Assembly (NCBI RefSeq): GCF_004363805.1
Contig: NZ_SNZP01000004.1
Coordinates: 124,001 to 188,000, forward strand
Source of the DNA: Paludibacterium purpuratum
GTDB lineage: Bacteria; Pseudomonadota; Gammaproteobacteria; Burkholderiales; Chromobacteriaceae
Direction of reading: 5' to 3'
Length of the DNA stretch: 64,000 bases
The number at the start of each line of letters is the position of its first letter. Position 1 is the first letter of the stretch. Shown here piece after piece: positions 1 to 64,000 of the stretch. Made by a program: the position numbers and the translations under genes. Under the pieces are notes generated by a model. That model saw nothing but the letters and a program-made list of their open reading frames with translations, did no database searches and was not told the DNA's origin.

Positions 1-1598
1 CCGGGCCGATCCGGCGCAGCCGGCCAGTTGGCGCACAATCGCTGCCAACGCCAGCCGATCGGCAGGGGTGCCAGCGCCGGGTCGAACTCTTGCGGCTCGC
101 CTCGGAAGTTGGCGATCACCAGCAAGCGGGCGTCGGCACTGGTTCGCAGATAGGCCCAGATCGCCGCATGCGCCGGCGTCAGACAGCGATAGTCGCCGTC
201 GGCGAACACCGCATGTCGCTTGCGTAGCGCAATCAGCCGGCGATAGTGATGCAGAACGCTATCCGGTTCTGCCATGGCGGCGGCGACGTTGACCCGCGCC
301 GCGTCGGGCGCGATACCGATCCAGGGTTGATCACGCGAAAAGCCGGCATGCGGCCCATCGTCCCACTGCATGGGTGTGCGGGCGTTGTCGCGCGATTTCT
401 GGCGGATGGCGGCCATGGCATCCGCCTCCGCCACACCGCGTGCGCGCAAATCGCGCCAGGCGTTCAGACTTTCAACGTCGCGATAGTCCTCGATGCGGGA
501 AAAGCCCGGATTGGCCATGGCGATTTCCTCGCCCTGGTAGATGTAGGGCGTGCCGCGCAGGCCGTGCAGCACAGAGGCCAACATCTTGGCCGATTCCACA
601 CGGTAGCGGCCGTCGTCGCCGAAGCGGGAGACCACGCGGGGCTGGTCGTGATTGCACCAGAACAGCGCGTTCCAGCCGTCGCCCGCCACCATGCCCACCT
701 GCCACTCAGACAGAATGCGTTTGAGGGCGATGAAATCGAACGGCGCCGCCTGCCACTTTTCCCCTTGCGGATAATCCACCTTGAGATGATGGAAGTTGAA
801 GGCCATCGACAACTCGCGCCGCTTCGGCTGGGTGTAGTCGATGCAGTGCGCCAGCTTGGTGGACGACATTTCTCCGACCGTCAACAGCTCGCGTCCGGCG
901 AAAACTTCGCGATGCATCTGCTGTAGATAGTCATGCACTTGCGGCCCATCGGTGTAGAAGCGTCGGCCGTCGGTATCGTCTTCGGGATAGTCGGCCGGCT
1001 TGGCGATCAGGTTGATCACGTCGAGCCGGAAACCGGCCACGCCTTTGTCGGCCCAAAAGCGCATCATTTCGAACACCGCCTGGCGTACCGCCGGATTCGC
1101 CCAATTGAGATCGGCCTGTGTCTTGTCGAATAGGTGCAGATAGTACTGGCCGCTTTGGGCGTCGAATTCCCAGGCCGAGCCGCCGAACTTGGATTGCCAA
1201 TTATTCGGCGCATCGCGCCAGATGTAGAAGTCGCGGTATGGGTTGTCGCGCCCTTGCCGTGCCTCGCGGAACCACGGGTGTTCGGTCGAGGTATGGTTGA
1301 CCACGATGTCCAACATCAGGCCGATGCCGCGCGTCCTGGCCTCGGCGATCAAGCGCTCCAGATCCTGCATGTCGCCGTAGGCCGGATCGATGGCGTAGTA
1401 GTCGCTGATGTCGTAGCCGTGATCCTGTTGCGGCGACTGAAAGAACGGCGTCAGCCACAGGTAATCCACACCCAGCCAGGCCAGGTAGTCCAGCTTGTCG
1501 ATCACCCCGGCCAGATCGCCGGTCGGCCCGCCGCGGTGGCTGTAAAAACTCTTCGGGTAGATCTGGTAGACCACCGCGCTTTTCCAATTGTGCTTCAT
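1..1598 (-). CDS. treC: Trehalose-6-phosphate hydrolase (partial, 3' end outside window)
   Basis: Cytoplasmic GH13 enzyme that splits trehalose-6-phosphate, the product of PTS import, into glucose and glucose-6-phosphate. The reading frame is open from the ATG at 1598 to the window edge, about 532 residues. The family is about 550 residues long, so only a short C-terminus is missing. Visible GH13 landmarks are VVNHTSTEHPWF (as in TreC), GFRLDVINL with the nucleophile Asp near residue 193, TVGEMSS with the acid/base Glu near 243, and WCNHDQPR with the third carboxylate Asp near 318. It lies 23 bp downstream of treB on the same strand, so it is almost certainly co-transcribed and controlled by TreR. 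No frame disruption is seen. Confidence 0.95.
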   Translation of the reverse strand, partial: MKHNWKSAVVYQIYPKSFYSHRGGPTGDLAGVIDKLDYLAWLGVDYLWLTPFFQSPQQDHGYDISDYYAIDPAYGDMQDLERLIAEARTRGIGLMLDIVVNHTSTEHPWFREARQGRDNPYRDFYIWRDAPNNWQSKFGGSAWEFDAQSGQYYLHLFDKTQADLNWANPAVRQAVFEMMRFWADKGVAGFRLDVINLIAKPADYPEDDTDGRRFYTDGPQVHDYLQQMHREVFAGRELLTVGEMSSTKLAHCIDYTQPKRRELSMAFNFHHLKVDYPQGEKWQAAPFDFIALKRILSEWQVGMVAGDGWNALFWCNHDQPRVVSRFGDDGRYRVESAKMLASVLHGLRGTPYIYQGEEIAMANPGFSRIEDYRDVESLNAWRDLRARGVAEADAMAAIRQKSRDNARTPMQWDDGPHAGFSRDQPWIGIAPDAARVNVAAAMAEPDSVLHHYRRLIALRKRHAVFADGDYRCLTPAHAAIWAYLRTSADARLLVIANFRGEPQEFDPALAPLPIGWRWQRLCANWPAAPDRP

Positions 1599-1621
1599 CG
1601 GTTTGCTCTCGCCATCGTGTT

Positions 1622-3061
1622 TCAAGCCGCGGCCAGTTGGGCGCGGATGCGGCTGGCCAGGGCGAACGTCATGCCCATCGGCACCATGATCGCCACCAAC
1701 ATGCCGACCAGGAACATCGGGATGTGCTGCGGCACGATGGAAATGAAGGCCGGCAAGCCGCCCACGCCGATGGCCAACGCGCGCACATGGTTCAAGGTGA
1801 TGACCGCGGCCGACAGCGCCGAGCCAGTCAGCGCGGCGTAGAACGGTAATTTGAAGCGCAGATTGACGCCGAACATTGCCGGTTCGGTGATACCGAAGTA
1901 GGCCGATAGTGCCGACGTGGAAGCCATGCTTTTGTCGTTGTTGTCGCGCGCCACCAGGAACATGGCGAGTGCCGCGCTACCTTGGGCGATATTGGACAGG
2001 GCGATCATCGGCCAAATGAAGGTACCGCCTTGGCTGGCGATCAACTGCAGATCGACGGCGATGAACATGTGATGCATGCCGGTGATCACCATCGGGGCAT
2101 ACAGCGCGCCGAACAGCATGGCGCCAAGCACCGGCGCCAGGTTGAAGATGTGTACCAAGCCGGTGGTCAGCGCCATGCCGAGGTGGCGGGCCAGCGGGCC
2201 GATGACAGCTAGCGCCAACAGGCCGCTGATCACGATGGTGACAATCGGCACGATCAATAATTGAACCGAGTTATGCACCCGGGCGCGCAGCCATTGTTCG
2301 ATCTGGCTCATCACCCAGGTCGCGATCAGGATGGGCAGAATCTGGCCCTGATAACCGACCTTCTCGATATGCAGCACGCCGAACAGTTCGAAGTAGGGCA
2401 GGCTGGCGCCATCGAGCCCCGCGGCGGCTTTGCCGTAGTTCCAGGCGTTGAGCAGGTCAGGATGGACCAGCAACAGGCCGAGCACGATGCCGAGGATTTC
2501 GCTGCCGCCAAAGCGCTTGGCCGCGGACCAGCCGACCAGCGCAGGCAGGAACACGAACGAAGTGTTGGCCATCATGTTGATCAGACTCCATACGCCGGAA
2601 AGACCGGGATAGGCGTCCAGCAGGCTCTTGCCGGCAATGAACATGCCCGGGCTGCCCAGCAGATTATTCACACCCATCAACAGGCCGGCCACGATGATGG
2701 CCGGCAGAATCGGCATGAAGACGTCCGAGAACACCTTGACCAACTGTTGCAGCTTATTTTGCTTGCTACCGCCGCTGGCCTTGACGTCGGCCACCGTCGC
2801 CCGTTGCAGGCCTGTCTGTGCCAACATCGACTCATAGACCCGCTCGACATCGCCCGATCCGATGACGACCTGGTAGACACCGCCGTTGCTGAAGTGCCCC
2901 TTGACCAGCTCGATCTGGCGCAAGGTTTCGCCGTCGACGCGGCGCTCGTCGCGCAACGACAGTCGAAGCCGGGTGATGCAGTGCGCAGCCTGCTGAATAT
3001 TGTTCTTGCCGCCCACCGCCTCGACGATGCGCGCGGCAATCCGTTGGAAGTCGTGACTCAT
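1622..3061 (-). CDS. treB: PTS trehalose transporter subunit IIBC
   Basis: Inner-membrane PTS permease that imports trehalose and phosphorylates it to trehalose-6-phosphate. The protein has 479 aa, close to the usual 470-480. The N-terminal EIIB domain carries the phosphorylation cysteine in HCITRLRLSL (Cys28). From about residue 105 onward a multi-helix EIIC domain follows, with the conserved GITEPAMFGVNLRFK stretch. No EIIA domain is fused, so a separate EIIA-Glc (crr) would be needed, as in E. coli. The ATG at 3061 was chosen because the frame upstream runs through the promoter and operators and the EIIB domain starts right after it. The next gene downstream is treC. Confidence 0.96.
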   Translation of the reverse strand: MSHDFQRIAARIVEAVGGKNNIQQAAHCITRLRLSLRDERRVDGETLRQIELVKGHFSNGGVYQVVIGSGDVERVYESMLAQTGLQRATVADVKASGGSKQNKLQQLVKVFSDVFMPILPAIIVAGLLMGVNNLLGSPGMFIAGKSLLDAYPGLSGVWSLINMMANTSFVFLPALVGWSAAKRFGGSEILGIVLGLLLVHPDLLNAWNYGKAAAGLDGASLPYFELFGVLHIEKVGYQGQILPILIATWVMSQIEQWLRARVHNSVQLLIVPIVTIVISGLLALAVIGPLARHLGMALTTGLVHIFNLAPVLGAMLFGALYAPMVITGMHHMFIAVDLQLIASQGGTFIWPMIALSNIAQGSAALAMFLVARDNNDKSMASTSALSAYFGITEPAMFGVNLRFKLPFYAALTGSALSAAVITLNHVRALAIGVGGLPAFISIVPQHIPMFLVGMLVAIMVPMGMTFALASRIRAQLAAA

Positions 3062-3088
3062 TTTGGTGTCCCTGTGTGTGGTAAGGGC

Positions 3089-3118
3089 ACCATAACTCGT
3101 ACATACGAGTTGCGTCAA
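3089..3118 (-). promoter_or_regulatory. treB promoter
   Basis: Read on the minus strand, TTGACG (3118-3113) and TATGGT (3094-3089) form -35 and -10 elements separated by 18 bp. They lie 28 bp upstream of the treB ATG. Operator 1 fills the whole spacer, so repressor and RNA polymerase would compete directly. Confidence 0.6.
3094..3111. promoter_or_regulatory. TreR operator 1
   Basis: Near-perfect palindrome AACTCGTACATACGAGTT with one central mismatch, placed inside the treB promoter spacer. Its core GTAxATAC resembles the TTGTATATACAA operator known for the GntR-type TreR of Bacillus. The matching regulator gene is next door. Confidence 0.7.
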
Positions 3119-3120
3119 AT

Positions 3121-3136
3121 ACTTGTATATACGAGT
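3121..3136. promoter_or_regulatory. TreR operator 2
   Basis: Second palindrome, ACTTGTATATACGAGT, centred 26 bp from operator 1 and just upstream of the -35 element. It contains TTGTATATAC, nearly the Bacillus TreR consensus. Two sites at this spacing suggest cooperative binding. Confidence 0.7.
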
Positions 3137-3196
3137 TGGCGAGCGTCGACAAAAGCCGTGGCCGGCGTGCAACACGCCCGGGCGGCTAGCAAGGTG

Positions 3197-3901
3197 TTAA
3201 CGCCGTGCTACGTCGGAGAAATAGAACTTGTCGAGCCGGTGGCGCGATTCGGTGTATTCGAACAGCCGCCCGTCGTAGAGGTGGGTATGGTTCTTGACCA
3301 CGATGACGTGATCCATGCCGTTGAGATCGAGATAGCGACGGTCGTCGTCGCTGCATGACTGGGCTTCGATGATGCGCTGGGCATAACTGATGTGCAGGCC
3401 GAGATCCTGCTCCAGATAGCGGTAGATCGAACCGCCGGCGATGTCGCGCGTCAGGCCGGGCACCAGGCTGGCAACGAAATGGTTGATGTCCAGAATGACA
3501 TTTTCTTCGTCGATGCGGCGCACCCGCTTAAGCTTGATCAGCGGCGTCTTCTCGCGCACGTCCAACAGCCGCGCCAGTTCCGGCGTTGCCGGTATCGTCT
3601 CCATCTCGACTACCCGCGACACCACCACGCGCCCCAAGCGCTGATTGGCCTCCTCGAAGCTCACGATGCCGTTGAGCTGGAATTCGATATTGCCTGGCCG
3701 CAGTACGAACACGCCCTTGCCGTGGATCTTCTGCACGTAGCCGCGCTCTTGCAGCAGATCGACCGCCTTGCGCACGGTGCCGCGGCTGGCCTGGTAGCTA
3801 TCCATCAGCTCGGATTCGGAGGGAATACGATCGCCCTGGCGGTAACGCAGGTTGTCGATGTCGGCGACGATATCGGAAAGAATCTGGTTGTATTTGTTCA
3901 C
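3197..3901 (-). CDS. treR: GntR-family trehalose operon repressor
   Basis: Cytoplasmic transcription factor of the GntR/HutC family, 234 aa, the length of Bacillus-type TreR. The N-terminal winged helix covers residues 1-70 (IPSESELMDSYQASRGTVRKAVDLL is the helix-turn-helix). A UTRA effector domain follows at about 90-230. The likely inducer is trehalose-6-phosphate. The start is GTG at 3901: an in-frame TAG lies only 12 bp upstream, so no other start leaves an intact DNA-binding domain. It is transcribed in the same direction as treB, 135 bp away, with two matching palindromes between. Enteric bacteria use a LacI-type TreR instead, so the regulator here is the Gram-positive style. Confidence 0.92.
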   Translation of the reverse strand: MNKYNQILSDIVADIDNLRYRQGDRIPSESELMDSYQASRGTVRKAVDLLQERGYVQKIHGKGVFVLRPGNIEFQLNGIVSFEEANQRLGRVVVSRVVEMETIPATPELARLLDVREKTPLIKLKRVRRIDEENVILDINHFVASLVPGLTRDIAGGSIYRYLEQDLGLHISYAQRIIEAQSCSDDDRRYLDLNGMDHVIVVKNHTHLYDGRLFEYTESRHRLDKFYFSDVARR

Positions 3902-4046
3902 AAGCGTGCGGGACTAGGGTAGGGAAAATTCGACCTCAGTCTGCCCGAAGTCCGATCAACAATCCAGCCTTGGGTGCCGCGTTCGTCTCTGCGCAAGAAA
4001 GAGAGCCAGGGCCTCCTCGTGTCGCCACGGGCTCGATGCCAACCCC

Positions 4047-4766
4047 TTACATCGACTTGAACTTGCCGGCAAAGCCGCGGCTTAGCGGCAGCTGCACATC
4101 GCTGTCCTTGAGCACGATGTGCTGGCGTCCCAGCAGGTCGGTCTGGATGCGCCAGACATGCGCCAGATTGACGATCACGGCACGGTGGATCTGCACGAAG
4201 CGATGCGGGTCGAGCCGGGCCGCCAGCTCGCGCAACGGCGTGCGGATCAAGTGGGTTCCCGCCTCCGTCACGATCTCGACGTACTTGTCGCACGATTTGA
4301 AATAGATCACCTCGTCCACGGCAATCAGGCTTTTATTCTCGCCCAGGCCGGCGGTGATCCAATTGAGCACCGGCGCGGCAGGCGCATCGCTTGGCAGCGC
4401 CGGTGCCGCAACCGGGCGTTCCTGCTGCAGTCGAGCGATGCATTTGAGCAGGCGGGCATCGTCTACCGGCTTGAGCAGATAGTCGCAGGCGGCCGCCTCG
4501 AACGCGGCTAGGGCGAATTCGTCATAGGCGGTGACGAAGACCACCCGGCAATGCTCGATATGCTGGGCCACCTGCATGCCGGACAAACCCGGCATGCGGA
4601 TATCCAAAAAAGCGAAGTCCGGCTGCAAGCGGTTGATCTGCTCCAGCGCGGTCACGCCATCGGCCGCCAGCGCCACGATCTCCAATTGCGGCCAGAAGTG
4701 GGCCAGCCGCTGCTGCAAGGCATTGGCCAGCAGCTTTTCGTCGTCGGCAATCAGTGCGCTTGGCAT
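4047..4766 (-). CDS. LytTR-family response regulator
   Basis: Response regulator of 239 aa. Receiver domain (about 2-115): acidic pair Asp8-Asp9, phosphoacceptor Asp55 in FLDIRMPG, Thr79 in FVTAYDE and Lys99 in LLKPVDD. LytTR DNA-binding domain (about 135-239): VIYFKSCDKYVEIVT and RFVQIHRAVIVN. It overlaps the end of the upstream histidine kinase gene by 16 bp, so the two are a cognate pair. It is the last gene of the six-gene operon that begins with an ABC exporter. The likely target is the operon itself or other envelope genes, which is inferred from position only. Confidence 0.94.
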   Translation of the reverse strand: MPSALIADDEKLLANALQQRLAHFWPQLEIVALAADGVTALEQINRLQPDFAFLDIRMPGLSGMQVAQHIEHCRVVFVTAYDEFALAAFEAAACDYLLKPVDDARLLKCIARLQQERPVAAPALPSDAPAAPVLNWITAGLGENKSLIAVDEVIYFKSCDKYVEIVTEAGTHLIRTPLRELAARLDPHRFVQIHRAVIVNLAHVWRIQTDLLGRQHIVLKDSDVQLPLSRGFAGKFKSM

Positions 4767-5797
4767 GGTGCGGTCTCCGCAAGGGGCAGTTCGAGCTGGG
4801 CGATCACGCCGCTTGGCTGATTCGGCTGCAGGTGCAGGCTGGCCTGCTCGCCGTAGAGCGCTTTCAACCGGTGTTTGATATTGATTAATCCGATGCCATT
4901 GGGCGCGCTGGCGTCCATGCCCACGCCGTTGTCTTCGACACTGAGCAGTAGCTTGCTGTGGTCGGCACGAGCGACGATCGTCAGCCGTCCACCCCGCAGG
5001 CAGGGCTCCAGCCCATGGCGAATGGCGTTTTCCACCAGCGGTTGCAATAAGAGCGGCGGCAGCGGCAGATCGTCTAGCGACCGATCCACCTGCCACACCG
5101 GTTGTAGCCGGTCGCCCATGCGGATGGCGGCAATGTCCACCAGCGCGCGCACCAGTTCCAGCTCCTGTGCCACCGTGCCGTTTTGCTGCCGGGTGCGGTT
5201 CAAGCTGGCGCGCAAATAGGTGTTCAGGCTCGCCAGCATGTGCACCGCCTGTTGCGGCTCGGCGGGAATCAGGCTTTGCACCGTGGCCAGGGTGTTGAAC
5301 AAAAAATGCGGCTCGACCTGCGCCTGCAGCAAGGCCAATTGCGCGGCCAGCTCCGCCTGCCGGCTCTCCGCTTCGCGGCGCCTGGTGGCGTCCAGTTCGC
5401 TGGCCAGTATTTTTGAGCGGAAATAAAACGTCTGCATAGTCAGGACGATCAGCGAAATAATCACCGCCGGCAACCACACCGCCAGCGGCCCATTGTGGTG
5501 ATGCCCGTCCTCGGCCAGTAGATCGACGGTACCGAACAGCGCCGCGATTTTCAGGCCAATCGGAATACACAGCAGAACCAGAACCGGGTGGAGCCAGACG
5601 TTGTGCGCCGGGAACAGGGCGCTCATGCCACGGATGCTCAGCCAACAGCAGCCGCCGATGCTGAACGAGATCAGCAAGTTGCTGCGGAAGGAGTCCATGC
5701 CGTCGATGGCACTGAATAGCCCAGCGACCGCGAAATTGACGATACAGCACAGCACCAGGCTGCGTGACCAGGAAATGCTCATGCGCGAGGTTTGCAT
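4751..5797 (-). CDS. LytS/YehU-family sensor histidine kinase
   Basis: Membrane histidine kinase of 348 aa. The first 125 residues hold about four hydrophobic segments. A short coiled linker follows, then the His_kinase domain with the phosphorylated His164 in QVEPHFLFNTL. The ATPase domain has the N-box LQPLVENAIRHGLEP (Asn257) and the G-boxes VEDNGVGMD and GIGLINIKHRL. There is no extracellular sensor domain, so sensing is probably within the membrane, as in the LytS type. It starts 9 bp after the outer-membrane protein gene and overlaps the response regulator gene. Met6 is an alternative start. Confidence 0.93.
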   Translation of the reverse strand: MQTSRMSISWSRSLVLCCIVNFAVAGLFSAIDGMDSFRSNLLISFSIGGCCWLSIRGMSALFPAHNVWLHPVLVLLCIPIGLKIAALFGTVDLLAEDGHHHNGPLAVWLPAVIISLIVLTMQTFYFRSKILASELDATRRREAESRQAELAAQLALLQAQVEPHFLFNTLATVQSLIPAEPQQAVHMLASLNTYLRASLNRTRQQNGTVAQELELVRALVDIAAIRMGDRLQPVWQVDRSLDDLPLPPLLLQPLVENAIRHGLEPCLRGGRLTIVARADHSKLLLSVEDNGVGMDASAPNGIGLINIKHRLKALYGEQASLHLQPNQPSGVIAQLELPLAETAPCQAH

Positions 5798-5806
5798 TGC
5801 CGCCGC

Positions 5807-7045
5807 TCAGTAAAAGTAGTCGAACACCAACTGCCAGATGGCCGCCGTGTTGCCTGCGCCGTAATGACTCAGCGCGCCGCCCCGGTTCTGCTGCCACTGC
5901 AGCGCCAGATCGCACGCCCCGAGGTGGTAGCGCGCCTCCAGCCAGTGCGATGCACTGTGGTCGATCAGATCGAGATTGTAGATCGCGACCAGATCCAGTT
6001 TATCGATCATGGCATCTTGCCAGGCGGCGCGCACCATCGCCGACCGGCGCGTCAGCAGATCCGACGAGTTGGCCATGGCCGCGCGGTAGGCGCCATACTG
6101 CGCCGGGTTGGCCTGCACGGCCTGCCAATCTTGCCGGTCGGGTGCCGCGCCATCGAACTGCCACTCGACAATCCAGTTCAGCTTGCCGGCCGATGACCAG
6201 TTGATGCCTACTGTGCTGCGATTATGCCAGACGCTTGGGGTGTCGGCAGCCAGTGCACGATCCACCATGCGCTGTTGCCGCCCGCCGGCCCATTCGAGAT
6301 AGAGCACCGTCGCATTGTCGAAACCCCATGACAAGTTGAAGCCCAGTTGCGGCGAGCCATCCTGCTCGTTGAGCAGCATCCACTGCGGATAGAGCGTCGG
6401 CGTCAGGTGCTGACTGAGCACCAGCAGCAGCCGATCGCGCGGGTTGCTGGCGCCCCAGTCCGGGCTCGAACCGCGATTGTCCGGCTGCCCGGCGAGCCTG
6501 GGCGACCAGATGGCCGTCAGACTGCCGCTATCCCACAGGTTCTGCCAGCGCAGCATGACGTTGCCCAGACGGTTTTGCCGCCAGCTTTCCTGATCGGCCG
6601 ACACCACCGAGCGCACGGTGCCCTGGCCGAGGAAGTCGGTCGGGTTGTAGCCATAACCCACGCCATAGCGGGTATTGATCCGCCCGAGATCCAAAATCCG
6701 CCGCTCGTCGATGGTGCGGCTGACATAGGCCTCTTTCAGTGTGTTGACGGTCTGGTTGCGCGCCGGCGCATCGAAAAACCGGCTATCGACCCGATCGGCC
6801 AGCACACCCTGCCAATCCTGGCCAAGCCGGCCATTCCAGCGGACATCGACCGATTGGCGCTGCATACCCGGCTGGCCGGCGCCAACCAGCAGCGCGCTTT
6901 CCAACAGCACGCTCACATCGCGCGGTTTTTCCGAGACCTGCGCGGCCTGGTCGGCCAACTGCAGCGCCATCTCGTCGTCGGCCAGCGCGGCGGCGCACGC
7001 GAGTCCCGCCGCCAGAGCGGGCAAGAGTATCCGCCACACCATCAT
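5807..7045 (-). CDS. Predicted outer-membrane beta-barrel protein
   Basis: Unknown protein of 412 aa with a signal peptide (MMVWRILLPALAAGLACAAALA, then DDEMAL). The body has many alternating polar/hydrophobic stretches with aromatic residues. The chain ends in LVFDYFY; a C-terminal aromatic of this kind is the usual signal for BAM-dependent insertion of outer-membrane barrels. The ATG at 7045 overlaps the stop of the preceding LolA-like gene (ATGA), so translation is coupled. In the operon it sits between the ABC exporter components and the two-component system, so it may be the outer-membrane endpoint of the exported substrate. No family name can be given with certainty. Confidence 0.75.
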   Translation of the reverse strand: MMVWRILLPALAAGLACAAALADDEMALQLADQAAQVSEKPRDVSVLLESALLVGAGQPGMQRQSVDVRWNGRLGQDWQGVLADRVDSRFFDAPARNQTVNTLKEAYVSRTIDERRILDLGRINTRYGVGYGYNPTDFLGQGTVRSVVSADQESWRQNRLGNVMLRWQNLWDSGSLTAIWSPRLAGQPDNRGSSPDWGASNPRDRLLLVLSQHLTPTLYPQWMLLNEQDGSPQLGFNLSWGFDNATVLYLEWAGGRQQRMVDRALAADTPSVWHNRSTVGINWSSAGKLNWIVEWQFDGAAPDRQDWQAVQANPAQYGAYRAAMANSSDLLTRRSAMVRAAWQDAMIDKLDLVAIYNLDLIDHSASHWLEARYHLGACDLALQWQQNRGGALSHYGAGNTAAIWQLVFDYFY

Positions 7046-7809
7046 TCCCCGCGGAAGCGTGGCAGATAGTCGCGTTGCAGCCAGGCTTCGGGAATATCGC
7101 GCCAAGCATGGTTGCTATAGCGCATGACGGTCACCCACCTCGGATTGAGACCATCGATGATCACCGTTTCGGTGGGCCGCGTGCCGCCCAACACCTGCGC
7201 ATAGCCGCGGTAGTAGGCCTGCTTGAGCAGACTGCCGCTCTCGGCGTAGAACAGCGCCTTTCTACTACGCAAATTGTCGACATCCACCCACAAATCGATG
7301 GCGTGGTAAGTGACGCTGTCGTTCTGGGCAACCAGACGCAGTTTGTAGCAATGCCGCATCTGCCGGTCGCCGTCCTTGATCACCTCCTCGCTGACCTGCG
7401 TCGCCCGGTAATCGCGTGCCAGATTGACCGTGACGACGTCGCCGTTGGACGCCTGCCCCATCAACCGTTGCTGCGGCGAAATGGCGATGCTGGCCTTGCT
7501 CGACGGGTCATAGAACCAGAGTTCGTTACCGTTTTTCAGCATCAGTTTGCCGGCATCGCGGCGCGGCAGCAGAAAGCGGATCAGGCTGCGGAATTGCCCG
7601 CTTTGCGCCTCCGCCTTCGAATACACCACCAGCGTATTGCTTTCGCCCGCAGCGCCGTCCTTGTACTCGGTCAGCGATACCGTCAGGCTGAACGGCCGGT
7701 CCGGGTTACGCACCGCATCGCTTTGCGCCAGGATCTGCTGGGCATCGGGCGCGGCCAGCGCCAGCGCGCACCACAGCCAGCCGCACAAACTCAATAGCCA
7801 TGTTTTCAT
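7042..7809 (-). CDS. LolA-like outer membrane lipoprotein-sorting protein
   Basis: Periplasmic protein of 255 aa with a signal peptide (MKTWLLSLCGWLWCALALAAP). The mature part matches the outer-membrane lipoprotein-sorting family often found beside FtsX-type ABC permeases. Landmarks are SLIRFLLPRRDAGKLML, NELWFYDPSSKA and a C-terminal NPRWVTVMRYSNHAWRD. The family fold resembles LolA, with a half-barrel that carries a hydrophobic ligand. The gene lies 9 bp downstream of the permease and overlaps the barrel protein gene. Together they suggest a route carrying a lipid or lipoprotein from inner to outer membrane. Confidence 0.85.
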   Translation of the reverse strand: MKTWLLSLCGWLWCALALAAPDAQQILAQSDAVRNPDRPFSLTVSLTEYKDGAAGESNTLVVYSKAEAQSGQFRSLIRFLLPRRDAGKLMLKNGNELWFYDPSSKASIAISPQQRLMGQASNGDVVTVNLARDYRATQVSEEVIKDGDRQMRHCYKLRLVAQNDSVTYHAIDLWVDVDNLRSRKALFYAESGSLLKQAYYRGYAQVLGGTRPTETVIIDGLNPRWVTVMRYSNHAWRDIPEAWLQRDYLPRFRGE

Positions 7810-7818
7810 GATGTTCTC

Positions 7819-9207
7819 TCAGGCGTGACGCAGCGCATCGACAATATCCAGCGCCGCGGCGCGCCGGGCCGGCCACCAACTGGACAAGGTGGCGGTCAAC
7901 GTCAGGATCAGAATCGTACCGAGCATCAGCCCGTTCTCGCCCCACAGAATGATGGCGATCGGGCTGGGGTCGACGCTGCCAGGCGGCGTCCAGCTGAGCC
8001 CGGCATGGTTGACCAGGCCCGCCGCCAGCAAGGCGGCCAGCACGCCCAGCACGCTGCCGACGCTGCCCAGCAGCACGCCCTCGCACAAGAACAGCCGGCG
8101 GATTCCCCCGCGCCGCAAGCCCATGGCGCGCAAGGTGCCGATTTCGCCGGTGCGCTCCAGCACCACCATATTCATGGTGTTGCCGATGGTGAACAGCGTG
8201 ACGCAGGCGATCAGCAGGGCGATGAAGCCGAAGATCGAGCCGAACATGCCGGTGATCTGGCCATATTGCGGTTGCAGCTCGGCGTAGCTATAGACCGCCA
8301 GCGGCTGGTCGCGCAGCGGGCCGGCGAACAACTGCCGCAGCCGGGCGCTGGCCTGCGCAATCTGCCGCGTGTGATGCAGTTGCAGCACGATGGCGGACAC
8401 CATCGGCTCGCCCTGGCCGTACACCAGTCGCTGCGCCTGCGCCAGATGCATCCCGACATAGCGGTCGTCCAGCGCTTTCACCCCCTGGCTTTGCGCCTTG
8501 ACGATGCGCAGACGGGCAATATTGGGCGCGCCCGACGCCGTGGCGGCCAACAATTCGATGCGCTGATCGCTAGGCGGCGCTGGTGTGTTCTGTGCCAGTG
8601 CCGCCAGATCGGCGGGCAGCACCGGGCCAGCCGCCGAACGGGGCTCGGGCTGTGGCTTGGGGCAATGGGCAAGCTGCAGCGCATCGCACAACTGCAGCAC
8701 CCGCGCCACGCCCATGCCGATCACCGCCGCATCCGGCGCGGTGCCGGTCAGCGCGCTCGGCTTGCGGCGATGCGCATCGCCGAAATGGTAGTCGTCCCAT
8801 TGGCGCAGCTGGTTCTGTCCGGTCACTTCGCTGCCGAACACCATCACCGTGTGCGAAGTGGCGGCGGCATAGTTGCCGGCAATGCCGTCCAGATACAGCG
8901 TCGGCGTGACCACCGTCAGCATCGGCTTGAGCACCGGGTCGTCGGCGATGACCCGCATCACGCGCCGGTAGTCGCGCACACCGTAAGCGGCCGGATTGCC
9001 GCTGCCAAACTCGAAGAAATCCTTGTTCTGCACCTGCAAATGCCCGCCATCGCGCACGAAACTCGTTTGCAGGCCATACACCACGGCGTGGTCATAACCG
9101 CCGAACAACAACATGGCGATCACGCCGACGATCATCGTCAACAGCGTCGACACGGTGCGGCGCCGATTGCGCAGCAGATTGCGCCAGGCCAGTTTGAATA
9201 CGCTCAT
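7819..9207 (-). CDS. ABC transporter permease, FtsX/MacB type
   Basis: Inner-membrane permease of 462 aa. The N-terminal helix (SVFKLAWRNLLRNRRRTVSTLLTMIVGVIAMLLFG) is followed by a large periplasmic MacB-type domain of about 280 residues. Three C-terminal helices form the FtsX domain: FGFIALLIACVTLFTIGNTMNM, the segment around GVLLGSVGSVLGVLAALLA, and GENGLMLGTILILTLTATLSS. The GTLRAMGLRRGGIRRLFLCEG coupling helix is typical. The gene overlaps the upstream ATPase gene by 4 bp. The periplasmic domain contains a proline-rich low-complexity insert near residues 180-220. Confidence 0.92.
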   Translation of the reverse strand: MSVFKLAWRNLLRNRRRTVSTLLTMIVGVIAMLLFGGYDHAVVYGLQTSFVRDGGHLQVQNKDFFEFGSGNPAAYGVRDYRRVMRVIADDPVLKPMLTVVTPTLYLDGIAGNYAAATSHTVMVFGSEVTGQNQLRQWDDYHFGDAHRRKPSALTGTAPDAAVIGMGVARVLQLCDALQLAHCPKPQPEPRSAAGPVLPADLAALAQNTPAPPSDQRIELLAATASGAPNIARLRIVKAQSQGVKALDDRYVGMHLAQAQRLVYGQGEPMVSAIVLQLHHTRQIAQASARLRQLFAGPLRDQPLAVYSYAELQPQYGQITGMFGSIFGFIALLIACVTLFTIGNTMNMVVLERTGEIGTLRAMGLRRGGIRRLFLCEGVLLGSVGSVLGVLAALLAAGLVNHAGLSWTPPGSVDPSPIAIILWGENGLMLGTILILTLTATLSSWWPARRAAALDIVDALRHA

Positions 9208-9905
9208 GCCAGCTCCTTCGCGCGCACTTCGCGCTTTTGCTGAATCTTGCCGTCGAGCAGGGTATAGAGATCGTCCGCCGCGGCAATCACCTGCGGATCG
9301 TGGGAAGAGAACACCACCGCCACCTGTTCTTGCTGCTGCAGCGTACGCAGCAGCGCCAGGATCGTGGCGCCGGTCGCGCTATCCAGATTGGCCGTCGGTT
9401 CATCGGCCAGTACCAGCGCGGGTTTGTTGATCAGTGCCCGGGCGATGCTGACCCGCTGGCGCTGACCGCCCGACAACTGCCCAGGCAGATTGCGCGCCTT
9501 GTCGGCCAAGCCGACCGCCTCCAGCATGTGCAGCACCCGGCGCTTGCGCTCGGCCGGCGCCACCTTGGCCAGCAACAGCGGGTACTCGACATTTTCATAA
9601 GCGGACAGCACCGGCAGCAGATTGAAGTTTTGAAACACAAAGCCGATGTGTCGTGCGCGAAACGCGCTGAGCGCGTCGTCCCGCAAGCGCAGAATGTCCT
9701 GCCCGGCCACCTCGATCGACCCCTGGTCGGGCCGGTCGATGGCGCCGATCAGATTGAGCAAGGTGGTTTTGCCGCTGCCGGACGGCCCGGACAGCACGGT
9801 AAAGCGGGCCGGATGGATGGCTAGCGTCACCGCTTGCAACGCCGGTACGGCGACCTGCCCCAACTGGTAGTTTTTGCAAACCTCGTGCATTTCCACCGAT
9901 AGCAT
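9204..9905 (-). CDS. ABC transporter ATP-binding protein, LolD/MacB type
   Basis: ATPase of 233 aa. Walker A GPSGSGKTT (about 40-48), Q-loop Gln92 in VFQNFNLLP, signature LSGGQRQR (144-151), Walker B LVLADEP with catalytic Glu169, and D-loop TANLD. The subfamily energises FtsX-type permeases that move lipoproteins or peptides across the inner membrane. It is the first gene of the six-gene operon. A GGGGGTGAGAA ribosome-binding site precedes the ATG at 9905. It shares a 4-bp overlap with its permease. Confidence 0.95.
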   Translation of the reverse strand: MLSVEMHEVCKNYQLGQVAVPALQAVTLAIHPARFTVLSGPSGSGKTTLLNLIGAIDRPDQGSIEVAGQDILRLRDDALSAFRARHIGFVFQNFNLLPVLSAYENVEYPLLLAKVAPAERKRRVLHMLEAVGLADKARNLPGQLSGGQRQRVSIARALINKPALVLADEPTANLDSATGATILALLRTLQQQEQVAVVFSSHDPQVIAAADDLYTLLDGKIQQKREVRAKELA

Positions 9906-10251
9906 TTCTCACCCCCAGTGATGGCTAACGGCTCGAATATAGGCCTGCGCGGCAAGTGATTTTTCAGGATGCGACGAATGGCGCCAGTGCGGCGCGAAAT
10001 GCCGTGGGAAGGCGGGAAAAGCGCTGGCGTGAGAGATCGCCAGGGGGAACGGCGTCAGCCCCCGGCGGGCCGTCGGCGCCGGGCTGATGGCATCGCTATC
10101 GCTGAACCATGCCGATTTGTAACCAAACGCAGCAAGTGTTTGTTCTGGTTGGAATTATTGATTCGTATCAATGAGATTGGCGGACTAAACCCCCTACCAT
10201 CGTCGAAAAACACCCACACCGACGAACATCTCACAATAAATAAACCGAACA
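9906..10251. other. Divergent intergenic region
   Basis: 346 bp between the ABC operon and the chemoreceptor gene. The half near the ABC operon is GC-rich with no clear gene. The half near the chemoreceptor is AT-richer and holds the FNR box and a -10 candidate. No small gene is supported. Confidence 0.5.
10158..10171. promoter_or_regulatory. FNR/ANR box
   Basis: TTGATTCGTATCAA is an exact match to the FNR consensus TTGAT-N4-ATCAA. A -10-like TACCAT lies at 10195-10200, which puts the start of transcription near 10206. The box centre would then be at about -42, the class II activation position. It therefore probably switches on the chemoreceptor gene at low oxygen. Confidence 0.75.
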
Positions 10252-11868
10252 ATGAAGAAGAACCTGCCCGTTACAGATATTGAGTCTTATTTACCCGAAG
10301 GGAAATTCATCTATTCGCGCACCGACCTGAAAGGGGTGGTGACCGAAGCCAACGACGTCTACCTGGAGATCAGCGGCTTTTCCCGCGACGAAATGATCGG
10401 TTCGTCGCACAACATCGTGCGCCATCCTGACATGCCGCCAGCGGCGTTCGCCGACTTATGGCAGGACTTGAAACAGGGCCTGCCTTGGCGTGGCTTGGTG
10501 AAGAACCGGCGCAAGGATGGCGGCTTTTACTGGGTGATCGCCAATGTTTCGCCGGTGCGCGAAGGCGGGCGGGTGGTCGGCTATCAATCGGTGCGCTCGC
10601 GCCCGAGCCGAGAACAAATCGCCGCCGCCGAGGCGGCCTACCAAGCGATCAACAAGGGGGCAGCCGGTTTGTCGGTGCGCCACGGCGAAGGCTTGGCCGC
10701 CTCGACCACCCGCAAAAAACGGCTGCTGTCGTTCCAATTCGGCGCCGGGCTCGCCCTCGTCGGTATGGCGGCCAATATCGCGGCACTGCTGTTCAAGTCC
10801 GCCATGCCGGATGCGCTGGGACTCGCCTGCGCGATCTTCAGCGCTCTGACGCTAAGCTATTTCGTCTTTGCCTGCTGCCTACCCGTCAAACGCGGCCTGG
10901 TGCGCCTGGAACGCGACCTGAACGCGGTGCTGGCCTCGGGCAACCTGAATCGAACCCTCGAACGCGGCGGCCCGAGCGACGAGGTCGCACGCCAGATCAG
11001 CTTGTTGATTACCTCGTTGCAAGCCACCTTACAAGGCATGGCCAACATCGCCGACGAGCTGCAGGCCGTGATGAACGTGACCGGCCAAAGCGCCGAGGAT
11101 ATCCGCCTGCGCTGCGCCGAGCAGCGCGACTCGGCCGCCGCCACCGCTGCGGCGCTGGAGGAAATGACACAGTCTCTGCACGAAGTGGCCACGCACAGCC
11201 ACGACACCTATAACGTGGCCGGGCGCGTCGGCGAGCAAGCCAAGCAGGGCGTGACGCAGGTGCATGGCGCCGAGTCGGCCATGCAGGCGCTGACCCAAAC
11301 CATCAACCATTCGGCCGGACAGATCGACACCCTCAATCAACGCTCCAACGAAATCGGCCGTATCACCGCCGTGATCCAGGAAATCGCCGACCAGACCAAC
11401 CTGCTGGCGCTGAACGCCTCCATCGAAGCCGCCCGCGCCGGCGAGCAAGGACGCGGCTTCGCCGTGGTCGCCGACGAAGTGCGCAAACTGGCCGAACGCA
11501 CCCACGTGGCGACCGAAGAGATCGGCAGCATGGTCTCCGCCATCAAAACCGACACCGCCGCCGTGGTCGACGGCATGGGCATCGGCAACACGCAAATTCA
11601 GGAAGGCTGCGTGCGGGTCGGCGAATTGAGCCAGTCGCTGCTGTCGATCAACGACGAGATGATCGAAACCCTACAACGCATTCAATCGGTTTCCACCGCC
11701 ACCGGCGAACAAAGCCAAGCGCTGCAATCGATCGCCAGCAGCATGGATCAAGTCTCGCAGGGCACCGACAGCACGCTGCAACACGCCCAGCACATGAGTG
11801 CGCGTACCGTCGAATTGGCGCGCATGGTCGAACGCATGCGCATGGCGGTCAATCAGTACGACCTATAG
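10252..11868 (+). CDS. Aer-like PAS methyl-accepting chemotaxis protein
   Basis: Energy/aerotaxis transducer of 538 aa. N-terminal PAS domain (about 10-115) with the Aer signature [25 protein letters not shown] and [10 protein letters not shown], which in Aer binds FAD. Two hydrophobic segments at about 163-210 form a membrane hairpin with no periplasmic domain. The cytoplasmic signalling domain has its conserved tip [41 protein letters not shown] at about 377-417. It has its own promoter region with an FNR box. Its stop overlaps the convergent 2H phosphoesterase gene by 6 bp. Redox taxis is inferred from the domain architecture. Confidence 0.92.
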
Positions 11869-12552
11869 CCAACGTGGCGCCAGCTGGGCCTTGAACGCCG
11901 GCCGCCAAATCAGTTCGCCTGATGCCAGCCTGTAATCGGCCATGGTTTCCAGCTGGCCGCCGATGTCGGCGCTGGCATAGCGCATCAAACTCAGCCGCTC
12001 GACCGGCAGATTCAAACGGCCGCCGGCCGGAAACTCCAGCAAGCGCTCAGCCAGCGAACCGGTCGGCCAGCGGCCGCCATACAACCCGACCGTGATGTGG
12101 GGCACATAATCCTCTGGGGGATGATCCAACGGATAGCCCACCAGACAGCCGCGCACCGCGGCCAGTTGCCGGCCAGCATCATGCACTTGCAAGAAGGGCG
12201 CCGATAGAAAGCTGTCCAAAGCGCCGATCTGCAACACGAACGGCGTCGGGGCCAGCCGCCGCAAGGCACGCAGCTGGGTGCTCAGCCGCACGGGCGCATA
12301 GTCGCCATCGCCCCCCGGGAAACCGCACAGGCTGAGGGTGATATGCGGCTCGCGGCAATAACCCGGTAGCAAAGTACCTTCCAGATGCCGGCACGCCGCC
12401 GCCATGCGTGCGGCAACATCGGCTTCATCGGCATCGATGGCCCACAGCCAGAACCAGGGGCGCCCACGATGCCAATCGGTAAAGTCCCCGTGTTCATGCG
12501 CCAGGGTATGGCTGGCCGCCTGAAGCTCAGGCTGCAGTAATCGCGCCGCCAT
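11863..12552 (-). CDS. 2H phosphoesterase / 2'-5' RNA ligase-like protein
   Basis: Cytoplasmic protein of 229 aa with the two HxT motifs that define the 2H superfamily: EPHITLSL (His70, Thr72) and [10 protein letters not shown] (His152, Thr154). Members of this superfamily act on 2',3'-cyclic or 2'-5' phosphodiester bonds in RNA or nucleotides. The exact substrate cannot be read from sequence. The gene starts 4 bp after the DUF2164 gene and runs convergent to the chemoreceptor gene, overlapping it at the 3' ends. Confidence 0.82.
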
Positions 12553-12556
12553 CGGC

Positions 12557-12829
12557 CTACCTGCGCGACTTGGCGCCCTTGTCGTTGCGCCAGTACAGGA
12601 ATGCCTCCTCGTTTACCTCCATATCGAGCTCCTGCACCCGCACCAGCATTCTGGCCTGCGCATCCGCCACGGCCTGGTTGTAGATCGCCGGGCCGATTTC
12701 CTCGATAAAGAAATCCAACAATGCCTCGGTGGCGAGATTGCCCAACGGTTCTTCCAGATTGCGCTGGCAATATTTATACAGCGACGAAACCGCCGCTGCG
12801 CGGACGACTTTGGTGAGTTCGATGGCCAT
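12557..12829 (-). CDS. DUF2164 family protein
   Basis: Small cytoplasmic protein of 90 aa. The motif LGNLATEALLDFFIEEIGPAIYNQAVADAQ is the hallmark of the DUF2164 family, whose function is unknown. The expected length is about 80-90 aa. It is followed after 4 bp by the 2H phosphoesterase gene, so the two form an operon. Confidence 0.9.
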   Translation of the reverse strand: MAIELTKVVRAAAVSSLYKYCQRNLEEPLGNLATEALLDFFIEEIGPAIYNQAVADAQARMLVRVQELDMEVNEEAFLYWRNDKGAKSRR

Positions 12830-13081
12830 GGGTGAGTTTGTGGGAAGGTGGTGGGGATGGGGGGATTTTAGCTTAGGGAGAGGGGGCGGTAGTAACTGAC
12901 ACGTCTGTCACCCGATTAGTGCTGTGCTCCGGGTGTACGTTCGGTAGTGTGCGTTCGCGCAGCAACGCACAAACCCTCAACACCTCCAAACCCCAGTCGA
13001 TGCTGTCGGCCAATTGTGCAGTGTTGGCATCTGACCCACATCCGGCCGGGGAGCTTTGCCCCCCGCCTCCGGTAGGTGGCC
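12830..13081. other. Intergenic region with decayed sequence
   Basis: 252 bp without a supported intact gene. It contains the vgrG-like scrap at 12997-13028. Open frames in it lack a family match and a ribosome-binding site. Confidence 0.5.
12997..13028 (-). pseudogene. vgrG fragment
   Basis: The first 23 bases match 18209-18231 inside the intact vgrG of this window at 22 of 23 positions, including 16 identical bases in a row (TGTCGGCCAATTGTGC). Similarity continues weakly to about 13032. Translated on the minus strand it reads TAQLADSID, compared with TAQLADTID in VgrG. This is best explained as the remnant of a second vgrG, or of a displaced 3' part of one. Confidence 0.5.
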
Positions 13082-13339
13082 TTAATCGGCCGTGAGCACC
13101 AGGCAGCCCGCCAGTTCGCGCGCTTGCGCAGCCTTGGGCAGATAAATCCATGAAGTGTCGGCATCGATGCGTTCGAACGCCCACGGCAAGCGGCTATCGA
13201 CGATCAAACGGCACTCGTCGGAATTTGGACGACTGCCGCGCGGCGTGCACAACATGGAAATCAGCGAAAACAACTGCTGTTGGCGGGAATCCGGGTTTTG
13301 AGAAAAGACAGGGACTGTTTTACTATCGACGGCAACCAT
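13082..13339 (-). CDS. Hypothetical protein
   Basis: 85-aa frame starting MVAVDSKTVPVFSQNP with a good GAGGAG ribosome-binding site 10 bp before the ATG. It contains the hydrophobic/aromatic stretch RLPWAFERIDADTSWIYL. I recognise no domain. It sits at the far end of the VgrG cargo module, beyond the vgrG scrap, and may be a leftover accessory gene. Chance coding cannot be excluded. Confidence 0.45.
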   Translation of the reverse strand: MVAVDSKTVPVFSQNPDSRQQQLFSLISMLCTPRGSRPNSDECRLIVDSRLPWAFERIDADTSWIYLPKAAQARELAGCLVLTAD

Positions 13340-13697
13340 TCTGACTTGCTCCTCAAGTTGGTTTGGCCAGCGGGTTCGGTGGTGTTCGTAGCACCCCGGA
13401 CCCGCGCCTCATTGCGACGAACGTCGCACCGCCTACCTTACCCAGCAAGACACCAACTGACAACCAAGCGCGGCTGTCAGAAAAGGCTGAAATTTTCAGC
13501 CTGTGGGAGGGTTTCGTCGGTTCGCTAGTGTGATTGCAGTTATACGGATTGGGCGGGTTGTTGGGTGTTGCCGAATAGTTGGTGGGCTAAGCTGGATCGA
13601 CTCCCCAGTCGATGGCATATCAACTGGGGGAAGGTCAGGAGTTCATTAACCAGCAGTATTGAAATCGGACCCCGAATGCCGATTTATTCGAGTACAG
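13340..13697. other. Intergenic region with hairpins
   Basis: 358 bp with no supported gene. Two inverted repeats are visible: AGGCTGAAA / TTTCAGCCT at 13484-13502 with a single central base, and CCCCAGT...ACTGGGG around 13603-13632. Neither has a T-tract. The base composition shifts from GC-rich to AT-rich toward the T6SS cargo genes. Confidence 0.4.
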
Positions 13698-14330
13698 CTA
13701 AGGTTGTAGAACGTCAGCGCCGACTCTCTGAGGTGTATCGAAAAAATCAACATGGTTGGTGTCGAAAATATCGGGTTTGATTTTACCTTCTGCACTTGCA
13801 GCTTTGTTTTTTCCTTTTTTTATTGATCTTTTGTAAGCGCCATTTATTAGATTAACGTCGGCACAAGTTTTTACTTTTGGATGAGTATCGTTGTGCTTGT
13901 CATCAAATATGCTTTCACATCCCGTATATCCAATAATCTGAAAAATTCCACGACGAAATTTCATCTGGTATGTTTCATCAAGTACATCATCCGGGCTGGA
14001 GCTATCGCCAGATAGGTATACGCTATTATTTTTTATTTCAACTATGCAACATTCTTTAAATGGTATACGAAAAAGTGCAGAGCTATATACTGGTTCCTTG
14101 TTGCTTTTGTCTAAGTTCCATAAACTAATTCTATATTTTCCACTTGCGTCAGATTCTATGCTTGCAAAATTGAAATTAGAATCGGTTTTTTCAATGTTTG
14201 AGCAATACATTGGTCCAGTTAGGGTCCTGCTATCTAGTTTTTCTTGTAAGTTTGAGCATGACGGATTTGCTGTGGCTATATGTGGAAATAAAGCAAATAA
14301 CAAATAAAAAAATAAAAAATTCTTTTTCAT
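13698..14330 (-). CDS. Secreted hypothetical protein in T6SS cargo module
   Basis: 210-aa protein with a clear signal peptide (MKKNFLFFYLLFALFPHIATA, then NPSCSN). The mature part has six cysteines: SCSN, MYCSN, ECCIV, GCES and TCAD. It is therefore likely a disulfide-containing periplasmic protein. The ATG at 14330 was chosen because the signal peptide begins there. The gene is AT-rich compared with the core genes. It is the last of five same-strand genes running from vgrG and may be a further immunity or accessory protein. No family is recognised. Confidence 0.65.
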   Translation of the reverse strand: MKKNFLFFYLLFALFPHIATANPSCSNLQEKLDSRTLTGPMYCSNIEKTDSNFNFASIESDASGKYRISLWNLDKSNKEPVYSSALFRIPFKECCIVEIKNNSVYLSGDSSSPDDVLDETYQMKFRRGIFQIIGYTGCESIFDDKHNDTHPKVKTCADVNLINGAYKRSIKKGKNKAASAEGKIKPDIFDTNHVDFFDTPQRVGADVLQP

Positions 14331-14463
14331 GGGATATGTTTTTTTATCTAAGTGTTGCCCAAGGTAAAGAGTGTAAAAAGGATACGATATTTCTTGTTTC
14401 AATACCAGTCAATTACGTTGCATGCAGCAAGAAATGTTTTGCGCAGAGTGCCGGTTGCCAATG

Positions 14464-15267
14464 TCAGAATTCATCTCCACCAATCAAACCTCTGAAGGTA
14501 TCAGGATATTTGTCATAAACGACAGGTTTGCCAGTGCGTAGTTCAAGTCGCAGGGGCTTGTACAAATTAACGTATAGATTGATGGCAGCACGGGACCAGA
14601 GGATATAAGTTAGCGGAGTCATCAATAGGGCCTCCACGTAGCAAATTGCCATTGCCCCAGTTGCATTGGCTAACAAACGCGTCGCTAAGAAGATCCCGCC
14701 CATACCGAGCGGAGCGACCAGCATTAGCATGTAGTTGAGTATCCGGTAGTTCCAATGTGCGAGAACAGAGTTATCCCGAGCACTAATAAATCCACGTTTT
14801 TTCCACAACATGACCACTTCGCGTTCTCCCTCTCTGAAATCCGCGTCGAAGCCTATTGCTTTCATTTTCTGATGCACTCTCATCAGTTCGGAGATGATTA
14901 TGCATAACAAACCGGTGAGTAGTGTGGCTACAGCAGCCTTTAATTCCGATGTCTTATGTGGAGAGAAAAAATAGAACAATAAATTAATGGAAAGGCTAAA
15001 GAATAGCCAAACCCACCCCTCTAGCAGCATAAAAAATGCACGTAGAAGCACTCTTCGAGTTTCTTTGACAAAGCGAACGACCACCCAATCAAGCAGCAGC
15101 TGAACACCCCACAGCATCAGAATAAGGAGAGTAAAGTGCTTTAGGTTTTCCCCTCCTGAGAACGCCATTCCTCCAAATGCAGCCACTTGGATTAAAAACA
15201 TCATTGAATGCGCAAGAAGCGAAACTTTATATAATCTCGATATTGATATTTTTTCTGTTTTCTTCAT
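14464..15267 (-). CDS. Multi-pass membrane protein, candidate immunity protein 2
   Basis: 267-aa integral membrane protein with about six hydrophobic helices in two groups separated by a charged cytoplasmic loop around residues 138-175. It is a clear paralogue of the protein encoded just upstream. The C-termini are almost the same (SRAAINLYVN, ELRTGKPVVYDKYPD, FRGL, DEF), while the N-terminal halves are more diverged. Membrane proteins encoded beside a pore-forming toxin are typical immunity partners, so this is a second or variant immunity protein. AT-rich. Confidence 0.7.
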   Translation of the reverse strand: MKKTEKISISRLYKVSLLAHSMMFLIQVAAFGGMAFSGGENLKHFTLLILMLWGVQLLLDWVVVRFVKETRRVLLRAFFMLLEGWVWLFFSLSINLLFYFFSPHKTSELKAAVATLLTGLLCIIISELMRVHQKMKAIGFDADFREGEREVVMLWKKRGFISARDNSVLAHWNYRILNYMLMLVAPLGMGGIFLATRLLANATGAMAICYVEALLMTPLTYILWSRAAINLYVNLYKPLRLELRTGKPVVYDKYPDTFRGLIGGDEF

Positions 15268-15356
15268 CTAATGGAAATTGGCATCATATGAGGCCAATAC
15301 CCTTGATGGTCTTTCTAGTGGGGATGAGATAAATAGCAGTAATTCTCAGCCAAAAA

Positions 15357-16151
15357 TCAGAACTCATCTGTCCCGACCAGACCTCTAAACACATCCGGGT
15401 ACTTATCATAAACCACAGGCTTACCTGTGCGTAACTCGACTTGCAACGGCTTGTAAAAATTAACGTATAGATTGATGGCGGCACGAGACCAAAATATATA
15501 CGTTACTGGGGTCATTAATATCGCCAATAAAAAGCAAATCGCCATATTGCCGCTGGAATTTTGCAGCAAGCGGGTAGCGATCATGACGCCACCCATGCCA
15601 AGCGGTGCCAAAACCATTAAAATACGGATAAGTATCTTATCGTTCCAGCGAGCAATTGCAGAGGCGTTATGCGTGCTGATAAATCCATGCTTTTTCCACG
15701 ATAAAACAATTTCGTTTTTTTCTTCCTTGAATTCATTGTCAAAGTCAGTTTCTCTGATTTTGTTTTTGACCCGTATCAATTCCGCAGCGATCATGAATAA
15801 TAATCCAGCAACTAAAATGAAGGCTGAAATTTCAAACCCAATATTTTTTTTCGGCGCAAAAAAATAAAAAAGCAAGCTGATGGCCAGCGTGCTGTAAAGC
15901 GTTACCCAGCCCTCTAGACACATATAAAATGCTCTAATTAGTGGTCTGCGTGTTTCTTTGGCAAAATGATAAACGCACCAATCAATTAGCATCTGAATGG
16001 CCCAGAGGAAAATATTGAAAATGGCGAAATTATTTAAATTGACGCCATCAGATGTGGAGAAGGCTGCATAGGGAGTTGCCATGAGAAAAAAAAGTACAGA
16101 ATGCCCGGCGAGCATAAATTTAAAGAAACCGGAAATTGTGGAATTGTCCAT
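15357..16151 (-). CDS. Multi-pass membrane protein, candidate immunity protein 1
   Basis: 264-aa protein with the same layout as its downstream paralogue: helices near 15-35, 42-62, 78-97, 108-124, 178-196 and 205-222, and a charged loop (VKNKIRETDFDNEFKEEKNE). Its ATG begins at the base directly after the effector stop codon, so the two are translationally coupled. This is the usual order of a T6SS effector-immunity pair. The membrane location fits protection against a pore-forming toxin. No named family is recognised. Confidence 0.72.
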   Translation of the reverse strand: MDNSTISGFFKFMLAGHSVLFFLMATPYAAFSTSDGVNLNNFAIFNIFLWAIQMLIDWCVYHFAKETRRPLIRAFYMCLEGWVTLYSTLAISLLFYFFAPKKNIGFEISAFILVAGLLFMIAAELIRVKNKIRETDFDNEFKEEKNEIVLSWKKHGFISTHNASAIARWNDKILIRILMVLAPLGMGGVMIATRLLQNSSGNMAICFLLAILMTPVTYIFWSRAAINLYVNFYKPLQVELRTGKPVVYDKYPDVFRGLVGTDEF

Positions 16152-17462
16152 TTAGTGCATCCATGAAAGTACGGGCATCATATGTGGCCCATAAGCATGG
16201 TAATCTTTTGGCCGGTACTGATTCAGATATTCAAAAGAGCCTCTGAGTGCCTTCGCCAAGCTACCAGTGATATGCAGCTTGTTATCCACCATGCCCAGTA
16301 GGACGCTAACCACAACCCCACCCACAAGCACAGCAGCGACAGCTACGCCAACTGTTGCCCCCACTCCACCGGCAAGCGCGACCAACACGGAGCCAACTAG
16401 AGACGTTGCTATCGCCCCAATCCAAAAAAACGCCACATCCGTCAGCATTTTAGCGGCCAAGTCGAAGACATCGCTGATCGGTTTTCCGGTTTTGGGATCG
16501 ATGGTTTGACTATCGTGCCACCACTCCGCCACGTCAGTGGTGATCTGCAGTAAAAACAGGAGCCGGCCAGCCTTGGATGCTAAGGCACCGCCAGGAGCCT
16601 CCCAGGCGGCTTTCCCCGCCTCCTTCAATGACCCGGCCCCAGCAGTGATTTGCACGGCCTTGATATTGCTGGTTTTATACTTTGCAGCATTATATTCTTT
16701 TCTGAGCTGCGGCCATTCGCGGAAAATGATGTAGACGTTGTTGCCATATTTTCGCAAATAGAAGGTCGTGGTTCCCAACTCTTTAAAAATGGTCGCCTTC
16801 TGTGCCACCGAGACACCGACCGTGGAGATTTGGTTGATGATCCAGTTGCGTGTAATGACATCGCTCTTGTCGACGGCTGTGGGGGTGCCACCATTGGCCA
16901 CAAACTGCGCCACCGATTTGAGCTCTGTGTACGCGCTTTGGGGTACTTGTAGTACGCGGATATGCTCGACTGGCTGCGCCGGCGCTGGCGCATGAGACTG
17001 TGGGCTTGGTGCTGAGTTGGTATGCGGTGCGGCCGCACTGGCGGGCGCGGTTTGCTGCTGGGGCCGTAGAGTGAAAATCAGCGGAGCGGGTTTTTCCTTC
17101 GGGTCTTCACTGCAACCATGAGTGCAATCCATTTGCTTGACGTTAATGCGGTTGATCACCTTGCCATTGCACCGCAGGTGTAATTCCGCGCGGATGTTTC
17201 GTCCCACCCAAACATGGCATCGCTCGCCGTCTTTGAAATCCAACTTGGTCAGCAACTTTTTGCTTTTTGGGTCGTAGAACCAGTCGCGCTGCGCCTTACC
17301 GGTTGCTTGCAGCGTGTATTGAGCATTGTTGCCTAGCTTGATATCGATAATGATGTCGCGGTGCTTGCGCAGAATTACGCGATTGGCGCAGCCGACCATG
17401 ATGTTGTGGGCATCTTGGCCCGGCAAATCGATACAAACGGTATTTTCAACCAGGTTATCCAT
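16152..17462 (-). CDS. Putative pore-forming T6SS effector
   Basis: 436-aa protein. Residues 1-135 form a cysteine-containing N-terminal domain (VCIDLPGQDAHNIMVGCANRVIL; QMDCTHGCSE). A Pro/Ala/Gln-rich linker follows at about 135-165. The C-terminal part ends in a long Gly/Ala/Val-rich hydrophobic hairpin (FFWIGAIATSLVGSVLVALAG, then VGVAVAAVLVGGVVVSVLLG) and the tail DYHAYGPHMMPVLSWMH. Such a hairpin is typical of channel-forming toxins. The gene follows vgrG after 4 bp and is directly joined to two membrane-protein genes. Delivery by VgrG and membrane depolarisation are inferences. No enzymatic motif is seen. Confidence 0.65.
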   Translation of the reverse strand: MDNLVENTVCIDLPGQDAHNIMVGCANRVILRKHRDIIIDIKLGNNAQYTLQATGKAQRDWFYDPKSKKLLTKLDFKDGERCHVWVGRNIRAELHLRCNGKVINRINVKQMDCTHGCSEDPKEKPAPLIFTLRPQQQTAPASAAAPHTNSAPSPQSHAPAPAQPVEHIRVLQVPQSAYTELKSVAQFVANGGTPTAVDKSDVITRNWIINQISTVGVSVAQKATIFKELGTTTFYLRKYGNNVYIIFREWPQLRKEYNAAKYKTSNIKAVQITAGAGSLKEAGKAAWEAPGGALASKAGRLLFLLQITTDVAEWWHDSQTIDPKTGKPISDVFDLAAKMLTDVAFFWIGAIATSLVGSVLVALAGGVGATVGVAVAAVLVGGVVVSVLLGMVDNKLHITGSLAKALRGSFEYLNQYRPKDYHAYGPHMMPVLSWMH

Positions 17463-17466
17463 CGAC

Positions 17467-20121
17467 TTATTCGCCTACGCGTTGGTGTTGTTGTGATTTG
17501 AATTCATCGAAATCGATGTTGCTCAGCTTGCCCCAACCATCGCCGTCCAGCGCCAGCGGAATTTCCTTACCGTCCTCGTTCTTCAACTTCAGGGGCTCGC
17601 CAGCAGGGGTGTTACCGTCTGCGTCTTCATAACGAATCTTCAAGTCCCCCTTCTGTCCGGTTTGTTTGAACGATTGCATCAGGCTGGTCGGCCCATCCAT
17701 ACTCTGTGACGTACCCTTGATACTGACCTTGCCCGGCGCATGCAGCTCGATCTTGCCGTCGGCGATGCGGATATATGCGCCGCCGCAGGTCAGCAGCACT
17801 TCCTTCTTGCCGTTGTACAACTGTTTGCCGTTGACCGAGGTGATCGTCAGGTTTTGTTCCGACGTCAGTTCCATCTCGCCGCTTTGCGCTTGCACCTGCA
17901 CTTTGCCCTTGCTGGCGATCAGCTTGAGGCTGACGGCCTCTTTCACCCCGGCGACGAACAGGCTAATGTTTTTGCCGACGTTGGCGAGCCAGCGACGGCC
18001 GGCCGTGTGGTTGACGTCGCGCTGGGCCACCAGATCGAGGTTGCTGCCGGCGGCCAGCGTTTGGCTTTGTTCCGTTAGGCTCGCGATACCGGCTGGGGCG
18101 CTCATGACCAGAATGGGTTGTTGGCCCTCGCCTTGGGCATTGGCGCCGGTGTTGGTACCGGTTTCCCAGGCCTTGGCGTGCTCATCCAGCGTTTTTTGCG
18201 GCTCGCTGTCGATGGTGTCGGCCAATTGTGCGGTGGCGGTGTCGCCCAGGCTTTGGCTCAAGGCGAGTGCGGCATCGAGTTGGCTTTGCGCGTGAGTGCG
18301 TGCCAGTTGATTGCCGGCAGCGCCTTGTTGCGCTTCGGTGGAAAGCAGCAGGCCGTGTGCGGCGCGGACGGTGCCGTGCTGGTCGGTTCGAAGTTCGAAG
18401 CCTTCGCCGCGCGGTTCGGCTTTGCCGTCCGCTCTTGGGTGGGCCAGGAAGCCCTGGTTGAGCTGCGTGGCGCCGTGCGTACTTGCCAACCGGGTGCGGA
18501 CTTGGTTCGGCGTGTCGTCGAACAGCAGTTCGTTGTGGCCGCTGCCCTGATGTTCTTTCGATTTAATCCCGGACAGCGTCTTGTTGCCCGGAAGTGCGCC
18601 GCTGGCGGAGAAGGTCGGCGGGTTATGGCTGCCGTTGTACAGCACGCCGGTCACCAGCGGGCGGTCGATGTCGCCTTCGATGAAGTCGATCAACACTTCC
18701 TGGCCGATACGCGGAATGAACTGGTGGCCCCAGGCGGCGCCGGCACTGGGCATGGCGACGCGTACCCAGCAACTGGAGCGTTCGTCGAAGTTGGCGCCGG
18801 CCTCGGGGTGTTCCTGGTTACGCGCCCAGTGGAATTGCACCTTGATACGGCCTTGTTCGTCGGTGTGCACTTCCTCGCCGGCCGGGCCGACCACCGTCGC
18901 GGTTTGCACGCCCAGTGCGGTCGGTTTGGCGTGTTCGGTGCCGCTATAGGCCGGTGACAACGGTAGCCCCCTGGGTTGGGCGTCGAATTGGGTTTGATAG
19001 GGGGTGCTATCGGCCGGAGAGGCGAGCAGGCGTTGCAGTTCGTCCGGCAGGTTGTTGCGCGCGCTGAAGGTTTGGCGGGTAACGATGAACTCGCGTTGCT
19101 CTGCCGGTAGACGGTCGTGGGTAGGGTGATCGTCGAGCCGGAACCAGTGCCCGGCGTGCAGCCCGCGCGCGGTGCCGCTGCCTTGGAAACCCTGCGCGGC
19201 CAGGTCGTGTGCTTGCTGGCGCAATTGGGCATAACGGGTCAGGCCATCGGCATCTGCGGCGTAGTACAGCGACTGTGGATCGTAACTTTCCAAGGATCGC
19301 TCGGCCGGCTGGTCGGGGCGCTGGCTGCTGTCCATGGCCTGGCCGGTCTGCACCGCTTTGTAGTCGAAGCTGGCCAAACTCACTTGGCGGGTGCCGAGGT
19401 TCTGGCGTGCCTGCCATTCGGTCAGGCTGTCTTCGCTTTCGGTGGCATCGGCGCGCTGAAAACGCACGCGCTGTTGCGCCGACTGCGGCAGGGAATACGG
19501 GTCGTCGAATACCGTCAGTTGAATGTGGTCGTCGACGGTATGGAAGCGCCAGCCCAAGCCTTCTTCAGCCAGCAAGCGGGTCAAGAACGCCAGATCGCTT
19601 TCGCGGTACTGGACTGTATAGCTACGAGGTGCGGCGGGGCGAGTCAGATCAAAGGCCAGCGTCTGCAGCCGGGCGAACACCGGGTTGTTGGCCTGATGTT
19701 CGGCGATGACCTGCTTGACGATGTCCGGTACCGATAGATCTTGGAAAACCCGGCTGGTGCTTCGGTGGCGCAGCAGCGCGAACGGCGGCTCTAACGTCAG
19801 CCGGTAGCGGCTAAAACCGCCGTCACTGCCGAGCGCTTGCGCCTGGGTTACCACCCCGGCACGCACTACCTCTTCGCCGTTTTGATCCTGAATGGCCAAT
19901 TTCGCCGACTGACCGAGCAAGTCCCTCAACGCCAGCTTGGCGTCGGGCGACAGGCAGTCGACGCTATAGCGATAGTTGTCAGAGACGGCTTCTTCTCCGT
20001 CGACGCTTTGCGGTAGGAGGACACCGTCCCATTGGCCGTCTTGGCCAATGTCCAAGGTCATCAGACGTTGCTTCTGGTCGAAGGCGGAGGCAAAGGCGGC
20101 GAGGAGGTCGGTCAGGGGCAT
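17467..20121 (-). CDS. vgrG: Type VI secretion spike protein VgrG
   Basis: 884-aa VgrG, the trimeric tip of the T6SS tube. The N-terminal gp27/gp5-like part includes YTVQYRESDLAFLTRLLAEEGLGWRF. The OB-fold region has HTDEQGRIKVQFHWAR and SSCWVRVAMPSAGAAWGHQFIPRIGQEVLIDFIEGDIDRPLVTG. The DUF2345 beta-helix extension is at about 640-790. A C-terminal extension (LKIRYEDADGNTPAGEPLKLKNEDGKEI) probably docks the cargo. It is the first gene of the five-gene module. No other T6SS structural genes are in the window, so this is an orphan vgrG island. Confidence 0.95.
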   Translation of the reverse strand: MPLTDLLAAFASAFDQKQRLMTLDIGQDGQWDGVLLPQSVDGEEAVSDNYRYSVDCLSPDAKLALRDLLGQSAKLAIQDQNGEEVVRAGVVTQAQALGSDGGFSRYRLTLEPPFALLRHRSTSRVFQDLSVPDIVKQVIAEHQANNPVFARLQTLAFDLTRPAAPRSYTVQYRESDLAFLTRLLAEEGLGWRFHTVDDHIQLTVFDDPYSLPQSAQQRVRFQRADATESEDSLTEWQARQNLGTRQVSLASFDYKAVQTGQAMDSSQRPDQPAERSLESYDPQSLYYAADADGLTRYAQLRQQAHDLAAQGFQGSGTARGLHAGHWFRLDDHPTHDRLPAEQREFIVTRQTFSARNNLPDELQRLLASPADSTPYQTQFDAQPRGLPLSPAYSGTEHAKPTALGVQTATVVGPAGEEVHTDEQGRIKVQFHWARNQEHPEAGANFDERSSCWVRVAMPSAGAAWGHQFIPRIGQEVLIDFIEGDIDRPLVTGVLYNGSHNPPTFSASGALPGNKTLSGIKSKEHQGSGHNELLFDDTPNQVRTRLASTHGATQLNQGFLAHPRADGKAEPRGEGFELRTDQHGTVRAAHGLLLSTEAQQGAAGNQLARTHAQSQLDAALALSQSLGDTATAQLADTIDSEPQKTLDEHAKAWETGTNTGANAQGEGQQPILVMSAPAGIASLTEQSQTLAAGSNLDLVAQRDVNHTAGRRWLANVGKNISLFVAGVKEAVSLKLIASKGKVQVQAQSGEMELTSEQNLTITSVNGKQLYNGKKEVLLTCGGAYIRIADGKIELHAPGKVSIKGTSQSMDGPTSLMQSFKQTGQKGDLKIRYEDADGNTPAGEPLKLKNEDGKEIPLALDGDGWGKLSNIDFDEFKSQQHQRVGE

Positions 20122-20290
20122 GGGCGGTTCAGACAGTCTGCTAAATGATAAATGATTATTTAAGATGTGCTAGCAAACTATAAACGATAGTCGGATGACG
20201 GACAATGAGACCTGTCTGAAAGTACAGGTATTGGGCATCGGTCGGTGCTAAGAGCGAACACGCAATGTGCCAATGCGGCATCACTGGGCA

Positions 20291-21295
20291 TTACCTCGTT
20301 TTTCCTGTTATCGATTGGATATCGTCATGCGTCGGCCGGGTTGAGAAACGCGCCTCGCGGGCATCCAGTTCCCGGCCATCCACCTGGCACAGCAAGCCGT
20401 AAAGCGCCGGGCGGCGACCGCGCAGCCAGCGTTGCCCGGTGCTCATGTTCACCAGGCTGAAGTCCAGCTCAGCCGTCACCATATCATCTTGCGCGGCCCA
20501 GGTTTCCGCCAGGATGCGCCCGTAGGGGTCGAGGATCATGGCGTTGCCCGTGCGCACTTCGTCTTCGTCTTGGCCGACACCGTTGCTGAAGACCACGAAG
20601 ACGCCGTTATCATGCGCACGGGCTGGTAGCCAGCGCATCAGCCACTCCCGACCATTCGGCCCTTTGAAGGCGGCCTCGATGGCTTCGGGATCTTCATGTC
20701 TACGCTGCCATAGCGTCAGCGGGATCGGTTTCATACCATGCGGAGAACGGGAGCAGGTGCCGCCGGTCTGGTGCGGGGCGATCAGCAGGGTGGCGCCCAA
20801 CAAGGCATTGGCACGGACGTTTTCCACCAGGTTGTTATCCCAGCAAATCAGGATGCCCGCCCGGATGCCCCACGGGGTCTCAAACACCGTGAAGCGGTCG
20901 CCGCTGTCGATACACGCATGTTCGAACGCATGCAGTTTGCGGTGGCAGTGCCGCGTGCCATCCGGCAGGCAGACCACATAACTGTTGAATAGCCGCCCAT
21001 CATCGGCGCGTTCGATGAACCCGGCCCCCACGCCAAGATGGTACTGCATGGCCAACTGCTGCAGCCGGTTGACCGATGGCCCATCCAGCGGTTCGGCCAG
21101 GGCTTCGACCTCGGCTGGCGGCAGTTTGGGTACATGCCAATAGCCGGTGATGCACATTTCCGGGCAAACCAATAACTGCACCCCACGCGCTGCTGCCGCG
21201 GCGGCAAAAGCGGCAATACGCGCCAGGTTATAAGACTTGTCGTTCGCGCGGTGTTGAAACTGGACGGCTGCAACCTTCAAGACAGGGGCGTTCAT
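20291..21295 (-). CDS. Nitrilase-family carbon-nitrogen hydrolase
   Basis: Cytoplasmic amidohydrolase or nitrilase of 334 aa. The catalytic triad is visible: Glu46 in LLVCPEMCITGY, Lys120 in HRKLHAFEH and Cys151 in AGILICWDNN. The substrate cannot be told. The start at 21295 (MNAPVLKVAAVQF) was preferred because GAAAGAGACGA precedes it and the family begins right there. Two upstream ATGs (21331, 21349) would add residues repeating MNAP and would run toward the regulator's binding site. It is divergent from a LysR-type gene that probably controls it. Confidence 0.88.
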   Translation of the reverse strand: MNAPVLKVAAVQFQHRANDKSYNLARIAAFAAAAAARGVQLLVCPEMCITGYWHVPKLPPAEVEALAEPLDGPSVNRLQQLAMQYHLGVGAGFIERADDGRLFNSYVVCLPDGTRHCHRKLHAFEHACIDSGDRFTVFETPWGIRAGILICWDNNLVENVRANALLGATLLIAPHQTGGTCSRSPHGMKPIPLTLWQRRHEDPEAIEAAFKGPNGREWLMRWLPARAHDNGVFVVFSNGVGQDEDEVRTGNAMILDPYGRILAETWAAQDDMVTAELDFSLVNMSTGQRWLRGRRPALYGLLCQVDGRELDAREARFSTRPTHDDIQSITGKTR

Positions 21296-21359
21296 TTCGT
21301 CTCTTTCGGCAATCATGATCGGAGCGTTCATTTCAAGCCGGTCGTGCATCGCTGTAAAA

Positions 21360-21380
21360 TGAATATCATTGCCACATTCA
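21360..21380. promoter_or_regulatory. LysR-type binding site
   Basis: Perfect inverted repeat TGAAT-N11-ATTCA, which fits the T-N11-A rule for LysR-type regulators. It lies 14 bp upstream of the LysR gene start and 65 bp upstream of the divergent hydrolase start. It probably serves autoregulation and control of the hydrolase. Confidence 0.7.
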
Positions 21381-21393
21381 ATAGAACTTCGGA

Positions 21394-22269
21394 ATGAATC
21401 TCCGCCTGCTACGCGCGTTTGTGACGTTGGCCGACCTGGGCCACTTCGGTCGTGCGGCCGATCTGCTGTGCATTACCCAGCCGACGCTCAGCAAGCAAAT
21501 GCGCCAGTTGGAATCCGAATTGGGGGCCCGGCTGTTTGAGCGAGGACGGCACGGCGCCCAGATCACGGCGGCGGGTACCGCATTGCTGCCCGATGCACGC
21601 CGGCTCTTGCAGGACGGCGAGTCTTTGCAGCAGCGCGCCCGCCTGACCCGGCAAGGCGCGTTCGGTACCTTACGACTGGGGTTCGGCCTGTCCACCTTGT
21701 CGCTGGCTACCCGTTTGGCGGCCTTGTTTCAGCAGCAGCACGCAGGTGTGCGAATGGCCATGGACGATTTCGCCTCGGCCGAACAGACCAGGCGCTTGCT
21801 GACCGGCGAGCTGGATGTCGGGTTCATCCGCTTGCCCAGCATGGCCAATCTGGAAACGTTACCGCTATTGGATGAACAACTGGCCCTGTGCCTGCCGCCA
21901 GACCACCCCTGGCAGACGGTGCCCGCCGAGGCCGATGCCTGGGCCGAGCTGAATTTCATTGCGCTGTCGCACAACCGCGGGCCGGGCCTGGCGGCGCAAA
22001 TCCGGCATTGGAGCGCCACCAGGCATTTTCAGCCGAGCGTGACGCAATTCGCGGACGATCTGCTCACGGTGCATGCCATGGTCAAGGCCGGACTCGGCGC
22101 CGCCTTGCTGCCTTGGCATGCGGCGCAACAGTTGCCGACAGGGGCGAAACTGATGGCCATCGACGACCCGGCGGCGCATTGGCAGATCGGGCTGGCTTGG
22201 CGGGCTCCGGTGGCATCGCCGCTGTTAGCGCGGTTCATCGAGTTCGTACGGGCGACAGAGAAGGCGTAG
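21394..22269 (+). CDS. LysR-family transcriptional regulator
   Basis: 291-aa LysR-type regulator. N-terminal winged helix: MNLRLLRAFVTLADLGHFGRAADLLCITQPTLSKQMRQLESELGARLFERG. Residues 90-291 form the periplasmic-binding-like effector domain. It is divergent from the nitrilase-family gene with a perfect TGAAT-N11-ATTCA palindrome between the two starts, so control of that gene is likely. The inducer is unknown, probably related to the hydrolase substrate. Confidence 0.93.
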   Translation: MNLRLLRAFVTLADLGHFGRAADLLCITQPTLSKQMRQLESELGARLFERGRHGAQITAAGTALLPDARRLLQDGESLQQRARLTRQGAFGTLRLGFGLSTLSLATRLAALFQQQHAGVRMAMDDFASAEQTRRLLTGELDVGFIRLPSMANLETLPLLDEQLALCLPPDHPWQTVPAEADAWAELNFIALSHNRGPGLAAQIRHWSATRHFQPSVTQFADDLLTVHAMVKAGLGAALLPWHAAQQLPTGAKLMAIDDPAAHWQIGLAWRAPVASPLLARFIEFVRATEKA

Positions 22270-22363
22270 CGTGCGTTCGCGAAGCAACGCACGACCTTGG
22301 CATTCTCGCCCAAAAATCGGAGCTAAGCGGCGAGGACGCTATGCACTAAGCTGCGTCAAAGCA

Positions 22364-22387
22364 AACGGGCCGATGCATCGGCCCGTT
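22364..22387 (-). terminator. Rho-independent terminator (perfect 24-bp palindrome)
   Basis: Arms AACGGGCCGATG and CATCGGCCCGTT form a perfect palindrome. On the minus strand it is followed by TTGCTTTG, and it lies 22 bp past the stop of the 22410 gene. It may also stop read-through from the LysR gene. Confidence 0.7.
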
Positions 22388-22409
22388 CCAAACGCCTCAG
22401 ACAGCAAGC

Positions 22410-22796
22410 CTAGCCGCCGCTTTTGAGCTTGCGGTAGTCTGCCAACACCCCATCCGCCAACTGCCAAGCCTGGCGCAACGCTTCGCCGAGCTTGTCGTCG
22501 GTGAAGGCCAGACTCGGATCCTGCGCTTGCAAGGCGCGTAGCGCGCACTGACACACCTCGACACATTGGTTGAAATCGCCGGCACTGATCACCTTGCCGT
22601 GGCGGATCTTGCGATAGTGGATCGCGGTCATCGACAGGTATTGCTGCGTGCGCTCGGCCAGTATTTCACCCTGCTCGCGTTGCCATTGAAACAAGGTGTC
22701 CATCAGCGTGCGGCAGGCGTTTTCGGTGCGCTGCCAGCGCTTGCTCTCGTCTTGGCGTGCGGCTTTGGTTGGGGTGGTGGGTTTTTTGTTGGTCAT
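22410..22796 (-). CDS. Hypothetical protein
   Basis: 128-aa basic, mostly helical cytoplasmic protein beginning MTNKKPTTPTKAARQDESKRWQ. It has no membrane segment or signal. Motifs such as WQREQGEILAERTQQYLSMTAIHYRKIRHGKVISAGDF suggest a helical bundle, but I recognise no family. The start at 22796 was chosen because the frame upstream has no protein-like character, although no clear Shine-Dalgarno is visible. It stands alone and has its own terminator. Confidence 0.65.
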   Translation of the reverse strand: MTNKKPTTPTKAARQDESKRWQRTENACRTLMDTLFQWQREQGEILAERTQQYLSMTAIHYRKIRHGKVISAGDFNQCVEVCQCALRALQAQDPSLAFTDDKLGEALRQAWQLADGVLADYRKLKSGG

Positions 22797-23202
22797 GTGG
22801 GTGGGGATACTGTGGTGGTAGGGGGATTTTACATGAGGAACCGCCACCCATCCCATTGGCGGCTTTTCACCTTGTGCTAACGCTGACCCTAGTCCGAAAA
22901 TCCCTAGCACCTCACCTGAGGTCGTTTTCCAGGAATGAATTGAATCACCCCGCGTTTTGTAGTCACAGTGACGTCTGCTTCCCCTCAAAATCGGTTGTTT
23001 GGGTCGGGAGCGTCGAATGGCTACTTCGGCCAAAGCGGTCTGTCAGCATGGTGGAACGTAACGACCGGTTTACACCGAACTTCGGACACGTCCCCTGCTG
23101 GGCTGTTCAATTCAGGCTGACCATCACATTAAGCCGATCACCTCACACCTCTTAGGGACCTCTTTAAGCAATCCTGAAAGGTTCGTTTCAAGCGATGTGA
23201 TC
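22797..23202. other. Intergenic region at left edge of R-M island
   Basis: About 400 bp without a supported gene. It includes an inverted repeat ACCTCA-CC-TGAGGT near 22909-22923. GC content falls toward the R-M genes. No transposon end or tRNA fragment was found here, so the left border of the island is not defined. Confidence 0.4.
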
Positions 23203-23231
23203 TTGACAGTATCTTCGCGTGTGTCAACAAT
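23203..23231 (+). promoter_or_regulatory. Promoter of the R-M operon
   Basis: A perfect -35 TTGACA (23203-23208) and a -10-like AACAAT (23226-23231) lie 17 bp apart, 32 bp upstream of the RHH gene. TTGACA is also one arm of an inverted repeat with TGTCAA at 23222-23227. Confidence 0.6.
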
Positions 23232-23241
23232 GAACACATTG
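23228..23241. promoter_or_regulatory. Candidate operator for the RHH protein
   Basis: Perfect inverted repeat CAATG-AACA-CATTG overlapping the -10 element. Its position would block transcription. Short palindromes at promoters are typical targets of ribbon-helix-helix autoregulators, and such a gene follows directly. Confidence 0.5.
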
Positions 23242-23263
23242 CACATCCAGCGGGTTTTTTGCC

Positions 23264-23491
23264 ATGAGTGAAGACATTGGTCTGCGCATCCGCGTGGATG
23301 ATAAACTGCGGCACGAATTTATCGAGATTTGTAAGGCGCGAGATACCACGGCGGCTCAAGTTCTCCGTGCATTCATGAGATCGTATGTCGAAGAGCATGG
23401 AGAAAGAATTCGACAACCTAGGCTCTTTGAAGCCCCCTCCTCTCTGGACTCAGTGATTCGCGAGCCGACTAATGCTGAAAATAATAGATGA
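23264..23491 (+). CDS. Ribbon-helix-helix protein, possible R-M controller
   Basis: 75-aa protein. Residues 5-48 (IGLRIRVDDKLRHEFIEICKARDTTAAQVLRAFMRSYVEEHG) have the beta-strand/helix/helix pattern of a CopG/Arc-like DNA-binding domain. The tail is Pro/Asn-rich. The stop overlaps the methyltransferase ATG (ATGA), so the two are coupled. R-M systems usually use a helix-turn-helix C-protein; an RHH protein in that place is unusual. Its role as controller of the operon is inferred from position and the palindromes on the promoter. The plain alternative is an antitoxin-like orphan. Confidence 0.75.
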   Translation: MSEDIGLRIRVDDKLRHEFIEICKARDTTAAQVLRAFMRSYVEEHGERIRQPRLFEAPSSLDSVIREPTNAENNR

Positions 23492-25686
23492 AAAAGCTCA
23501 CGACAATTTCGCTGTTCGCTGGTGGTGGCGGACTAACCCTTGGTATCGGCAAAGCTGGTTTCGAAACGTTGTTCGCGACGGATTTGGAGCCCTCTTCAGC
23601 AGCAACCTTTGGCATCAATCTTCCTAAAGTCCCTTTCTATCAAGGTGACGTACGGCGCTTAAGCAGAGATTTGCTTGAAAAAAATATTGGCAATAGGAAA
23701 GTCGATTTGGTTGTTGGAGGACCTCCTTGCCAAGGCTTTTCAACTCTAGGCGACCAAAACCCCGCGGATCCAAGAAATGGACTTTTCTGGTGCTTTGCGA
23801 GGGTGGTGGAATGGCTTGCCCCTCCGTGCTTCTTGATGGAAAACGTTAATTATCTCCGTACCCAATATGGCGGGCGGTATGAGCGCGAGATCGTCGAAGC
23901 CTTTGAGCGCTTGGGTTATCACGTTTGGGTGACAACGCTTAACGCTGCAGACTTCGGTGTCCCGCAAGTCCGAAAAAGAGTTTTCTTCTTTGGCTCCAAG
24001 TTAGAGTTCCCATTTAAATGGCCTACTCCAACTCACGGTACTTCTGAGACACCGTACGAAACTGTTTGGCAAGCAATTGGTGATTTGAGTCATGGGGCCA
24101 CCGAGATCCAGAATCATTCGTTTCTACGCCACGGGGACACCGTTGTCGCAAGGTACCGCTTGATTCCTGAGGGGGGGCGAATGCCGCCTCCGGCGGAGCT
24201 ACCTGAGGAAATCCGCCGCAAAAATTTCGGAAATACATACAAGCGACTACACCGTCATCGGCCGTCGCTTACGCTTGTTCCCGGAAACAACGCATTTCCT
24301 GTGCACCCTATAGAGCATCGCAGCCTGTCTCCTCGTGAGGCAGCCCGTTTACAGACTTTTCCGGACCACTACGTGTTTCAGGGCTCTCGCGCTGAACAGT
24401 GCAAACTTGTTGGCAACGCGGTCCCGGTCTTGCTGGCTCAGCGACTGGGAGAGGCAATCAAGGCCCATATTGCGGGAGAAGTGCCTGCGTCCGAGGGCGA
24501 GCAACTGCAATCATCTATATCAAACGTACCAAGGAATACACGGACAGTGAAAACACAGCCGAAGGTAAAACCGACTGATGTAACGGCGGTGAGCTTCTTT
24601 ACCGGAATAGGCGGGCTCATGCTCGGGTTCCTTAACGCCGGAGTACGTGTTGCAGCGTCGTACGACATGAAAAACAGTGTCGAAAAGAACCTAAATCTCA
24701 ACTTCCCTAATGTCCAACATGTTCGAGCGGACGTCGCTGAGTTGTCCCTTGATGACGTTAAGGCGCAGTTGGCGGGTCAAAAAGTCGATATTGTTTTTGG
24801 AGGGCCCCCCTGCCAAGGATTTTCGATTTTCGGTAGACGGCGGTTCGTAAATACTCAAGACCACCGACCTGATCAGGACGAGCGGAATGAGCTTTCGCTG
24901 AAATACGTCGATTTGGCAATTGGTTTGGCACCGCGCGTAATTTTTTTGGAAAATGTGAAAGGGTTTACCTCAACACCTAGAGGCAACTCGAGCTATTTGG
25001 TGGAAATTGAAAGGCTTCTCCACGAGGCCGGGTACGAGCTTGAGTATCGTGTCGTGAATTGCGCAGATTATGGTATTCCGCAACTCAGAGAGCGCTTCAT
25101 ACTAGTAGCATGGGCTCAAGGTCTGAAATTTCAATGGCCAGAACCAAAACACTTTATGGCCCCAAAATCATGGCAAAAAGCCTACGTAACTGTTGGGGAT
25201 GTGCTCACCGATTTGATGGATACATCCACCCATAGCGCGGACTTCAGCCACGTTCCAATGGCACACAAGGAACTTGTGATTGAGCGATATAAGCTAATCC
25301 CGGAGGGTGGAAGGCTTCCTGAAAGCGGTCTGCCTGAACACCTGAAGAAAGGCTATCGAACCGACGAAGTCAAAAATTTCAGCCATGTTTACAAGCGTTT
25401 GTCTATGAGCGCGCCCGCAACAACAATGGTTCCAGGGCATAATGCTTTCCCTGTACACCCTATTCTTCACCGGACGTTGACTGTGCGAGAGGCTGCACGG
25501 ATTCAAACATTTCCAGATTGGATGCGGTTTGTAGGTACGCGGCAGCAGCAATGTACCCTTGTTGGTAACGCAGTACCTCCTTTGCTTGCTGAGATATTCG
25601 CAAATAACATTGTGAAAACCATCAAGGGAAACTTCGATTCTGAAGGTTATAAGCGAGACGTATACGATCTAGCGACTGCAAAATGA
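23488..25686 (+). CDS. Fused double DNA (cytosine-5) methyltransferase
   Basis: 732-aa protein made of two complete C5-methyltransferases in tandem. Half 1 (about 1-340): motif I SLFAGGGGLTLG, motif IV GGPPCQGFS with catalytic Cys81, motif VI MENV (Glu118), motif VIII QVRKR, and motifs IX/X near REAARLQTFPD and LVGNAVP. Half 2 (about 363-720): SFFTGIGGLMLG, GGPPCQGFS (Cys442), LENV (Glu488), QLRER, REAARIQTFPD, LVGNAVP. The halves share RYxLIPEGGR and VPGxNAFPVHPIxHR, so they arose by duplication. Each has its own short target-recognition region. The expected role is to methylate the two strands of an asymmetric site and protect it from the downstream nuclease. Confidence 0.93.
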   Translation: MKKLTTISLFAGGGGLTLGIGKAGFETLFATDLEPSSAATFGINLPKVPFYQGDVRRLSRDLLEKNIGNRKVDLVVGGPPCQGFSTLGDQNPADPRNGLFWCFARVVEWLAPPCFLMENVNYLRTQYGGRYEREIVEAFERLGYHVWVTTLNAADFGVPQVRKRVFFFGSKLEFPFKWPTPTHGTSETPYETVWQAIGDLSHGATEIQNHSFLRHGDTVVARYRLIPEGGRMPPPAELPEEIRRKNFGNTYKRLHRHRPSLTLVPGNNAFPVHPIEHRSLSPREAARLQTFPDHYVFQGSRAEQCKLVGNAVPVLLAQRLGEAIKAHIAGEVPASEGEQLQSSISNVPRNTRTVKTQPKVKPTDVTAVSFFTGIGGLMLGFLNAGVRVAASYDMKNSVEKNLNLNFPNVQHVRADVAELSLDDVKAQLAGQKVDIVFGGPPCQGFSIFGRRRFVNTQDHRPDQDERNELSLKYVDLAIGLAPRVIFLENVKGFTSTPRGNSSYLVEIERLLHEAGYELEYRVVNCADYGIPQLRERFILVAWAQGLKFQWPEPKHFMAPKSWQKAYVTVGDVLTDLMDTSTHSADFSHVPMAHKELVIERYKLIPEGGRLPESGLPEHLKKGYRTDEVKNFSHVYKRLSMSAPATTMVPGHNAFPVHPILHRTLTVREAARIQTFPDWMRFVGTRQQQCTLVGNAVPPLLAEIFANNIVKTIKGNFDSEGYKRDVYDLATAK

Positions 25687-26834
25687 CTAACCACGATATA
25701 TTGGCGTACGCAGTGGCCACGGAGGCCGTCGCCCGCTTGAGAGCGGGAGCGGCTCCTTGGAATTCGATTTTTTCCGCCAGCGCCTACATAACCGCGTCTC
25801 GCGCTTGGCCTGTCCCCGACTTCGTCCTGGTCGACAGCACGAACTCGCTAACCATCGCTGCAGAGTTCAAGCCCCCTCTTCAGTCCAAGCGCGAATACCT
25901 GACAGGTCTGGGCCAAGCGATCGCGTATTCAAAAGATTTTCACTACGGGTTGTTGATCCTTCCAGAAATCGCAGATGATGGATACCCAATCGCTAGGCAT
26001 GTTGTTGATGTTCTACAGCAGGGGTCTCTTGCTGGGATTCCTGTTGGCGTCCTTAGCTATGCGCCAGCTACCTTCTCCCCCCATCATCCCGCGTTTACGG
26101 AAGCACATTTCTTCTCTCCCCGCTCCACGGCGCCTAGCCACCTTGCTCATCTCGACAATAGCTTCTACGCCAAATGGCGAGAAATGAGTCCACAAGAGGT
26201 TTTGCTTTTGCTTGCATTTTGTTACGACGAGATGCGCACACCGTCCTCATCATCGGGGACTGTCCGAGACCGTGCCTTTGATCTCCTGTGGCAGGAGATT
26301 CAAGCTGGGAGAGTAACGCATTGGGCAGGAGGGGTTCGCCACTATTCGGCGGGAACCAAAACAGCAGTCAGCAAAAATTACCGGAATTTCCTATTCCATT
26401 TAGGGTGGACTGAGGCGGATGGGGCGTTAACGAAGGAGGGTTTGGATGCTCTCCACGTAGGTACCTTGTATGGCCATTCCTCTCGCCCTTTTGGGGATTC
26501 CATTGCTACGGCTGCGCTTACGACTGGCAAGCACCTGATTCTCTTCAATGCAATCAGTGAATTTCAAGATTCGCTTGGCAGCGCGTTCCCGAATGAGAGC
26601 GACTGGCTAGATCAACTTGAGTCATTCTTAGAGGTGAAGGGGTTGCTGAAACGTAACCCAGCCCGTGGCGCAGCTGCCATAGCAGGTTCAGCCAGGCAAT
26701 TTCTCAAGGCAGAAAAACAGTTCTGGAAAAATCTTGAATTAATTATTCCAAGAGGAAGCCGCGTATTTCATCCTAGCCGAGGATTCATTTTCAATTGGTC
26801 GCGCATCACGGATCTCCTTCAGTCCTCCCTGTGA
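25683..26834 (+). CDS. Putative restriction endonuclease, PD-(D/E)XK type
   Basis: 383-aa protein whose ATG overlaps the methyltransferase stop (ATGA). Residues 45-63 (PDFVLVD...LTIAAEFKPP) fit the PD-(D/E)XK nuclease core, with Asp46, Glu61 and Lys63. GLGQAIAYSKDFHYGLLILPE follows, as expected for the next core strand. The C-terminal half has no recognised domain and may recognise DNA. Position after a C5-methyltransferase and translational coupling support a type II restriction enzyme. Sequence similarity to a named enzyme was not recognised, so the specificity is unknown. Confidence 0.72.
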   Translation: MTNHDILAYAVATEAVARLRAGAAPWNSIFSASAYITASRAWPVPDFVLVDSTNSLTIAAEFKPPLQSKREYLTGLGQAIAYSKDFHYGLLILPEIADDGYPIARHVVDVLQQGSLAGIPVGVLSYAPATFSPHHPAFTEAHFFSPRSTAPSHLAHLDNSFYAKWREMSPQEVLLLLAFCYDEMRTPSSSSGTVRDRAFDLLWQEIQAGRVTHWAGGVRHYSAGTKTAVSKNYRNFLFHLGWTEADGALTKEGLDALHVGTLYGHSSRPFGDSIATAALTTGKHLILFNAISEFQDSLGSAFPNESDWLDQLESFLEVKGLLKRNPARGAAAIAGSARQFLKAEKQFWKNLELIIPRGSRVFHPSRGFIFNWSRITDLLQSSL

Positions 26835-27135
26835 CCAACTGAAGCTGTCGCGACTCATTCCATCGCATGGTGGTATGCTGCCCTGTGCTGTAGGCGTCCA
26901 GCCCCAGCACGACCGTCTTCATGTTGTCGAACAGCACCTCCTGCGGCACCTCGTGGAAATAGTCACACGCGGCCTGCAAGTAGGCACGTACCGACTCAAA
27001 GCTCTCGCAGATGACAAAGCGCACGAACGACATGCGGCTATAACCCAGTGTGGCCACGAAGGCCGATAGCGGCGACCGTCCGCGAAACACCACGAAATCC
27101 GCCTGCATCCGACGTCCGGGCTCGGTTTCGAAACG
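26835..27135 (-). pseudogene. IS21-family transposase IstA fragment
   Basis: Minus-strand frame with RFETEPGRRMQADFVVFRG, AFVATLGYSRMSFVRFV and DYFHEVPQEVLFDNMKTVVLG, all part of the IS21 IstA catalytic core. Only about 100 of roughly 400-500 residues remain, and both ends of the gene and istB are missing. It stops just where the restriction gene ends, so the cassette was probably joined to this scar. It cannot encode an active transposase. Confidence 0.8.
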
Positions 27136-27223
27136 AACCGCTGGGCAACGTCAGACCGCCTTCATAGCCCTGCGCTTGGATTCGACGGCTGACGAGGTTG
27201 GGTGATCGCGTTCTTCGATTGAA

Positions 27224-27322
27224 CGGGGCGCGGTAGACGCCGATTGCCAGCAGTTTTTCTTTGCCGTCGATCCGGTATTTGAGGCGTCAGTGCTTGGCGC
27301 TGTTCAGATTCATATGGATTCC
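27224..27322 (-). pseudogene. Tyrosine integrase N-terminal fragment (DUF4102-like)
   Basis: On the minus strand the sequence reads MNLNSAKH-stop-RLKYRIDGKEKLLAIGVY. This matches the arm-binding N-terminal domain of P4-type integrases, where the stop position is normally Trp (TGA for TGG at 27289-27287). The rest of the gene is gone. It ends beside the terminator of tRNA-Leu, a standard integration target, so it marks an old island insertion. Confidence 0.65.
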
Positions 27323-27336
27323 CGTGGACGACGCCA

Positions 27337-27375
27337 AAAACAAAAAACCCGCAAGCCAAAAAAGCTTTGCGGGTT
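27337..27375 (-). terminator. Terminator of tRNA-Leu
   Basis: On the minus strand a 9-bp stem (AACCCGCAA / TTGCGGGTT), loop of 12, is followed by TTTTTTG and TTTTTGG. It lies 26 bp downstream of the tRNA 3' end. Confidence 0.8.
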
Positions 27376-27400
27376 TCAGTCGGCACCCCTCGAAGGGGTT

Positions 27401-27485
27401 TGGTGCCCAGGGCCGGACTCGAACCGGCACACCTTGCGGCGGGGGATTTTGAGTCCCCTGCGTCTACCAATTTCGCCACCTGGGC
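27401..27485 (-). tRNA. tRNA-Leu (CAA)
   Basis: 85-nt tRNA ending in an encoded CCA. The acceptor stem is GCCCAGG / CCTGGGC with discriminator A. The D-arm contains TTGGTAGAC, the anticodon arm is GGGGA-CTCAAAA-TCCCC with anticodon CAA, a long variable arm of the leucine class follows, and the T-arm is CCGGTTCGAACCCGG. It lies downstream of rsmI on the same strand. The island with the R-M genes and integrase remnant is on its 3' side. Confidence 0.96.
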
Positions 27486-27531
27486 ATACAGAGATCGGCA
27501 GTTTACCCAAAGAGGGAGTAAATGTAAACGC

Positions 27532-28431
27532 TCATTCGCGATCTTTTTTCAGGGTCAGTGCGTGATCGTACAGCGCCTTCTTGTTTGCCCCGGTCAGTTT
27601 GGCCGCCAGCGCGGCGGCTTGTTTGGTCGGCAGTTCGGCCGCCAGGGTGGCGAGTACGTGCAGCGCTTCGGCGCTCGGGCCTTCGTCTTGCGGCACGGGC
27701 GGGGCGGCGTCGATGACCAGCACGAATTCGCCGCGTTGCTGATTGGCGTCGTCGGTGACGAAGGCCAGCATCTCGCCGGCTGGCAGGGTGCGCAGGGTTT
27801 CGAAGGTTTTGGTGAGTTCGCGGGCGATGAACAGCCGTCGCTCGGGGCCGAGTTCGGCCACGATGTCCTGCAGGGTGTCCAGGATGCGATGCGGCGCTTC
27901 GTAGCACACCACGCTGTATTCGGTTTGGCGCCATTGCGCCAGCGTGCGGCGCCGTTCGCCCGATTTGGGCGGCAGGAAGCCGTGGAACAGGAACGACGGT
28001 GCGGTCAGGCCGCTGGCCGATAGCGCCGTCACGACCGCGCTGGCGCCCGGTAGCGGGCAGACCGGCAGGTCCGCCGCGCGCACGGCTTCGACCAGCCGAG
28101 CGCCGGGGTCGGAGATGGCGGGGGTGCCGGCATCGGAGACTTGGACGACGATCAGGCCTTCGCGCAGCCAGCCGATGACTTGCTCGGCCATGGCGCGCTC
28201 GTTGTGTTCGCGCAGGCTGACGAGCTTGGGAGCGTGCAGGCCGTAGGCTTTGAGCAGTTGCCCGGTGACGCGGGTATCTTCTGCGCAGACCACGTCGGCG
28301 GCGGTGAGCGCAGCCAGGCCGCGCGCGGTGATATCCGCCAGATTTCCAATGGGAGTGGCCAGAACATATAATGACCCGGGTAGGAAAGACTCCCCGGACG
28401 ACTCAATCAAGCGAGCGAACGAAGTATGCAA
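27532..28431 (-). CDS. rsmI: 16S rRNA (cytidine-2'-O)-methyltransferase RsmI
   Basis: Cytoplasmic SAM-dependent enzyme that methylates the ribose of C1402 in 16S rRNA. Conserved TP-methylase motifs: SLYVLATPIGNLADIT, VVCAEDTRVTGQLL, VQVSDAGTPAISDPGARLV, LPGASAVVTALSASGL and YEAPHRILDTL. No ATG or GTG lies before the conserved N-terminus. The TTG at 28431 with GGAG 7 bp upstream is the best start (299 aa); TTG at 28410 is the alternative. The start region overlaps the divergent lppC start by a few bases. The same divergent arrangement (yraL/yraM) occurs in E. coli. Confidence 0.92.
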   Translation of the reverse strand: MHTSFARLIESSGESFLPGSLYVLATPIGNLADITARGLAALTAADVVCAEDTRVTGQLLKAYGLHAPKLVSLREHNERAMAEQVIGWLREGLIVVQVSDAGTPAISDPGARLVEAVRAADLPVCPLPGASAVVTALSASGLTAPSFLFHGFLPPKSGERRRTLAQWRQTEYSVVCYEAPHRILDTLQDIVAELGPERRLFIARELTKTFETLRTLPAGEMLAFVTDDANQQRGEFVLVIDAAPPVPQDEGPSAEALHVLATLAAELPTKQAAALAAKLTGANKKALYDHALTLKKDRE

Positions 28432-29634
28432 AAACTGGCTCCACTGATGGTTGGTGCACTGGTGGCATGGCTGAACATGGCCCATGCGCAGGAACCCGAC
28501 TATATCATTCAAAGCAATGCCGCGCCGCTCAATCCGCTGAGTGTCTCCCCCCTTGCCCAGCCCCGGCCCGCACCGGCTCCGCCACCGACGTCGGCGCCAC
28601 CCGCCGCGCCTGTGTCGGTGCCGCAGGTTGTTCCTCCCGCACCGGTGCCGACGCCTGCTCCAGTTCCTCAAGCCGCGTCCGCGCCGCAGCCGATGCCGCT
28701 GGCGTCGAGCAAGCCCAAGCTGAAGATCGGCGTGTTGCTGCCGACCGGTTCGGCTACGTTCGGCGAGGCCGCGCAGGTGGTGCGCGATGGCATGGATGCC
28801 GCCGCCGCCACCGATGGCCAGGCCGAGTTGGTGTATGTCGACGAGCAAACGCGCGATCTGGTGGCGCGTTATCGTGCGCTGGTGGCTTCCGGCGTGCGCG
28901 TTGTGGTGGGGCCGTTGACCCGGCCTGGCATCGCCGCCATCGCCAAGGATGTGTCGGTGCCAACTTTGGCGCTCAATGCCGTCGACCCCGCACTCAAGGC
29001 TAGCCCGCGCCTGTTGAGCCTGTCGTTGATTGTGGAAGGCGAGGCGCGGCAGGTGGTGCGCATCATGCAGGAAGACGGCCGAGGTAAGCCGCTGGTGGTC
29101 AGCACCGCCGATCCGTTGTCGCGGCGCTTGACCCAGGCGTTCGTCGACGAGTGGCAGAAGCGCACCGGGGTGACCCCGTCCGTGCTCGACTGGCCGTTCG
29201 ATGCCGCCATGACCGGCGCTTTGGCGCAGGCCGATGCGGTGTTCATCGCCATGACGCCGCACGAGGCTTCCGCCTTGAAGGCCGCCTTGCCGGCGACGCT
29301 GTCGGTCTACGCCACTTCGCAGTTGGATACGCGCAAGCCCGATGCATCGCTGGCCGGCATCCGCTTTATCGATATGCCGTGGTTCCTGATGCCGGGGCAA
29401 GAGCAGGTTAAGCATTATCCGCGGCCGTCGGCGGCGCTGACTATGCAGACCGAACGGTTGTACGCCTTGGGCATCGATGCCTACCGTCTGGCGGTGCTGA
29501 TGGCCAATGGCAAACCGGCGCCCGGCACGCTCAAATTGTCCGGGGTGACCGGCGATTTGATGTTGGGTCACGATCGCCAGTTTGAGCGAACTTTGCCACT
29601 GGCGGTGATGATGCCGGATAATAACGGCCAATGA
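28426..29634 (+). CDS. Penicillin-binding protein activator, LpoA/LppC family
   Basis: 402-aa exported protein. A signal peptide (MQKLAPLMVGALVAWLNMAHA) precedes a Pro/Ala-rich linker (about 45-90) and a C-terminal LppC domain (about 95-395) with the periplasmic-binding-protein-like fold (LKIGVLLPTGSATFGEAAQVVRDGMDAA). LpoA activates PBP1A from the outer membrane. Here the signal peptide has no lipobox cysteine, and the whole chain lacks cysteine, so membrane anchoring is unlike E. coli LpoA. The N-terminal TPR-like domain of LpoA is also absent. It is the first gene of the conserved yraM-yraN-diaA-dolP run. Confidence 0.85.
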   Translation: MQKLAPLMVGALVAWLNMAHAQEPDYIIQSNAAPLNPLSVSPLAQPRPAPAPPPTSAPPAAPVSVPQVVPPAPVPTPAPVPQAASAPQPMPLASSKPKLKIGVLLPTGSATFGEAAQVVRDGMDAAAATDGQAELVYVDEQTRDLVARYRALVASGVRVVVGPLTRPGIAAIAKDVSVPTLALNAVDPALKASPRLLSLSLIVEGEARQVVRIMQEDGRGKPLVVSTADPLSRRLTQAFVDEWQKRTGVTPSVLDWPFDAAMTGALAQADAVFIAMTPHEASALKAALPATLSVYATSQLDTRKPDASLAGIRFIDMPWFLMPGQEQVKHYPRPSAALTMQTERLYALGIDAYRLAVLMANGKPAPGTLKLSGVTGDLMLGHDRQFERTLPLAVMMPDNNGQ

Positions 29635-29969
29635 ATAAGATCGGCCGTGAGGCCGAGGATCGGGCATTGAGCTGGCTGTTGCGCCAGGGGCTGGTATTGG
29701 TCGAGCGCAATTGGCGTTGCCGGGGGGGCGAACTGGACCTGGTGATGCGCGATGCCGGCGTTTGGGTGTTTGTCGAAGTGCGCCATCGCGGCGATAGCCG
29801 GTTCGGCGGCGCCGCGGAGAGTCTGACGCGCGCCAAGCTTGCGCGCCTGCAGCATGCGGCGACTTTATATATGCAAGGCAAGGGGTTGTTCGATGCCCAT
29901 TGCCGTTTCGATGCCGTGCTGTCGCGAGGCGACGGTGGGCTGGACTGGATTAAAAATTTTCTGGCGTGA
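29631..29969 (+). CDS. YraN family (UPF0102) nuclease-fold protein
   Basis: 112-aa protein with the family signature: GREAEDRALSWLLRQGLVLVERNWRCRGGELDLVMRD followed by VWVFVEVRHR. The Glu-x-Asp...Glu-Val pattern resembles a Holliday-junction-resolvase/PD-(D/E)XK core. The cellular role is not established. The ATG overlaps the lppC stop (ATGA). The conserved position between lppC and diaA supports the assignment. Confidence 0.93.
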   Translation: MNKIGREAEDRALSWLLRQGLVLVERNWRCRGGELDLVMRDAGVWVFVEVRHRGDSRFGGAAESLTRAKLARLQHAATLYMQGKGLFDAHCRFDAVLSRGDGGLDWIKNFLA

Positions 29970-29989
29970 AGTCGCGCGGAAGGAAAAGC

Positions 29990-30580
29990 ATGGATTTGAT
30001 CGAGCGTGTCAACGCACATTTTTTGGATAGCATCGCCGCCAAGCAGGAAGCGATGGCTTCATTGGCGCCGGTCGTGGCCGCCGCGGCCGAGCGCATGGTG
30101 CAGTGCTTCATGGGCGAAGGCAAGATTTTGTCTTGCGGCAACGGCGGTTCCGCCGCCGATGCACAGCATTTCGCGGCCGAGATGGTGGGGCGGTTCGAGA
30201 AGGAGCGCATGGGCTTGCCGGCTATTTCGCTGGCCACCGATACCTCGGCGCTGACCGCCATCGGCAACGATTACGATTTCGACATGGTGTTCTCCAAGCA
30301 GGTACGTGCCTTGGGTCATGCCAACGATATCCTGCTGGCGATCTCGACTTCGGGTAATTCGGCCAACGTGATCGAGGCCATCGGCGCCGCGCACGAGCGC
30401 GGTATGTGCGTCATCGCATTGACCGGGCGCGATGGCGGCAAGATCGCCGAGGTGCTGTCGCCGGACGACTTGCTGCTCAATGTGCCGGTGATGCGCACTT
30501 GCCGCATTCAAGAGGTTCACATCCTGTTGATCCACGCGGTCTGCGATGCGGTCGACTATATGCTGCTGGGGGCCGAATGA
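29990..30580 (+). CDS. SIS-domain protein DiaA / phosphoheptose isomerase GmhA
   Basis: 196-aa protein with a sugar-isomerase fold: KILSCGNGGSAADAQHFAAEMVGRFEKER and ILLAISTSGNSANVIEAI. The family includes GmhA (sedoheptulose-7-phosphate isomerase, LPS heptose synthesis) and DiaA (activator of DnaA assembly at oriC). Position between yraN and dolP is that of diaA in E. coli, but the sequence alone cannot separate the two. The ATG at 29990 was chosen because of the AAGGAAAAGC site before it and because the upstream residues are not conserved. Confidence 0.88.
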   Translation: MDLIERVNAHFLDSIAAKQEAMASLAPVVAAAAERMVQCFMGEGKILSCGNGGSAADAQHFAAEMVGRFEKERMGLPAISLATDTSALTAIGNDYDFDMVFSKQVRALGHANDILLAISTSGNSANVIEAIGAAHERGMCVIALTGRDGGKIAEVLSPDDLLLNVPVMRTCRIQEVHILLIHAVCDAVDYMLLGAE

Positions 30581-31191
30581 TGCGCCGTTCTCTGATGACC
30601 GTTTTGCTGGCGGCTGCGCTCGGCTCGGCGCTGAGCGGCTGCTTCCCCCTGATCGCCGGCGGTGTGGCCGGAACGGCCATGGTGGCCAGCGACCGCCGCA
30701 CCAGCGGGGCCTATGTCGACGACCAGTCCATCGAACTCAAGGCTTCGTCGCAGCTGTCGAACAAATTCCCCAATGCCCATATCAACGTCAATAGCTTCAA
30801 CCGTACCGCGCTGATGACCGGCGAGGTGGCGAGCGACGACGAGCGTCTGCGCGCCGAGATGGTGGTGCGCGCGCTGCCGGGCGTGAAGCGGGTGGAAAAC
30901 TACACGGTCGTGGCCGATCCGACGACTTTCAGCCAACGCAACAACGACACCTGGATCACCACCAAGGTGCGTAGCCGCTTGGTCAGCGGCAAGGGTAATT
31001 ACTCGTCGCAAGCCATTAAGTTGGTGACCGAGCGTGGCGTGGTCTACATGATGGGCCTGGTTACGCGGGAAGAGGGCGATGCCGTGGCCGAGGTGGCTAG
31101 CCAGACGGCCGGCGTGCAGAAAGTCGTGACCTTGTTCGAATATCTCAATGCGATACCGGCTTTGCCGGCCGACGCTTCGTCGGCGCAGTAG
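30577..31191 (+). CDS. dolP: Dual-BON-domain lipoprotein DolP
   Basis: 204-aa outer-membrane lipoprotein. Signal peptide MMRRSLMTVLLAAALGSALSGC with lipobox LSGC. Two BON domains follow (about 50-115 and 125-195) with VKRVENYTVV and GVVYMMGLVTREEGDAVAEVASQTAGVQKVVTLFEY. DolP (YraP) supports outer-membrane integrity and BAM function. The start overlaps the stop of the SIS-domain gene (ATGA). It closes the conserved rsmI/lppC-yraN-diaA-dolP block. Confidence 0.92.
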   Translation: MMRRSLMTVLLAAALGSALSGCFPLIAGGVAGTAMVASDRRTSGAYVDDQSIELKASSQLSNKFPNAHINVNSFNRTALMTGEVASDDERLRAEMVVRALPGVKRVENYTVVADPTTFSQRNNDTWITTKVRSRLVSGKGNYSSQAIKLVTERGVVYMMGLVTREEGDAVAEVASQTAGVQKVVTLFEYLNAIPALPADASSAQ

Positions 31192-31221
31192 CGCCGCATT
31201 TCCCTGCGCCGTCGTCTGCCC

Positions 31222-32424
31222 TCAGCGGCCGGATGACGGCGCCAGCATATCGGTGCACAGCACGTGCATCGATTCGTCGATCTCAATTGCCATCGATAGC
31301 GTGACACAGGTTCGGGTATCGGTCATCGACAGGTACGGCTCGCTCATGTACAGCACGCCGGGTTGATCGATGGCGTGCTGGAAGTAGGCCCGGCGCGACC
31401 AGATGGCGCCGGTGGTGTCGGCCAGCGGGGCGAATTTGGGGTGGGTGCTCTGGGTCGCGGCCTGTTTGGTGTTGAGGTTGCGGCCGATCTGGCGCCCTTC
31501 GCTATCGAGCAGGAAGCAGCGCAAGACATTGGGCATCGACAGCAGCGGCCGCGCCGCTTCGTCGAACGGCGTGTTCTGGATCAGCAGGATGGCGCTTTGC
31601 ACGAAGGACTGGCGTGCCAGTTCGAGCTGGCGCCGAGTGATCTTGCGCCGTAGCAGGTCGCGCACCATCAGTTCGTCCCAGCGCGCATCGATGCGCGGGG
31701 TGATCAGTTCGTCGCCGTCGGGGGCCAGGCCGGGCCGAGCGATGTAATCGCCTTGCACCAGATCGCAGCCCGATTCCAGTGCGACCAGCACGTCGTTGTC
31801 GGTTTCGATGCCTTCCTGGATCACCAATGCACCAGATTCGTGCATCAGATGCACCAAACGGAACAGCAGATTGCGCAGGCGCGGATTGTTGCTGGCGCTA
31901 CGCAGCAGTTGGCGGTCGAATTTGACCAGGTCGGGCTCCATTTCGCAGATGTGGTCGAGATGCGCGTGGCCGACACCGAAGTCGTCGATGGCGATCAGGA
32001 ATCCCTGCTTGCGCAGTTGGCGTATGCATTGCTGCAGCTTGTCGTCGCCGCCGAGGGCGTGCTCCTGCACTTCCAATACCACGCTTTGCGGTGAGAGGCC
32101 GGCGGCGGCGATCGACTCGGTGACCAGGGCGGTGCGTGCCGGATCGATCAGCGAAGCCGGGTGTACATTGAGAAACAGCCAGCGCGGTTCGCTTGGCACC
32201 GGGGCGTGGGCGACATGGGTGCGCAAGATGGCCAGATCAAGCTGATAACAGGCTTCGGGATCTTCCATCAATGCAAAAACCTGCCCCGGCATCAACGGTC
32301 GGCCGGCATGCTTGGCGCGTAGCAGGGCTTCGAAGCCGACAGTGCGGCGGTGCGCCAGACTGTAGATCGGCTGAAAGTGCGAGCTGAGCGCGAGTCCGGC
32401 ATGTTCTGTCGGCGCCTGATTCAT
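31222..32424 (-). CDS. EAL-domain cyclic-di-GMP phosphodiesterase
   Basis: 400-aa cytoplasmic protein. The EAL domain (about 15-250) keeps the catalytic set: Glu in FEALLR, Asn in FLNVHP, Glu in LEVQEHA, the Asp pair in IDDFGVGH, Lys in LVKFDRQLL, Glu in IQEGIET and Gln in VQGDYIARP. It should therefore hydrolyse c-di-GMP. The C-terminal part (about 255-400; LLSMPNVLRCFLLDSEGRQIG, AYFQHAIDQPGVLYMSEPYLS) looks like a PAS/cache-like sensor domain. The ATG at 32424 has GGGAG 8 bp upstream. It stands alone between two convergent or terminated units. Confidence 0.9.
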   Translation of the reverse strand: MNQAPTEHAGLALSSHFQPIYSLAHRRTVGFEALLRAKHAGRPLMPGQVFALMEDPEACYQLDLAILRTHVAHAPVPSEPRWLFLNVHPASLIDPARTALVTESIAAAGLSPQSVVLEVQEHALGGDDKLQQCIRQLRKQGFLIAIDDFGVGHAHLDHICEMEPDLVKFDRQLLRSASNNPRLRNLLFRLVHLMHESGALVIQEGIETDNDVLVALESGCDLVQGDYIARPGLAPDGDELITPRIDARWDELMVRDLLRRKITRRQLELARQSFVQSAILLIQNTPFDEAARPLLSMPNVLRCFLLDSEGRQIGRNLNTKQAATQSTHPKFAPLADTTGAIWSRRAYFQHAIDQPGVLYMSEPYLSMTDTRTCVTLSMAIEIDESMHVLCTDMLAPSSGR

Positions 32425-32535
32425 CTTGGATCTCCCGAAACCTGCAAACGGAATGCCGCTTAGCATTCCAATGGTGCAACCATATCTTCTGACAGCTTAC
32501 CAAGCAAGCAGCATTCCAGTATGACAAGCACCATG

Positions 32536-32562
32536 AAAAAAGGGCCGCGAGGGCCCTTTTTT
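32536..32562. terminator. Bidirectional rho-independent terminator
   Basis: Arms AAAAAAGGGCC and GGCCCTTTTTT with a 5-nt loop. It lies 20 bp past the stop of the Tim44-like gene on the minus strand and ahead of the EAL gene. Confidence 0.9.
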
Positions 32563-32581
32563 GTCGTTGCAACCGATGGCG

Positions 32582-33535
32582 TCAACTTTGTTGAATGCCG
32601 GAGACCATCCACTTGCCGTTGGTGTCGGCGCTCTTGATGAAATGCCAGGTTTCCGAGAACGGCACCGGCGCCGCGTTGACTTCTTCGCTGACTTGTCCCA
32701 AGAAGCGCACGCTGGCGACGATGCGGCCGTTTTCTTCGCTGCATTCGACCAATTGGCAATCCAGGTTGGTGAAGTCGGCGACCGCTTGATTGCCGGCGAT
32801 GTCGTGACGCAGTTCTTCGAACAGCTCCGGGGTCATATAACGGCGCACTTCGTCCAGCGAGTCGGGCGAGTTCAGGCTTTGCAGGTGCAGGAAGATGCCC
32901 TTGGCCTGGCGCAGGAAATACGGGGTTTCGGTGCCATCCGGCAGGCGGCGGGTGTCGAATGCCGCGGTGGGCGCCGCATTGCCGCCATTGTTCGGGAAGC
33001 CGGAACCGATGGCCGGAATCGGATCGAAGCGATTGTCGTTGGCCAGCGGCTGCGCCGAAGGCGGCGCGGGGCGATGGGCCTGCGGGGCGTGTTCCGGCAT
33101 GGCCATACGGCGGCGGAACCATACCAGGCCGATCAGGAAGACCGCGCCGAGCAGGATGACCCAATGCCAAGGAATGCCGGGTTGTTGCGGCGCCTGCTCA
33201 GCGGCGGCTGCTGCCGGTGCCGAAGCGGTCGCCGGTGCGGCGTTGGCCTTGTTCGACATGGCGGAGCCCGCCATGTAGCCGACCGCGGCGCCGGCCGCGC
33301 CGGCGGCGATGGCGGTGCCGACGCCGACACCCTTCTTCTGCGGTTGTGCCGGTACCTGGGCGGGCGCGGGTTGCGGTGCCACAGGCGTCGTCTGGCGCTG
33401 GTAGGACTGCGTGGGCGCGGCGCGGCGCATGCCGACGCTACGTCCCTTGCCCATGCGTGCCGCTTCGGCCAACGGCGAGAGCAGCAAAGAAATCAGTGAG
33501 AAGGCGAGAATCGCCGTCTTCGCGCGAGAATTCAT
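32582..33535 (-). CDS. Tim44-like domain membrane protein
   Basis: 317-aa protein. N-terminal signal (MNSRAKTAILAFSLISLLLSPLAEA), Pro/Gln-rich region, a Gly/Ala-rich stretch (VGVGTAIAAGAAGAAVGYMAGSAM), and a transmembrane helix at about 123-141 (WHWVILLGAVFLIGLVWF). The C-terminal Tim44-like domain spans about 200-317 (FLRQAKGIFLHLQSLNSPDSLDEVRRYMTPELFEEL; WHFIKS). Common in beta-proteobacteria, with unknown function. It is the last gene of a minus-strand group with olsB and trmO and ends at a strong terminator. Confidence 0.88.
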   Translation of the reverse strand: MNSRAKTAILAFSLISLLLSPLAEAARMGKGRSVGMRRAAPTQSYQRQTTPVAPQPAPAQVPAQPQKKGVGVGTAIAAGAAGAAVGYMAGSAMSNKANAAPATASAPAAAAAEQAPQQPGIPWHWVILLGAVFLIGLVWFRRRMAMPEHAPQAHRPAPPSAQPLANDNRFDPIPAIGSGFPNNGGNAAPTAAFDTRRLPDGTETPYFLRQAKGIFLHLQSLNSPDSLDEVRRYMTPELFEELRHDIAGNQAVADFTNLDCQLVECSEENGRIVASVRFLGQVSEEVNAAPVPFSETWHFIKSADTNGKWMVSGIQQS

Positions 33536-33590
33536 AACCTAGTTTTCCCAAGTGAGATGTCAGCATGCTTTCGGACACCGACATGTTCAG

Positions 33591-34292
33591 TTAGTTCAGG
33601 GGCGCATCGCGGATTTCAAGTACTTCGACATCTTGTTCGCTCACGCGGAAACGCACGTCGGTGTCGAACAGGCGCACGCCATAAACTCTGGCGGGGTCAT
33701 CCTGGTAGGCGGGGCGCGGGTCTTGCGCCAGGATCTGGTCCACCAGCCGGCGGAAGTCCGCGGGCAGGGTCGGACGGGCGTTCAGATCCGCTTCGGCCCG
33801 CGCACTCCAGTTGACGGGCAGTTGCGGCGGTGGGCCGTCGACGAAGCCGCTTCGCGCGTCGGGGCGCGACTCGACAAACGGGATATAGGGCTTGATGTCG
33901 AGTACCGGTGTGCCGTCGAGCAGATCGGCGCCGTTCAGTATCAGCCGCACACCTTGATCCCGTTCGATACCGGCCAGTTCGACCAGCGACAGCCCGATCG
34001 GATTCGGCCGGTGGGTCGAGCGGCTGGCGAACACGCCGACCTTGGCGTTGCCGCCGAGGCGTGGCGGCCGGATCAGCGGTGTCCAACCGCGCGCGGCGGT
34101 TTCATGGAACACGAACTGCAGCCAGATGTGCGAAAAGGTTTCCAGCCCGCGCACCGTATCCGGGTGGTCGAACGGCGGCAGCAGCACCAGTTCGGCACGC
34201 GCGGCGGGGGCAAGCGAACTTTGGCGTGGAATGCCGAATTTCTCCTTGAACGGAGAGCGGATCAGGCCAATGGGCTCGAAGGTGAATTGCAT
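33591..34292 (-). CDS. trmO: tRNA (N6-threonylcarbamoyladenosine(37)-N6)-methyltransferase TrmO
   Basis: 233-aa enzyme of the TsaA/YaeB family, which methylates t6A37 in tRNA-Thr(GGU) using SAM. Conserved motifs: FEPIGLIRSPFKEKFGIPRQ, FSHIWLQFVFH, GVFASRSTHRPNPIGLSLV and GTPVLDIKPYIPF. The start MQFTFEP at 34292 is preferred over one six codons upstream because a TATAAT-like element overlaps the latter. Confidence 0.92.
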   Translation of the reverse strand: MQFTFEPIGLIRSPFKEKFGIPRQSSLAPAARAELVLLPPFDHPDTVRGLETFSHIWLQFVFHETAARGWTPLIRPPRLGGNAKVGVFASRSTHRPNPIGLSLVELAGIERDQGVRLILNGADLLDGTPVLDIKPYIPFVESRPDARSGFVDGPPPQLPVNWSARAEADLNARPTLPADFRRLVDQILAQDPRPAYQDDPARVYGVRLFDTDVRFRVSEQDVEVLEIRDAPLN

Positions 34293-34315
34293 TGCCGCAT
34301 TATAACCCACCGATG

Positions 34316-34341
34316 CGCGCCGATTCGTTCGAATCGGCGCG
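34316..34341. repeat. Intergenic hairpin
   Basis: Arms CGCGCCGATTCG and CGAATCGGCGCG around TT, a 12-bp stem between the olsB stop and the trmO start. No T-tract follows on either strand, so it may act as a Rho-dependent pause or an mRNA-stabilising hairpin rather than an intrinsic terminator. Confidence 0.5.
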
Positions 34342-34352
34342 TGCGGATGGGG

Positions 34353-35105
34353 TTATTTGCTGCCGAAGTGCTTGTCGTAGCGCTTGCTCAATCGGTTCAT
34401 CGACAGCAGCATGAAAAAGTCGGCGCAGTTGAAGTCCGGATCCCAGGCCGGTTCGCCGCAAACAAAGGCGCCGGCACGCAGGTAACCCTTGATCAGCGGC
34501 GGCATCGGCGCCGGCGCGGCGTCGTCCACCACGCGATCCAATGGCAGCGGCAATAGCGGGAACACTCGCCATTCGGCCGGGGCCAGATGGCTGGCTTCCA
34601 GTTGGCGATACAGGCTCACGGCCTGATGGCCGCCATCGGCCAGGCTGACGCTGGCGCAGCCGGCGAGGTATTCGCAGCCGTGCTTGCGTACGTAATCGGC
34701 CAGACCGGCCCACAATAGCGTGATGACGCCGCCGGTACGGAAATCTTTGTGTACGCAGGAACGCCCCACCTCGATCAGCCGCGGACGCAGGTGGTCGAGC
34801 CGGGCAATGTTGAATTCGTGTTCCGAGTACAGGCTCGGCGCGCGCGCCGCGGCCTCCGGCGTCAGCATGCGGTAGGTGCCGACGACCATGCCCGTGGCGT
34901 GATCCTCGACGATCAAGTGTTCGCAGTAATCGTCGTACTCGTCGCAGTCCAGCCCCAGATCGGCCGAGGCCAGCTGGGCGCCCATTTCGCCGGCAAATAC
35001 GTCGAAACGCAGCTTCTGGACGCGCAGCAGATCGCCCGCGCCTTGGGCCAGACGCAGCGACAGCTTGTTTTCACGGCGGGCAGCTAGGTTTTGATTCAGT
35101 TGCAT
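34353..35105 (-). CDS. olsB: L-ornithine N-alpha-acyltransferase (OlsB type)
   Basis: 250-aa GNAT-fold acyltransferase. Conserved OlsB stretches: LRFDVFAGEMGA, VVGTYRMLTP, YSEHEFNIARLD, LIEVGRSCVHKDFRTGGVITLLWAGL and a C-terminal IKGYLRAGAFVCGEPAWDPDFNCADFFMLL. OlsB makes lyso-ornithine lipid from ornithine and a 3-hydroxyacyl-ACP. The partner OlsA is not in the window. The ATG at 35105 has GGAG 7 bp upstream; an ATG four codons earlier contains that same GGAG and is less likely. Confidence 0.88.
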   Translation of the reverse strand: MQLNQNLAARRENKLSLRLAQGAGDLLRVQKLRFDVFAGEMGAQLASADLGLDCDEYDDYCEHLIVEDHATGMVVGTYRMLTPEAAARAPSLYSEHEFNIARLDHLRPRLIEVGRSCVHKDFRTGGVITLLWAGLADYVRKHGCEYLAGCASVSLADGGHQAVSLYRQLEASHLAPAEWRVFPLLPLPLDRVVDDAAPAPMPPLIKGYLRAGAFVCGEPAWDPDFNCADFFMLLSMNRLSKRYDKHFGSK

Positions 35106-35311
35106 GCTTGGCTCCAATGGCTGTTGGTGGGGATCATGCTAAGCAGCGCGTTTGAAGTTTGTATGTAATGCCGATGACTATCCGGTTACAGCGGCGCGGC
35201 CCGTTTTGAGGCGAACGCGCCGCTGTATGTGAATTGAAAGAAATCAAAAGCTTAAATTCGATCGGAATTTGACGTAAAATGATACGTTTTTAGCTGAATT
35301 TCGAGCAGGCC

Positions 35312-37204
35312 ATGATTTATCCGACGCATTTCGACGTCATCGTCGTAGGGGGCGGTCACGCCGGCACCGAGGCGGCGCTCGCCGCCGCCCGTATGGGACG
35401 CCAGACCCTACTGTTGAGCCACAACATCGAATCGCTCGGCCAGATGTCTTGCAATCCGTCCATCGGCGGTATCGGCAAGGGGCATCTGGTGCGCGAGGTG
35501 GATGCGCTCGGCGGCGCCATGGCGTTGGCGACCGACATTGGCGGTATCCAATTCCGCACTTTGAACGCGTCCAAGGGGCCGGCGGTGCGTGCCACCCGCG
35601 CCCAGGCCGACCGCGTGCTGTACAAGGCGGCGATCCGCCACATGCTGGAAAACCAGCCCAATTTGATGCTGTTCCAGCAGCCGGTGGACGATCTGCTGCT
35701 GGAAGGCGAGCGCGTGATCGGCGTCAAGACCGCCATCGGCGTCGCGTTCCACGGCAAGACCGTGGTGTTGACCGCCGGCACTTTCCTTGCCGGCAAGATT
35801 CACGTCGGCCTGTCCAATTACACAGGCGGCCGTGCCGGCGACCAGGCGGCGTCGGTGCTGGGCGCCAAGCTGCGCGAATTGAGCCTGCCGGTCGGCCGTT
35901 TGAAGACCGGTACGCCGCCGCGTATCGACGGCCGCTCCATCGATTTTTCCGTCATGGAAGAACAACCGGGCGACGCGCCCGAGCCGGTGTTTTCGGTGAG
36001 GGGTTCGCGCGCCATGCATCCGCGCCAGCTGCCGTGCTGGATTACCCACACCACCACGCAGACGCACGACATCATCCGCTCCGGTTTCGACCGCAGCCCG
36101 ATGTTCACCGGCGTGATCGAGGGGGTCGGCCCGCGCTACTGCCCGTCGATCGAGGACAAGATCAACCGCTTTGCCGATAAGGACAGCCATCAGATCTTCC
36201 TCGAACCGGAAGGGCTGGATACGCACGAGTATTACCCTAACGGCATCTCCACCAGTCTGCCGTTCGATATCCAGCTGGCCGCCGTGCGCAGTATTCCGGG
36301 GCTGGAGAACGCGCACATCCTGCGTCCCGGTTACGCCATCGAGTACGACTACTTCGATCCGCGTGGCTTGAAGTCCACCTTCGAAACCAAGGCCATCCAC
36401 GGCTTGTTCTTCGCCGGCCAGATCAACGGCACCACCGGCTATGAAGAAGCGGCGGCCCAAGGGTTGTTCGCCGGGATGAACGCCGCGCTGTTGGCGAGCG
36501 AGGAGGAGGGCTGGTGTCCGCGCCGCGACGAGGCCTACCTGGGGGTGTTGGTCGACGACCTGATTACCAAGGGGGTGTCCGAGCCGTATCGCATGTTCAC
36601 CAGCCGCGCCGAGTTCCGCCTGCAGTTGCGCGAGGACAATGCCGATCTGCGCCTGACCGAGGCCGGCAGGCGCTTCGGCCTGGTGGGCGACGCGCAGTGG
36701 GAGGCGTTCTGCCGCAAACGCGATGCCGTCGAGGCGGAAAAAGCCCGGCTCAAGGCGACGTGGGTGCATCCGGCGCGTAGCGACCAAGCCATGTTGACGG
36801 CTTTGCTCGGCCGGCCAATCGAGCGCGAGTACAATCTGCACGATCTGCTGAAGCGGCCGGATGTGACCTATGCCGCCTTGATGGCCTTGCCGGAAGCCCA
36901 GGCCGGCGTCGATGACGACGTGGTTGCCGAGCAAGTGGAAATTCAGGTCAAATACCAAGGCTATATCGACCGTCAGAACGACGAACTGGCGCGGCGGGAC
37001 AATCTGGATGAAGTGCGGTTGCCGGCGGACATCGATTACGCCCTGGTTGCGGGCCTGTCGAAGGAAGTGCAGCAGAAGCTTAACGGCCAGCGCCCGGAGA
37101 CCCTGGGGCAGGCATCGCGCATCCAGGGGGTGACCCCGGCGGCCATCGCCTTGCTGATGGTGCACCTGAAACGCGGTTTCGGCGACGCCAAGAAAACCGC
37201 CTGA
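35312..37204 (+). CDS. mnmG: tRNA uridine-5-carboxymethylaminomethyl modification enzyme MnmG
   Basis: 630-aa FAD protein that acts with MnmE to modify U34 of tRNAs. FAD motif [19 protein letters not shown] at the N-terminus, [45 protein letters not shown] and [18 protein letters not shown]. The C-terminal helical MnmE/tRNA-binding domain has YKGYIDRQ-like ([11 protein letters not shown]) and [16 protein letters not shown]. Full length. It heads the run mnmG-rsmG-parA-parB, an arrangement often found near oriC. Confidence 0.98.
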
Positions 37205-37275
37205 CGATAACAAGGTAGGGTGCCGTCGCCGGCCAAGGCACGGCGGGGCGCCCGCGGGACTCGTGACACGTAAGG

Positions 37276-37911
37276 GTGAGCAAAATAAATACAATCAGCG
37301 AACTGTCTTTGGGGCTGGAAAGCATCGGGCTCGATCTGAGCGCCCGGCAATTGGCCTCGCTCGATGCCTATCTGGCCTTATTGGCCAAATGGAATCAAAC
37401 CTACAATCTCACCGCCGTGCGCGAAACCGAGCGCATGGTCAGCTACCACTTGCTCGACAGCCTGACGCTGGTGCCGCATCTCGACGGCGGAACGCGGTTG
37501 CTGGACGTCGGTTCCGGCGGCGGCATGCCGGGCATTCCGGCGGCGATCGCCCGCCCGGATCTGCAGGTGGTGTTGTTGGACGCCAACCACAAAAAGACGA
37601 CTTTCTTGCGTCAAGCGGCAATCGAGTTGAAACTGCCCAATGTCGAAGTGATGACCGAGCGGGTTGAGCTATTCCAGCCGGAGCGGAAATTCGACCGAAT
37701 CACCAGTCGCGCTTTTGCCGAACTGGCCGAATTCGTTAAGTTGACCCGCCATTTGCTGGCAGAGGACGGCCAGTTCGTGGCGATGAAGGGGGTCTACCCT
37801 TACGAGGAGATCGCCCAATTGCCCGCCGACATCGCGGTCAGCGAAGTGGTGCCGGTCAGCGTGCCCGGCCTCGATGCCGAGCGCCATCTGGTGAGAATGG
37901 TGATGCAATGA
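37276..37911 (+). CDS. rsmG: 16S rRNA (guanine527-N7)-methyltransferase RsmG
   Basis: 211-aa SAM-dependent enzyme. Motifs: LALLAKWNQTYNLTAVRE, HLLDSLTLVPHL, LLDVGSGGGMPGIPAAIARPDLQVVLLDANHKKTTFL and RFITSRAFAEL-like (RITSRAFAELAEF). The start is GTG at 37276, directly preceded by TAAGG. Its stop overlaps the parA ATG (ATGA), so translation is coupled. Confidence 0.95.
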   Translation: MSKINTISELSLGLESIGLDLSARQLASLDAYLALLAKWNQTYNLTAVRETERMVSYHLLDSLTLVPHLDGGTRLLDVGSGGGMPGIPAAIARPDLQVVLLDANHKKTTFLRQAAIELKLPNVEVMTERVELFQPERKFDRITSRAFAELAEFVKLTRHLLAEDGQFVAMKGVYPYEEIAQLPADIAVSEVVPVSVPGLDAERHLVRMVMQ

Positions 37912-38699
37912 CTAGCCGCATAATCGCGGTCGCGAATCAAAAAGGCGGCGTCGGCAAGACCACCACCGTGGTCAACTTGGCCGCCAGTCTGGCCGAACTC
38001 GGCCGCCGCGTGCTGATCGTCGACCTCGATCCGCAGGGCAATGCCACGATGGGTAGCGGCATTGCCAAGCAAACCCTCAATCACAGTATCTATCACGTCT
38101 TGCTCGGCCACGCCGACGCGCGCGACGTGCGCCAACATGCGCGCGAGGGCGGCTTCGACGTGTTGCCGGCCAACCGCGATCTGGCCGGTGCCGAGATCGA
38201 GCTGGTGCAGGAACTGGCGCGCGAGCAACGGTTGAAGAATGCGCTGGCGCAACTCGAAGGCCTCTACGATTACATCCTGATCGACTGCCCGCCCTCGCTC
38301 AATCTGCTGACCCTCAATGGCCTGGTGGCGGCCGACGGCGTGCTGATTCCCATGGTGTGCGAATACTATGCGCTCGAAGGCTTGTCCGATCTGGTCGGTA
38401 CGCTGCGCAAAGTGCGCGCCGCCGTCAATCCGCGTATCGAGATCCTCGGGTTGTTGCGCACCATGTTCGATGCGCGCAGCAACCTGTCGCAACAAGTCGC
38501 CGATCAGTTGGCGCAGCATTTCCGCAACAAGGTGTTCGAGACCGTCATTCCACGCAATATCCGGCTGGCCGAAGCGCCGAGCCATGGTTTGCCCGGGCTG
38601 GTCTACGACCGCAATGCGCGCGGCGCGCAAGCCTATTTAACGTTGGCGGGCGAATTGTTGACCCGTCTTGAATCTGAACCCGCACAAGCAACCCACTAA
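37908..38699 (+). CDS. parA: Chromosome partitioning ATPase ParA
   Basis: 263-aa Walker-type ATPase of the Soj/ParA family. Deviant Walker A ANQKGGVGKTTTVVNLAASLAELG, Walker A' VDLDPQGNATMGSG and Walker B YDYILIDCPPSLNLLTLNGL. Together with ParB and parS it segregates the origin region. The gene overlaps rsmG and lies 3 bp before parB. Confidence 0.97.
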   Translation: MTSRIIAVANQKGGVGKTTTVVNLAASLAELGRRVLIVDLDPQGNATMGSGIAKQTLNHSIYHVLLGHADARDVRQHAREGGFDVLPANRDLAGAEIELVQELAREQRLKNALAQLEGLYDYILIDCPPSLNLLTLNGLVAADGVLIPMVCEYYALEGLSDLVGTLRKVRAAVNPRIEILGLLRTMFDARSNLSQQVADQLAQHFRNKVFETVIPRNIRLAEAPSHGLPGLVYDRNARGAQAYLTLAGELLTRLESEPAQATH

Positions 38700-38702
38700 A
38701 TC

Positions 38703-39548
38703 ATGGTCAAACTCAAAGGACTCGGACGCGGCCTCGATGCGCTGCTTTCCGTTGCCGAAACGGCGGAAGACCGCTTGCAGACGCTCGCCATCGATCTGAT
38801 CCGCCCGGGCAAGTACCAGCCGCGCTCGCGCATGAACGAAGAAGCGCTTAACGATTTGGCCGATTCGATCCGCTCCCAGGGGATCATCCAGCCCGTGGTG
38901 GTGCGCGAGGTCGGCTTTGGCGAATACGAGCTGATCGCCGGCGAACGGCGCTGGCGCGCGGCACGCATCGCCGGGCTCGCCGAGCTGCCGGCGGTGATCA
39001 AAACCGTGCCGGACGAAGCCGCGCTGGCGATGGCGCTGATAGAAAATATCCAGCGGCAGGAGTTGGACGCGATTGAAGAGGCGCAAGGCATTCAGCGCTT
39101 GATTAATGAATTTGGCATGAGTCATGAAACGGCCGCCCAAGCGTTAGGACGTTCGCGTAGCGCGGTGTCGAATTTGTTGCGTTTGTTGTCTCTGCCCGAG
39201 GCCATCCAATCCATGTTGCATGAAAGCCAACTGGAGATGGGGCATGCTCGCGCCTTGTTGACCTTACCGCCGCAGCGACAGATGAAACTGGCGCAAGAGG
39301 CCGTCAAACACGGCTTGTCGGTGCGCGAAGTCGAACGCCGCGCGCAGCAGGAAGACCGCCCGGCGCCGGTTCGGCCGCCGCAGGATCCCGACGTCAAGCG
39401 CCTGGCGGACACGCTGGCCGAACATCTTGGCGCCGGTGTCGCCATCCGCCATGGAAAGGGCGGAAAGGGCAAAATTACAATTGAATATTCTTCTGTCGCG
39501 GCTTTGGAGGGGATATTAGAAAAACTGCAAGTAAAATCAATGGAATGA
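38703..39548 (+). CDS. parB: Chromosome partitioning protein ParB
   Basis: 281-aa CTPase/DNA clamp of the ParB/Spo0J family. N-terminal ParA-activating segment KGLGRGLDALL, then CTP-binding motifs IRPGKYQPRSRM, GELIAGERRWRAARIAG-type (YELIAGERRWRAARIAG) and ALIENIQRQELDAIEEAQ. Helix-turn-helix MSHETAAQALGRSRSAVSNLLRLL for parS. The C-terminal dimerisation domain ends GKGKITIEYSSVAALEGILEKL. No consensus parS site was found by eye in this window. Confidence 0.97.
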   Translation: MVKLKGLGRGLDALLSVAETAEDRLQTLAIDLIRPGKYQPRSRMNEEALNDLADSIRSQGIIQPVVVREVGFGEYELIAGERRWRAARIAGLAELPAVIKTVPDEAALAMALIENIQRQELDAIEEAQGIQRLINEFGMSHETAAQALGRSRSAVSNLLRLLSLPEAIQSMLHESQLEMGHARALLTLPPQRQMKLAQEAVKHGLSVREVERRAQQEDRPAPVRPPQDPDVKRLADTLAEHLGAGVAIRHGKGGKGKITIEYSSVAALEGILEKLQVKSME

Positions 39549-39583
39549 TCCTGTGTTACAAACAGTTTCGAGCGGTCGCTCGG

Positions 39584-39613
39584 TTGACTGATCTTCCATG
39601 CCAAGCCTATAAT
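39584..39613 (+). promoter_or_regulatory. Promoter of the atp operon
   Basis: TTGACT (39584-39589) and a perfect TATAAT (39608-39613) with an 18-bp spacer. Transcription would start near 39620. This rules out a GTG at 39615 as the atpI start and supports the ATG at 39639. Confidence 0.8.
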
Positions 39614-39638
39614 CGTGCGATTTTTCACAAAATCGGAC

Positions 39639-39998
39639 ATGAATAATCCGGATATAGCACGAGTGCTGCGCCTGCAGCTCAAACTGGTTCTGGCTGCGGT
39701 GGCGCTGAGCGCAATCCTTGGGGGGATGCGCGCCAATGTCGTGGTATCGACGTCCCTGGGGGGGCTTTCCGCGTTGATACCGGCCTGGGTCTACAGCCGG
39801 ATCGCCTATGCCAAGCGCCATGTTCCGCCCAGCGTCCTGATGAGGGCGCATTTCCGGGGCGAGGCGGTCAAGTTCATGCTGACCGTGGCGATGTTCGGTT
39901 GCGTGCTGGTGTATTACAAGAATTTATCCGTAGCCGGTTTGTTCTGCGGATACCTTGCCGCGGTATCCGGCTATTGGTTCGGGCTTCTAATTAAATAA
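39639..39998 (+). CDS. atpI: ATP synthase assembly/accessory protein AtpI
   Basis: 119-aa inner-membrane protein with four hydrophobic helices: LVLAAVALSAILGGMRA, LGGLSALIPAWVYS, AVKFMLTVAMFGCVLVYY and GLFCGYLAAVSGYWFGLLI. It helps assemble the c-ring in the membrane. The first gene of the atp operon, 15 bp before atpB. The ATG at 39639 was chosen because the promoter's transcription start lies between it and an upstream GTG. Confidence 0.9.
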   Translation: MNNPDIARVLRLQLKLVLAAVALSAILGGMRANVVVSTSLGGLSALIPAWVYSRIAYAKRHVPPSVLMRAHFRGEAVKFMLTVAMFGCVLVYYKNLSVAGLFCGYLAAVSGYWFGLLIK

Positions 39999-40820
<822 letters not shown>

Positions 40821-40885
40821 TTTAGTCGTAAAGCTTTAAACCCTTTTTCCAACCATACGTGTTTCAAAGTTCTTAGGAGAATTAA

Positions 40886-41176
<291 letters not shown>

Positions 41177-41223
41177 TCAGCCTGAAAACGGTGTTGTAGA
41201 CACTCTACTGGAGGAAAACAAGC

Positions 41224-41694
41224 GTGGAATTTAACGCGACATTACTGGGTCAGGCGCTGACGTTCGCCGTCTTGGTATGGTTCACCATGAAGTTTGTTTG
41301 GCCTCCGCTTACCAACATGATGGATGCTCGCGCCAAGCGCATCGCCGACGGCTTGTCCGCCGCCGAGCGCGGCAAGCAGGATCTGGAAGCTGCCGAGAAG
41401 CGCGTCGCCGACGAGCTGCGCAAGGCTCGCCAACAAGCGACCGAAATCCTGCACGCTGCCGAAAAGCGCGCTCATCAGATCGTCGATGAAGCGGCCGACG
41501 CCGCGCGCGCCGAAAGCGCACGCATCGTGGCCGACGCAAAGACCGAAATCGATCAAGAAGTCATGCGCACCAAGGAAACCCTGCGACTGCAAGTGGCCGA
41601 ACTGGCCGTTGCCGGCGCGCAGCAAATCCTGAGTCGCGAGATCGATCCGGCCAAGCACGCCGATCTGCTCGCCTCCATCAAAGCGGAGTTTTAA
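41224..41694 (+). CDS. atpF: F1Fo ATP synthase subunit b
   Basis: 156-aa peripheral-stalk subunit. One N-terminal transmembrane helix (NATLLGQALTFAVLVWFTMKFVWPPL) is followed by a long charged coiled coil rich in Ala, Glu and Lys. The start is GTG at 41224 with an excellent GGAGGAAAAC site. A single copy as in most beta-proteobacteria. Confidence 0.97.
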   Translation: MEFNATLLGQALTFAVLVWFTMKFVWPPLTNMMDARAKRIADGLSAAERGKQDLEAAEKRVADELRKARQQATEILHAAEKRAHQIVDEAADAARAESARIVADAKTEIDQEVMRTKETLRLQVAELAVAGAQQILSREIDPAKHADLLASIKAEF

Positions 41695-41701
41695 GACACT
41701 C

Positions 41702-42238
41702 ATGGCAGAACTCATTACCGTCGCAAGGCCCTACGCCGAAGCGGTATTCAGTCTGGCAAGCGAAGAACGGCGCCTCGACGCCTGGCTCGAAGCGCTCGAG
41801 TTGCTGGCTGCCATGGTGAACAACCCGGACGTGGCGAATGCCGTCACCAACCCGAAACATACCGCAGAAGAGATTGAGGCATTGTTCCTGGACGTTTTGG
41901 GCGAGCGCGCCGACAACGAGGTGAAACGCTTCGTGGCCATGCTCATCGAAAACAGCCGACTGATGCTGTTGCCGGAAATCGCCAAGCAGTACGCCGCGTT
42001 GAAGGCCGAGGCCGAAGGCGCGATCGAAGCCCGCGTGCAGTCCGCCTATCCGCTGACCGACGGTCAAGCGGCCGAGCTGGTGGCCACCTTGTCCAAGCGC
42101 TACGGCAAGTCCGTGCGTCTCGACGTCAAGGTTGACCCCGAACTGATCGGCGGCGCCCGTGTCCTGGTCGGCGACGACGTTATCGATGCGTCGGTCCGCG
42201 GCAAACTGTACGCCCTGGCGGCAAGCCTCAAGAATTAG
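41702..42238 (+). CDS. atpH: F1Fo ATP synthase subunit delta
   Basis: 178-aa subunit linking F1 to the peripheral stalk. N-terminal helical domain [14 protein letters not shown]. The C-terminal part has [54 protein letters not shown], the family signature. It lies 7 bp after atpF and 8 bp before atpA. Confidence 0.97.
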
Positions 42239-42246
42239 GAGAGATC

Positions 42247-43791
<1,545 letters not shown>

Positions 43792-43838
43792 CCTTTTGAC
43801 TGACTCACTACTTACGAGACATACGAAAGGTTCAGGAT

Positions 43839-44705
43839 ATGGCAGTCGGCAAAGAGATTCTCACCAAGATCCGTAGCGTGCAAAACACGCAGAAGATCAC
43901 GCGCGCAATGCAGATGGTGTCGACCTCCAAGATGCGCAAGACGCAAGAGCGTATGCGCACTGCCCGTCCTTACGCCGAAAAGGTGCGCACCGTCATGGGC
44001 CACCTTGCCATGGCCAATATGACCGACGTGGTGCACCCGATGCTGGTGCAACGCCCGGTCAAGCGTGCCGGGGTGATCCTGATCACCTCGGACAAAGGCC
44101 TGTGCGGCGGCTTGAACGTCAACACCCTGAAGCGATTCTTCGCCCAGGTGAAGTCGTTGACCGACGAGGGCATCGAGGTGGACGTGTGCTGCTTGGGGCA
44201 AAAAGGTCTGGCGGCCTGCCAACGGGCGGGCCTGAACATCGCGGCCAGCGCCACCCAACTGGGTGACGTGCCGAAGATGGAACGCCTGATCGGCCCGTTG
44301 CGCGTGTTGTTCGAGAAATACGCGGAAGGTGAACTGGACGTCATCCACGTGGTGTATTCCAAGTTCATCAACACGATGAAACAGGAACCGGTCGACGAGC
44401 AATTGGTGCCGGTGAAGCCGAAGCAGATGGTCGTGGAAAGCGGACCCTCGTGGGATTACCTCTACGAGCCGAACCCGTTCTCCGTGCTGGACGTGCTGGT
44501 GCGTCGTTACCTGGAATCGGTGGTTTACCAAGCTCTGGCCGAGAACATGGCCTCGGAGCAGGCGGCGCGTATGGTCGCCATGAAGGCCGCCACCGACAAC
44601 GCGGGCAACGCCATCAAGCAATTGCGCCTTGTGTACAACAAGTCGCGCCAGGCGGCGATTACCACCGAACTGTCCGAAATCGTGGCCGGAGCCGCCGCGG
44701 TATAA
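43839..44705 (+). CDS. atpG: F1Fo ATP synthase subunit gamma
   Basis: 288-aa central rotor shaft. N-terminal helix KEILTKIRSVQNTQKITRAMQMVSTSKMRK and C-terminal helix ASEQAARMVAMKAATDNAGNAIKQLRLVYNKSRQAAITTELSEIVAGAAA form the coiled coil inside the alpha3beta3 ring. Sits between atpA and atpD as usual. Confidence 0.97.
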   Translation: MAVGKEILTKIRSVQNTQKITRAMQMVSTSKMRKTQERMRTARPYAEKVRTVMGHLAMANMTDVVHPMLVQRPVKRAGVILITSDKGLCGGLNVNTLKRFFAQVKSLTDEGIEVDVCCLGQKGLAACQRAGLNIAASATQLGDVPKMERLIGPLRVLFEKYAEGELDVIHVVYSKFINTMKQEPVDEQLVPVKPKQMVVESGPSWDYLYEPNPFSVLDVLVRRYLESVVYQALAENMASEQAARMVAMKAATDNAGNAIKQLRLVYNKSRQAAITTELSEIVAGAAAV

Positions 44706-44735
44706 CGCGCGCGCCGTAACAGTTTACAAGTTTAG

Positions 44736-46142
<1,407 letters not shown>

Positions 46143-46153
46143 GGAGAGGGCTC

Positions 46154-46576
46154 ATGTCCAAGATGCAGGTAGAAGTGGTCAGCTCCGAGCAGCTCATCTA
46201 TTCCGGTGAAGCCGAGTTTTTGGTGGCGCCGGCGCAAGAGGGTGAAATCGGTGTGTATCCGCGACACATTCCGCTGTTGACCCAGATTCGGCCGGGCATT
46301 CTGCGCCTGACCGTTCCGGGCAGCAAGGATGAAGTCCTGGTGGCCGTCTCCGGAGGCGTCATGGAAGTGCAGCCGGAACTCGTCACTGTGTTGGCCGACA
46401 CGGCCATCCGCGGCGAAGACCTCGACGAAGCGCGCGCCAACGAGGCAAAGCGCAACGCCGAAGACGCGTTGAAGAAAGCCACCGACGACCAGTCGACCGC
46501 GCGCGCGCATGCCGCGCTGGCGACGGCCATCGCCGAGCTCAAGGCGCTGGACTACCTCCGTAAGCGTCACCATTAA
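46154..46576 (+). CDS. atpC: F1Fo ATP synthase subunit epsilon
   Basis: 140-aa regulatory subunit. N-terminal beta-sandwich (MQVEVVSSEQLIYSGEAEFLVAPAQEGEIGVYPRHIPLLTQIRPG) and C-terminal two-helix hairpin (DLDEARANEAKRNAEDALKKA; ATAIAELKALDYLRK) that inhibits rotation. The last gene of the operon, followed by a hairpin and a terminator. Confidence 0.97.
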   Translation: MSKMQVEVVSSEQLIYSGEAEFLVAPAQEGEIGVYPRHIPLLTQIRPGILRLTVPGSKDEVLVAVSGGVMEVQPELVTVLADTAIRGEDLDEARANEAKRNAEDALKKATDDQSTARAHAALATAIAELKALDYLRKRHH

Positions 46577-46598
46577 GACCTCTGTCTGATAGAGGTCT
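46576..46598. repeat. Hairpin directly after atpC
   Basis: AGACCTCT / AGAGGTCT with a 7-nt loop begins at the atpC stop. No T-tract follows, so it may protect the mRNA 3' end or cause pausing ahead of the true terminator 30 bp further on. Confidence 0.5.
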
Positions 46599-46627
46599 AA
46601 AAGGAAACTCACGATTCGTGTATAGTA

Positions 46628-46653
46628 GGCTGTCCCGCGAGGGGCAGCCTTTT
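46628..46653 (+). terminator. Terminator of the atp operon
   Basis: Stem GGCTGTCCC / GGGGCAGCC (one G-T pair) with loop GCGA, followed by TTTTCC. It separates the atp operon from glmU. Confidence 0.75.
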
Positions 46654-46678
46654 CCTATTTTTGACTCTGACCAATCCT

Positions 46679-48049
46679 ATGCAACGTCCAAGCGTCGTAA
46701 TTCTCGCTGCCGGCAAAGGCAAGCGCATGTATTCCTCCATGCCCAAAGTACTGCACCCGATTGCGGGCGAGCCGATGCTGGCGCACGTCATCCGCACCGC
46801 GCGCGCGCTCGATCCGGCACGCCTGGTGGTGGTTTACGGCCACGGCGGCGAGCAGGTGCGCGCTCGTATCGCGGATGCGGACATTCAATGGGTTGAGCAA
46901 AGCGAACAACTCGGCACTGGCCACGCGCTCAAGATGGCGCTGCCGGCCTTGCCGCAGGACGGCACCACGCTGGTGCTGTACGGCGATGTGCCGCTGACCC
47001 GGCTGGAAACCCTGCAAACCCTGCTTTCCGCGGCGGGCGAGGGAATGGCCGTGTTGACCGATATCGTCGACAACCCGAGCGGCTATGGCCGCATCGTGCG
47101 CGATGCCGCCGGCAACGCTGTCGCCATTGTCGAAGAAAAGGATTGCGACGATACGCAGCGCCAGATCCAGGAAATCAACACCGGCATCCTGGCGCTGCCC
47201 AATGCCCAACTGGCCGATTGGCTCAATAGCCTGAAAAACGACAATGCCCAAGGCGAGTACTACCTGACCGACGTGCTGGGTCTGGCGCACCGCGCCGGCG
47301 TGCGCGTCGGTAGCGCCGTGGTGCCGCATTCCTTCGAGGCCGCCGGCGTCAACAACAAGGTGCAGTTGGCCGAACTTGAGCGCATCTATCAACAGAATCG
47401 CGCACTGGCGCTAATGCAGGCCGGCGTGACCCTGCTCGACCCGACGCGCATCGACGTGCGTGGCGAGCTGGTTTGCGGCCGCGACGTCAGCATCGACGTC
47501 AACTGTATCTTCGAAGGCCAGGTCGAACTGGGCGACAACGTGACGGTCGGCGCCCATTGCGTGCTGAAGAACGTCAAGGTCGCCGCCGGCACGCAAATCG
47601 CGCCGTTCAGCCTGCTGGAAGATTCGACGGTCGGCGAAGCCTGCAAGATCGGCCCTTACGCGCGCCTGCGTCCGGGCGCCGCATTGGCCGGGCACGTGCA
47701 TATCGGCAACTTCGTCGAAGTGAAGAAGAGCACGATCGGCGAAGGCAGTAAGGTCAACCACCTGACTTATGTCGGCGATGCCAGTATCGGAAGCCGAGTC
47801 AACGTCGGCGCAGGCTGCGTGACCGTCAACTACAACGGTGTCGACAAGTTCCGCACCGTGATCGAGGACAACGTCTTCGTCGGCTCCGGCACTTTGATGG
47901 TGGCGCCGGTCACGCTGGAGGCCGGCTCGACTGTCGGCGCCGGCTCGGTGGTCACCAAGAATGCCCCGGCGGGCGAACTGACCGTTGCCCGCGCGCGCCA
48001 AGTGACGATTCCAGGCTGGAAGCGTCCGCAAAAGCCAAGCAGATCATGA
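46679..48049 (+). CDS. glmU: Bifunctional UDP-GlcNAc pyrophosphorylase / GlcN-1-P acetyltransferase
   Basis: 456-aa enzyme, the same length as E. coli GlmU. The uridyltransferase domain has VVILAAGKGKRMYSSMPKVLHPIAG and VLYGDVPLTR. The left-handed beta-helix acetyltransferase domain (about 250-456) has repeated hexapeptides and catalytic SKVNHLTYVGDASIGSRVNVGAGCVTVNYNGV. It makes UDP-GlcNAc for peptidoglycan and LPS. The ATG at 46679 was chosen over a TTG six codons upstream that lies near the terminator. Followed by glmS in the same pathway. Confidence 0.97.
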   Translation: MQRPSVVILAAGKGKRMYSSMPKVLHPIAGEPMLAHVIRTARALDPARLVVVYGHGGEQVRARIADADIQWVEQSEQLGTGHALKMALPALPQDGTTLVLYGDVPLTRLETLQTLLSAAGEGMAVLTDIVDNPSGYGRIVRDAAGNAVAIVEEKDCDDTQRQIQEINTGILALPNAQLADWLNSLKNDNAQGEYYLTDVLGLAHRAGVRVGSAVVPHSFEAAGVNNKVQLAELERIYQQNRALALMQAGVTLLDPTRIDVRGELVCGRDVSIDVNCIFEGQVELGDNVTVGAHCVLKNVKVAAGTQIAPFSLLEDSTVGEACKIGPYARLRPGAALAGHVHIGNFVEVKKSTIGEGSKVNHLTYVGDASIGSRVNVGAGCVTVNYNGVDKFRTVIEDNVFVGSGTLMVAPVTLEAGSTVGAGSVVTKNAPAGELTVARARQVTIPGWKRPQKPSRS

Positions 48050-48096
48050 GATAATCGCGCCTTCCGCTAAGAAGGTAAGCAAGCAAGGAAATAGAC

Positions 48097-49926
48097 ATGT
48101 GTGGAATTGTAGGAGCCATTGCCGACCATAACGTCGTACCGCATCTGGTCGAAGGGCTGAAACGCCTTGAATACCGTGGTTACGACTCGGCCGGCATCGC
48201 CGTGCTGACCGGCGGCGCCATCGAGCGCGTGCGCCGCGTCGGCCGTGTCGCCGAAATGGAGAACGCCGCGGCGGAACAGCAACTCCAGGGCTTCCTCGGT
48301 ATCGGTCACACCCGCTGGGCAACCCATGGCGGCGTCACCGAGCCCAATGCCCACCCACATGTGTCGCACGGGCAGATCGCCGTCGTGCACAACGGCATCA
48401 TCGAGAATCACGAAGCGCAGCGCGAACGTCTCAAATCGCTCGGCTACACCTTCGAGTCGCAGACCGATACCGAAGTCATCGCCCACCTGGTTCACCACTA
48501 TCTGCAGCAGACCGGCGAACTGTTCGCCGCCGTGCAGCGCGCGGTACGCGAATTGGTCGGCGCCTACGCTATCGGCGTGGTTTCGCTGGCGCAACCGGAC
48601 GAACTGGTCTGCGCGCGCATGGGCTGCCCGCTGCTGATCGGCCTGGGCGAGGGGCAGAACTACATCGCTTCCGACGTCTCGGCCATCCTGTCCGCCACCC
48701 GCCGCGTCATCTTCCTGGAAGACGGCGATCTAGCGCTGTTGACCCGCCAAAGCGTCAAGATCATCGATGCCGCCGATCAGCCTGTCGAACGCAAGATTCA
48801 CGTCTCGGATGTTTCGTTGTCCTCGCTTGAACTCGGCCCTTACAGCCATTTCATGCAGAAGGAAATCCACGAACAACCCAAAGCGCTGTCCGATACCATT
48901 GAGGCCGTGCTCGACGCCGGCTTCTGCCCGGCGCTGTTCGGCGATCGGGCCGATACGGTGCTGCGCGAGCTAGAAGGCGTCAAGATCCTGGCCTGCGGCA
49001 CCAGCTACTATGCCGGCTTGACCGCCAAGTACTGGATCGAGAGCATCGCCGGCGTACTGTGCGACGTGGAAATCGCCAGCGAGTACCGCTATCGCGAAGC
49101 CTGGGTACACCCCAAGCACCTGGTGGTGACCATTTCGCAGTCGGGCGAGACGCTCGACACCATGGAAGCGCTCAAGTACGCCAAATCCAAAGGCCATTGC
49201 GCGGCACTGTCCATTTGCAACGTGGCCGAGAGCGCGATTCCGCGTGCGTCCGAACTGGTGTTCTACACCCGTGCCGGTGCCGAAATCGGCGTCGCCTCCA
49301 CCAAGGCCTTCACCACCCAATTGGTCGCCCTGTTCACCTTGGCCGTGACGCTCGGCAAGCTGCGCGGCCGCGTCGATGCCGCCGCCGAAGCCGGTTATCT
49401 GGAAGCGCTGCGCCATTTGCCGGGCAGCGTGCAGCACGCGCTCAACCTGGAACCGCAGATCAAAGCCTGGTCGGAGCGCTTCGCGCCCAAGAACGATGCC
49501 CTGTTCCTCGGCCGTGGCCTGCATTATCCGATCGCCCTGGAAGGCGCGCTCAAGCTGAAGGAAATCTCCTACATCCACGCCGAAGCCTACCCGGCGGGCG
49601 AACTGAAGCATGGCCCGCTGGCATTGGTCGACCAGAATATGCCGGTGGTGGTGATCGCCCCCAACGACGCGCTGCTGGAAAAAGTGAAATCGAACATGCA
49701 GGAAGTGCGCGCCCGTGGCGGCGAGCTGTTCGTCTTCGCCGACCTCGACAGCCATTTCAGCGAATCCGAGGGTGTCCACGTCATCCGCACCCCGCGCCAC
49801 GTCGGCGTGCTGTCGGCGGTTGTCCACGCCATTCCGGTTCAGCTGTTGGCCTACCATGTCGCCCTGGCGCGCGGCACCGACGTCGACAAGCCGCGTAACC
49901 TGGCCAAGAGCGTGACGGTGGAATAA
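48097..49926 (+). CDS. glmS: Glutamine-fructose-6-phosphate aminotransferase
   Basis: 609-aa enzyme that makes glucosamine-6-phosphate. The N-terminal amidotransferase domain begins with Met-Cys (nucleophile Cys2, [11 protein letters not shown]) and has [12 protein letters not shown]. Two SIS domains follow ([55 protein letters not shown]). The C-terminus [12 protein letters not shown] is the sequence whose DNA forms the TnsD-recognised attTn7 site. The region just after the stop carries Tn7-like sequences. There is no ribozyme-sized leader: only 47 bp separate it from glmU. Confidence 0.98.
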
Positions 49927-49950
49927 GTCGCCTCGCACAGTAAAGTGTGG

Positions 49951-50010
49951 TGTTTACGGACAATAAAGTTGCGTCATAGACAATAAAGTTCAGTCACCGA
50001 CAATATAGTT
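49951..50010 (+). mobile_element. Tn7-like transposon end with three TnsB-like boxes
   Basis: TGTTTACG begins 24 bp after the glmS stop, the position where Tn7 inserts. Then come GACAATAAAGTT at 49959-49970, GACAATAAAGTT at 49979-49990 and GACAATATAGTT at 49999-50010, exactly 20 bp apart. GACAATAAAGT is the core of the TnsB-binding repeats in the ends of Tn7. A truncated tnsA downstream in the expected orientation supports the reading. The right end of Tn7 is known to lie next to glmS. Confidence 0.8.
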
Positions 50011-50012
50011 AC

Positions 50013-50053
50013 ATCGCAGCCCGGCAGGGAGACTTGCCGGGCTGTTTGTTTTT
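50013..50053 (+). terminator. glmS-side terminator within direct repeat copy 1
   Basis: CAGCCCGGCA / TGCCGGGCTG with loop GGGAGACT and tail TTTGTTTTT is a strong rho-independent terminator. Bases 50013-50048 recur at 54386-54421 with one mismatch in 36. Confidence 0.85.
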
Positions 50054-50282
50054 CGGGTGGATGTTTAAGTGGCTTGGTCTTGGGCTGGCACTGCAGTCGA
50101 ATTTCTTCACCTGATACAAGGCGCTTTTTGCATGCAGTGAAGATTGCTTTTGCGTTCATACTCCTCGTAAAAATAGTATGATATATGGCTATATATTCTG
50201 CCAGTCTTATCAATTTCGCGATATTACAGGTATTTCAATTTGCTCATCCAAGCAACAGGGTTGAGCGTATACGGGGGGAAAA

Positions 50283-51089
50283 ATGAAGGAAGTCGATGAG
50301 ATTCGTCAAGCAGTGGTAGATCAGATGCAGGCAGCTATTAAGATGCTTATTGCGCGCTATCCCGATATCGATGAAGCGGAGGCGCGTCGGTTTGTAGTAC
50401 AACAATTTGATTTCATCAATGCAGATCCGAATGAAGTTTTTACCGCCGAACGAGTTGTCGAACGATACGAAGCTACTACTGCACGTGGGGAAGCCGGTGA
50501 TCACCAGATGCGCGAGAAGCTTGCAAAGCTGATTTACAGAGGGCTAAGCGAGCGTCCACGTACTCAGTCACTTCAATATTTTGAACTTATGCACGCATTC
50601 CAAACTGCCACAGGTATTTCTCTGTCCCAGCATGCCCAGGAGCTAGTAGCAATCATTGATCAGCTACAAGAGAAAGGGTACATACGGTGGGAAAACATGG
50701 GGGGGAAGATGCCTTTGATTTTTCAAGGAATTGACTTTGACGAATGGACTAGGAAGGTAAACGCAGAAAAGGACTCGGCAGTGTCAGTCACATATAATCT
50801 TTTTGGAGCTAACAATCGAGTTAATAATCACTCTGTTGATATGTCGACAAACGTTGTCAATGAAAATGGCGATGTTCAAGAGTATCTGACTGCGCTTCGT
50901 TGCGCGATCGAGGGAGCTCAACTTTCAAGTACAGAACGGCAGTCTGCTCTCGAAATCGTTGATGAGATTGACGCACAGTTCTCCTCGAAAGAGCCGAAAA
51001 AATCTGTGGTGATGGCTCTGCTAGCTGTGCTTCCGAAGGTCGCGGATATTACCACGATCGTTGGTACTATCGCGTTATTTTTAAAATAG
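50283..51089 (+). CDS. Hypothetical protein with C-terminal hydrophobic segment
   Basis: 268-aa protein with a strong GGGGGGAAAA ribosome-binding site. The N-terminal part is helical and charged (about 1-65: MKEVDEIRQAVVDQMQAAIKMLIARYPDIDEAEARRF). Residues 75-155 look like a winged-helix or helical domain (LIYRGLSERPRTQSLQYFELMHAF; LSQHAQELVAIIDQLQEKGYIRW). An Asn-rich stretch is at about 175-200. The last 25 residues are hydrophobic (VVMALLAVLPKVADITTIVGTIALFL), so the protein may be membrane-attached. No family is recognised. It is the first cargo gene of the glmS-side island; a defence role is possible but only inferred. Confidence 0.75.
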   Translation: MKEVDEIRQAVVDQMQAAIKMLIARYPDIDEAEARRFVVQQFDFINADPNEVFTAERVVERYEATTARGEAGDHQMREKLAKLIYRGLSERPRTQSLQYFELMHAFQTATGISLSQHAQELVAIIDQLQEKGYIRWENMGGKMPLIFQGIDFDEWTRKVNAEKDSAVSVTYNLFGANNRVNNHSVDMSTNVVNENGDVQEYLTALRCAIEGAQLSSTERQSALEIVDEIDAQFSSKEPKKSVVMALLAVLPKVADITTIVGTIALFLK

Positions 51090-51211
51090 CACCAAACAAG
51101 GTGTGGGATCGGCGCAAGTCCGTGATGAGATGCAGAACCTTTTGACTTTGCATGAATCCGGCGGACGTCTGCCCCTGTCTTCAAGTGGCTTAATCTTTTC
51201 GGACGATTTGC

Positions 51212-51231
51212 ATGTTCGCTAAATCGAACAT
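51212..51231. promoter_or_regulatory. XRE operator 1
   Basis: Perfect inverted repeat ATGTTCG-CTAAAT-CGAACAT. It shares its 7-6-7 layout with a second site 40 bp downstream. Confidence 0.75.
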
Positions 51232-51251
51232 ATCATCAGATTTTGATGAAA

Positions 51252-51271
51252 ATGTACGGTTAAACGAACAT
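51252..51271. promoter_or_regulatory. XRE operator 2, overlapping the start codon
   Basis: ATGTACG-GTTAAA-CGAACAT, identical to operator 1 in 13 of 14 arm positions. Its last two bases are the first two of the HTH gene ATG. Binding here would block transcription of its own gene. Confidence 0.7.
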
Positions 51272-51530
51272 GACATGGCCAATCATTACAGCCTCAGGTT
51301 TGGGCAAGGCATTACGCGCGGAGAGGAAGGCCCAGGGCAAGACCCAGGCTCAGATCGCCAAGATGCTTGGTTGCCGGCGCCAGGCCATCGGGGACATTGA
51401 GGCTGGGCGCAATGTCGAGTCCTACACGATATTTTCGGTACTGGCGGCGCTGGGGAAGGGACTGCAGGTCGTTCCGATTGAAATGCCAACTGTTGATGAT
51501 CTGGAATCCCTGTTCGCCGAAGATGATTGA
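51270..51530 (+). CDS. XRE-family HTH regulator, HipB-like
   Basis: 86-aa DNA-binding protein. The helix-turn-helix is at about 12-65: LGKALRAERKAQGKTQAQIAKMLGCRRQAIGDIEAGRNVESYTIFSVLAALGKGL, the pattern of HipB-type antitoxins. An acidic tail ends DDLESLFAEDD. Two matching palindromes sit upstream, so it is probably autorepressed. A HipA kinase gene would be expected next but is absent; a 106-aa gene follows instead. It could be the surviving half of a toxin-antitoxin pair or the regulator of the island. Confidence 0.85.
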   Translation: MTWPIITASGLGKALRAERKAQGKTQAQIAKMLGCRRQAIGDIEAGRNVESYTIFSVLAALGKGLQVVPIEMPTVDDLESLFAEDD

Positions 51531-51577
51531 GCAATGGTTTGCGAAGAGGGGCGGCAGTTGTTGAAGGAGGCCAGAAC

Positions 51578-51898
51578 GTGACTGATCCCTGCGCAGATGC
51601 TCGTCAACGGGCACGTTCAGAACTTCGTGAACGGGAACTGCTACGCCTTGAATATCATCAAGCAATCATCGTGCTCCTCAAGTCAAAGCGGACTCGTTCT
51701 GTTGTGTTGTCACGTTCATGGCGGGAAATCCGGCGTTGGCGACGTAGACAACTGTGTTCGGCCGATTACATCCGAGAGTGGGAGCATCTGCTTGCAGGGC
51801 CGACAGCGTTGCTGATAGCAGAGCTCTCGGTGGATACCGTTGATGCAAGACGTCTGCGGCAGAATAGTCCCGTTTTGCTGTGCCAAAAATACTTCTAG
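51578..51898 (+). CDS. Hypothetical protein
   Basis: 106-aa very basic protein starting at GTG 51578 behind an excellent AAGGAGG site, 47 bp after the HTH gene. The C-terminal part (RRRQLCSADYIREWEHLLAGPTALLIAEL, then RRLRQNSPV) resembles a tail seen in many small accessory-element proteins of proteobacteria. The function is unknown. The frame may be co-transcribed with the HTH gene and then would be a candidate partner for it. Confidence 0.55.
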   Translation: MTDPCADARQRARSELRERELLRLEYHQAIIVLLKSKRTRSVVLSRSWREIRRWRRRQLCSADYIREWEHLLAGPTALLIAELSVDTVDARRLRQNSPVLLCQKYF

Positions 51899-52029
51899 CG
51901 AAGCTCCTGGCTCGCCTCGCGGATCTTTCCTGCTGAAATTCAAAAGCAATGTAGATAAAGCGCAATAGCTATCCATTGTCATGTGGGAATGGCGGGGTTT
52001 ATGATTCCCAAGTGTCATTGGGGATGTCT

Positions 52030-52365
52030 ATGGCGAAACGGCGGTATGACTTCGATGAAAGCAAGGTACAGCGTTACCTTGCCGAAGGCTGCGGTGTAGG
52101 GAGGCTCGCCTCTTACAAACCCTGGCTCACTGTGCACGATGTTCCCTCTTCTGGCCGTGTCAGCCGTATTCAAGGCTGGCATACAGGTCGGATCCACCAT
52201 TTGCTCTCCGACGGTGAAACCGGCTTATTCCTGCTGTTCGATTGGGAGGATAACGTCTCGGATATCCGCGAGCAGTTTCCGCTTGATCGTGGTGTGACGC
52301 GGCAGATCGCCGTCGAGATCGGTGTTCCGCATCCACATGGGAACCACACCTTGCCGATCTGGTGA
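52030..52365 (+). pseudogene. tnsA: Truncated tnsA (Tn7-like transposase subunit A)
   Basis: 111 codons matching the N-terminus of the Tn7 TnsA endonuclease: PWLTVHDVPSSGRVSRIQGWHTGRIHHLLSDGETGLFLLFDWEDNVSDIREQFPL and TRQIAVEIGVPHP. TnsA is about 270 aa. Here the frame leaves the family after HPHG and stops at TGG-TGA, before the rest of the nuclease core (the STDFLVD and QVKP region). GGGGA precedes the ATG. It is transcribed away from glmS, as tnsA is in Tn7. No tnsB, tnsC or tnsD is present, so the element is dead. Confidence 0.88.
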
Positions 52366-52488
52366 AGACCTCTGCTTTCCTATTGTTTGTGTATTATGAT
52401 ATTGTAATTATGCTTTGTGGGATGTTTATGTAATACGGAATCGCGCTGTAAAGATTAAAACATATTTGTGACTGCAATGGATCTATAG

Positions 52489-54090
52489 ATGATATCGCTT
52501 AGCATTTATCTTATTCGATCAAGCTCTGTCAAAGATATGGAGGATGCATTTCAATCTTTTCAGAGTACACCTGCCAAACTTTCTGAAGGTGTTGAAGGTA
52601 AATTTTATGCAATGCCCTCTGTTCCTGATGAGCCTATTTGGTTTTCTACTCTCAAGCCTCTTTTAGAGAATCGCCAGCCACCTTTAGAATTGAACTCGCA
52701 ATCTGCTGGCGGGGTTTTGGTTTTAAAATCAAATCCACATGCGTTTGCTGTTTCTTTTGGCCTGGGTTGGCTGAGAATTAAAGATGATTGGGTTATTCCT
52801 GATTTTGGCAAGAAGGCAGCTTTAAATGCCATTGCACCAGATAAATTAGTTGAATTAAGTGCAGAACAGGTATTTGCTCACCGACATACGTCAAATGAAC
52901 GAGCCCCTTCGGCAACAAATCGTAAGGTGTTTGGTGTGGACTTTGATCGTGATCTGCTGGGCACCTTGGAAGGGATTCCTGTTGATTCGAAGCTTCTTGG
53001 TAGCTCAATAAAGGGTGGAACAAGCTTTCGCTTGCGGATAGAACTCAGCACTTTAGAATCTGTTCTGAATAGCGTTGGTATTCTATATGAAAGTACTGCG
53101 TATAAAAAATTCTGGCCAGAAGTTGATAATATAGTTCGGGTGGAAGATCAGTCAATTGTAGATAATTTGGAAATTGATCTTCATTCTGAAATTATAAAAA
53201 GCACATGGCCAGCGAGTTTGTTGCTTATGAATTCTGGTTCGGCAAGAAATTCGGAGTTGAATGCTGTAAATTTTTCGATTGGCAGATTGGAGCGAAAAAA
53301 GAAAACATCTTCTCGCTCCGGCGCTCCATATTTGTTTTTGTCGGCATGGGACTCTTGGTTGAAAAAGACTGGACAGAGTCGATCTTTAGCTACAGCAAAA
53401 AATACGGCAGTTCATGGGCTTGATGCAAATTATGAACCGTTGTTTGAAACGTCCATCTTCAATTGCCTTGCGTTTGAAATGTCGAAATTAGATAAAAGTG
53501 GAATAAATATTCAATACATTTTATCTAATGGCCATTGGTACAGGTCGGAGCAAGATTTTATTGCTACTGTCAATAAAAAATTGGCCGATCTATCTTCGCG
53601 TTTGCCTGGCAAGAAACTTTCTAAGTGGGATACGATCCTCCATGAAGGAGATTTCAATCTAGCCTGCTCCAAGAAAGATGGGGTCATATTGTTTGATGCT
53701 AAGAACGTATCTTATGGCGGGGGGCATTCAAAATTTGAGTTTTGTGATTTGATGGATTTGGATAATAAAACACTATATTTTGTGAAAATTGCTGTTAATT
53801 CAAGCCATATGAGCCATTTAACAGAACAAGTGCGGCGGACTGTCGAGCTGTTCTTTGGCCAAGATCCGACTTTTCGTCAGAAGCTAGCAAATGTTGTGTC
53901 AAAACATAACCCTAGCCTTGACGTGTCGTGGGCAAAATCTAGACCAAGAAATGGTGATTGGAAATTATGTGTTGTTCCCCTTGGGAAAAAACTTGCTAAA
54001 TTACCATTTTTTGCAAAATGTGGATTGTATAGATTAGCAAAAGAATTAGAAATAGCTGGCCATGAATTAGTTTGCGATGAAAATCCATAA
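52489..54090 (+). CDS. TIGR04141/DUF6119-like sporadically distributed protein
   Basis: 533-aa protein, much more AT-rich than the chromosome around it. The N-terminus ISLSIYLIRSSSVKDMEDAFQS and the C-terminal region (DGVILFDAKNVSYGGGHSKFEFCDLMDLDNKTLYFVKI, then SSHMSHLTEQVRRTVELF) match the pattern of the TIGR04141/DUF6119 group. That group is patchily distributed in genomic islands and has no established function. The conserved Asp-x-Lys, Glu-x-Cys-Asp and His/Ser positions hint at a catalytic or nuclease-like site, but this is inference. It is the main cargo of the glmS-side island. Confidence 0.72.
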   Translation: MISLSIYLIRSSSVKDMEDAFQSFQSTPAKLSEGVEGKFYAMPSVPDEPIWFSTLKPLLENRQPPLELNSQSAGGVLVLKSNPHAFAVSFGLGWLRIKDDWVIPDFGKKAALNAIAPDKLVELSAEQVFAHRHTSNERAPSATNRKVFGVDFDRDLLGTLEGIPVDSKLLGSSIKGGTSFRLRIELSTLESVLNSVGILYESTAYKKFWPEVDNIVRVEDQSIVDNLEIDLHSEIIKSTWPASLLLMNSGSARNSELNAVNFSIGRLERKKKTSSRSGAPYLFLSAWDSWLKKTGQSRSLATAKNTAVHGLDANYEPLFETSIFNCLAFEMSKLDKSGINIQYILSNGHWYRSEQDFIATVNKKLADLSSRLPGKKLSKWDTILHEGDFNLACSKKDGVILFDAKNVSYGGGHSKFEFCDLMDLDNKTLYFVKIAVNSSHMSHLTEQVRRTVELFFGQDPTFRQKLANVVSKHNPSLDVSWAKSRPRNGDWKLCVVPLGKKLAKLPFFAKCGLYRLAKELEIAGHELVCDENP

Positions 54091-54355
54091 AAATTATATA
54101 GAAAAATTTGATTGTGCAAATGGGTGAGCATATCGGTTATCGCGATTGAAATGAGTGGTGCCGATGCTCTATCAGCGATGTTGCAGCGCAGGGGGTGCGG
54201 GCCAAGTTGAGAGCGGGATGAAACTTTTTGTCTTGCCTCCAGGCGGAGCAATGCTCATCTGTGGGTCCAGGGGGAAATTGCATTTTTGAAGCTGAGAAGT
54301 AATTTTTATAATAATCAATAAATTATTGCGGTTTTAAGATTGAATTTTGATATTT

Positions 54356-54371
54356 GTAAACAGCTGTTTAC
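54356..54371. repeat. Palindrome, possible abutting transposon termini
   Basis: GTAAACAG-CTGTTTAC is a perfect 16-bp palindrome. Each arm contains TGTTTAC, the terminal sequence of the Tn7-like end at 49951, once in inverted and once in direct orientation. The inverted copy could be the far end of the element. Confidence 0.5.
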
Positions 54372-54385
54372 GGCCAATGATTTGG

Positions 54386-54432
54386 ATCGCAGCCCGGCGG
54401 GGAGACTTGCCGGGCTGTTTGCATTTTTATGC
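54386..54432 (+). terminator. Direct repeat copy 2 with terminator
   Basis: CAGCCCGGC / GCCGGGCTG with loop GGGGAGACTT and tail TTTGCATTTTT. Bases 54386-54421 match 50013-50048 in 35 of 36 positions. This may be the original glmS terminator pushed away by the insertion. Confidence 0.8.
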
Positions 54433-54489
54433 GATTAAGATAATGTGTGGCAGCGATCTAATTGTTTATTTGCGCAACTGGAGGAAGCG

Positions 54490-54951
54490 ATGCAGAACAA
54501 AGTGGTGGACAAGCAGCCCGTGCTGTTTAGAAGTCAGCGCCTGACGATCCCCGAGATCGGCCTGTACGCGGAGAAACACTGTGCGGATATCCAGGACGAG
54601 GCCACACGACGCGGGCTTGAAATCGAGGGTCCTTGGACTTTTGTTTCCTACTCGTTGCCCGATAACCCCAGCGACGCGTTCCAGCTGGATTTTTGCCTGC
54701 CGATCGTGTTGGCGGATGCTGTGGACGATAGCGTGCCGTCGATCAAGGTCTTGCCTGCGTTTCCTTGTGCGAGTTACAGCTATCAGGGCCCTTTGGCTGG
54801 CATCTTCCCTCAGGGCTATGCGCCGTTGCTGCATGACATCGGCCAGGCAAAGCTCGCGCTGACAGGCGAAAGCCGTGAAGTCTACCTGCAATGGGATGGG
54901 CCGGACTCGTCGGAAAACCGCATCGAGATCCAGTTTGGCTGTAAAGCCTGA
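54490..54951 (+). CDS. GyrI-like / effector-binding domain protein
   Basis: 153-aa single-domain cytoplasmic protein. The motif KVLPAFPCASYSYQGPLAGIFPQGYAPLLHDIGQAKLALTGESREVYLQWDG is typical of the AraC-effector-binding/GyrI-like fold, which binds small hydrophobic molecules. A TGGAGGAAGCG site precedes the ATG at 54490. No DNA-binding domain is fused. It is the first chromosomal gene after the island, convergent with the YdcZ pair. Confidence 0.8.
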   Translation: MQNKVVDKQPVLFRSQRLTIPEIGLYAEKHCADIQDEATRRGLEIEGPWTFVSYSLPDNPSDAFQLDFCLPIVLADAVDDSVPSIKVLPAFPCASYSYQGPLAGIFPQGYAPLLHDIGQAKLALTGESREVYLQWDGPDSSENRIEIQFGCKA

Positions 54952-54955
54952 GGCT

Positions 54956-55384
54956 TCAGTTCGATTTTCGCGATGCCCTGGACAGATACATTCCCAGCAG
55001 CAGGACAGCCAAGCCCGCACAGCGTAATATCCCCGGCGCTTGCTGTTGGTGTTGCCAGTCGATCAATACGGCGGACAGCATTTGACCGCCGATCACCAAC
55101 AGCGCGGCCCGTGTGGCGCCTAAGCGAATAAAGACAAAGCTATTGATGGCGACAAATAAAGCGCCGAAGACGCCTCCCAGATAAGCGCTGACCGGGAGAC
55201 TCAAATCGCTTGCCCGCGGCCATCCCATCATCAGCAGCATCAAACTCAGAAACAGGAAGCCGACCACATGATTCCATTGGGACGCCCGAAATGGCCCGGC
55301 ATGGGTACTCAATTGGCCATTTAGGGCTCGACTCATCCCGATCGCGATGCCGTTGATTAGCGCTAGAACGATACAGAGCATCAT
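54956..55384 (-). CDS. DMT-family transporter half, YdcZ/DUF606 (second)
   Basis: 142-aa membrane protein with about five helices (LCIVLALINGIAIGMSRALNGQL; WNHVVGFLFLSLMLLMMGWP; LGGVFGALFVAINSFVFIRLG; GGQMLSAVLIDWQ; AGLAVLLLGMYLS). The family signature is the QLxxxxGxxxxxxxNHxxG-like start plus IGGQML. The start at 55384 overlaps the stop of the preceding gene of the same family (ATGA). Two halves probably form one heterodimeric transporter. The substrate is unknown. Confidence 0.88.
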   Translation of the reverse strand: MMLCIVLALINGIAIGMSRALNGQLSTHAGPFRASQWNHVVGFLFLSLMLLMMGWPRASDLSLPVSAYLGGVFGALFVAINSFVFIRLGATRAALLVIGGQMLSAVLIDWQHQQQAPGILRCAGLAVLLLGMYLSRASRKSN

Positions 55385-55854
55385 CCGTGTTGCCCTCCGA
55401 AAATGATCATGGCGCTGCCGGACAGCACGCACACGACGACCAACAAATCACCGGCTCGAATGCGCCGTATGGGGGTGCGAAACCAGCCAAAGTAATCCGA
55501 TACCAGCCCGAACATCACTTGGCCGACCATCATCAGCGCGATGGCGCCGGATAACGATAGCGGTCCGTTGACGGCCAGTGCCGCCAAGATGACGGTGAAT
55601 GCCCCGGGGATGCCGCCGAGATAAAACCACAGCGGAGAGCTCGTCGACCGTGCGCCGCTCCTGGCGTTCTTTCCCTGTGTCCGCGTCGAGAGCTGTGCCA
55701 ACAGCAACGCCACGATGGCGCCTGTGCCATGGGCTACCCAGGAAGAAAAGACGGATGACGTGTATCGGGCCAACTGGCTGTTGCACACAACCATCAGGGC
55801 AAGCAATGCGCCGCCCGCGACCGCCAGCATGCTGTCCTTGAAGTGTTTGAACAC
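55381..55854 (-). CDS. DMT-family transporter half, YdcZ/DUF606 (first)
   Basis: 157-aa membrane protein with five predicted helices, including LAVAGGALLALMVVCNSQLARYTSSVFSSWVAHGTGAIVALLLAQL, WFYLGGIPGAFTVILAALAVNGP and SGAIALMMVGQVMFGLVSDYFGWF. It is followed by its overlapping partner. Divergent from a Crp/Fnr-type regulator with a CRP/FNR-like palindrome between, so it is probably that regulator's target. Confidence 0.88.
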   Translation of the reverse strand: MFKHFKDSMLAVAGGALLALMVVCNSQLARYTSSVFSSWVAHGTGAIVALLLAQLSTRTQGKNARSGARSTSSPLWFYLGGIPGAFTVILAALAVNGPLSLSGAIALMMVGQVMFGLVSDYFGWFRTPIRRIRAGDLLVVVCVLSGSAMIIFGGQHG

Positions 55855-55912
55855 GGCGTTCTCCTCGTTGCTTGTGTGACCGGGAAATTATCATGCTCGG
55901 CTTGACGCAAGT

Positions 55913-55928
55913 TATGACATCCGTCACA
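55913..55928. promoter_or_regulatory. Crp/Fnr-family binding site
   Basis: TATGA-CATCCG-TCACA fits the CRP consensus TGTGA-N6-TCACA in 9 of 10 positions, with an inner TGAC-ATCC-GTCA repeat. It lies between the divergent YdcZ and regulator genes. Confidence 0.55.
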
Positions 55929-55959
55929 GTCGGCGGGCGGATTTGAGGAGATTGATGCG

Positions 55960-56652
55960 ATGGGCGAACAGATCGCGGCCTACTATGAACACTTCAGGCT
56001 TGACCGTTTCATCCCGCCGGAACTGATCGGACATTTCAAATTGCAGCCCTTCGACAAAGGCGAGTCCATCTGTGAGGTTGGACAGCCCATCGACTCGCTG
56101 TCGTTTCTGGTCGAGGGACGCGCCAAAGTGTTCATGCCTATGGAGAACGCGCGCCAGCTGTTGCTGTGTTTTTATGAGCCGTTACAAATGTTGGGCGATC
56201 TGGAGCTGTTCGAAGCCGAGCCGCGTACGGTGACGGGCGTTCAAGCACTCACGCCTTGTCTTTGTCTGAAGCTGAAAAGAGATATCGTCATGACGCAGCT
56301 GGCGGATAACCCGGTCTTTCTGCGGCAGATGTGTTTGTCCTTGGGGCGAAAGCTGGGACGGGTGAATCGCAATAGCGCTCTCAATATGTTGCACCCGGTC
56401 GAAAATCGCCTGGCAAGCTACATTCTCGGCACGGCCAACCGAACAAATGGCGTCCCCGCGGAATTCTCCGGAAACCTGACGCAAATTGCGGATTTCCTGG
56501 GGACAAGCTTCCGGCACGTACACCGAACTTTGCAGAAATTCTGCACACTCGGATTCCTTGCCAAAGACCGAACGCGCTATGCGATTTTGAATGAGCCCGC
56601 GCTGCAAAAACTCGCGGTCGGGATCTTCGTGCAGCCGAGCGGACTGGGGTAG
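55960..56652 (+). CDS. Crp/Fnr-family transcriptional regulator, YeiL-like
   Basis: 230-aa regulator. A cyclic-nucleotide-binding-like beta-roll domain (about 20-125; LQPFDKGESICEVGQPIDSLSFLVEGRAKVF) is followed by a dimerisation helix and a C-terminal winged helix (LTQIADFLGTSFRHVHRTLQKFCTLGFL). The Arg/Glu residues for cAMP binding are not evident, so cAMP is unlikely to be the ligand. Four cysteines in the sensor domain (ICEV, LLLCFY, TPCLCL) recall YeiL. GAGGAG precedes the ATG. Divergent from the YdcZ transporter pair, its probable target. Confidence 0.87.
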   Translation: MGEQIAAYYEHFRLDRFIPPELIGHFKLQPFDKGESICEVGQPIDSLSFLVEGRAKVFMPMENARQLLLCFYEPLQMLGDLELFEAEPRTVTGVQALTPCLCLKLKRDIVMTQLADNPVFLRQMCLSLGRKLGRVNRNSALNMLHPVENRLASYILGTANRTNGVPAEFSGNLTQIADFLGTSFRHVHRTLQKFCTLGFLAKDRTRYAILNEPALQKLAVGIFVQPSGLG

Positions 56653-56770
56653 CGAGTCAACGGCGTCGGGCTGTAGCGGCACGAATGTCAGCCGGCGGTC
56701 GCGACGGCCCGCCCGGAGAAATTCGTTCATTATTCCCACCCATAGGGACTCCCTCATCTAAACTTGTGCT

Positions 56771-56789
56771 TATACGGCATTGCCGTATA
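56771..56789. promoter_or_regulatory. Toxin-antitoxin operator and promoter
   Basis: TATACGGCA-T-TGCCGTATA is a perfect 9-1-9 palindrome. Its right arm overlaps a perfect -10 TATAAT (56786-56791); a -35-like TTGTGC lies 16 bp upstream. Transcription would start at or next to the toxin ATG (56798). Confidence 0.75.
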
Positions 56790-56797
56790 ATGAAGGC

Positions 56798-57112
56798 ATG
56801 TTCACCGTCATTGAAACCCATATATTCAAGCGAAGCGCAGATGATGTCTGGTCGGAAGGCGAGCGCCTGCTATTCATTGAGTGGTTGACCGGCAACCCCT
56901 TGGCTGGGGATGTCATTCCCGGGGCTGGCGGCTTGCGCAAGGTGCGCTGGGGGCGTGCCGGCATGGGCAAACGTGGTGGTGCCAGAGTGATCTACTACAA
57001 TTTGCTGGATGATGGATTTATTTATTTGTTAATGGTTTACACCAAAGCCAAGTTTGACAATTTACCCCCGGCATTCCTCAACCAACTGCGTGAAGAGGTG
57101 GAAAATGGATAA
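56798..57112 (+). CDS. RelE/HigB-family toxin
   Basis: 104-aa protein with the RelE/HigB pattern: MFTVIETHIFKRSADDVWSEGERLLFIEWLTGNPLAGDVIPGAGGLRKVRWGRAGMGKRGGARVIYYN. The Arg/Lys-rich centre and the terminal YLLMVYTKAKFDNLP match HigB-2-type mRNA interferases. The toxin gene comes first and overlaps the antitoxin gene by 8 bp, the higBA order. The ATG at 56798 was chosen because the -10 element lies directly upstream. Confidence 0.9.
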   Translation: MFTVIETHIFKRSADDVWSEGERLLFIEWLTGNPLAGDVIPGAGGLRKVRWGRAGMGKRGGARVIYYNLLDDGFIYLLMVYTKAKFDNLPPAFLNQLREEVENG

Positions 57113-57389
57113 AGAAATGGAGCAATTCCAGATCGATTTGCTGCAATCGGTTCGGGAAATGAAAGCCGGCCAGGTGGCGCGCGTGACAAAAGTGGAGGTT
57201 TCTCCGATTGCCGAGGCACGGGTAAAAGTCGGTCTGTCTCAAACAGCGTTTGCCGCCCTGCTGGGGGTAAGCGCACGTACGTTACAAGACTGGGAGCAGG
57301 GACGCCGCCATCCTACTGGGGCGGCTAAAACGTTGTTGCGAGTGGCTGAACAGCATCCCGAGGTATTGCGAGAACTCCAGGCAGGCTGA
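57105..57389 (+). CDS. HigA/NadS-type antitoxin
   Basis: 94-aa antitoxin. N-terminal toxin-binding segment MDKEMEQFQIDLLQSVREMKAGQVARVTKVEVSPIAEARVKVG. Helix-turn-helix VGLSQTAFAALLGVSARTLQDWEQGRRHPTGAAKTLL. The ATG lies inside the end of the toxin gene, so production is coupled. It should bind the palindrome on the promoter. Confidence 0.9.
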   Translation: MDKEMEQFQIDLLQSVREMKAGQVARVTKVEVSPIAEARVKVGLSQTAFAALLGVSARTLQDWEQGRRHPTGAAKTLLRVAEQHPEVLRELQAG

Positions 57390-57421
57390 GCGCCAAGCAG
57401 TGGCTCGGTCGTATGAACGAG

Positions 57422-57450
57422 AACGGCAGCTATGGCGCTGCCGTTTGATT
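57422..57450. terminator. Bidirectional terminator
   Basis: AACGGCAGC / GCTGCCGTT with a 6-nt loop, followed by TGATTT on the plus strand. It separates the convergent antitoxin and acr3 genes. Confidence 0.6.
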
Positions 57451-57458
57451 TATGGCAC

Positions 57459-58526
57459 TTAAGCTTTTTCGTACCACCCCTTGCTCGAATTCACTACCTT
57501 GACCACCAACAGCATGACCGGCACCTCGATCAGCACGCCCACCACTGTCGCCAATGCCGCACCCGATTCGAAACCGAACAGGCTGATGGCTGCCGCGACG
57601 GCTAGCTCAAAAAAGTTGGAAGCACCGATCAAGGCCGAGGGGCATGCGATGTTGTGTTTTTCGCCGACGGCGCGGTTTAGCCCATAGGCTAAGGCGGCAT
57701 TGAAAAAGACTTGAATCAGAATTGGCGCGGCGAGCAGTGCGATGACCAACGGCTGTTTGATGATGGCTTTGCCCTGGAAGGCGAAGAGCAGGACCAGTGT
57801 GGCTAGCAGGGCACCGATCGACCACGGGCCGATTTTGGCCATGGCGGCGTCGAAGGCGGCTTGGCTTTTGGCGAGCAGCGACTTGCGCCAGAGCTGAGCC
57901 AGCAGCACCGGTATCACGATATACAGCACCACCGAAGTGATGAGGGTGCTCCACGGGACGGTGATGGACGAAATGCCCAGCAAAAGACCGACCATGGGGG
58001 CGAAGGCGAACACCATGATGGTGTCGTTGAGCGCGACCTGGGATAGCGTGAATAGCGGGTCGCCGCCGGATAGCCGGCTCCAGACGAATACCATGGCCGT
58101 ACAGGGTGCCGCTGCCAGCAAGATCAGGCCGGCGATGTAGCTATCGAGTTGAGCGGCGGGCAGCATCGGCGCGAACAGGTGGCGGATGAACAGCCATCCC
58201 AGCAGTGCCATGGAAAAGGGTTTGACCAGCCAATTGACCAATAGGGTCACGCCAATGCCGCGCACATGTTGCCGCACTTCATGCAAGGCGCCAAAGTCCA
58301 CCTTGACCAGCATCGGAATAATCATCACCCAGATCAGGAGGCCGACCGGCAGATTGACCTGGGCGACCGCCATCCGGCCGATGGTTTGAAAAACGGCCGG
58401 CAGCCATTGCCCCAGCGCGATACCGCTGACGATACAAATGAAGACCCACAGCGTCAGATAGCGCTCGAAAACGCTCAGCGGGCCGCCGCCGGCCTTTTGG
58501 GCGGTTGCTTCGCATTGTGCGGACAT
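57459..58526 (-). CDS. Arsenite efflux transporter, ACR3 family
   Basis: 355-aa inner-membrane protein with about ten helices. ACR3 features are present: LVNWLVKPFSMALLGWLF, LILLAAAPCTAMVFVWSRLSGGDPLFTLSQVALNDTIMVFAFAP with the conserved Cys near residue 145, and CPSALIGASNFFELAVAAAI. It exports As(III). It is the last gene of arsR-arsC-acr3 and starts 12 bp after arsC. Confidence 0.94.
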   Translation of the reverse strand: MSAQCEATAQKAGGGPLSVFERYLTLWVFICIVSGIALGQWLPAVFQTIGRMAVAQVNLPVGLLIWVMIIPMLVKVDFGALHEVRQHVRGIGVTLLVNWLVKPFSMALLGWLFIRHLFAPMLPAAQLDSYIAGLILLAAAPCTAMVFVWSRLSGGDPLFTLSQVALNDTIMVFAFAPMVGLLLGISSITVPWSTLITSVVLYIVIPVLLAQLWRKSLLAKSQAAFDAAMAKIGPWSIGALLATLVLLFAFQGKAIIKQPLVIALLAAPILIQVFFNAALAYGLNRAVGEKHNIACPSALIGASNFFELAVAAAISLFGFESGAALATVVGVLIEVPVMLLVVKVVNSSKGWYEKA

Positions 58527-58538
58527 GGTCGACTCCTT

Positions 58539-59018
58539 TTACGGTAACAAAGCGCCAATACGATCCAGCTCCGCTTTCAGCCGCGGGCGGTCATGCTGCA
58601 GTTCGGTCAGCGGCAGCGCGAGCAAGGCTTCGATGCGCGCCCTAAGAATGCGATAGGCACGCATGAAGGCGGCATCGATTTCCGCGTCGCTGCCGGTGGC
58701 GTGGGCGGGGTCGTCCACGCCCCAATGCGTGCGCAGTGCCGACCCGAGGTAGGCCGGGCAGGTCTCGCCGGCTGCGCTGGCGCAAACCGTGATGACGATG
58801 TCCGGGGTGTTGGGCAGCTGATCCCAGGATTTGCTGCGACAGCCTTCGGTTGAAATCCCTTCGCGCGTCAACAAGGTCAGCGAGCGCGGATGGACTTGGC
58901 CCGTAGGGTGACTGCCGGCGCTCATGGCGTGCCAGCCTGCCGGTGCCAGGTGGTTGAAGGTCGCCTCGCCCAGGATGGAGCGGCAGGCATTACCGGTACA
59001 CAGAAAGAGTACGTTCAC
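58539..59018 (-). CDS. arsC: Arsenate reductase, low-molecular-weight phosphatase fold
   Basis: 159-aa enzyme that reduces As(V) to As(III). P-loop LFLCTGNACRSILGEA carries the catalytic Cys7. Further landmarks are MSAGSHPTGQVHPRSL and VITVCASAAGETCP, holding the second and third cysteines, and GVDDPAHATG. Reductant is thioredoxin or glutathione. The start overlaps the arsR stop. Confidence 0.92.
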   Translation of the reverse strand: MNVLFLCTGNACRSILGEATFNHLAPAGWHAMSAGSHPTGQVHPRSLTLLTREGISTEGCRSKSWDQLPNTPDIVITVCASAAGETCPAYLGSALRTHWGVDDPAHATGSDAEIDAAFMRAYRILRARIEALLALPLTELQHDRPRLKAELDRIGALLP

Positions 59019-59392
59019 GATTCGGCTTTCGGTTCGGTCGCGGATAAAGGCGGAAGCACGGCTTCAGAGCAGCAGGATGGCGATCGGCGATCCGCACACT
59101 GTTCCGGATGGCCGTTGCAGCATTCTTCCGTCAGGTAGGCAATCAGATCGAGCATCAGCGCCAAATTGGCTCGATAGCGCAGAAAGCGGCCTTCCTGAGT
59201 CACCGAGATCATGCCGGCGTGCATCAGCGCCTTAAGATGAAACGAGAGCTTGTTGGGGGCAATCTCCAGCGTGGCGGCGATTTCCCCCGCGACCATACCG
59301 TCATGCCCCATGCGCACGAGTAGGCGGAAGATGTCGAGCCGGGTCGGGGCCGACAACGATTCAAACAACTGGCTGGCGTTAGGGGTATCCAT
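59015..59392 (-). CDS. arsR: ArsR-family arsenic-responsive repressor
   Basis: 125-aa winged-helix repressor. DNA-binding part LFESLSAPTRLDIFRLLVRMGHDGMVAGEIAATLEIAPNKLSFHLKALMHAGMISVTQEGRFLRY. The classical ELCVCDL site is missing. Instead the C-terminus is Cys-rich (EECCNGHPEQCADRRSPSCCSEA) and probably holds As(III). The ATG at 59392 was chosen over a TTG six codons upstream. It leads the ars operon and is divergent from an MBL-fold hydrolase. Confidence 0.92.
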   Translation of the reverse strand: MDTPNASQLFESLSAPTRLDIFRLLVRMGHDGMVAGEIAATLEIAPNKLSFHLKALMHAGMISVTQEGRFLRYRANLALMLDLIAYLTEECCNGHPEQCADRRSPSCCSEAVLPPLSATEPKAES

Positions 59393-59407
59393 ATTTCTAC
59401 TGTACAA

Positions 59408-59416
59408 CAATTATTG
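59408..59416. promoter_or_regulatory. Possible ArsR site
   Basis: CAAT-T-ATTG, a short inverted repeat 16 bp upstream of arsR in the divergent region. ArsR-type repressors bind short AT-rich imperfect palindromes, so it is a candidate only. Confidence 0.35.
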
Positions 59417-59506
59417 AAATGATGCATGAACTTTTGCGGTCGGAACCGATTAGGATAAGCAAAGTGGATTTTGTTATCTGAACGACCCCAGGGGATGAAG
59501 AAGCGT

Positions 59507-60379
59507 ATGAGTACAACGATCAAAACCTATTCAATCGGCGATGCCAAGATTACCCGCGTCACGGACACCTTGCTGTATGGTCTGACACCATCGCTGCTAT
59601 ACCGCGACTGGCATGACGACATCCTGAGTGAGCAGCCGCACTTGCGCAGTCTACTGGATGCGAGCGGCGAGCAGGTGATCCTCAGCGTCCATACCTGGGT
59701 CGTCGAGTGGGCCGGAAAGATCTTCTTGATCGATACCGGGATTGGTAACGGCAAGGAACGGCCGTTTAGTCAGCTGTTTCATCGATTGCAGACGCCGTAT
59801 TTGGCGCGTTTGGCTGCCGTGGGTATCGAGCCGGAGGATGTGCATCATGTATTACTGACGCACCTGCATGCGGATCATGTCGGCTGGAACACACGCATGG
59901 TCGATGGCCAGTGGGTGCCGACTTTTCCGAATGCCAAATATGTGATGCCGCAGGGCGATGTCGATTTCTATGCTACGCCAGCCGCGGATAGCCGGCGGAT
60001 GGTATTCGACGATAGCGTGGCACCCGTGATCGCAGCTCGCCAGGCTATCTATATGGATGCCGATGGTGGCGACTATCTCGAGCGGTTCCGCTTTCATGCG
60101 ACGCCCGGGCATTGCGCCGGCCACATGGCCATTTCTTTCGCCTCACGCGGTGAGATGGCGTTGTTCACAGGCGATGTGGTGCATACGCCGATTCAAGTGT
60201 ATCGGCCAGAATGGAATTCGGTATTTTGTGCCGAGCAGGAACAGGCGCGAGCGTCACGCCGTTGGTTGCTCGACTTCGCTGCGGAACAAGATGCCACCTT
60301 GTTCACGGCCCATTTCCCCGATACCTCGGCGGGGCGGGTCTCGCGCCAAGGCCACGGCTTTCAATGGCAATTTGTTTAA
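59507..60379 (+). CDS. MBL-fold metallo-hydrolase
   Basis: 290-aa metallo-beta-lactamase-fold enzyme. The dinuclear metal motif HLHADHVGW is at about 126-134, with further ligands in ATPGHCAGHMAISF, LFTGDVVHTP and LFTAHFPD. The family is broad (lactonases, thioesterases and others), and the substrate is not evident. The start at 59507 (MSTTIKTYSIGDAKITRVTD) was preferred; an ATG at 59495 adds four residues. Divergent from arsR, so it may belong to the arsenic response, which is inference. Confidence 0.85.
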   Translation: MSTTIKTYSIGDAKITRVTDTLLYGLTPSLLYRDWHDDILSEQPHLRSLLDASGEQVILSVHTWVVEWAGKIFLIDTGIGNGKERPFSQLFHRLQTPYLARLAAVGIEPEDVHHVLLTHLHADHVGWNTRMVDGQWVPTFPNAKYVMPQGDVDFYATPAADSRRMVFDDSVAPVIAARQAIYMDADGGDYLERFRFHATPGHCAGHMAISFASRGEMALFTGDVVHTPIQVYRPEWNSVFCAEQEQARASRRWLLDFAAEQDATLFTAHFPDTSAGRVSRQGHGFQWQFV

Positions 60380-60401
60380 TCCTCGGGGGCATGGTCTCGT
60401 T

Positions 60402-60614
60402 CTAGTCGCCTCGATAAGGCACGCATGTCGGACCGCGGCGCCGATCCAGCCAGGCTAGAAACCGGCTGCCCAGCGTGCTGACGCGGCAGCCGCCGTGGCC
60501 GTTCGATTCGATGAACGCGCTGGCGCACAGTGCCGGGTGGCTGAATACCTTGAAATAGCAGGGTGTCGCCTGCAGCTGCCTGAGCGCCTCGATATCTGTT
60601 TGAGTCAATCTCAT
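60402..60614 (-). CDS. Hypothetical small protein
   Basis: 70-aa basic protein starting MRLTQTDIEALRQLQATPCYFKVFSHPALCASAF, with a perfect GGAGG site 9 bp before the ATG at 60614. No membrane segment or known domain. Convergent with the MBL gene. The good ribosome-binding site and balanced composition argue for a real gene, but no family supports it. Confidence 0.5.
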   Translation of the reverse strand: MRLTQTDIEALRQLQATPCYFKVFSHPALCASAFIESNGHGGCRVSTLGSRFLAWLDRRRGPTCVPYRGD

Positions 60615-60787
60615 CGCTATTGCCTCCTCTGCCACTACATATAGAGGCTGTCTGTTGTACTAATCCATGTTCTAGTATTTATCTACAAAAAATGCAAACC
60701 GTTAAACAGGGGTGGCCAGACGGTGTGGTGACCTTTCGGTCAGAGCGCCATGCAAAGTGAGTTCCAATTTAGCTTTTGTGCTGCTAT

Positions 60788-60806
60788 TATACCCCCATAG
60801 GGTATA
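60788..60806. promoter_or_regulatory. CsoR-type copper operator
   Basis: TATACCC-CCATA-GGGTATA is a perfect 7-5-7 inverted repeat 17 bp upstream of copA and overlaps a TATTAT -10 candidate (60785-60790). The G/C-tract pattern TACCC...GGGTA is that of CsoR/RcnR-family repressors. No csoR gene is in the window. Confidence 0.7.
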
Positions 60807-60822
60807 TGTCACGGAGCGCAAC

Positions 60823-63192
60823 ATGAGCAGTCCAACGACCTTCACCATTCCGATCAGCGGCATGAGCTGTGCCGCCTGTGCCAGCCGCATCGAGAAGCAG
60901 CTCAACAAGCAGGATGGGGTGCAGGCTTCGGTCAACTTTGCTGCCGAAACGGCGCAAATCAGCGCGGATCTGTCGCGGGTCTCGGTGGAGAATCTGCTGC
61001 AAACCATCGAGCAGACGGGCTATGGCGTGCCGGAGAACACATTGCGCGTGCGTGTGTCCGGCATGACGTGCGCAGCTTGCGCCGCCCGTATCGAGAAAGT
61101 GCTCAATCGCTTGCCGGGTGTCACGGCCGGCGTCAATTTCGCCGATGAAAGCGCCACGGTGCGCTTCCCCGCCGGCCTGACGACGGCGGATGCCGTGGTG
61201 GCAGCCATCGAGCGCGCGGGCTATGGCGCCCAGCTCGAAACCGGGGCACCGGACATGGCAGAGGAGAAGGCGCGCCAATTGCGCCGAGATCGTCGCGATT
61301 TCCTGATTGCCGCACTCCTGTCGCTGCCGTTGTTGTTGCAAATGTTCTTCATGCCGGAAAGCCTGCAGGGTGAACAGCAATACCGCTGGCTGCAATTCGC
61401 ACTGGCGACGCCCGTGCAATTCTGGATCGGCGCGCGCTTCTATCGCGGTGCTTGGCACAGCCTACGAGGCGGGGCGGCCAATATGGATGTGCTGGTCGCG
61501 CTAGGCACGTCGATGGCGTATGGCCTGAGCGCGGTGGTCACCGTGTTGGGCTGGCGCACGCAGCACGTCTATTTCGAGGCCAGCGCCGTCATCATCACCT
61601 TGGTGATCCTCGGCAAATGGCTGGAGTCGCGCGCCAAGGGTAAGACCTCCAGTGCGATCGCGGCGCTGCTGAACATGCAGCCGAAGCATGCCCGGGTTGA
61701 AGTGGCGGGCGAAATTCGCGAGGTCGCCATCGAGCGGTTGCAAGTGAACGATATCGTGGTCGTGCCGCACGGCGAGGCGATTCCGGTGGACGGCGAGGTT
61801 GTGGAGGGCCGTGCTGCCGTGGATGAGAGCATGCTGACGGGCGAGAGCTTGCCCGTGGAGAAGGTCGAGGGGAGTCGGGTCTATGCCGCGACTTCCGTGC
61901 AGGAGGGGATGCTGAAGTGTCGCGCCACTCGTGTGGGGTCGGAAACCCAGTTGGCGGAAATCGTGCGTTTGGTGACGGCCGCACAGGGCTCCAAGGCGCC
62001 GATCCAGAAATTGGCAGACCGCATTTCCGGCATCTTCGTGCCGACCGTCGTCCTGATCAGCGCGTTGACGTTCTTGCTGTCCCGCTGGTTTGGCGTCGGC
62101 CTGACCGATAGCTTTATTCACGCCGTCGCGGTGCTGGTGATCGCTTGCCCGTGCGCGCTGGGTTTGGCCACGCCGACGGCGGTGATGGTCGGCATCGGCC
62201 GCGGTGCGCAGCACGGTATTCTATTTCGCAATGCCACGGCGTTGGAGCATGCCGAAAAGATCACGGCTTTGGTGGTGGACAAGACCGGCACGCTGACAGA
62301 GGGCAAACCCGCTGTAGTGGATGTGGAAGCGCTGGGAGCGCAACCGGTCGAGCGCATCGTGCAGTGGGCCGCAAGCCTGGAACAGGGGTCGGAGCACCCG
62401 CTGGCCAAGGCGATTCTCAACGCGGCGGTCGAACGGAAACTACCGTTATTGCCCATCCGGGATTTTGCCGCGACGGCAGGGCAGGGTATCGAGGGCGAGG
62501 TCGACGGCCAGCGCATCCGCGTCGGTGTGCCCGCCTGGGTGGCACCGCTCGACGATGCGGCACAGGCGATCATCGAGCGCGCCGCGACCTATGGCCATAC
62601 GCTGGCGGGTGTGGCGCTCGATGGGGTACTGGTGGGGCTGATCTCGCTGGCCGATGCCATCCGTCCTTCCTCGGCAGAAGCCGTGCGTCGGCTGCACGAA
62701 CTGGGTATCGAGGTGGTGATGATGACCGGCGACCATCATGCCACGGCGGCGGCAATGGCCGCACAGGCCGGGATCGACCGCTTCCAGGCGCAGGTGCTGC
62801 CGCAGGACAAGGCCGGTTACGTGCAGCAGTTGAAAAGCGCGGGCCGAGTGGTGGCGATGGTGGGGGATGGCGTCAACGACGCACCGGCGCTGGCCGCCGC
62901 CGACGTGAGTTTTGCCATGGGTGCGGGCAGCGCGGTGGCGATCGAGACGGCGGATGTGACGATCATGCATAGCGATCTGCAAGCGGTGGTGATGGCGATC
63001 TCGTTATCGCGCGCCACGCTGGCCAAAATCCGCCAGAACCTGTTTTTTGCCTTTATCTACAATATTTTGGGGATACCGCTTGCGGCATTCGGCATGTTGA
63101 ATCCGGTGATTGCCGGTGCCGCCATGGCCATGAGTTCGGTCTCCGTCATCAGCAATTCACTTCTGCTGCGCCGCTGGCGCGGCCAACCTTGA
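60823..63192 (+). CDS. copA: Copper-exporting P1B-type ATPase CopA
   Basis: 789-aa inner-membrane ATPase that expels Cu(I). Two N-terminal heavy-metal domains (GMSCAACAS near 14-22 and GMTCAACAA near 82-90). Membrane copper site [17 protein letters not shown], actuator loop [11 protein letters not shown], phosphorylation site [19 protein letters not shown], and hinge [21 protein letters not shown]. The ATG at 60823 has GGAG 8 bp upstream; an open frame further upstream runs through the operator and was rejected. Followed by copZ after 15 bp. Confidence 0.96.
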
Positions 63193-63207
63193 AATAGGAG
63201 CCCAACG

Positions 63208-63414
63208 ATGGAAACCGTGACCGTCAAGATCGATGGCATCAGCTGCATGGGGTGCGTTAAAACGCTGACCGGGGTGTTGACTGCCTTGCCCGGCGTCGAG
63301 ACCGCAGTGGTCGACAAGGACCAAGCGCAAGCGACGATTACCTACGACCCGGCGCAGGTTCAGATGCCGCGTTTCAAGTCGGCGATCGAAGATGCCGGCT
63401 ACGATGTCGTCTGA
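63208..63414 (+). CDS. copZ: Copper chaperone CopZ-like protein
   Basis: 68-aa heavy-metal-associated domain protein with the metal site GISCMGCVKTL (Cys-x-x-Cys) and the usual beta-alpha-beta pattern ending IEDAGYDVV. It delivers Cu(I) to CopA. A GGAG site precedes the ATG. Co-transcribed with copA and followed by a terminator. Confidence 0.93.
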   Translation: METVTVKIDGISCMGCVKTLTGVLTALPGVETAVVDKDQAQATITYDPAQVQMPRFKSAIEDAGYDVV

Positions 63415-63430
63415 AGCTGTGGGTAGGACA

Positions 63431-63461
63431 CTTCGGGGCGCTGATGCGCCCCGAAGCTTTT
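63431..63461. terminator. Bidirectional terminator
   Basis: CTTCGGGGCGC / GCGCCCCGAAG with loop TGAT and a CTTTT tail on the plus strand. It separates copZ from the convergent DUF411 gene. Confidence 0.8.
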
Positions 63462-63480
63462 CAGCGCATAGGGCAACGGT

Positions 63481-63933
63481 TTAGCGCTGGGCGTAAACCG
63501 AAGTCTGACCGTCTTTGGTGAATGCGATGACTTGGTATGGCGTCGTGACGCCGGCGGCATCCATGCCCGGCGCCTTCAGCGGCATGCCGGGCACCGCCAG
63601 GCCCGCGATCTTGGGATGGGTTTTGAGCACCTTTGCCACCAGATCCGGCGGCACATGTCCTTCGAAGATATAACCCCCTGCCGTGGCGGTGTGGCACGAG
63701 CGTAAAGCCTGTGGCACGCCAAGCTTATCCTTGATGGCGGTGATGTCCGGCTGTTCCTGGGTTGTGACGTCGAAGCCGGTTTTCTGCATGGCGGCGGCCC
63801 AACGCTCGCAGCAGACGCAGCCGGTGTTCTTGACCATCGTGATGGCGCTCGAGGCGGCGAGTGCGGGCATGCTCGAAAACAGGCCAAGCGCCAGGATGGC
63901 GGCAAGCCAGGTAGTGGTGATCGGGTTTCGCAT
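63481..63933 (-). CDS. DUF411 metal-binding periplasmic protein
   Basis: 150-aa exported protein. The signal peptide MRNPITTTWLAAILALGLFSSMPALAA is followed by the DUF411 domain: VKNTGCVCCERWAAAM, LRSCHTATAGGYIFEGHVP and GLAVPGMPLKAPGM. These Cys, His and Met residues probably bind copper. Members often sit in copper and silver resistance loci. It is convergent with copA-copZ. Its own promoter lies in the last 67 bp of the window. Confidence 0.9.
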   Translation of the reverse strand: MRNPITTTWLAAILALGLFSSMPALAASSAITMVKNTGCVCCERWAAAMQKTGFDVTTQEQPDITAIKDKLGVPQALRSCHTATAGGYIFEGHVPPDLVAKVLKTHPKIAGLAVPGMPLKAPGMDAAGVTTPYQVIAFTKDGQTSVYAQR

Positions 63934-64000
63934 CTTGATTCAATCCATAGCATGTGTCTGCGCCGCGACGCGCGGTGCAGGACAGTTTCGTGTGTCGTCA

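Follow-up and report, generated by a model that had tools for sequence, protein, structure and literature searches.

We propose that the three-gene cassette at positions 23,203 to 26,834 of the window (the whole 64,000-nucleotide stretch of Paludibacterium purpuratum contig NZ_SNZP01000004.1 analysed here) is a horizontally acquired Type IIS R-M operon of the PaqCI/BspMI kind, functioning by the mechanism outlined below, and we give this reading a probability of about 0.83. The features on which it is built are the following.

23203..23231, + strand: sigma-70-like promoter (TTGACA 23203-23208, spacer 17, AACAAT 23226-23231)
23220..23238, no strand: probable RHH operator, predicted (inverted TGTGT 23220-23224 and ACACA 23234-23238, flanking the -10)
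23264..23491, + strand: ribbon-helix-helix (RHH) protein, 75 aa (Pfam RHH_9, E 8.8e-7; tail Q51-P-R-L-F55)
23488..25686, + strand: fused double m5C methyltransferase, 732 aa (two PF00145 domains)
25683..26834, + strand: predicted PaqCI-like Type IIS restriction endonuclease, 383 aa (phmmer, profile search and hhalign to PaqCI)

Organization and origin of the cassette

The preliminary description had read this region as a compact R-M cassette made of an RHH protein standing where a helix-turn-helix (HTH) controller is usual, a fused methyltransferase with C5 motifs in both halves and a PD-(D/E)XK nuclease, the three genes being joined by two ATGA overlaps. Each of these elements was recovered: the overlaps lie at 23488-23491 and 25683-25686, both PF00145 domains of the 732-aa protein carry PPCQGF, and the 75-aa protein scores 29.1 bits against RHH_9 (PF19839), for which the cut-off is 23.4. 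It had also proposed looking for the same gene order elsewhere, and a search of genome_contigs returned four orthologues, each with all three genes in identical order, so that the arrangement RHH-methyltransferase-nuclease is common to 5/5 close loci (the window and four orthologous loci). Since the order is kept in 4/4 orthologous loci, the cassette is not a chance assembly. The methyltransferase-nuclease overlap is likewise kept in all four, and the overlap between the RHH and methyltransferase genes in one (L007).

The GC content inside the cassette is 0.48-0.54 (about 0.50) vs 0.57-0.70 outside, and on this compositional evidence the cassette looks foreign and horizontally acquired. It is rare among the genomes searched: a PaqCI fragment search returned the window's own nuclease as sole match in 369 genomes of the class, and no match at E 0.01 in plasmids. 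Carriage by phages is unsupported, the phage collection containing no nuclease match at E 0.01; viral_contigs gave eight pattern matches, with no relative among them.

The restriction endonuclease

The 383-aa protein had been described as a nuclease without a recognised named relative. This does not hold, as PaqCI, a Type IIS enzyme (PDB 8em1/8epx; PMC10201449, excerpt), was found by three approaches. Against the PDB, phmmer returned 8em1 with E 2.6e-5 as the sole sequence reported up to E 10, and a profile search returned it with E 6.1e-7 as the sole sequence below E 1, while hhalign aligned residues 4-379 with PaqCI 5-506, i.e. nearly the full length (probability 90.9, E 1.2e-6). The profile search suggested in the preliminary description thus revealed a relationship to PaqCI and no Pfam or NCBIfam family; PADLOC offered nothing beyond REase_II at E 0.02. 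The residues Asp46, Glu61 and Lys63, previously noted as a PD-(D/E)XK pattern, are invariant in the window nuclease and its four close orthologues and align with D54, E73 and K75, the catalytic residues of PaqCI (PMC10201449, excerpt). These alignments place the nuclease as a shorter and remote relative of PaqCI; as it is 26% identical and 127 aa shorter, its cutting distance and oligomeric state are predictions only. A further point against the preferred reading is that the recognition stretch, taken alone, is not significant (i-Evalue 74 in one search, 1.4 in the profile search).

The methyltransferase and the predicted target site

The fused methyltransferase shares 48% identity with that of the PaqCI locus and 44% with an Acinetobacter enzyme (alignment A2). 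Between the window and PaqCI enzymes, identity reaches 57.4% in the TRD of the N half and 55.8% in that of the C half, vs 51.8 and 39.2% in the respective cores and 42-43% for TRDs compared across halves. When ten control C5-methyltransferases were compared with the window halves, the TRD was less conserved than the core in 19/20 comparisons. Because the TRDs of the window and PaqCI enzymes are no less alike than their cores, whereas all but one of the control comparisons show the opposite, we infer an ACCTGC-type site, with ACCTGC or something close to it as the likely sequence. PaqCI itself recognizes CACCTGC and cuts at 4/8. Speaking against this inference, ACCTGC is not avoided within the window (52 found vs 46.9 expected).

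A site diverged from ACCTGC, and thus a new Type IIS specificity, would fit the same architecture and everything in the preferred reading except the site; we consider it a serious possibility, though the less probable one. The low identity and shorter length of the nuclease speak for it, as does its alignment with PaqCI, which is broken by large gaps in the middle and towards the C-terminal part and in which an arginine-rich stretch close to the C-terminus of PaqCI finds only a partial match. Moreover, the TRD excess over the core reaches significance in the C half alone (Fisher 0.0016; N half, 0.20). When the two halves of a single protein are compared with each other, the TRD again exceeds the core in 6/7 enzymes (window, 44.9% against 39.6%; PaqCI, 41.1% against 46.1%), so that some of the excess may have a cause other than identical specificity. 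Against divergence stand the level of the TRD match to PaqCI, above both core and cross-half values, and the Acinetobacter enzyme, which matches nearly as well (50.0 and 51.7%).

The RHH protein and its upstream region

In Pfam, the only matches of the 75-aa protein are RHH_9 and RelB, and no HTH (Xre-like) fold of the C-protein kind is among them; its RelB/DinJ similarity lies under the curated cut-offs. A scan of relatives that took in L006, L008, L009 and the PaqCI-locus protein (L007 being left out) placed L009 above the RHH_9 cut-off and L006 and L008 just below it, and gave no Pfam match for the PaqCI-locus RHH-like protein.

The promoter has 10/12 consensus matches, which is weak evidence alone as the scanned region holds five promoter-like sites vs a shuffle mean of 3.4. 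It falls inside a block conserved 5' of the RHH gene in five loci (window, L006-L009), where the GTG and ACAC columns of the half-sites are invariant (5/5, alignment A5). In L009 this block contains a perfect 12-nt inverted repeat; none was detected in the window block at the thresholds of the inverted-repeat search. The TGTGT/ACACA half-sites are the probable operator of the RHH protein, which is itself a probable autorepressor.

The tail of the window protein, QPRLF at residues 51-55, fits at positions 1, 4 and 5 the QxxLF consensus of the bacterial sliding-clamp motif (PMC12309361, excerpt), and its Q, L and F are invariant in 6/6 aligned loci, including the PaqCI locus. Relatives of the window RHH protein precede unrelated R-M systems (NotI-, XamI-, NgoI-type and N6) whose nucleases bear different names and whose methyltransferases include both C5 and N6 types, and these R-M-associated relatives often have a tail, Q-x-x-[LM]-F, in keeping with this consensus. 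The association of tail and R-M neighbourhood is no more than suggestive. In a replication search with a tail-less RHH profile (A6) over 261 phylum genomes, 27 loci were found besides that of the window, four of them already seen earlier; the regular expressions applied linked none of them to a methyltransferase, and the tail was absent from all, which left no R-M-linked case for comparison. One of the 27, L124, has an internal QETLF in a 303-aa frame. Five further plasmid loci, selected blind to their tails, lacked both an R-M neighbour and a tail, and the one relative that the RHH profile found in viral_contigs (L088) is also without it.

One broader reading is that small RHH proteins of a family not described before stand at the head of many otherwise unrelated R-M operons (PaqCI-type IIS, NotI-, XamI- and NgoI-type Type II, and N6 types) and that many of these proteins carry a C-terminal Qxx[LM]F peptide docking on the host sliding clamp. 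R-M expression or action would then be tied to replication, much as maintenance methylation is recruited by PCNA outside bacteria. A shared host partner such as the clamp would explain why one peptide stands beside many unrelated enzymes. We regard this reading as speculative, with the odds clearly against it.

It is less probable still that the RHH protein, instead of or besides being a repressor, inhibits the nuclease or the methyltransferase by binding to it in the manner of an antitoxin. The sub-threshold RelB/DinJ similarity and the position of the RHH gene directly 5' of the nuclease gene in the PaqCI locus would agree with this, but the window gene adjoins the methyltransferase, and the occurrence of relatives beside unlike nucleases and both methyltransferase classes makes a shared enzyme partner less likely. 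Finally, an inactive nuclease that reduces the cassette to an orphan methyltransferase is highly improbable: its activity is a prediction from sequence, but the triad, G77, Q78 and Y82 are invariant in a 7-row alignment that includes PaqCI and the Acinetobacter relative, and the window copy has no internal stop.

Proposed working and significance

In the PaqCI/BspMI-type operon that we favour, a single promoter would drive all three genes. The two methyltransferase halves would share a single asymmetric site, each of them modifying a cytosine on one of its strands. The C-terminal part of the nuclease would recognize this site and its N-terminal PD-(D/E)XK domain cut a few bases downstream, the enzyme probably acting, as PaqCI does, as an oligomer over several sites; for a nuclease of this type, cleavage 4/8 nt downstream, a tetrameric state and a two-site requirement would be expected. 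An RHH dimer bound to TGTGT/ACACA over the -10 would repress its own operon, a role held elsewhere by HTH C-proteins.

With the cassette, the PaqCI/BspMI family of Type IIS enzymes gains a branch that is short and divergent in sequence. This is useful for enzymology, since Type IIS cutters are employed in Golden Gate assembly (PMC10201449, excerpt), and the cassette also comes with a definite prediction of specificity. It also suggests that R-M operons are controlled by RHH proteins and not by HTH C-proteins alone, and a peptide docking on the replication clamp may be part of this control. Control of this kind offers a testable idea of how an R-M system balances methylation and cutting during replication and on entry into a new host.

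Comparison with known systems

Like the HTH C-proteins of Type II R-M systems, the window protein is a small DNA-binding protein whose gene heads its operon and is a probable autoregulator, but its fold is RHH. In the excerpted source, Omega and PaaR are RHH regulators of three-gene toxin-antitoxin operons (PMC3874152); they resemble the window protein as third-component repressors heading an operon in which a harmful protein is kept in balance with a protective one, and differ in serving toxin-antitoxin pairs rather than a restriction enzyme and methyltransferase. DndE, with two RHH repeats (PMC10853773, excerpt), and ParG (PMC3346939, excerpt) are a separate matter.

The Acinetobacter plasmids pAV1 (L004) and pBspH11 (L003) also encode a fused double C5-methyltransferase followed by a nuclease (418 aa, 25-26% identical to that of the window), without overlap between the two genes; in pBspH11 the upstream RHH-like ORF is larger, non-adjacent and lacks the tail. 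BspMI and Acc36I, which we take to be the enzyme printed as Acc361, are likened to the cassette by their description. The available text of PMC10201449 discusses both as isoschizomers (printing Acc361), and gives BspMI as a preformed tetramer 39% identical to PaqCI, and M.BspMI as co-expressed with PaqCI in its production strain.

The combination of fusion, RHH protein and nuclease had been put forward as new. Its uniqueness is ruled out by a locus encoding a near-identical PaqCI (L026), in which a small RHH-like gene, a PD-(D/E)XK nuclease gene and a fused double C5-methyltransferase gene are clustered as in the window, with the same catalytic residues and similar TRDs. The two differ in the size of the nuclease (510 vs 383 aa), in the RHH proteins, only 24% identical, and in gene order, RHH-nuclease-methyltransferase in the PaqCI locus. 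By this comparison of sequences, the cassette is a known kind of combination in another gene order.

Gene organization and relatives of the cassette

The cassette consists of three genes, with ATGA overlaps at both the RHH/methyltransferase and the methyltransferase/nuclease junctions:

23264-23491, RHH gene
23488-25686, methyltransferase gene, 732 aa
25683-26834, nuclease gene, 383 aa
27401-27485, minus strand, tRNA-Leu gene, downstream of the cassette

This layout confirmed the preliminary description, as did the assignment of the 75-aa RHH protein, which passed the Pfam RHH_9 cut-off, and of the double C5-methyltransferase, with two C5 domains in the 732-aa protein. Besides those two domains, no PF00145 match (E 0.001) was found in the window's genome. 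A single scan of genome_contigs with the nuclease, reaching close relatives only, returned four loci (best-segment identity 80, 72, 67 and 65%), and the RHH-methyltransferase-nuclease order sought elsewhere is kept in 4/4 of them. Across 399 genomes from the window's taxonomic order, the nuclease matched nothing beyond the window's own copy, and phage records gave no match. A relative sharing 25-26% identity is encoded on four Acinetobacter plasmids, three of which were inspected. In L003 and L004, the fused methyltransferase gene lies directly 5' of the nuclease relative; the L005 stretch, bounded by the start of the circular record, contains no methyltransferase gene, and methyltransferase matches occur elsewhere in that record.

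The nuclease is related to PaqCI

Pfam and NCBIfam name no family for the 383-aa nuclease. PaqCI (PDB 8em1) was the sole PDB sequence reported by phmmer up to E 10 (E 2.6e-5), and a five-sequence profile matched it at E 6.1e-7, followed by three MexB sequences at E 1.1. The match consists of two collinear stretches, one in the nuclease domain and one in the recognition part, the latter without significance by itself; hhalign aligned nuclease residues 4-379 with PaqCI 5-506 (probability 90.9, E 1.2e-6). Residues D46, E61 and K63 align with D54, E73 and K75, reported as the catalytic residues of PaqCI (PMC10201449). The PD-(D/E)XK pattern previously proposed for this protein stands, but the protein does have a named relative, PaqCI.

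A PaqCI fragment compared with 399 genomes of one relative's family matched two, the relative itself (31%) and the genome carrying L026 (99%). L026 encodes a 510-aa protein aligning over 1-510 with 8em1; an 83-aa RHH-like ORF lies before its gene, and a fused double C5-methyltransferase of 771 aa is encoded after it. The RHH assignment of the 83-aa protein comes from alignment (24% identity) and sequence pattern, Pfam giving no match.

Target recognition by the methyltransferase

The halves of the fused enzymes were aligned with 10 control C5-methyltransferases, hand-picked among the 30 matches listed. Against the PaqCI methyltransferase, identity was 51.8% in the core and 57.4% in the target-recognition region (TRD) for the N half, and 39.2% and 55.8% for the C half; against the Acinetobacter methyltransferase, core and TRD values were 46.7 and 50.0% (N half) and 38.3 and 51.7% (C half). 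The TRD excess was significant for the C half (p 0.0016 for PaqCI, 0.0098 for Acinetobacter) and non-significant for the N half (p 0.20 and 0.33). In controls, TRD identity was below core identity in 19/20 comparisons with the window halves, two controls covering few TRD columns (71-76). Counting against a simple reading, comparison of the two halves within a single enzyme also gives a TRD above the core in 6/7 enzymes, at lower identity (41-50%). From these sequence comparisons we infer that the cassette's site may be close to ACCTGC/CACCTGC. Neither site is avoided in the window (ACCTGC 52 vs 46.9 expected, CACCTGC 22 vs 15.4 expected).

The RHH protein and its tail

The RHH protein bears Q-x-x-L-F from residue 49-51 in 6/6 loci (window, L006-L009 and L026: QPRLF, QGQLF, QPELF, QGHLF, QGQLF, QGSLF), whose R-M linkage is given since they were found through the nuclease. 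QxxLF is described as a general bacterial clamp-binding motif in which positions 1, 4 and 5 are critical (PMC12309361). Three RHH searches gave 73 distinct loci besides the window, their neighbours being judged by sequence motifs up to about 1.5 kb downstream. Three loci had both motif and methyltransferase, one the motif only, two a methyltransferase only and 67 neither (Fisher 6e-4, relatedness being ignored in this and the other Fisher values). The motif-only case, L124, has the motif internally and not as a tail; the methyltransferase-only cases are L045 (HsdM-like, tail QLGSF) and L066 (probably a spurious match). By search, the first had no motif case among 21; the second, readable at 30/36 places, had the tail besides the window in L059, L060 and L072, all before a methyltransferase gene (p 0.0011); and the third, the planned replication, had no R-M-linked case among 27 loci.

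On plasmids, 5/18 RHH loci read have the tail, and 5/5 precede R-M genes: NotI-type (L089, L092, L093), XamI-type (L090) and NgoI-type (L091). Among the tail-less loci, 5/13 adjoin R-M or methyltransferase genes (L094, L095, L096, L097 and L100, L096 having been reached through its methyltransferase) and 8/13 do not (Fisher 0.029, with the L089, L091 and L092 proteins near-identical). One tblastn search favoured tail-bearing matches because its query contained the tail; R-M linkage was not selected for. R-M genes can also follow an RHH gene whose product lacks the tail, so the tail is common and not required. Since the linked enzymes bear different family names, its simplest reading is that it may bind one host factor shared by these systems, for instance the clamp.

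An RHH/CopG gene precedes the methyltransferase gene in each of the plasmid NotI-family systems L089, L092, L093 (gap 113 nt) and L096, leaving out a fifth NotI-type locus, L049, whose sequence is cut too near the methyltransferase gene to show whether one is present. Three of the four have the Qxx[LM]F tail; L096 has QLPLPL, which we take to resemble a six-residue clamp motif. The L067 protein (genome G093) ends in QASLPF, possibly another clamp-like tail outside R-M, no methyltransferase motif being found within 1.5 kb downstream. In L097, a Sphingobium baderi plasmid, a tail-less close relative of the RHH protein (57% over 44 residues) is encoded directly 5' of a Type I hsdR gene, so that Type I systems, too, may be headed by an RHH gene.

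Genomic setting and promoter

GC content is 0.48-0.54 within the cassette vs 0.57-0.70 around it, and the stretch 22600-27000 gave short partial matches only, in 13/40 relatives (own genome excluded). The cassette appears to have been acquired from elsewhere. Upstream of the operon, a 39-bp stretch (23094-23132) is a small repeat, with 88-93% matches at several places in related genomes (for example 7 in G413 and 3 in G407). Just 3' of the nuclease gene, 26865-27000 has a single 90% match in G412 and, over 100 bases, four at 71% in G403; it is overlapped by an ORF (26806-27108, minus strand) that may be a transposase fragment.

A sigma-70-like promoter, TTGACA-17-AACAAT, sits in a block conserved across five loci, its -10 flanked by TGTGT/ACACA half-sites. 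In L009 this block includes a 12-nt inverted repeat without mismatch; in the window the repeat is imperfect and escaped the repeat finder. The RHH protein probably represses its own operon; RHH third-component repressors, Omega and PaaR, are known in toxin-antitoxin operons (PMC3874152).

Comparison with known systems

Among the papers listed, in a literature coverage excluding most subscription papers and patents, no title or abstract opening described R-M systems controlled by an RHH protein bearing a tail of this type, and neither "ribbon" nor "clamp" occurs in the accessible part of a long R-M review (PMC12707154). What deserves follow-up in the cassette is the RHH companion and its clamp-like tail. 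In MhoVII, a fused methyltransferase pair was shown to methylate complementary motifs, as 6mA in that case (PMC12898733). The combination of RHH protein, PD-(D/E)XK nuclease and fused methyltransferase, at first taken as new, is known from the characterized enzyme's own locus, since L026 carries an RHH-like ORF, a nuclease near-identical to PaqCI and a fused methyltransferase in another order. PaqCI recognizes CACCTGC, cuts 4/8 nt downstream and is a tetramer acting at several sites (PMC10201449). The window nuclease shares 26% identity with it and is 127 residues shorter; the cassette represents a diverged lineage within an already known type of R-M system.
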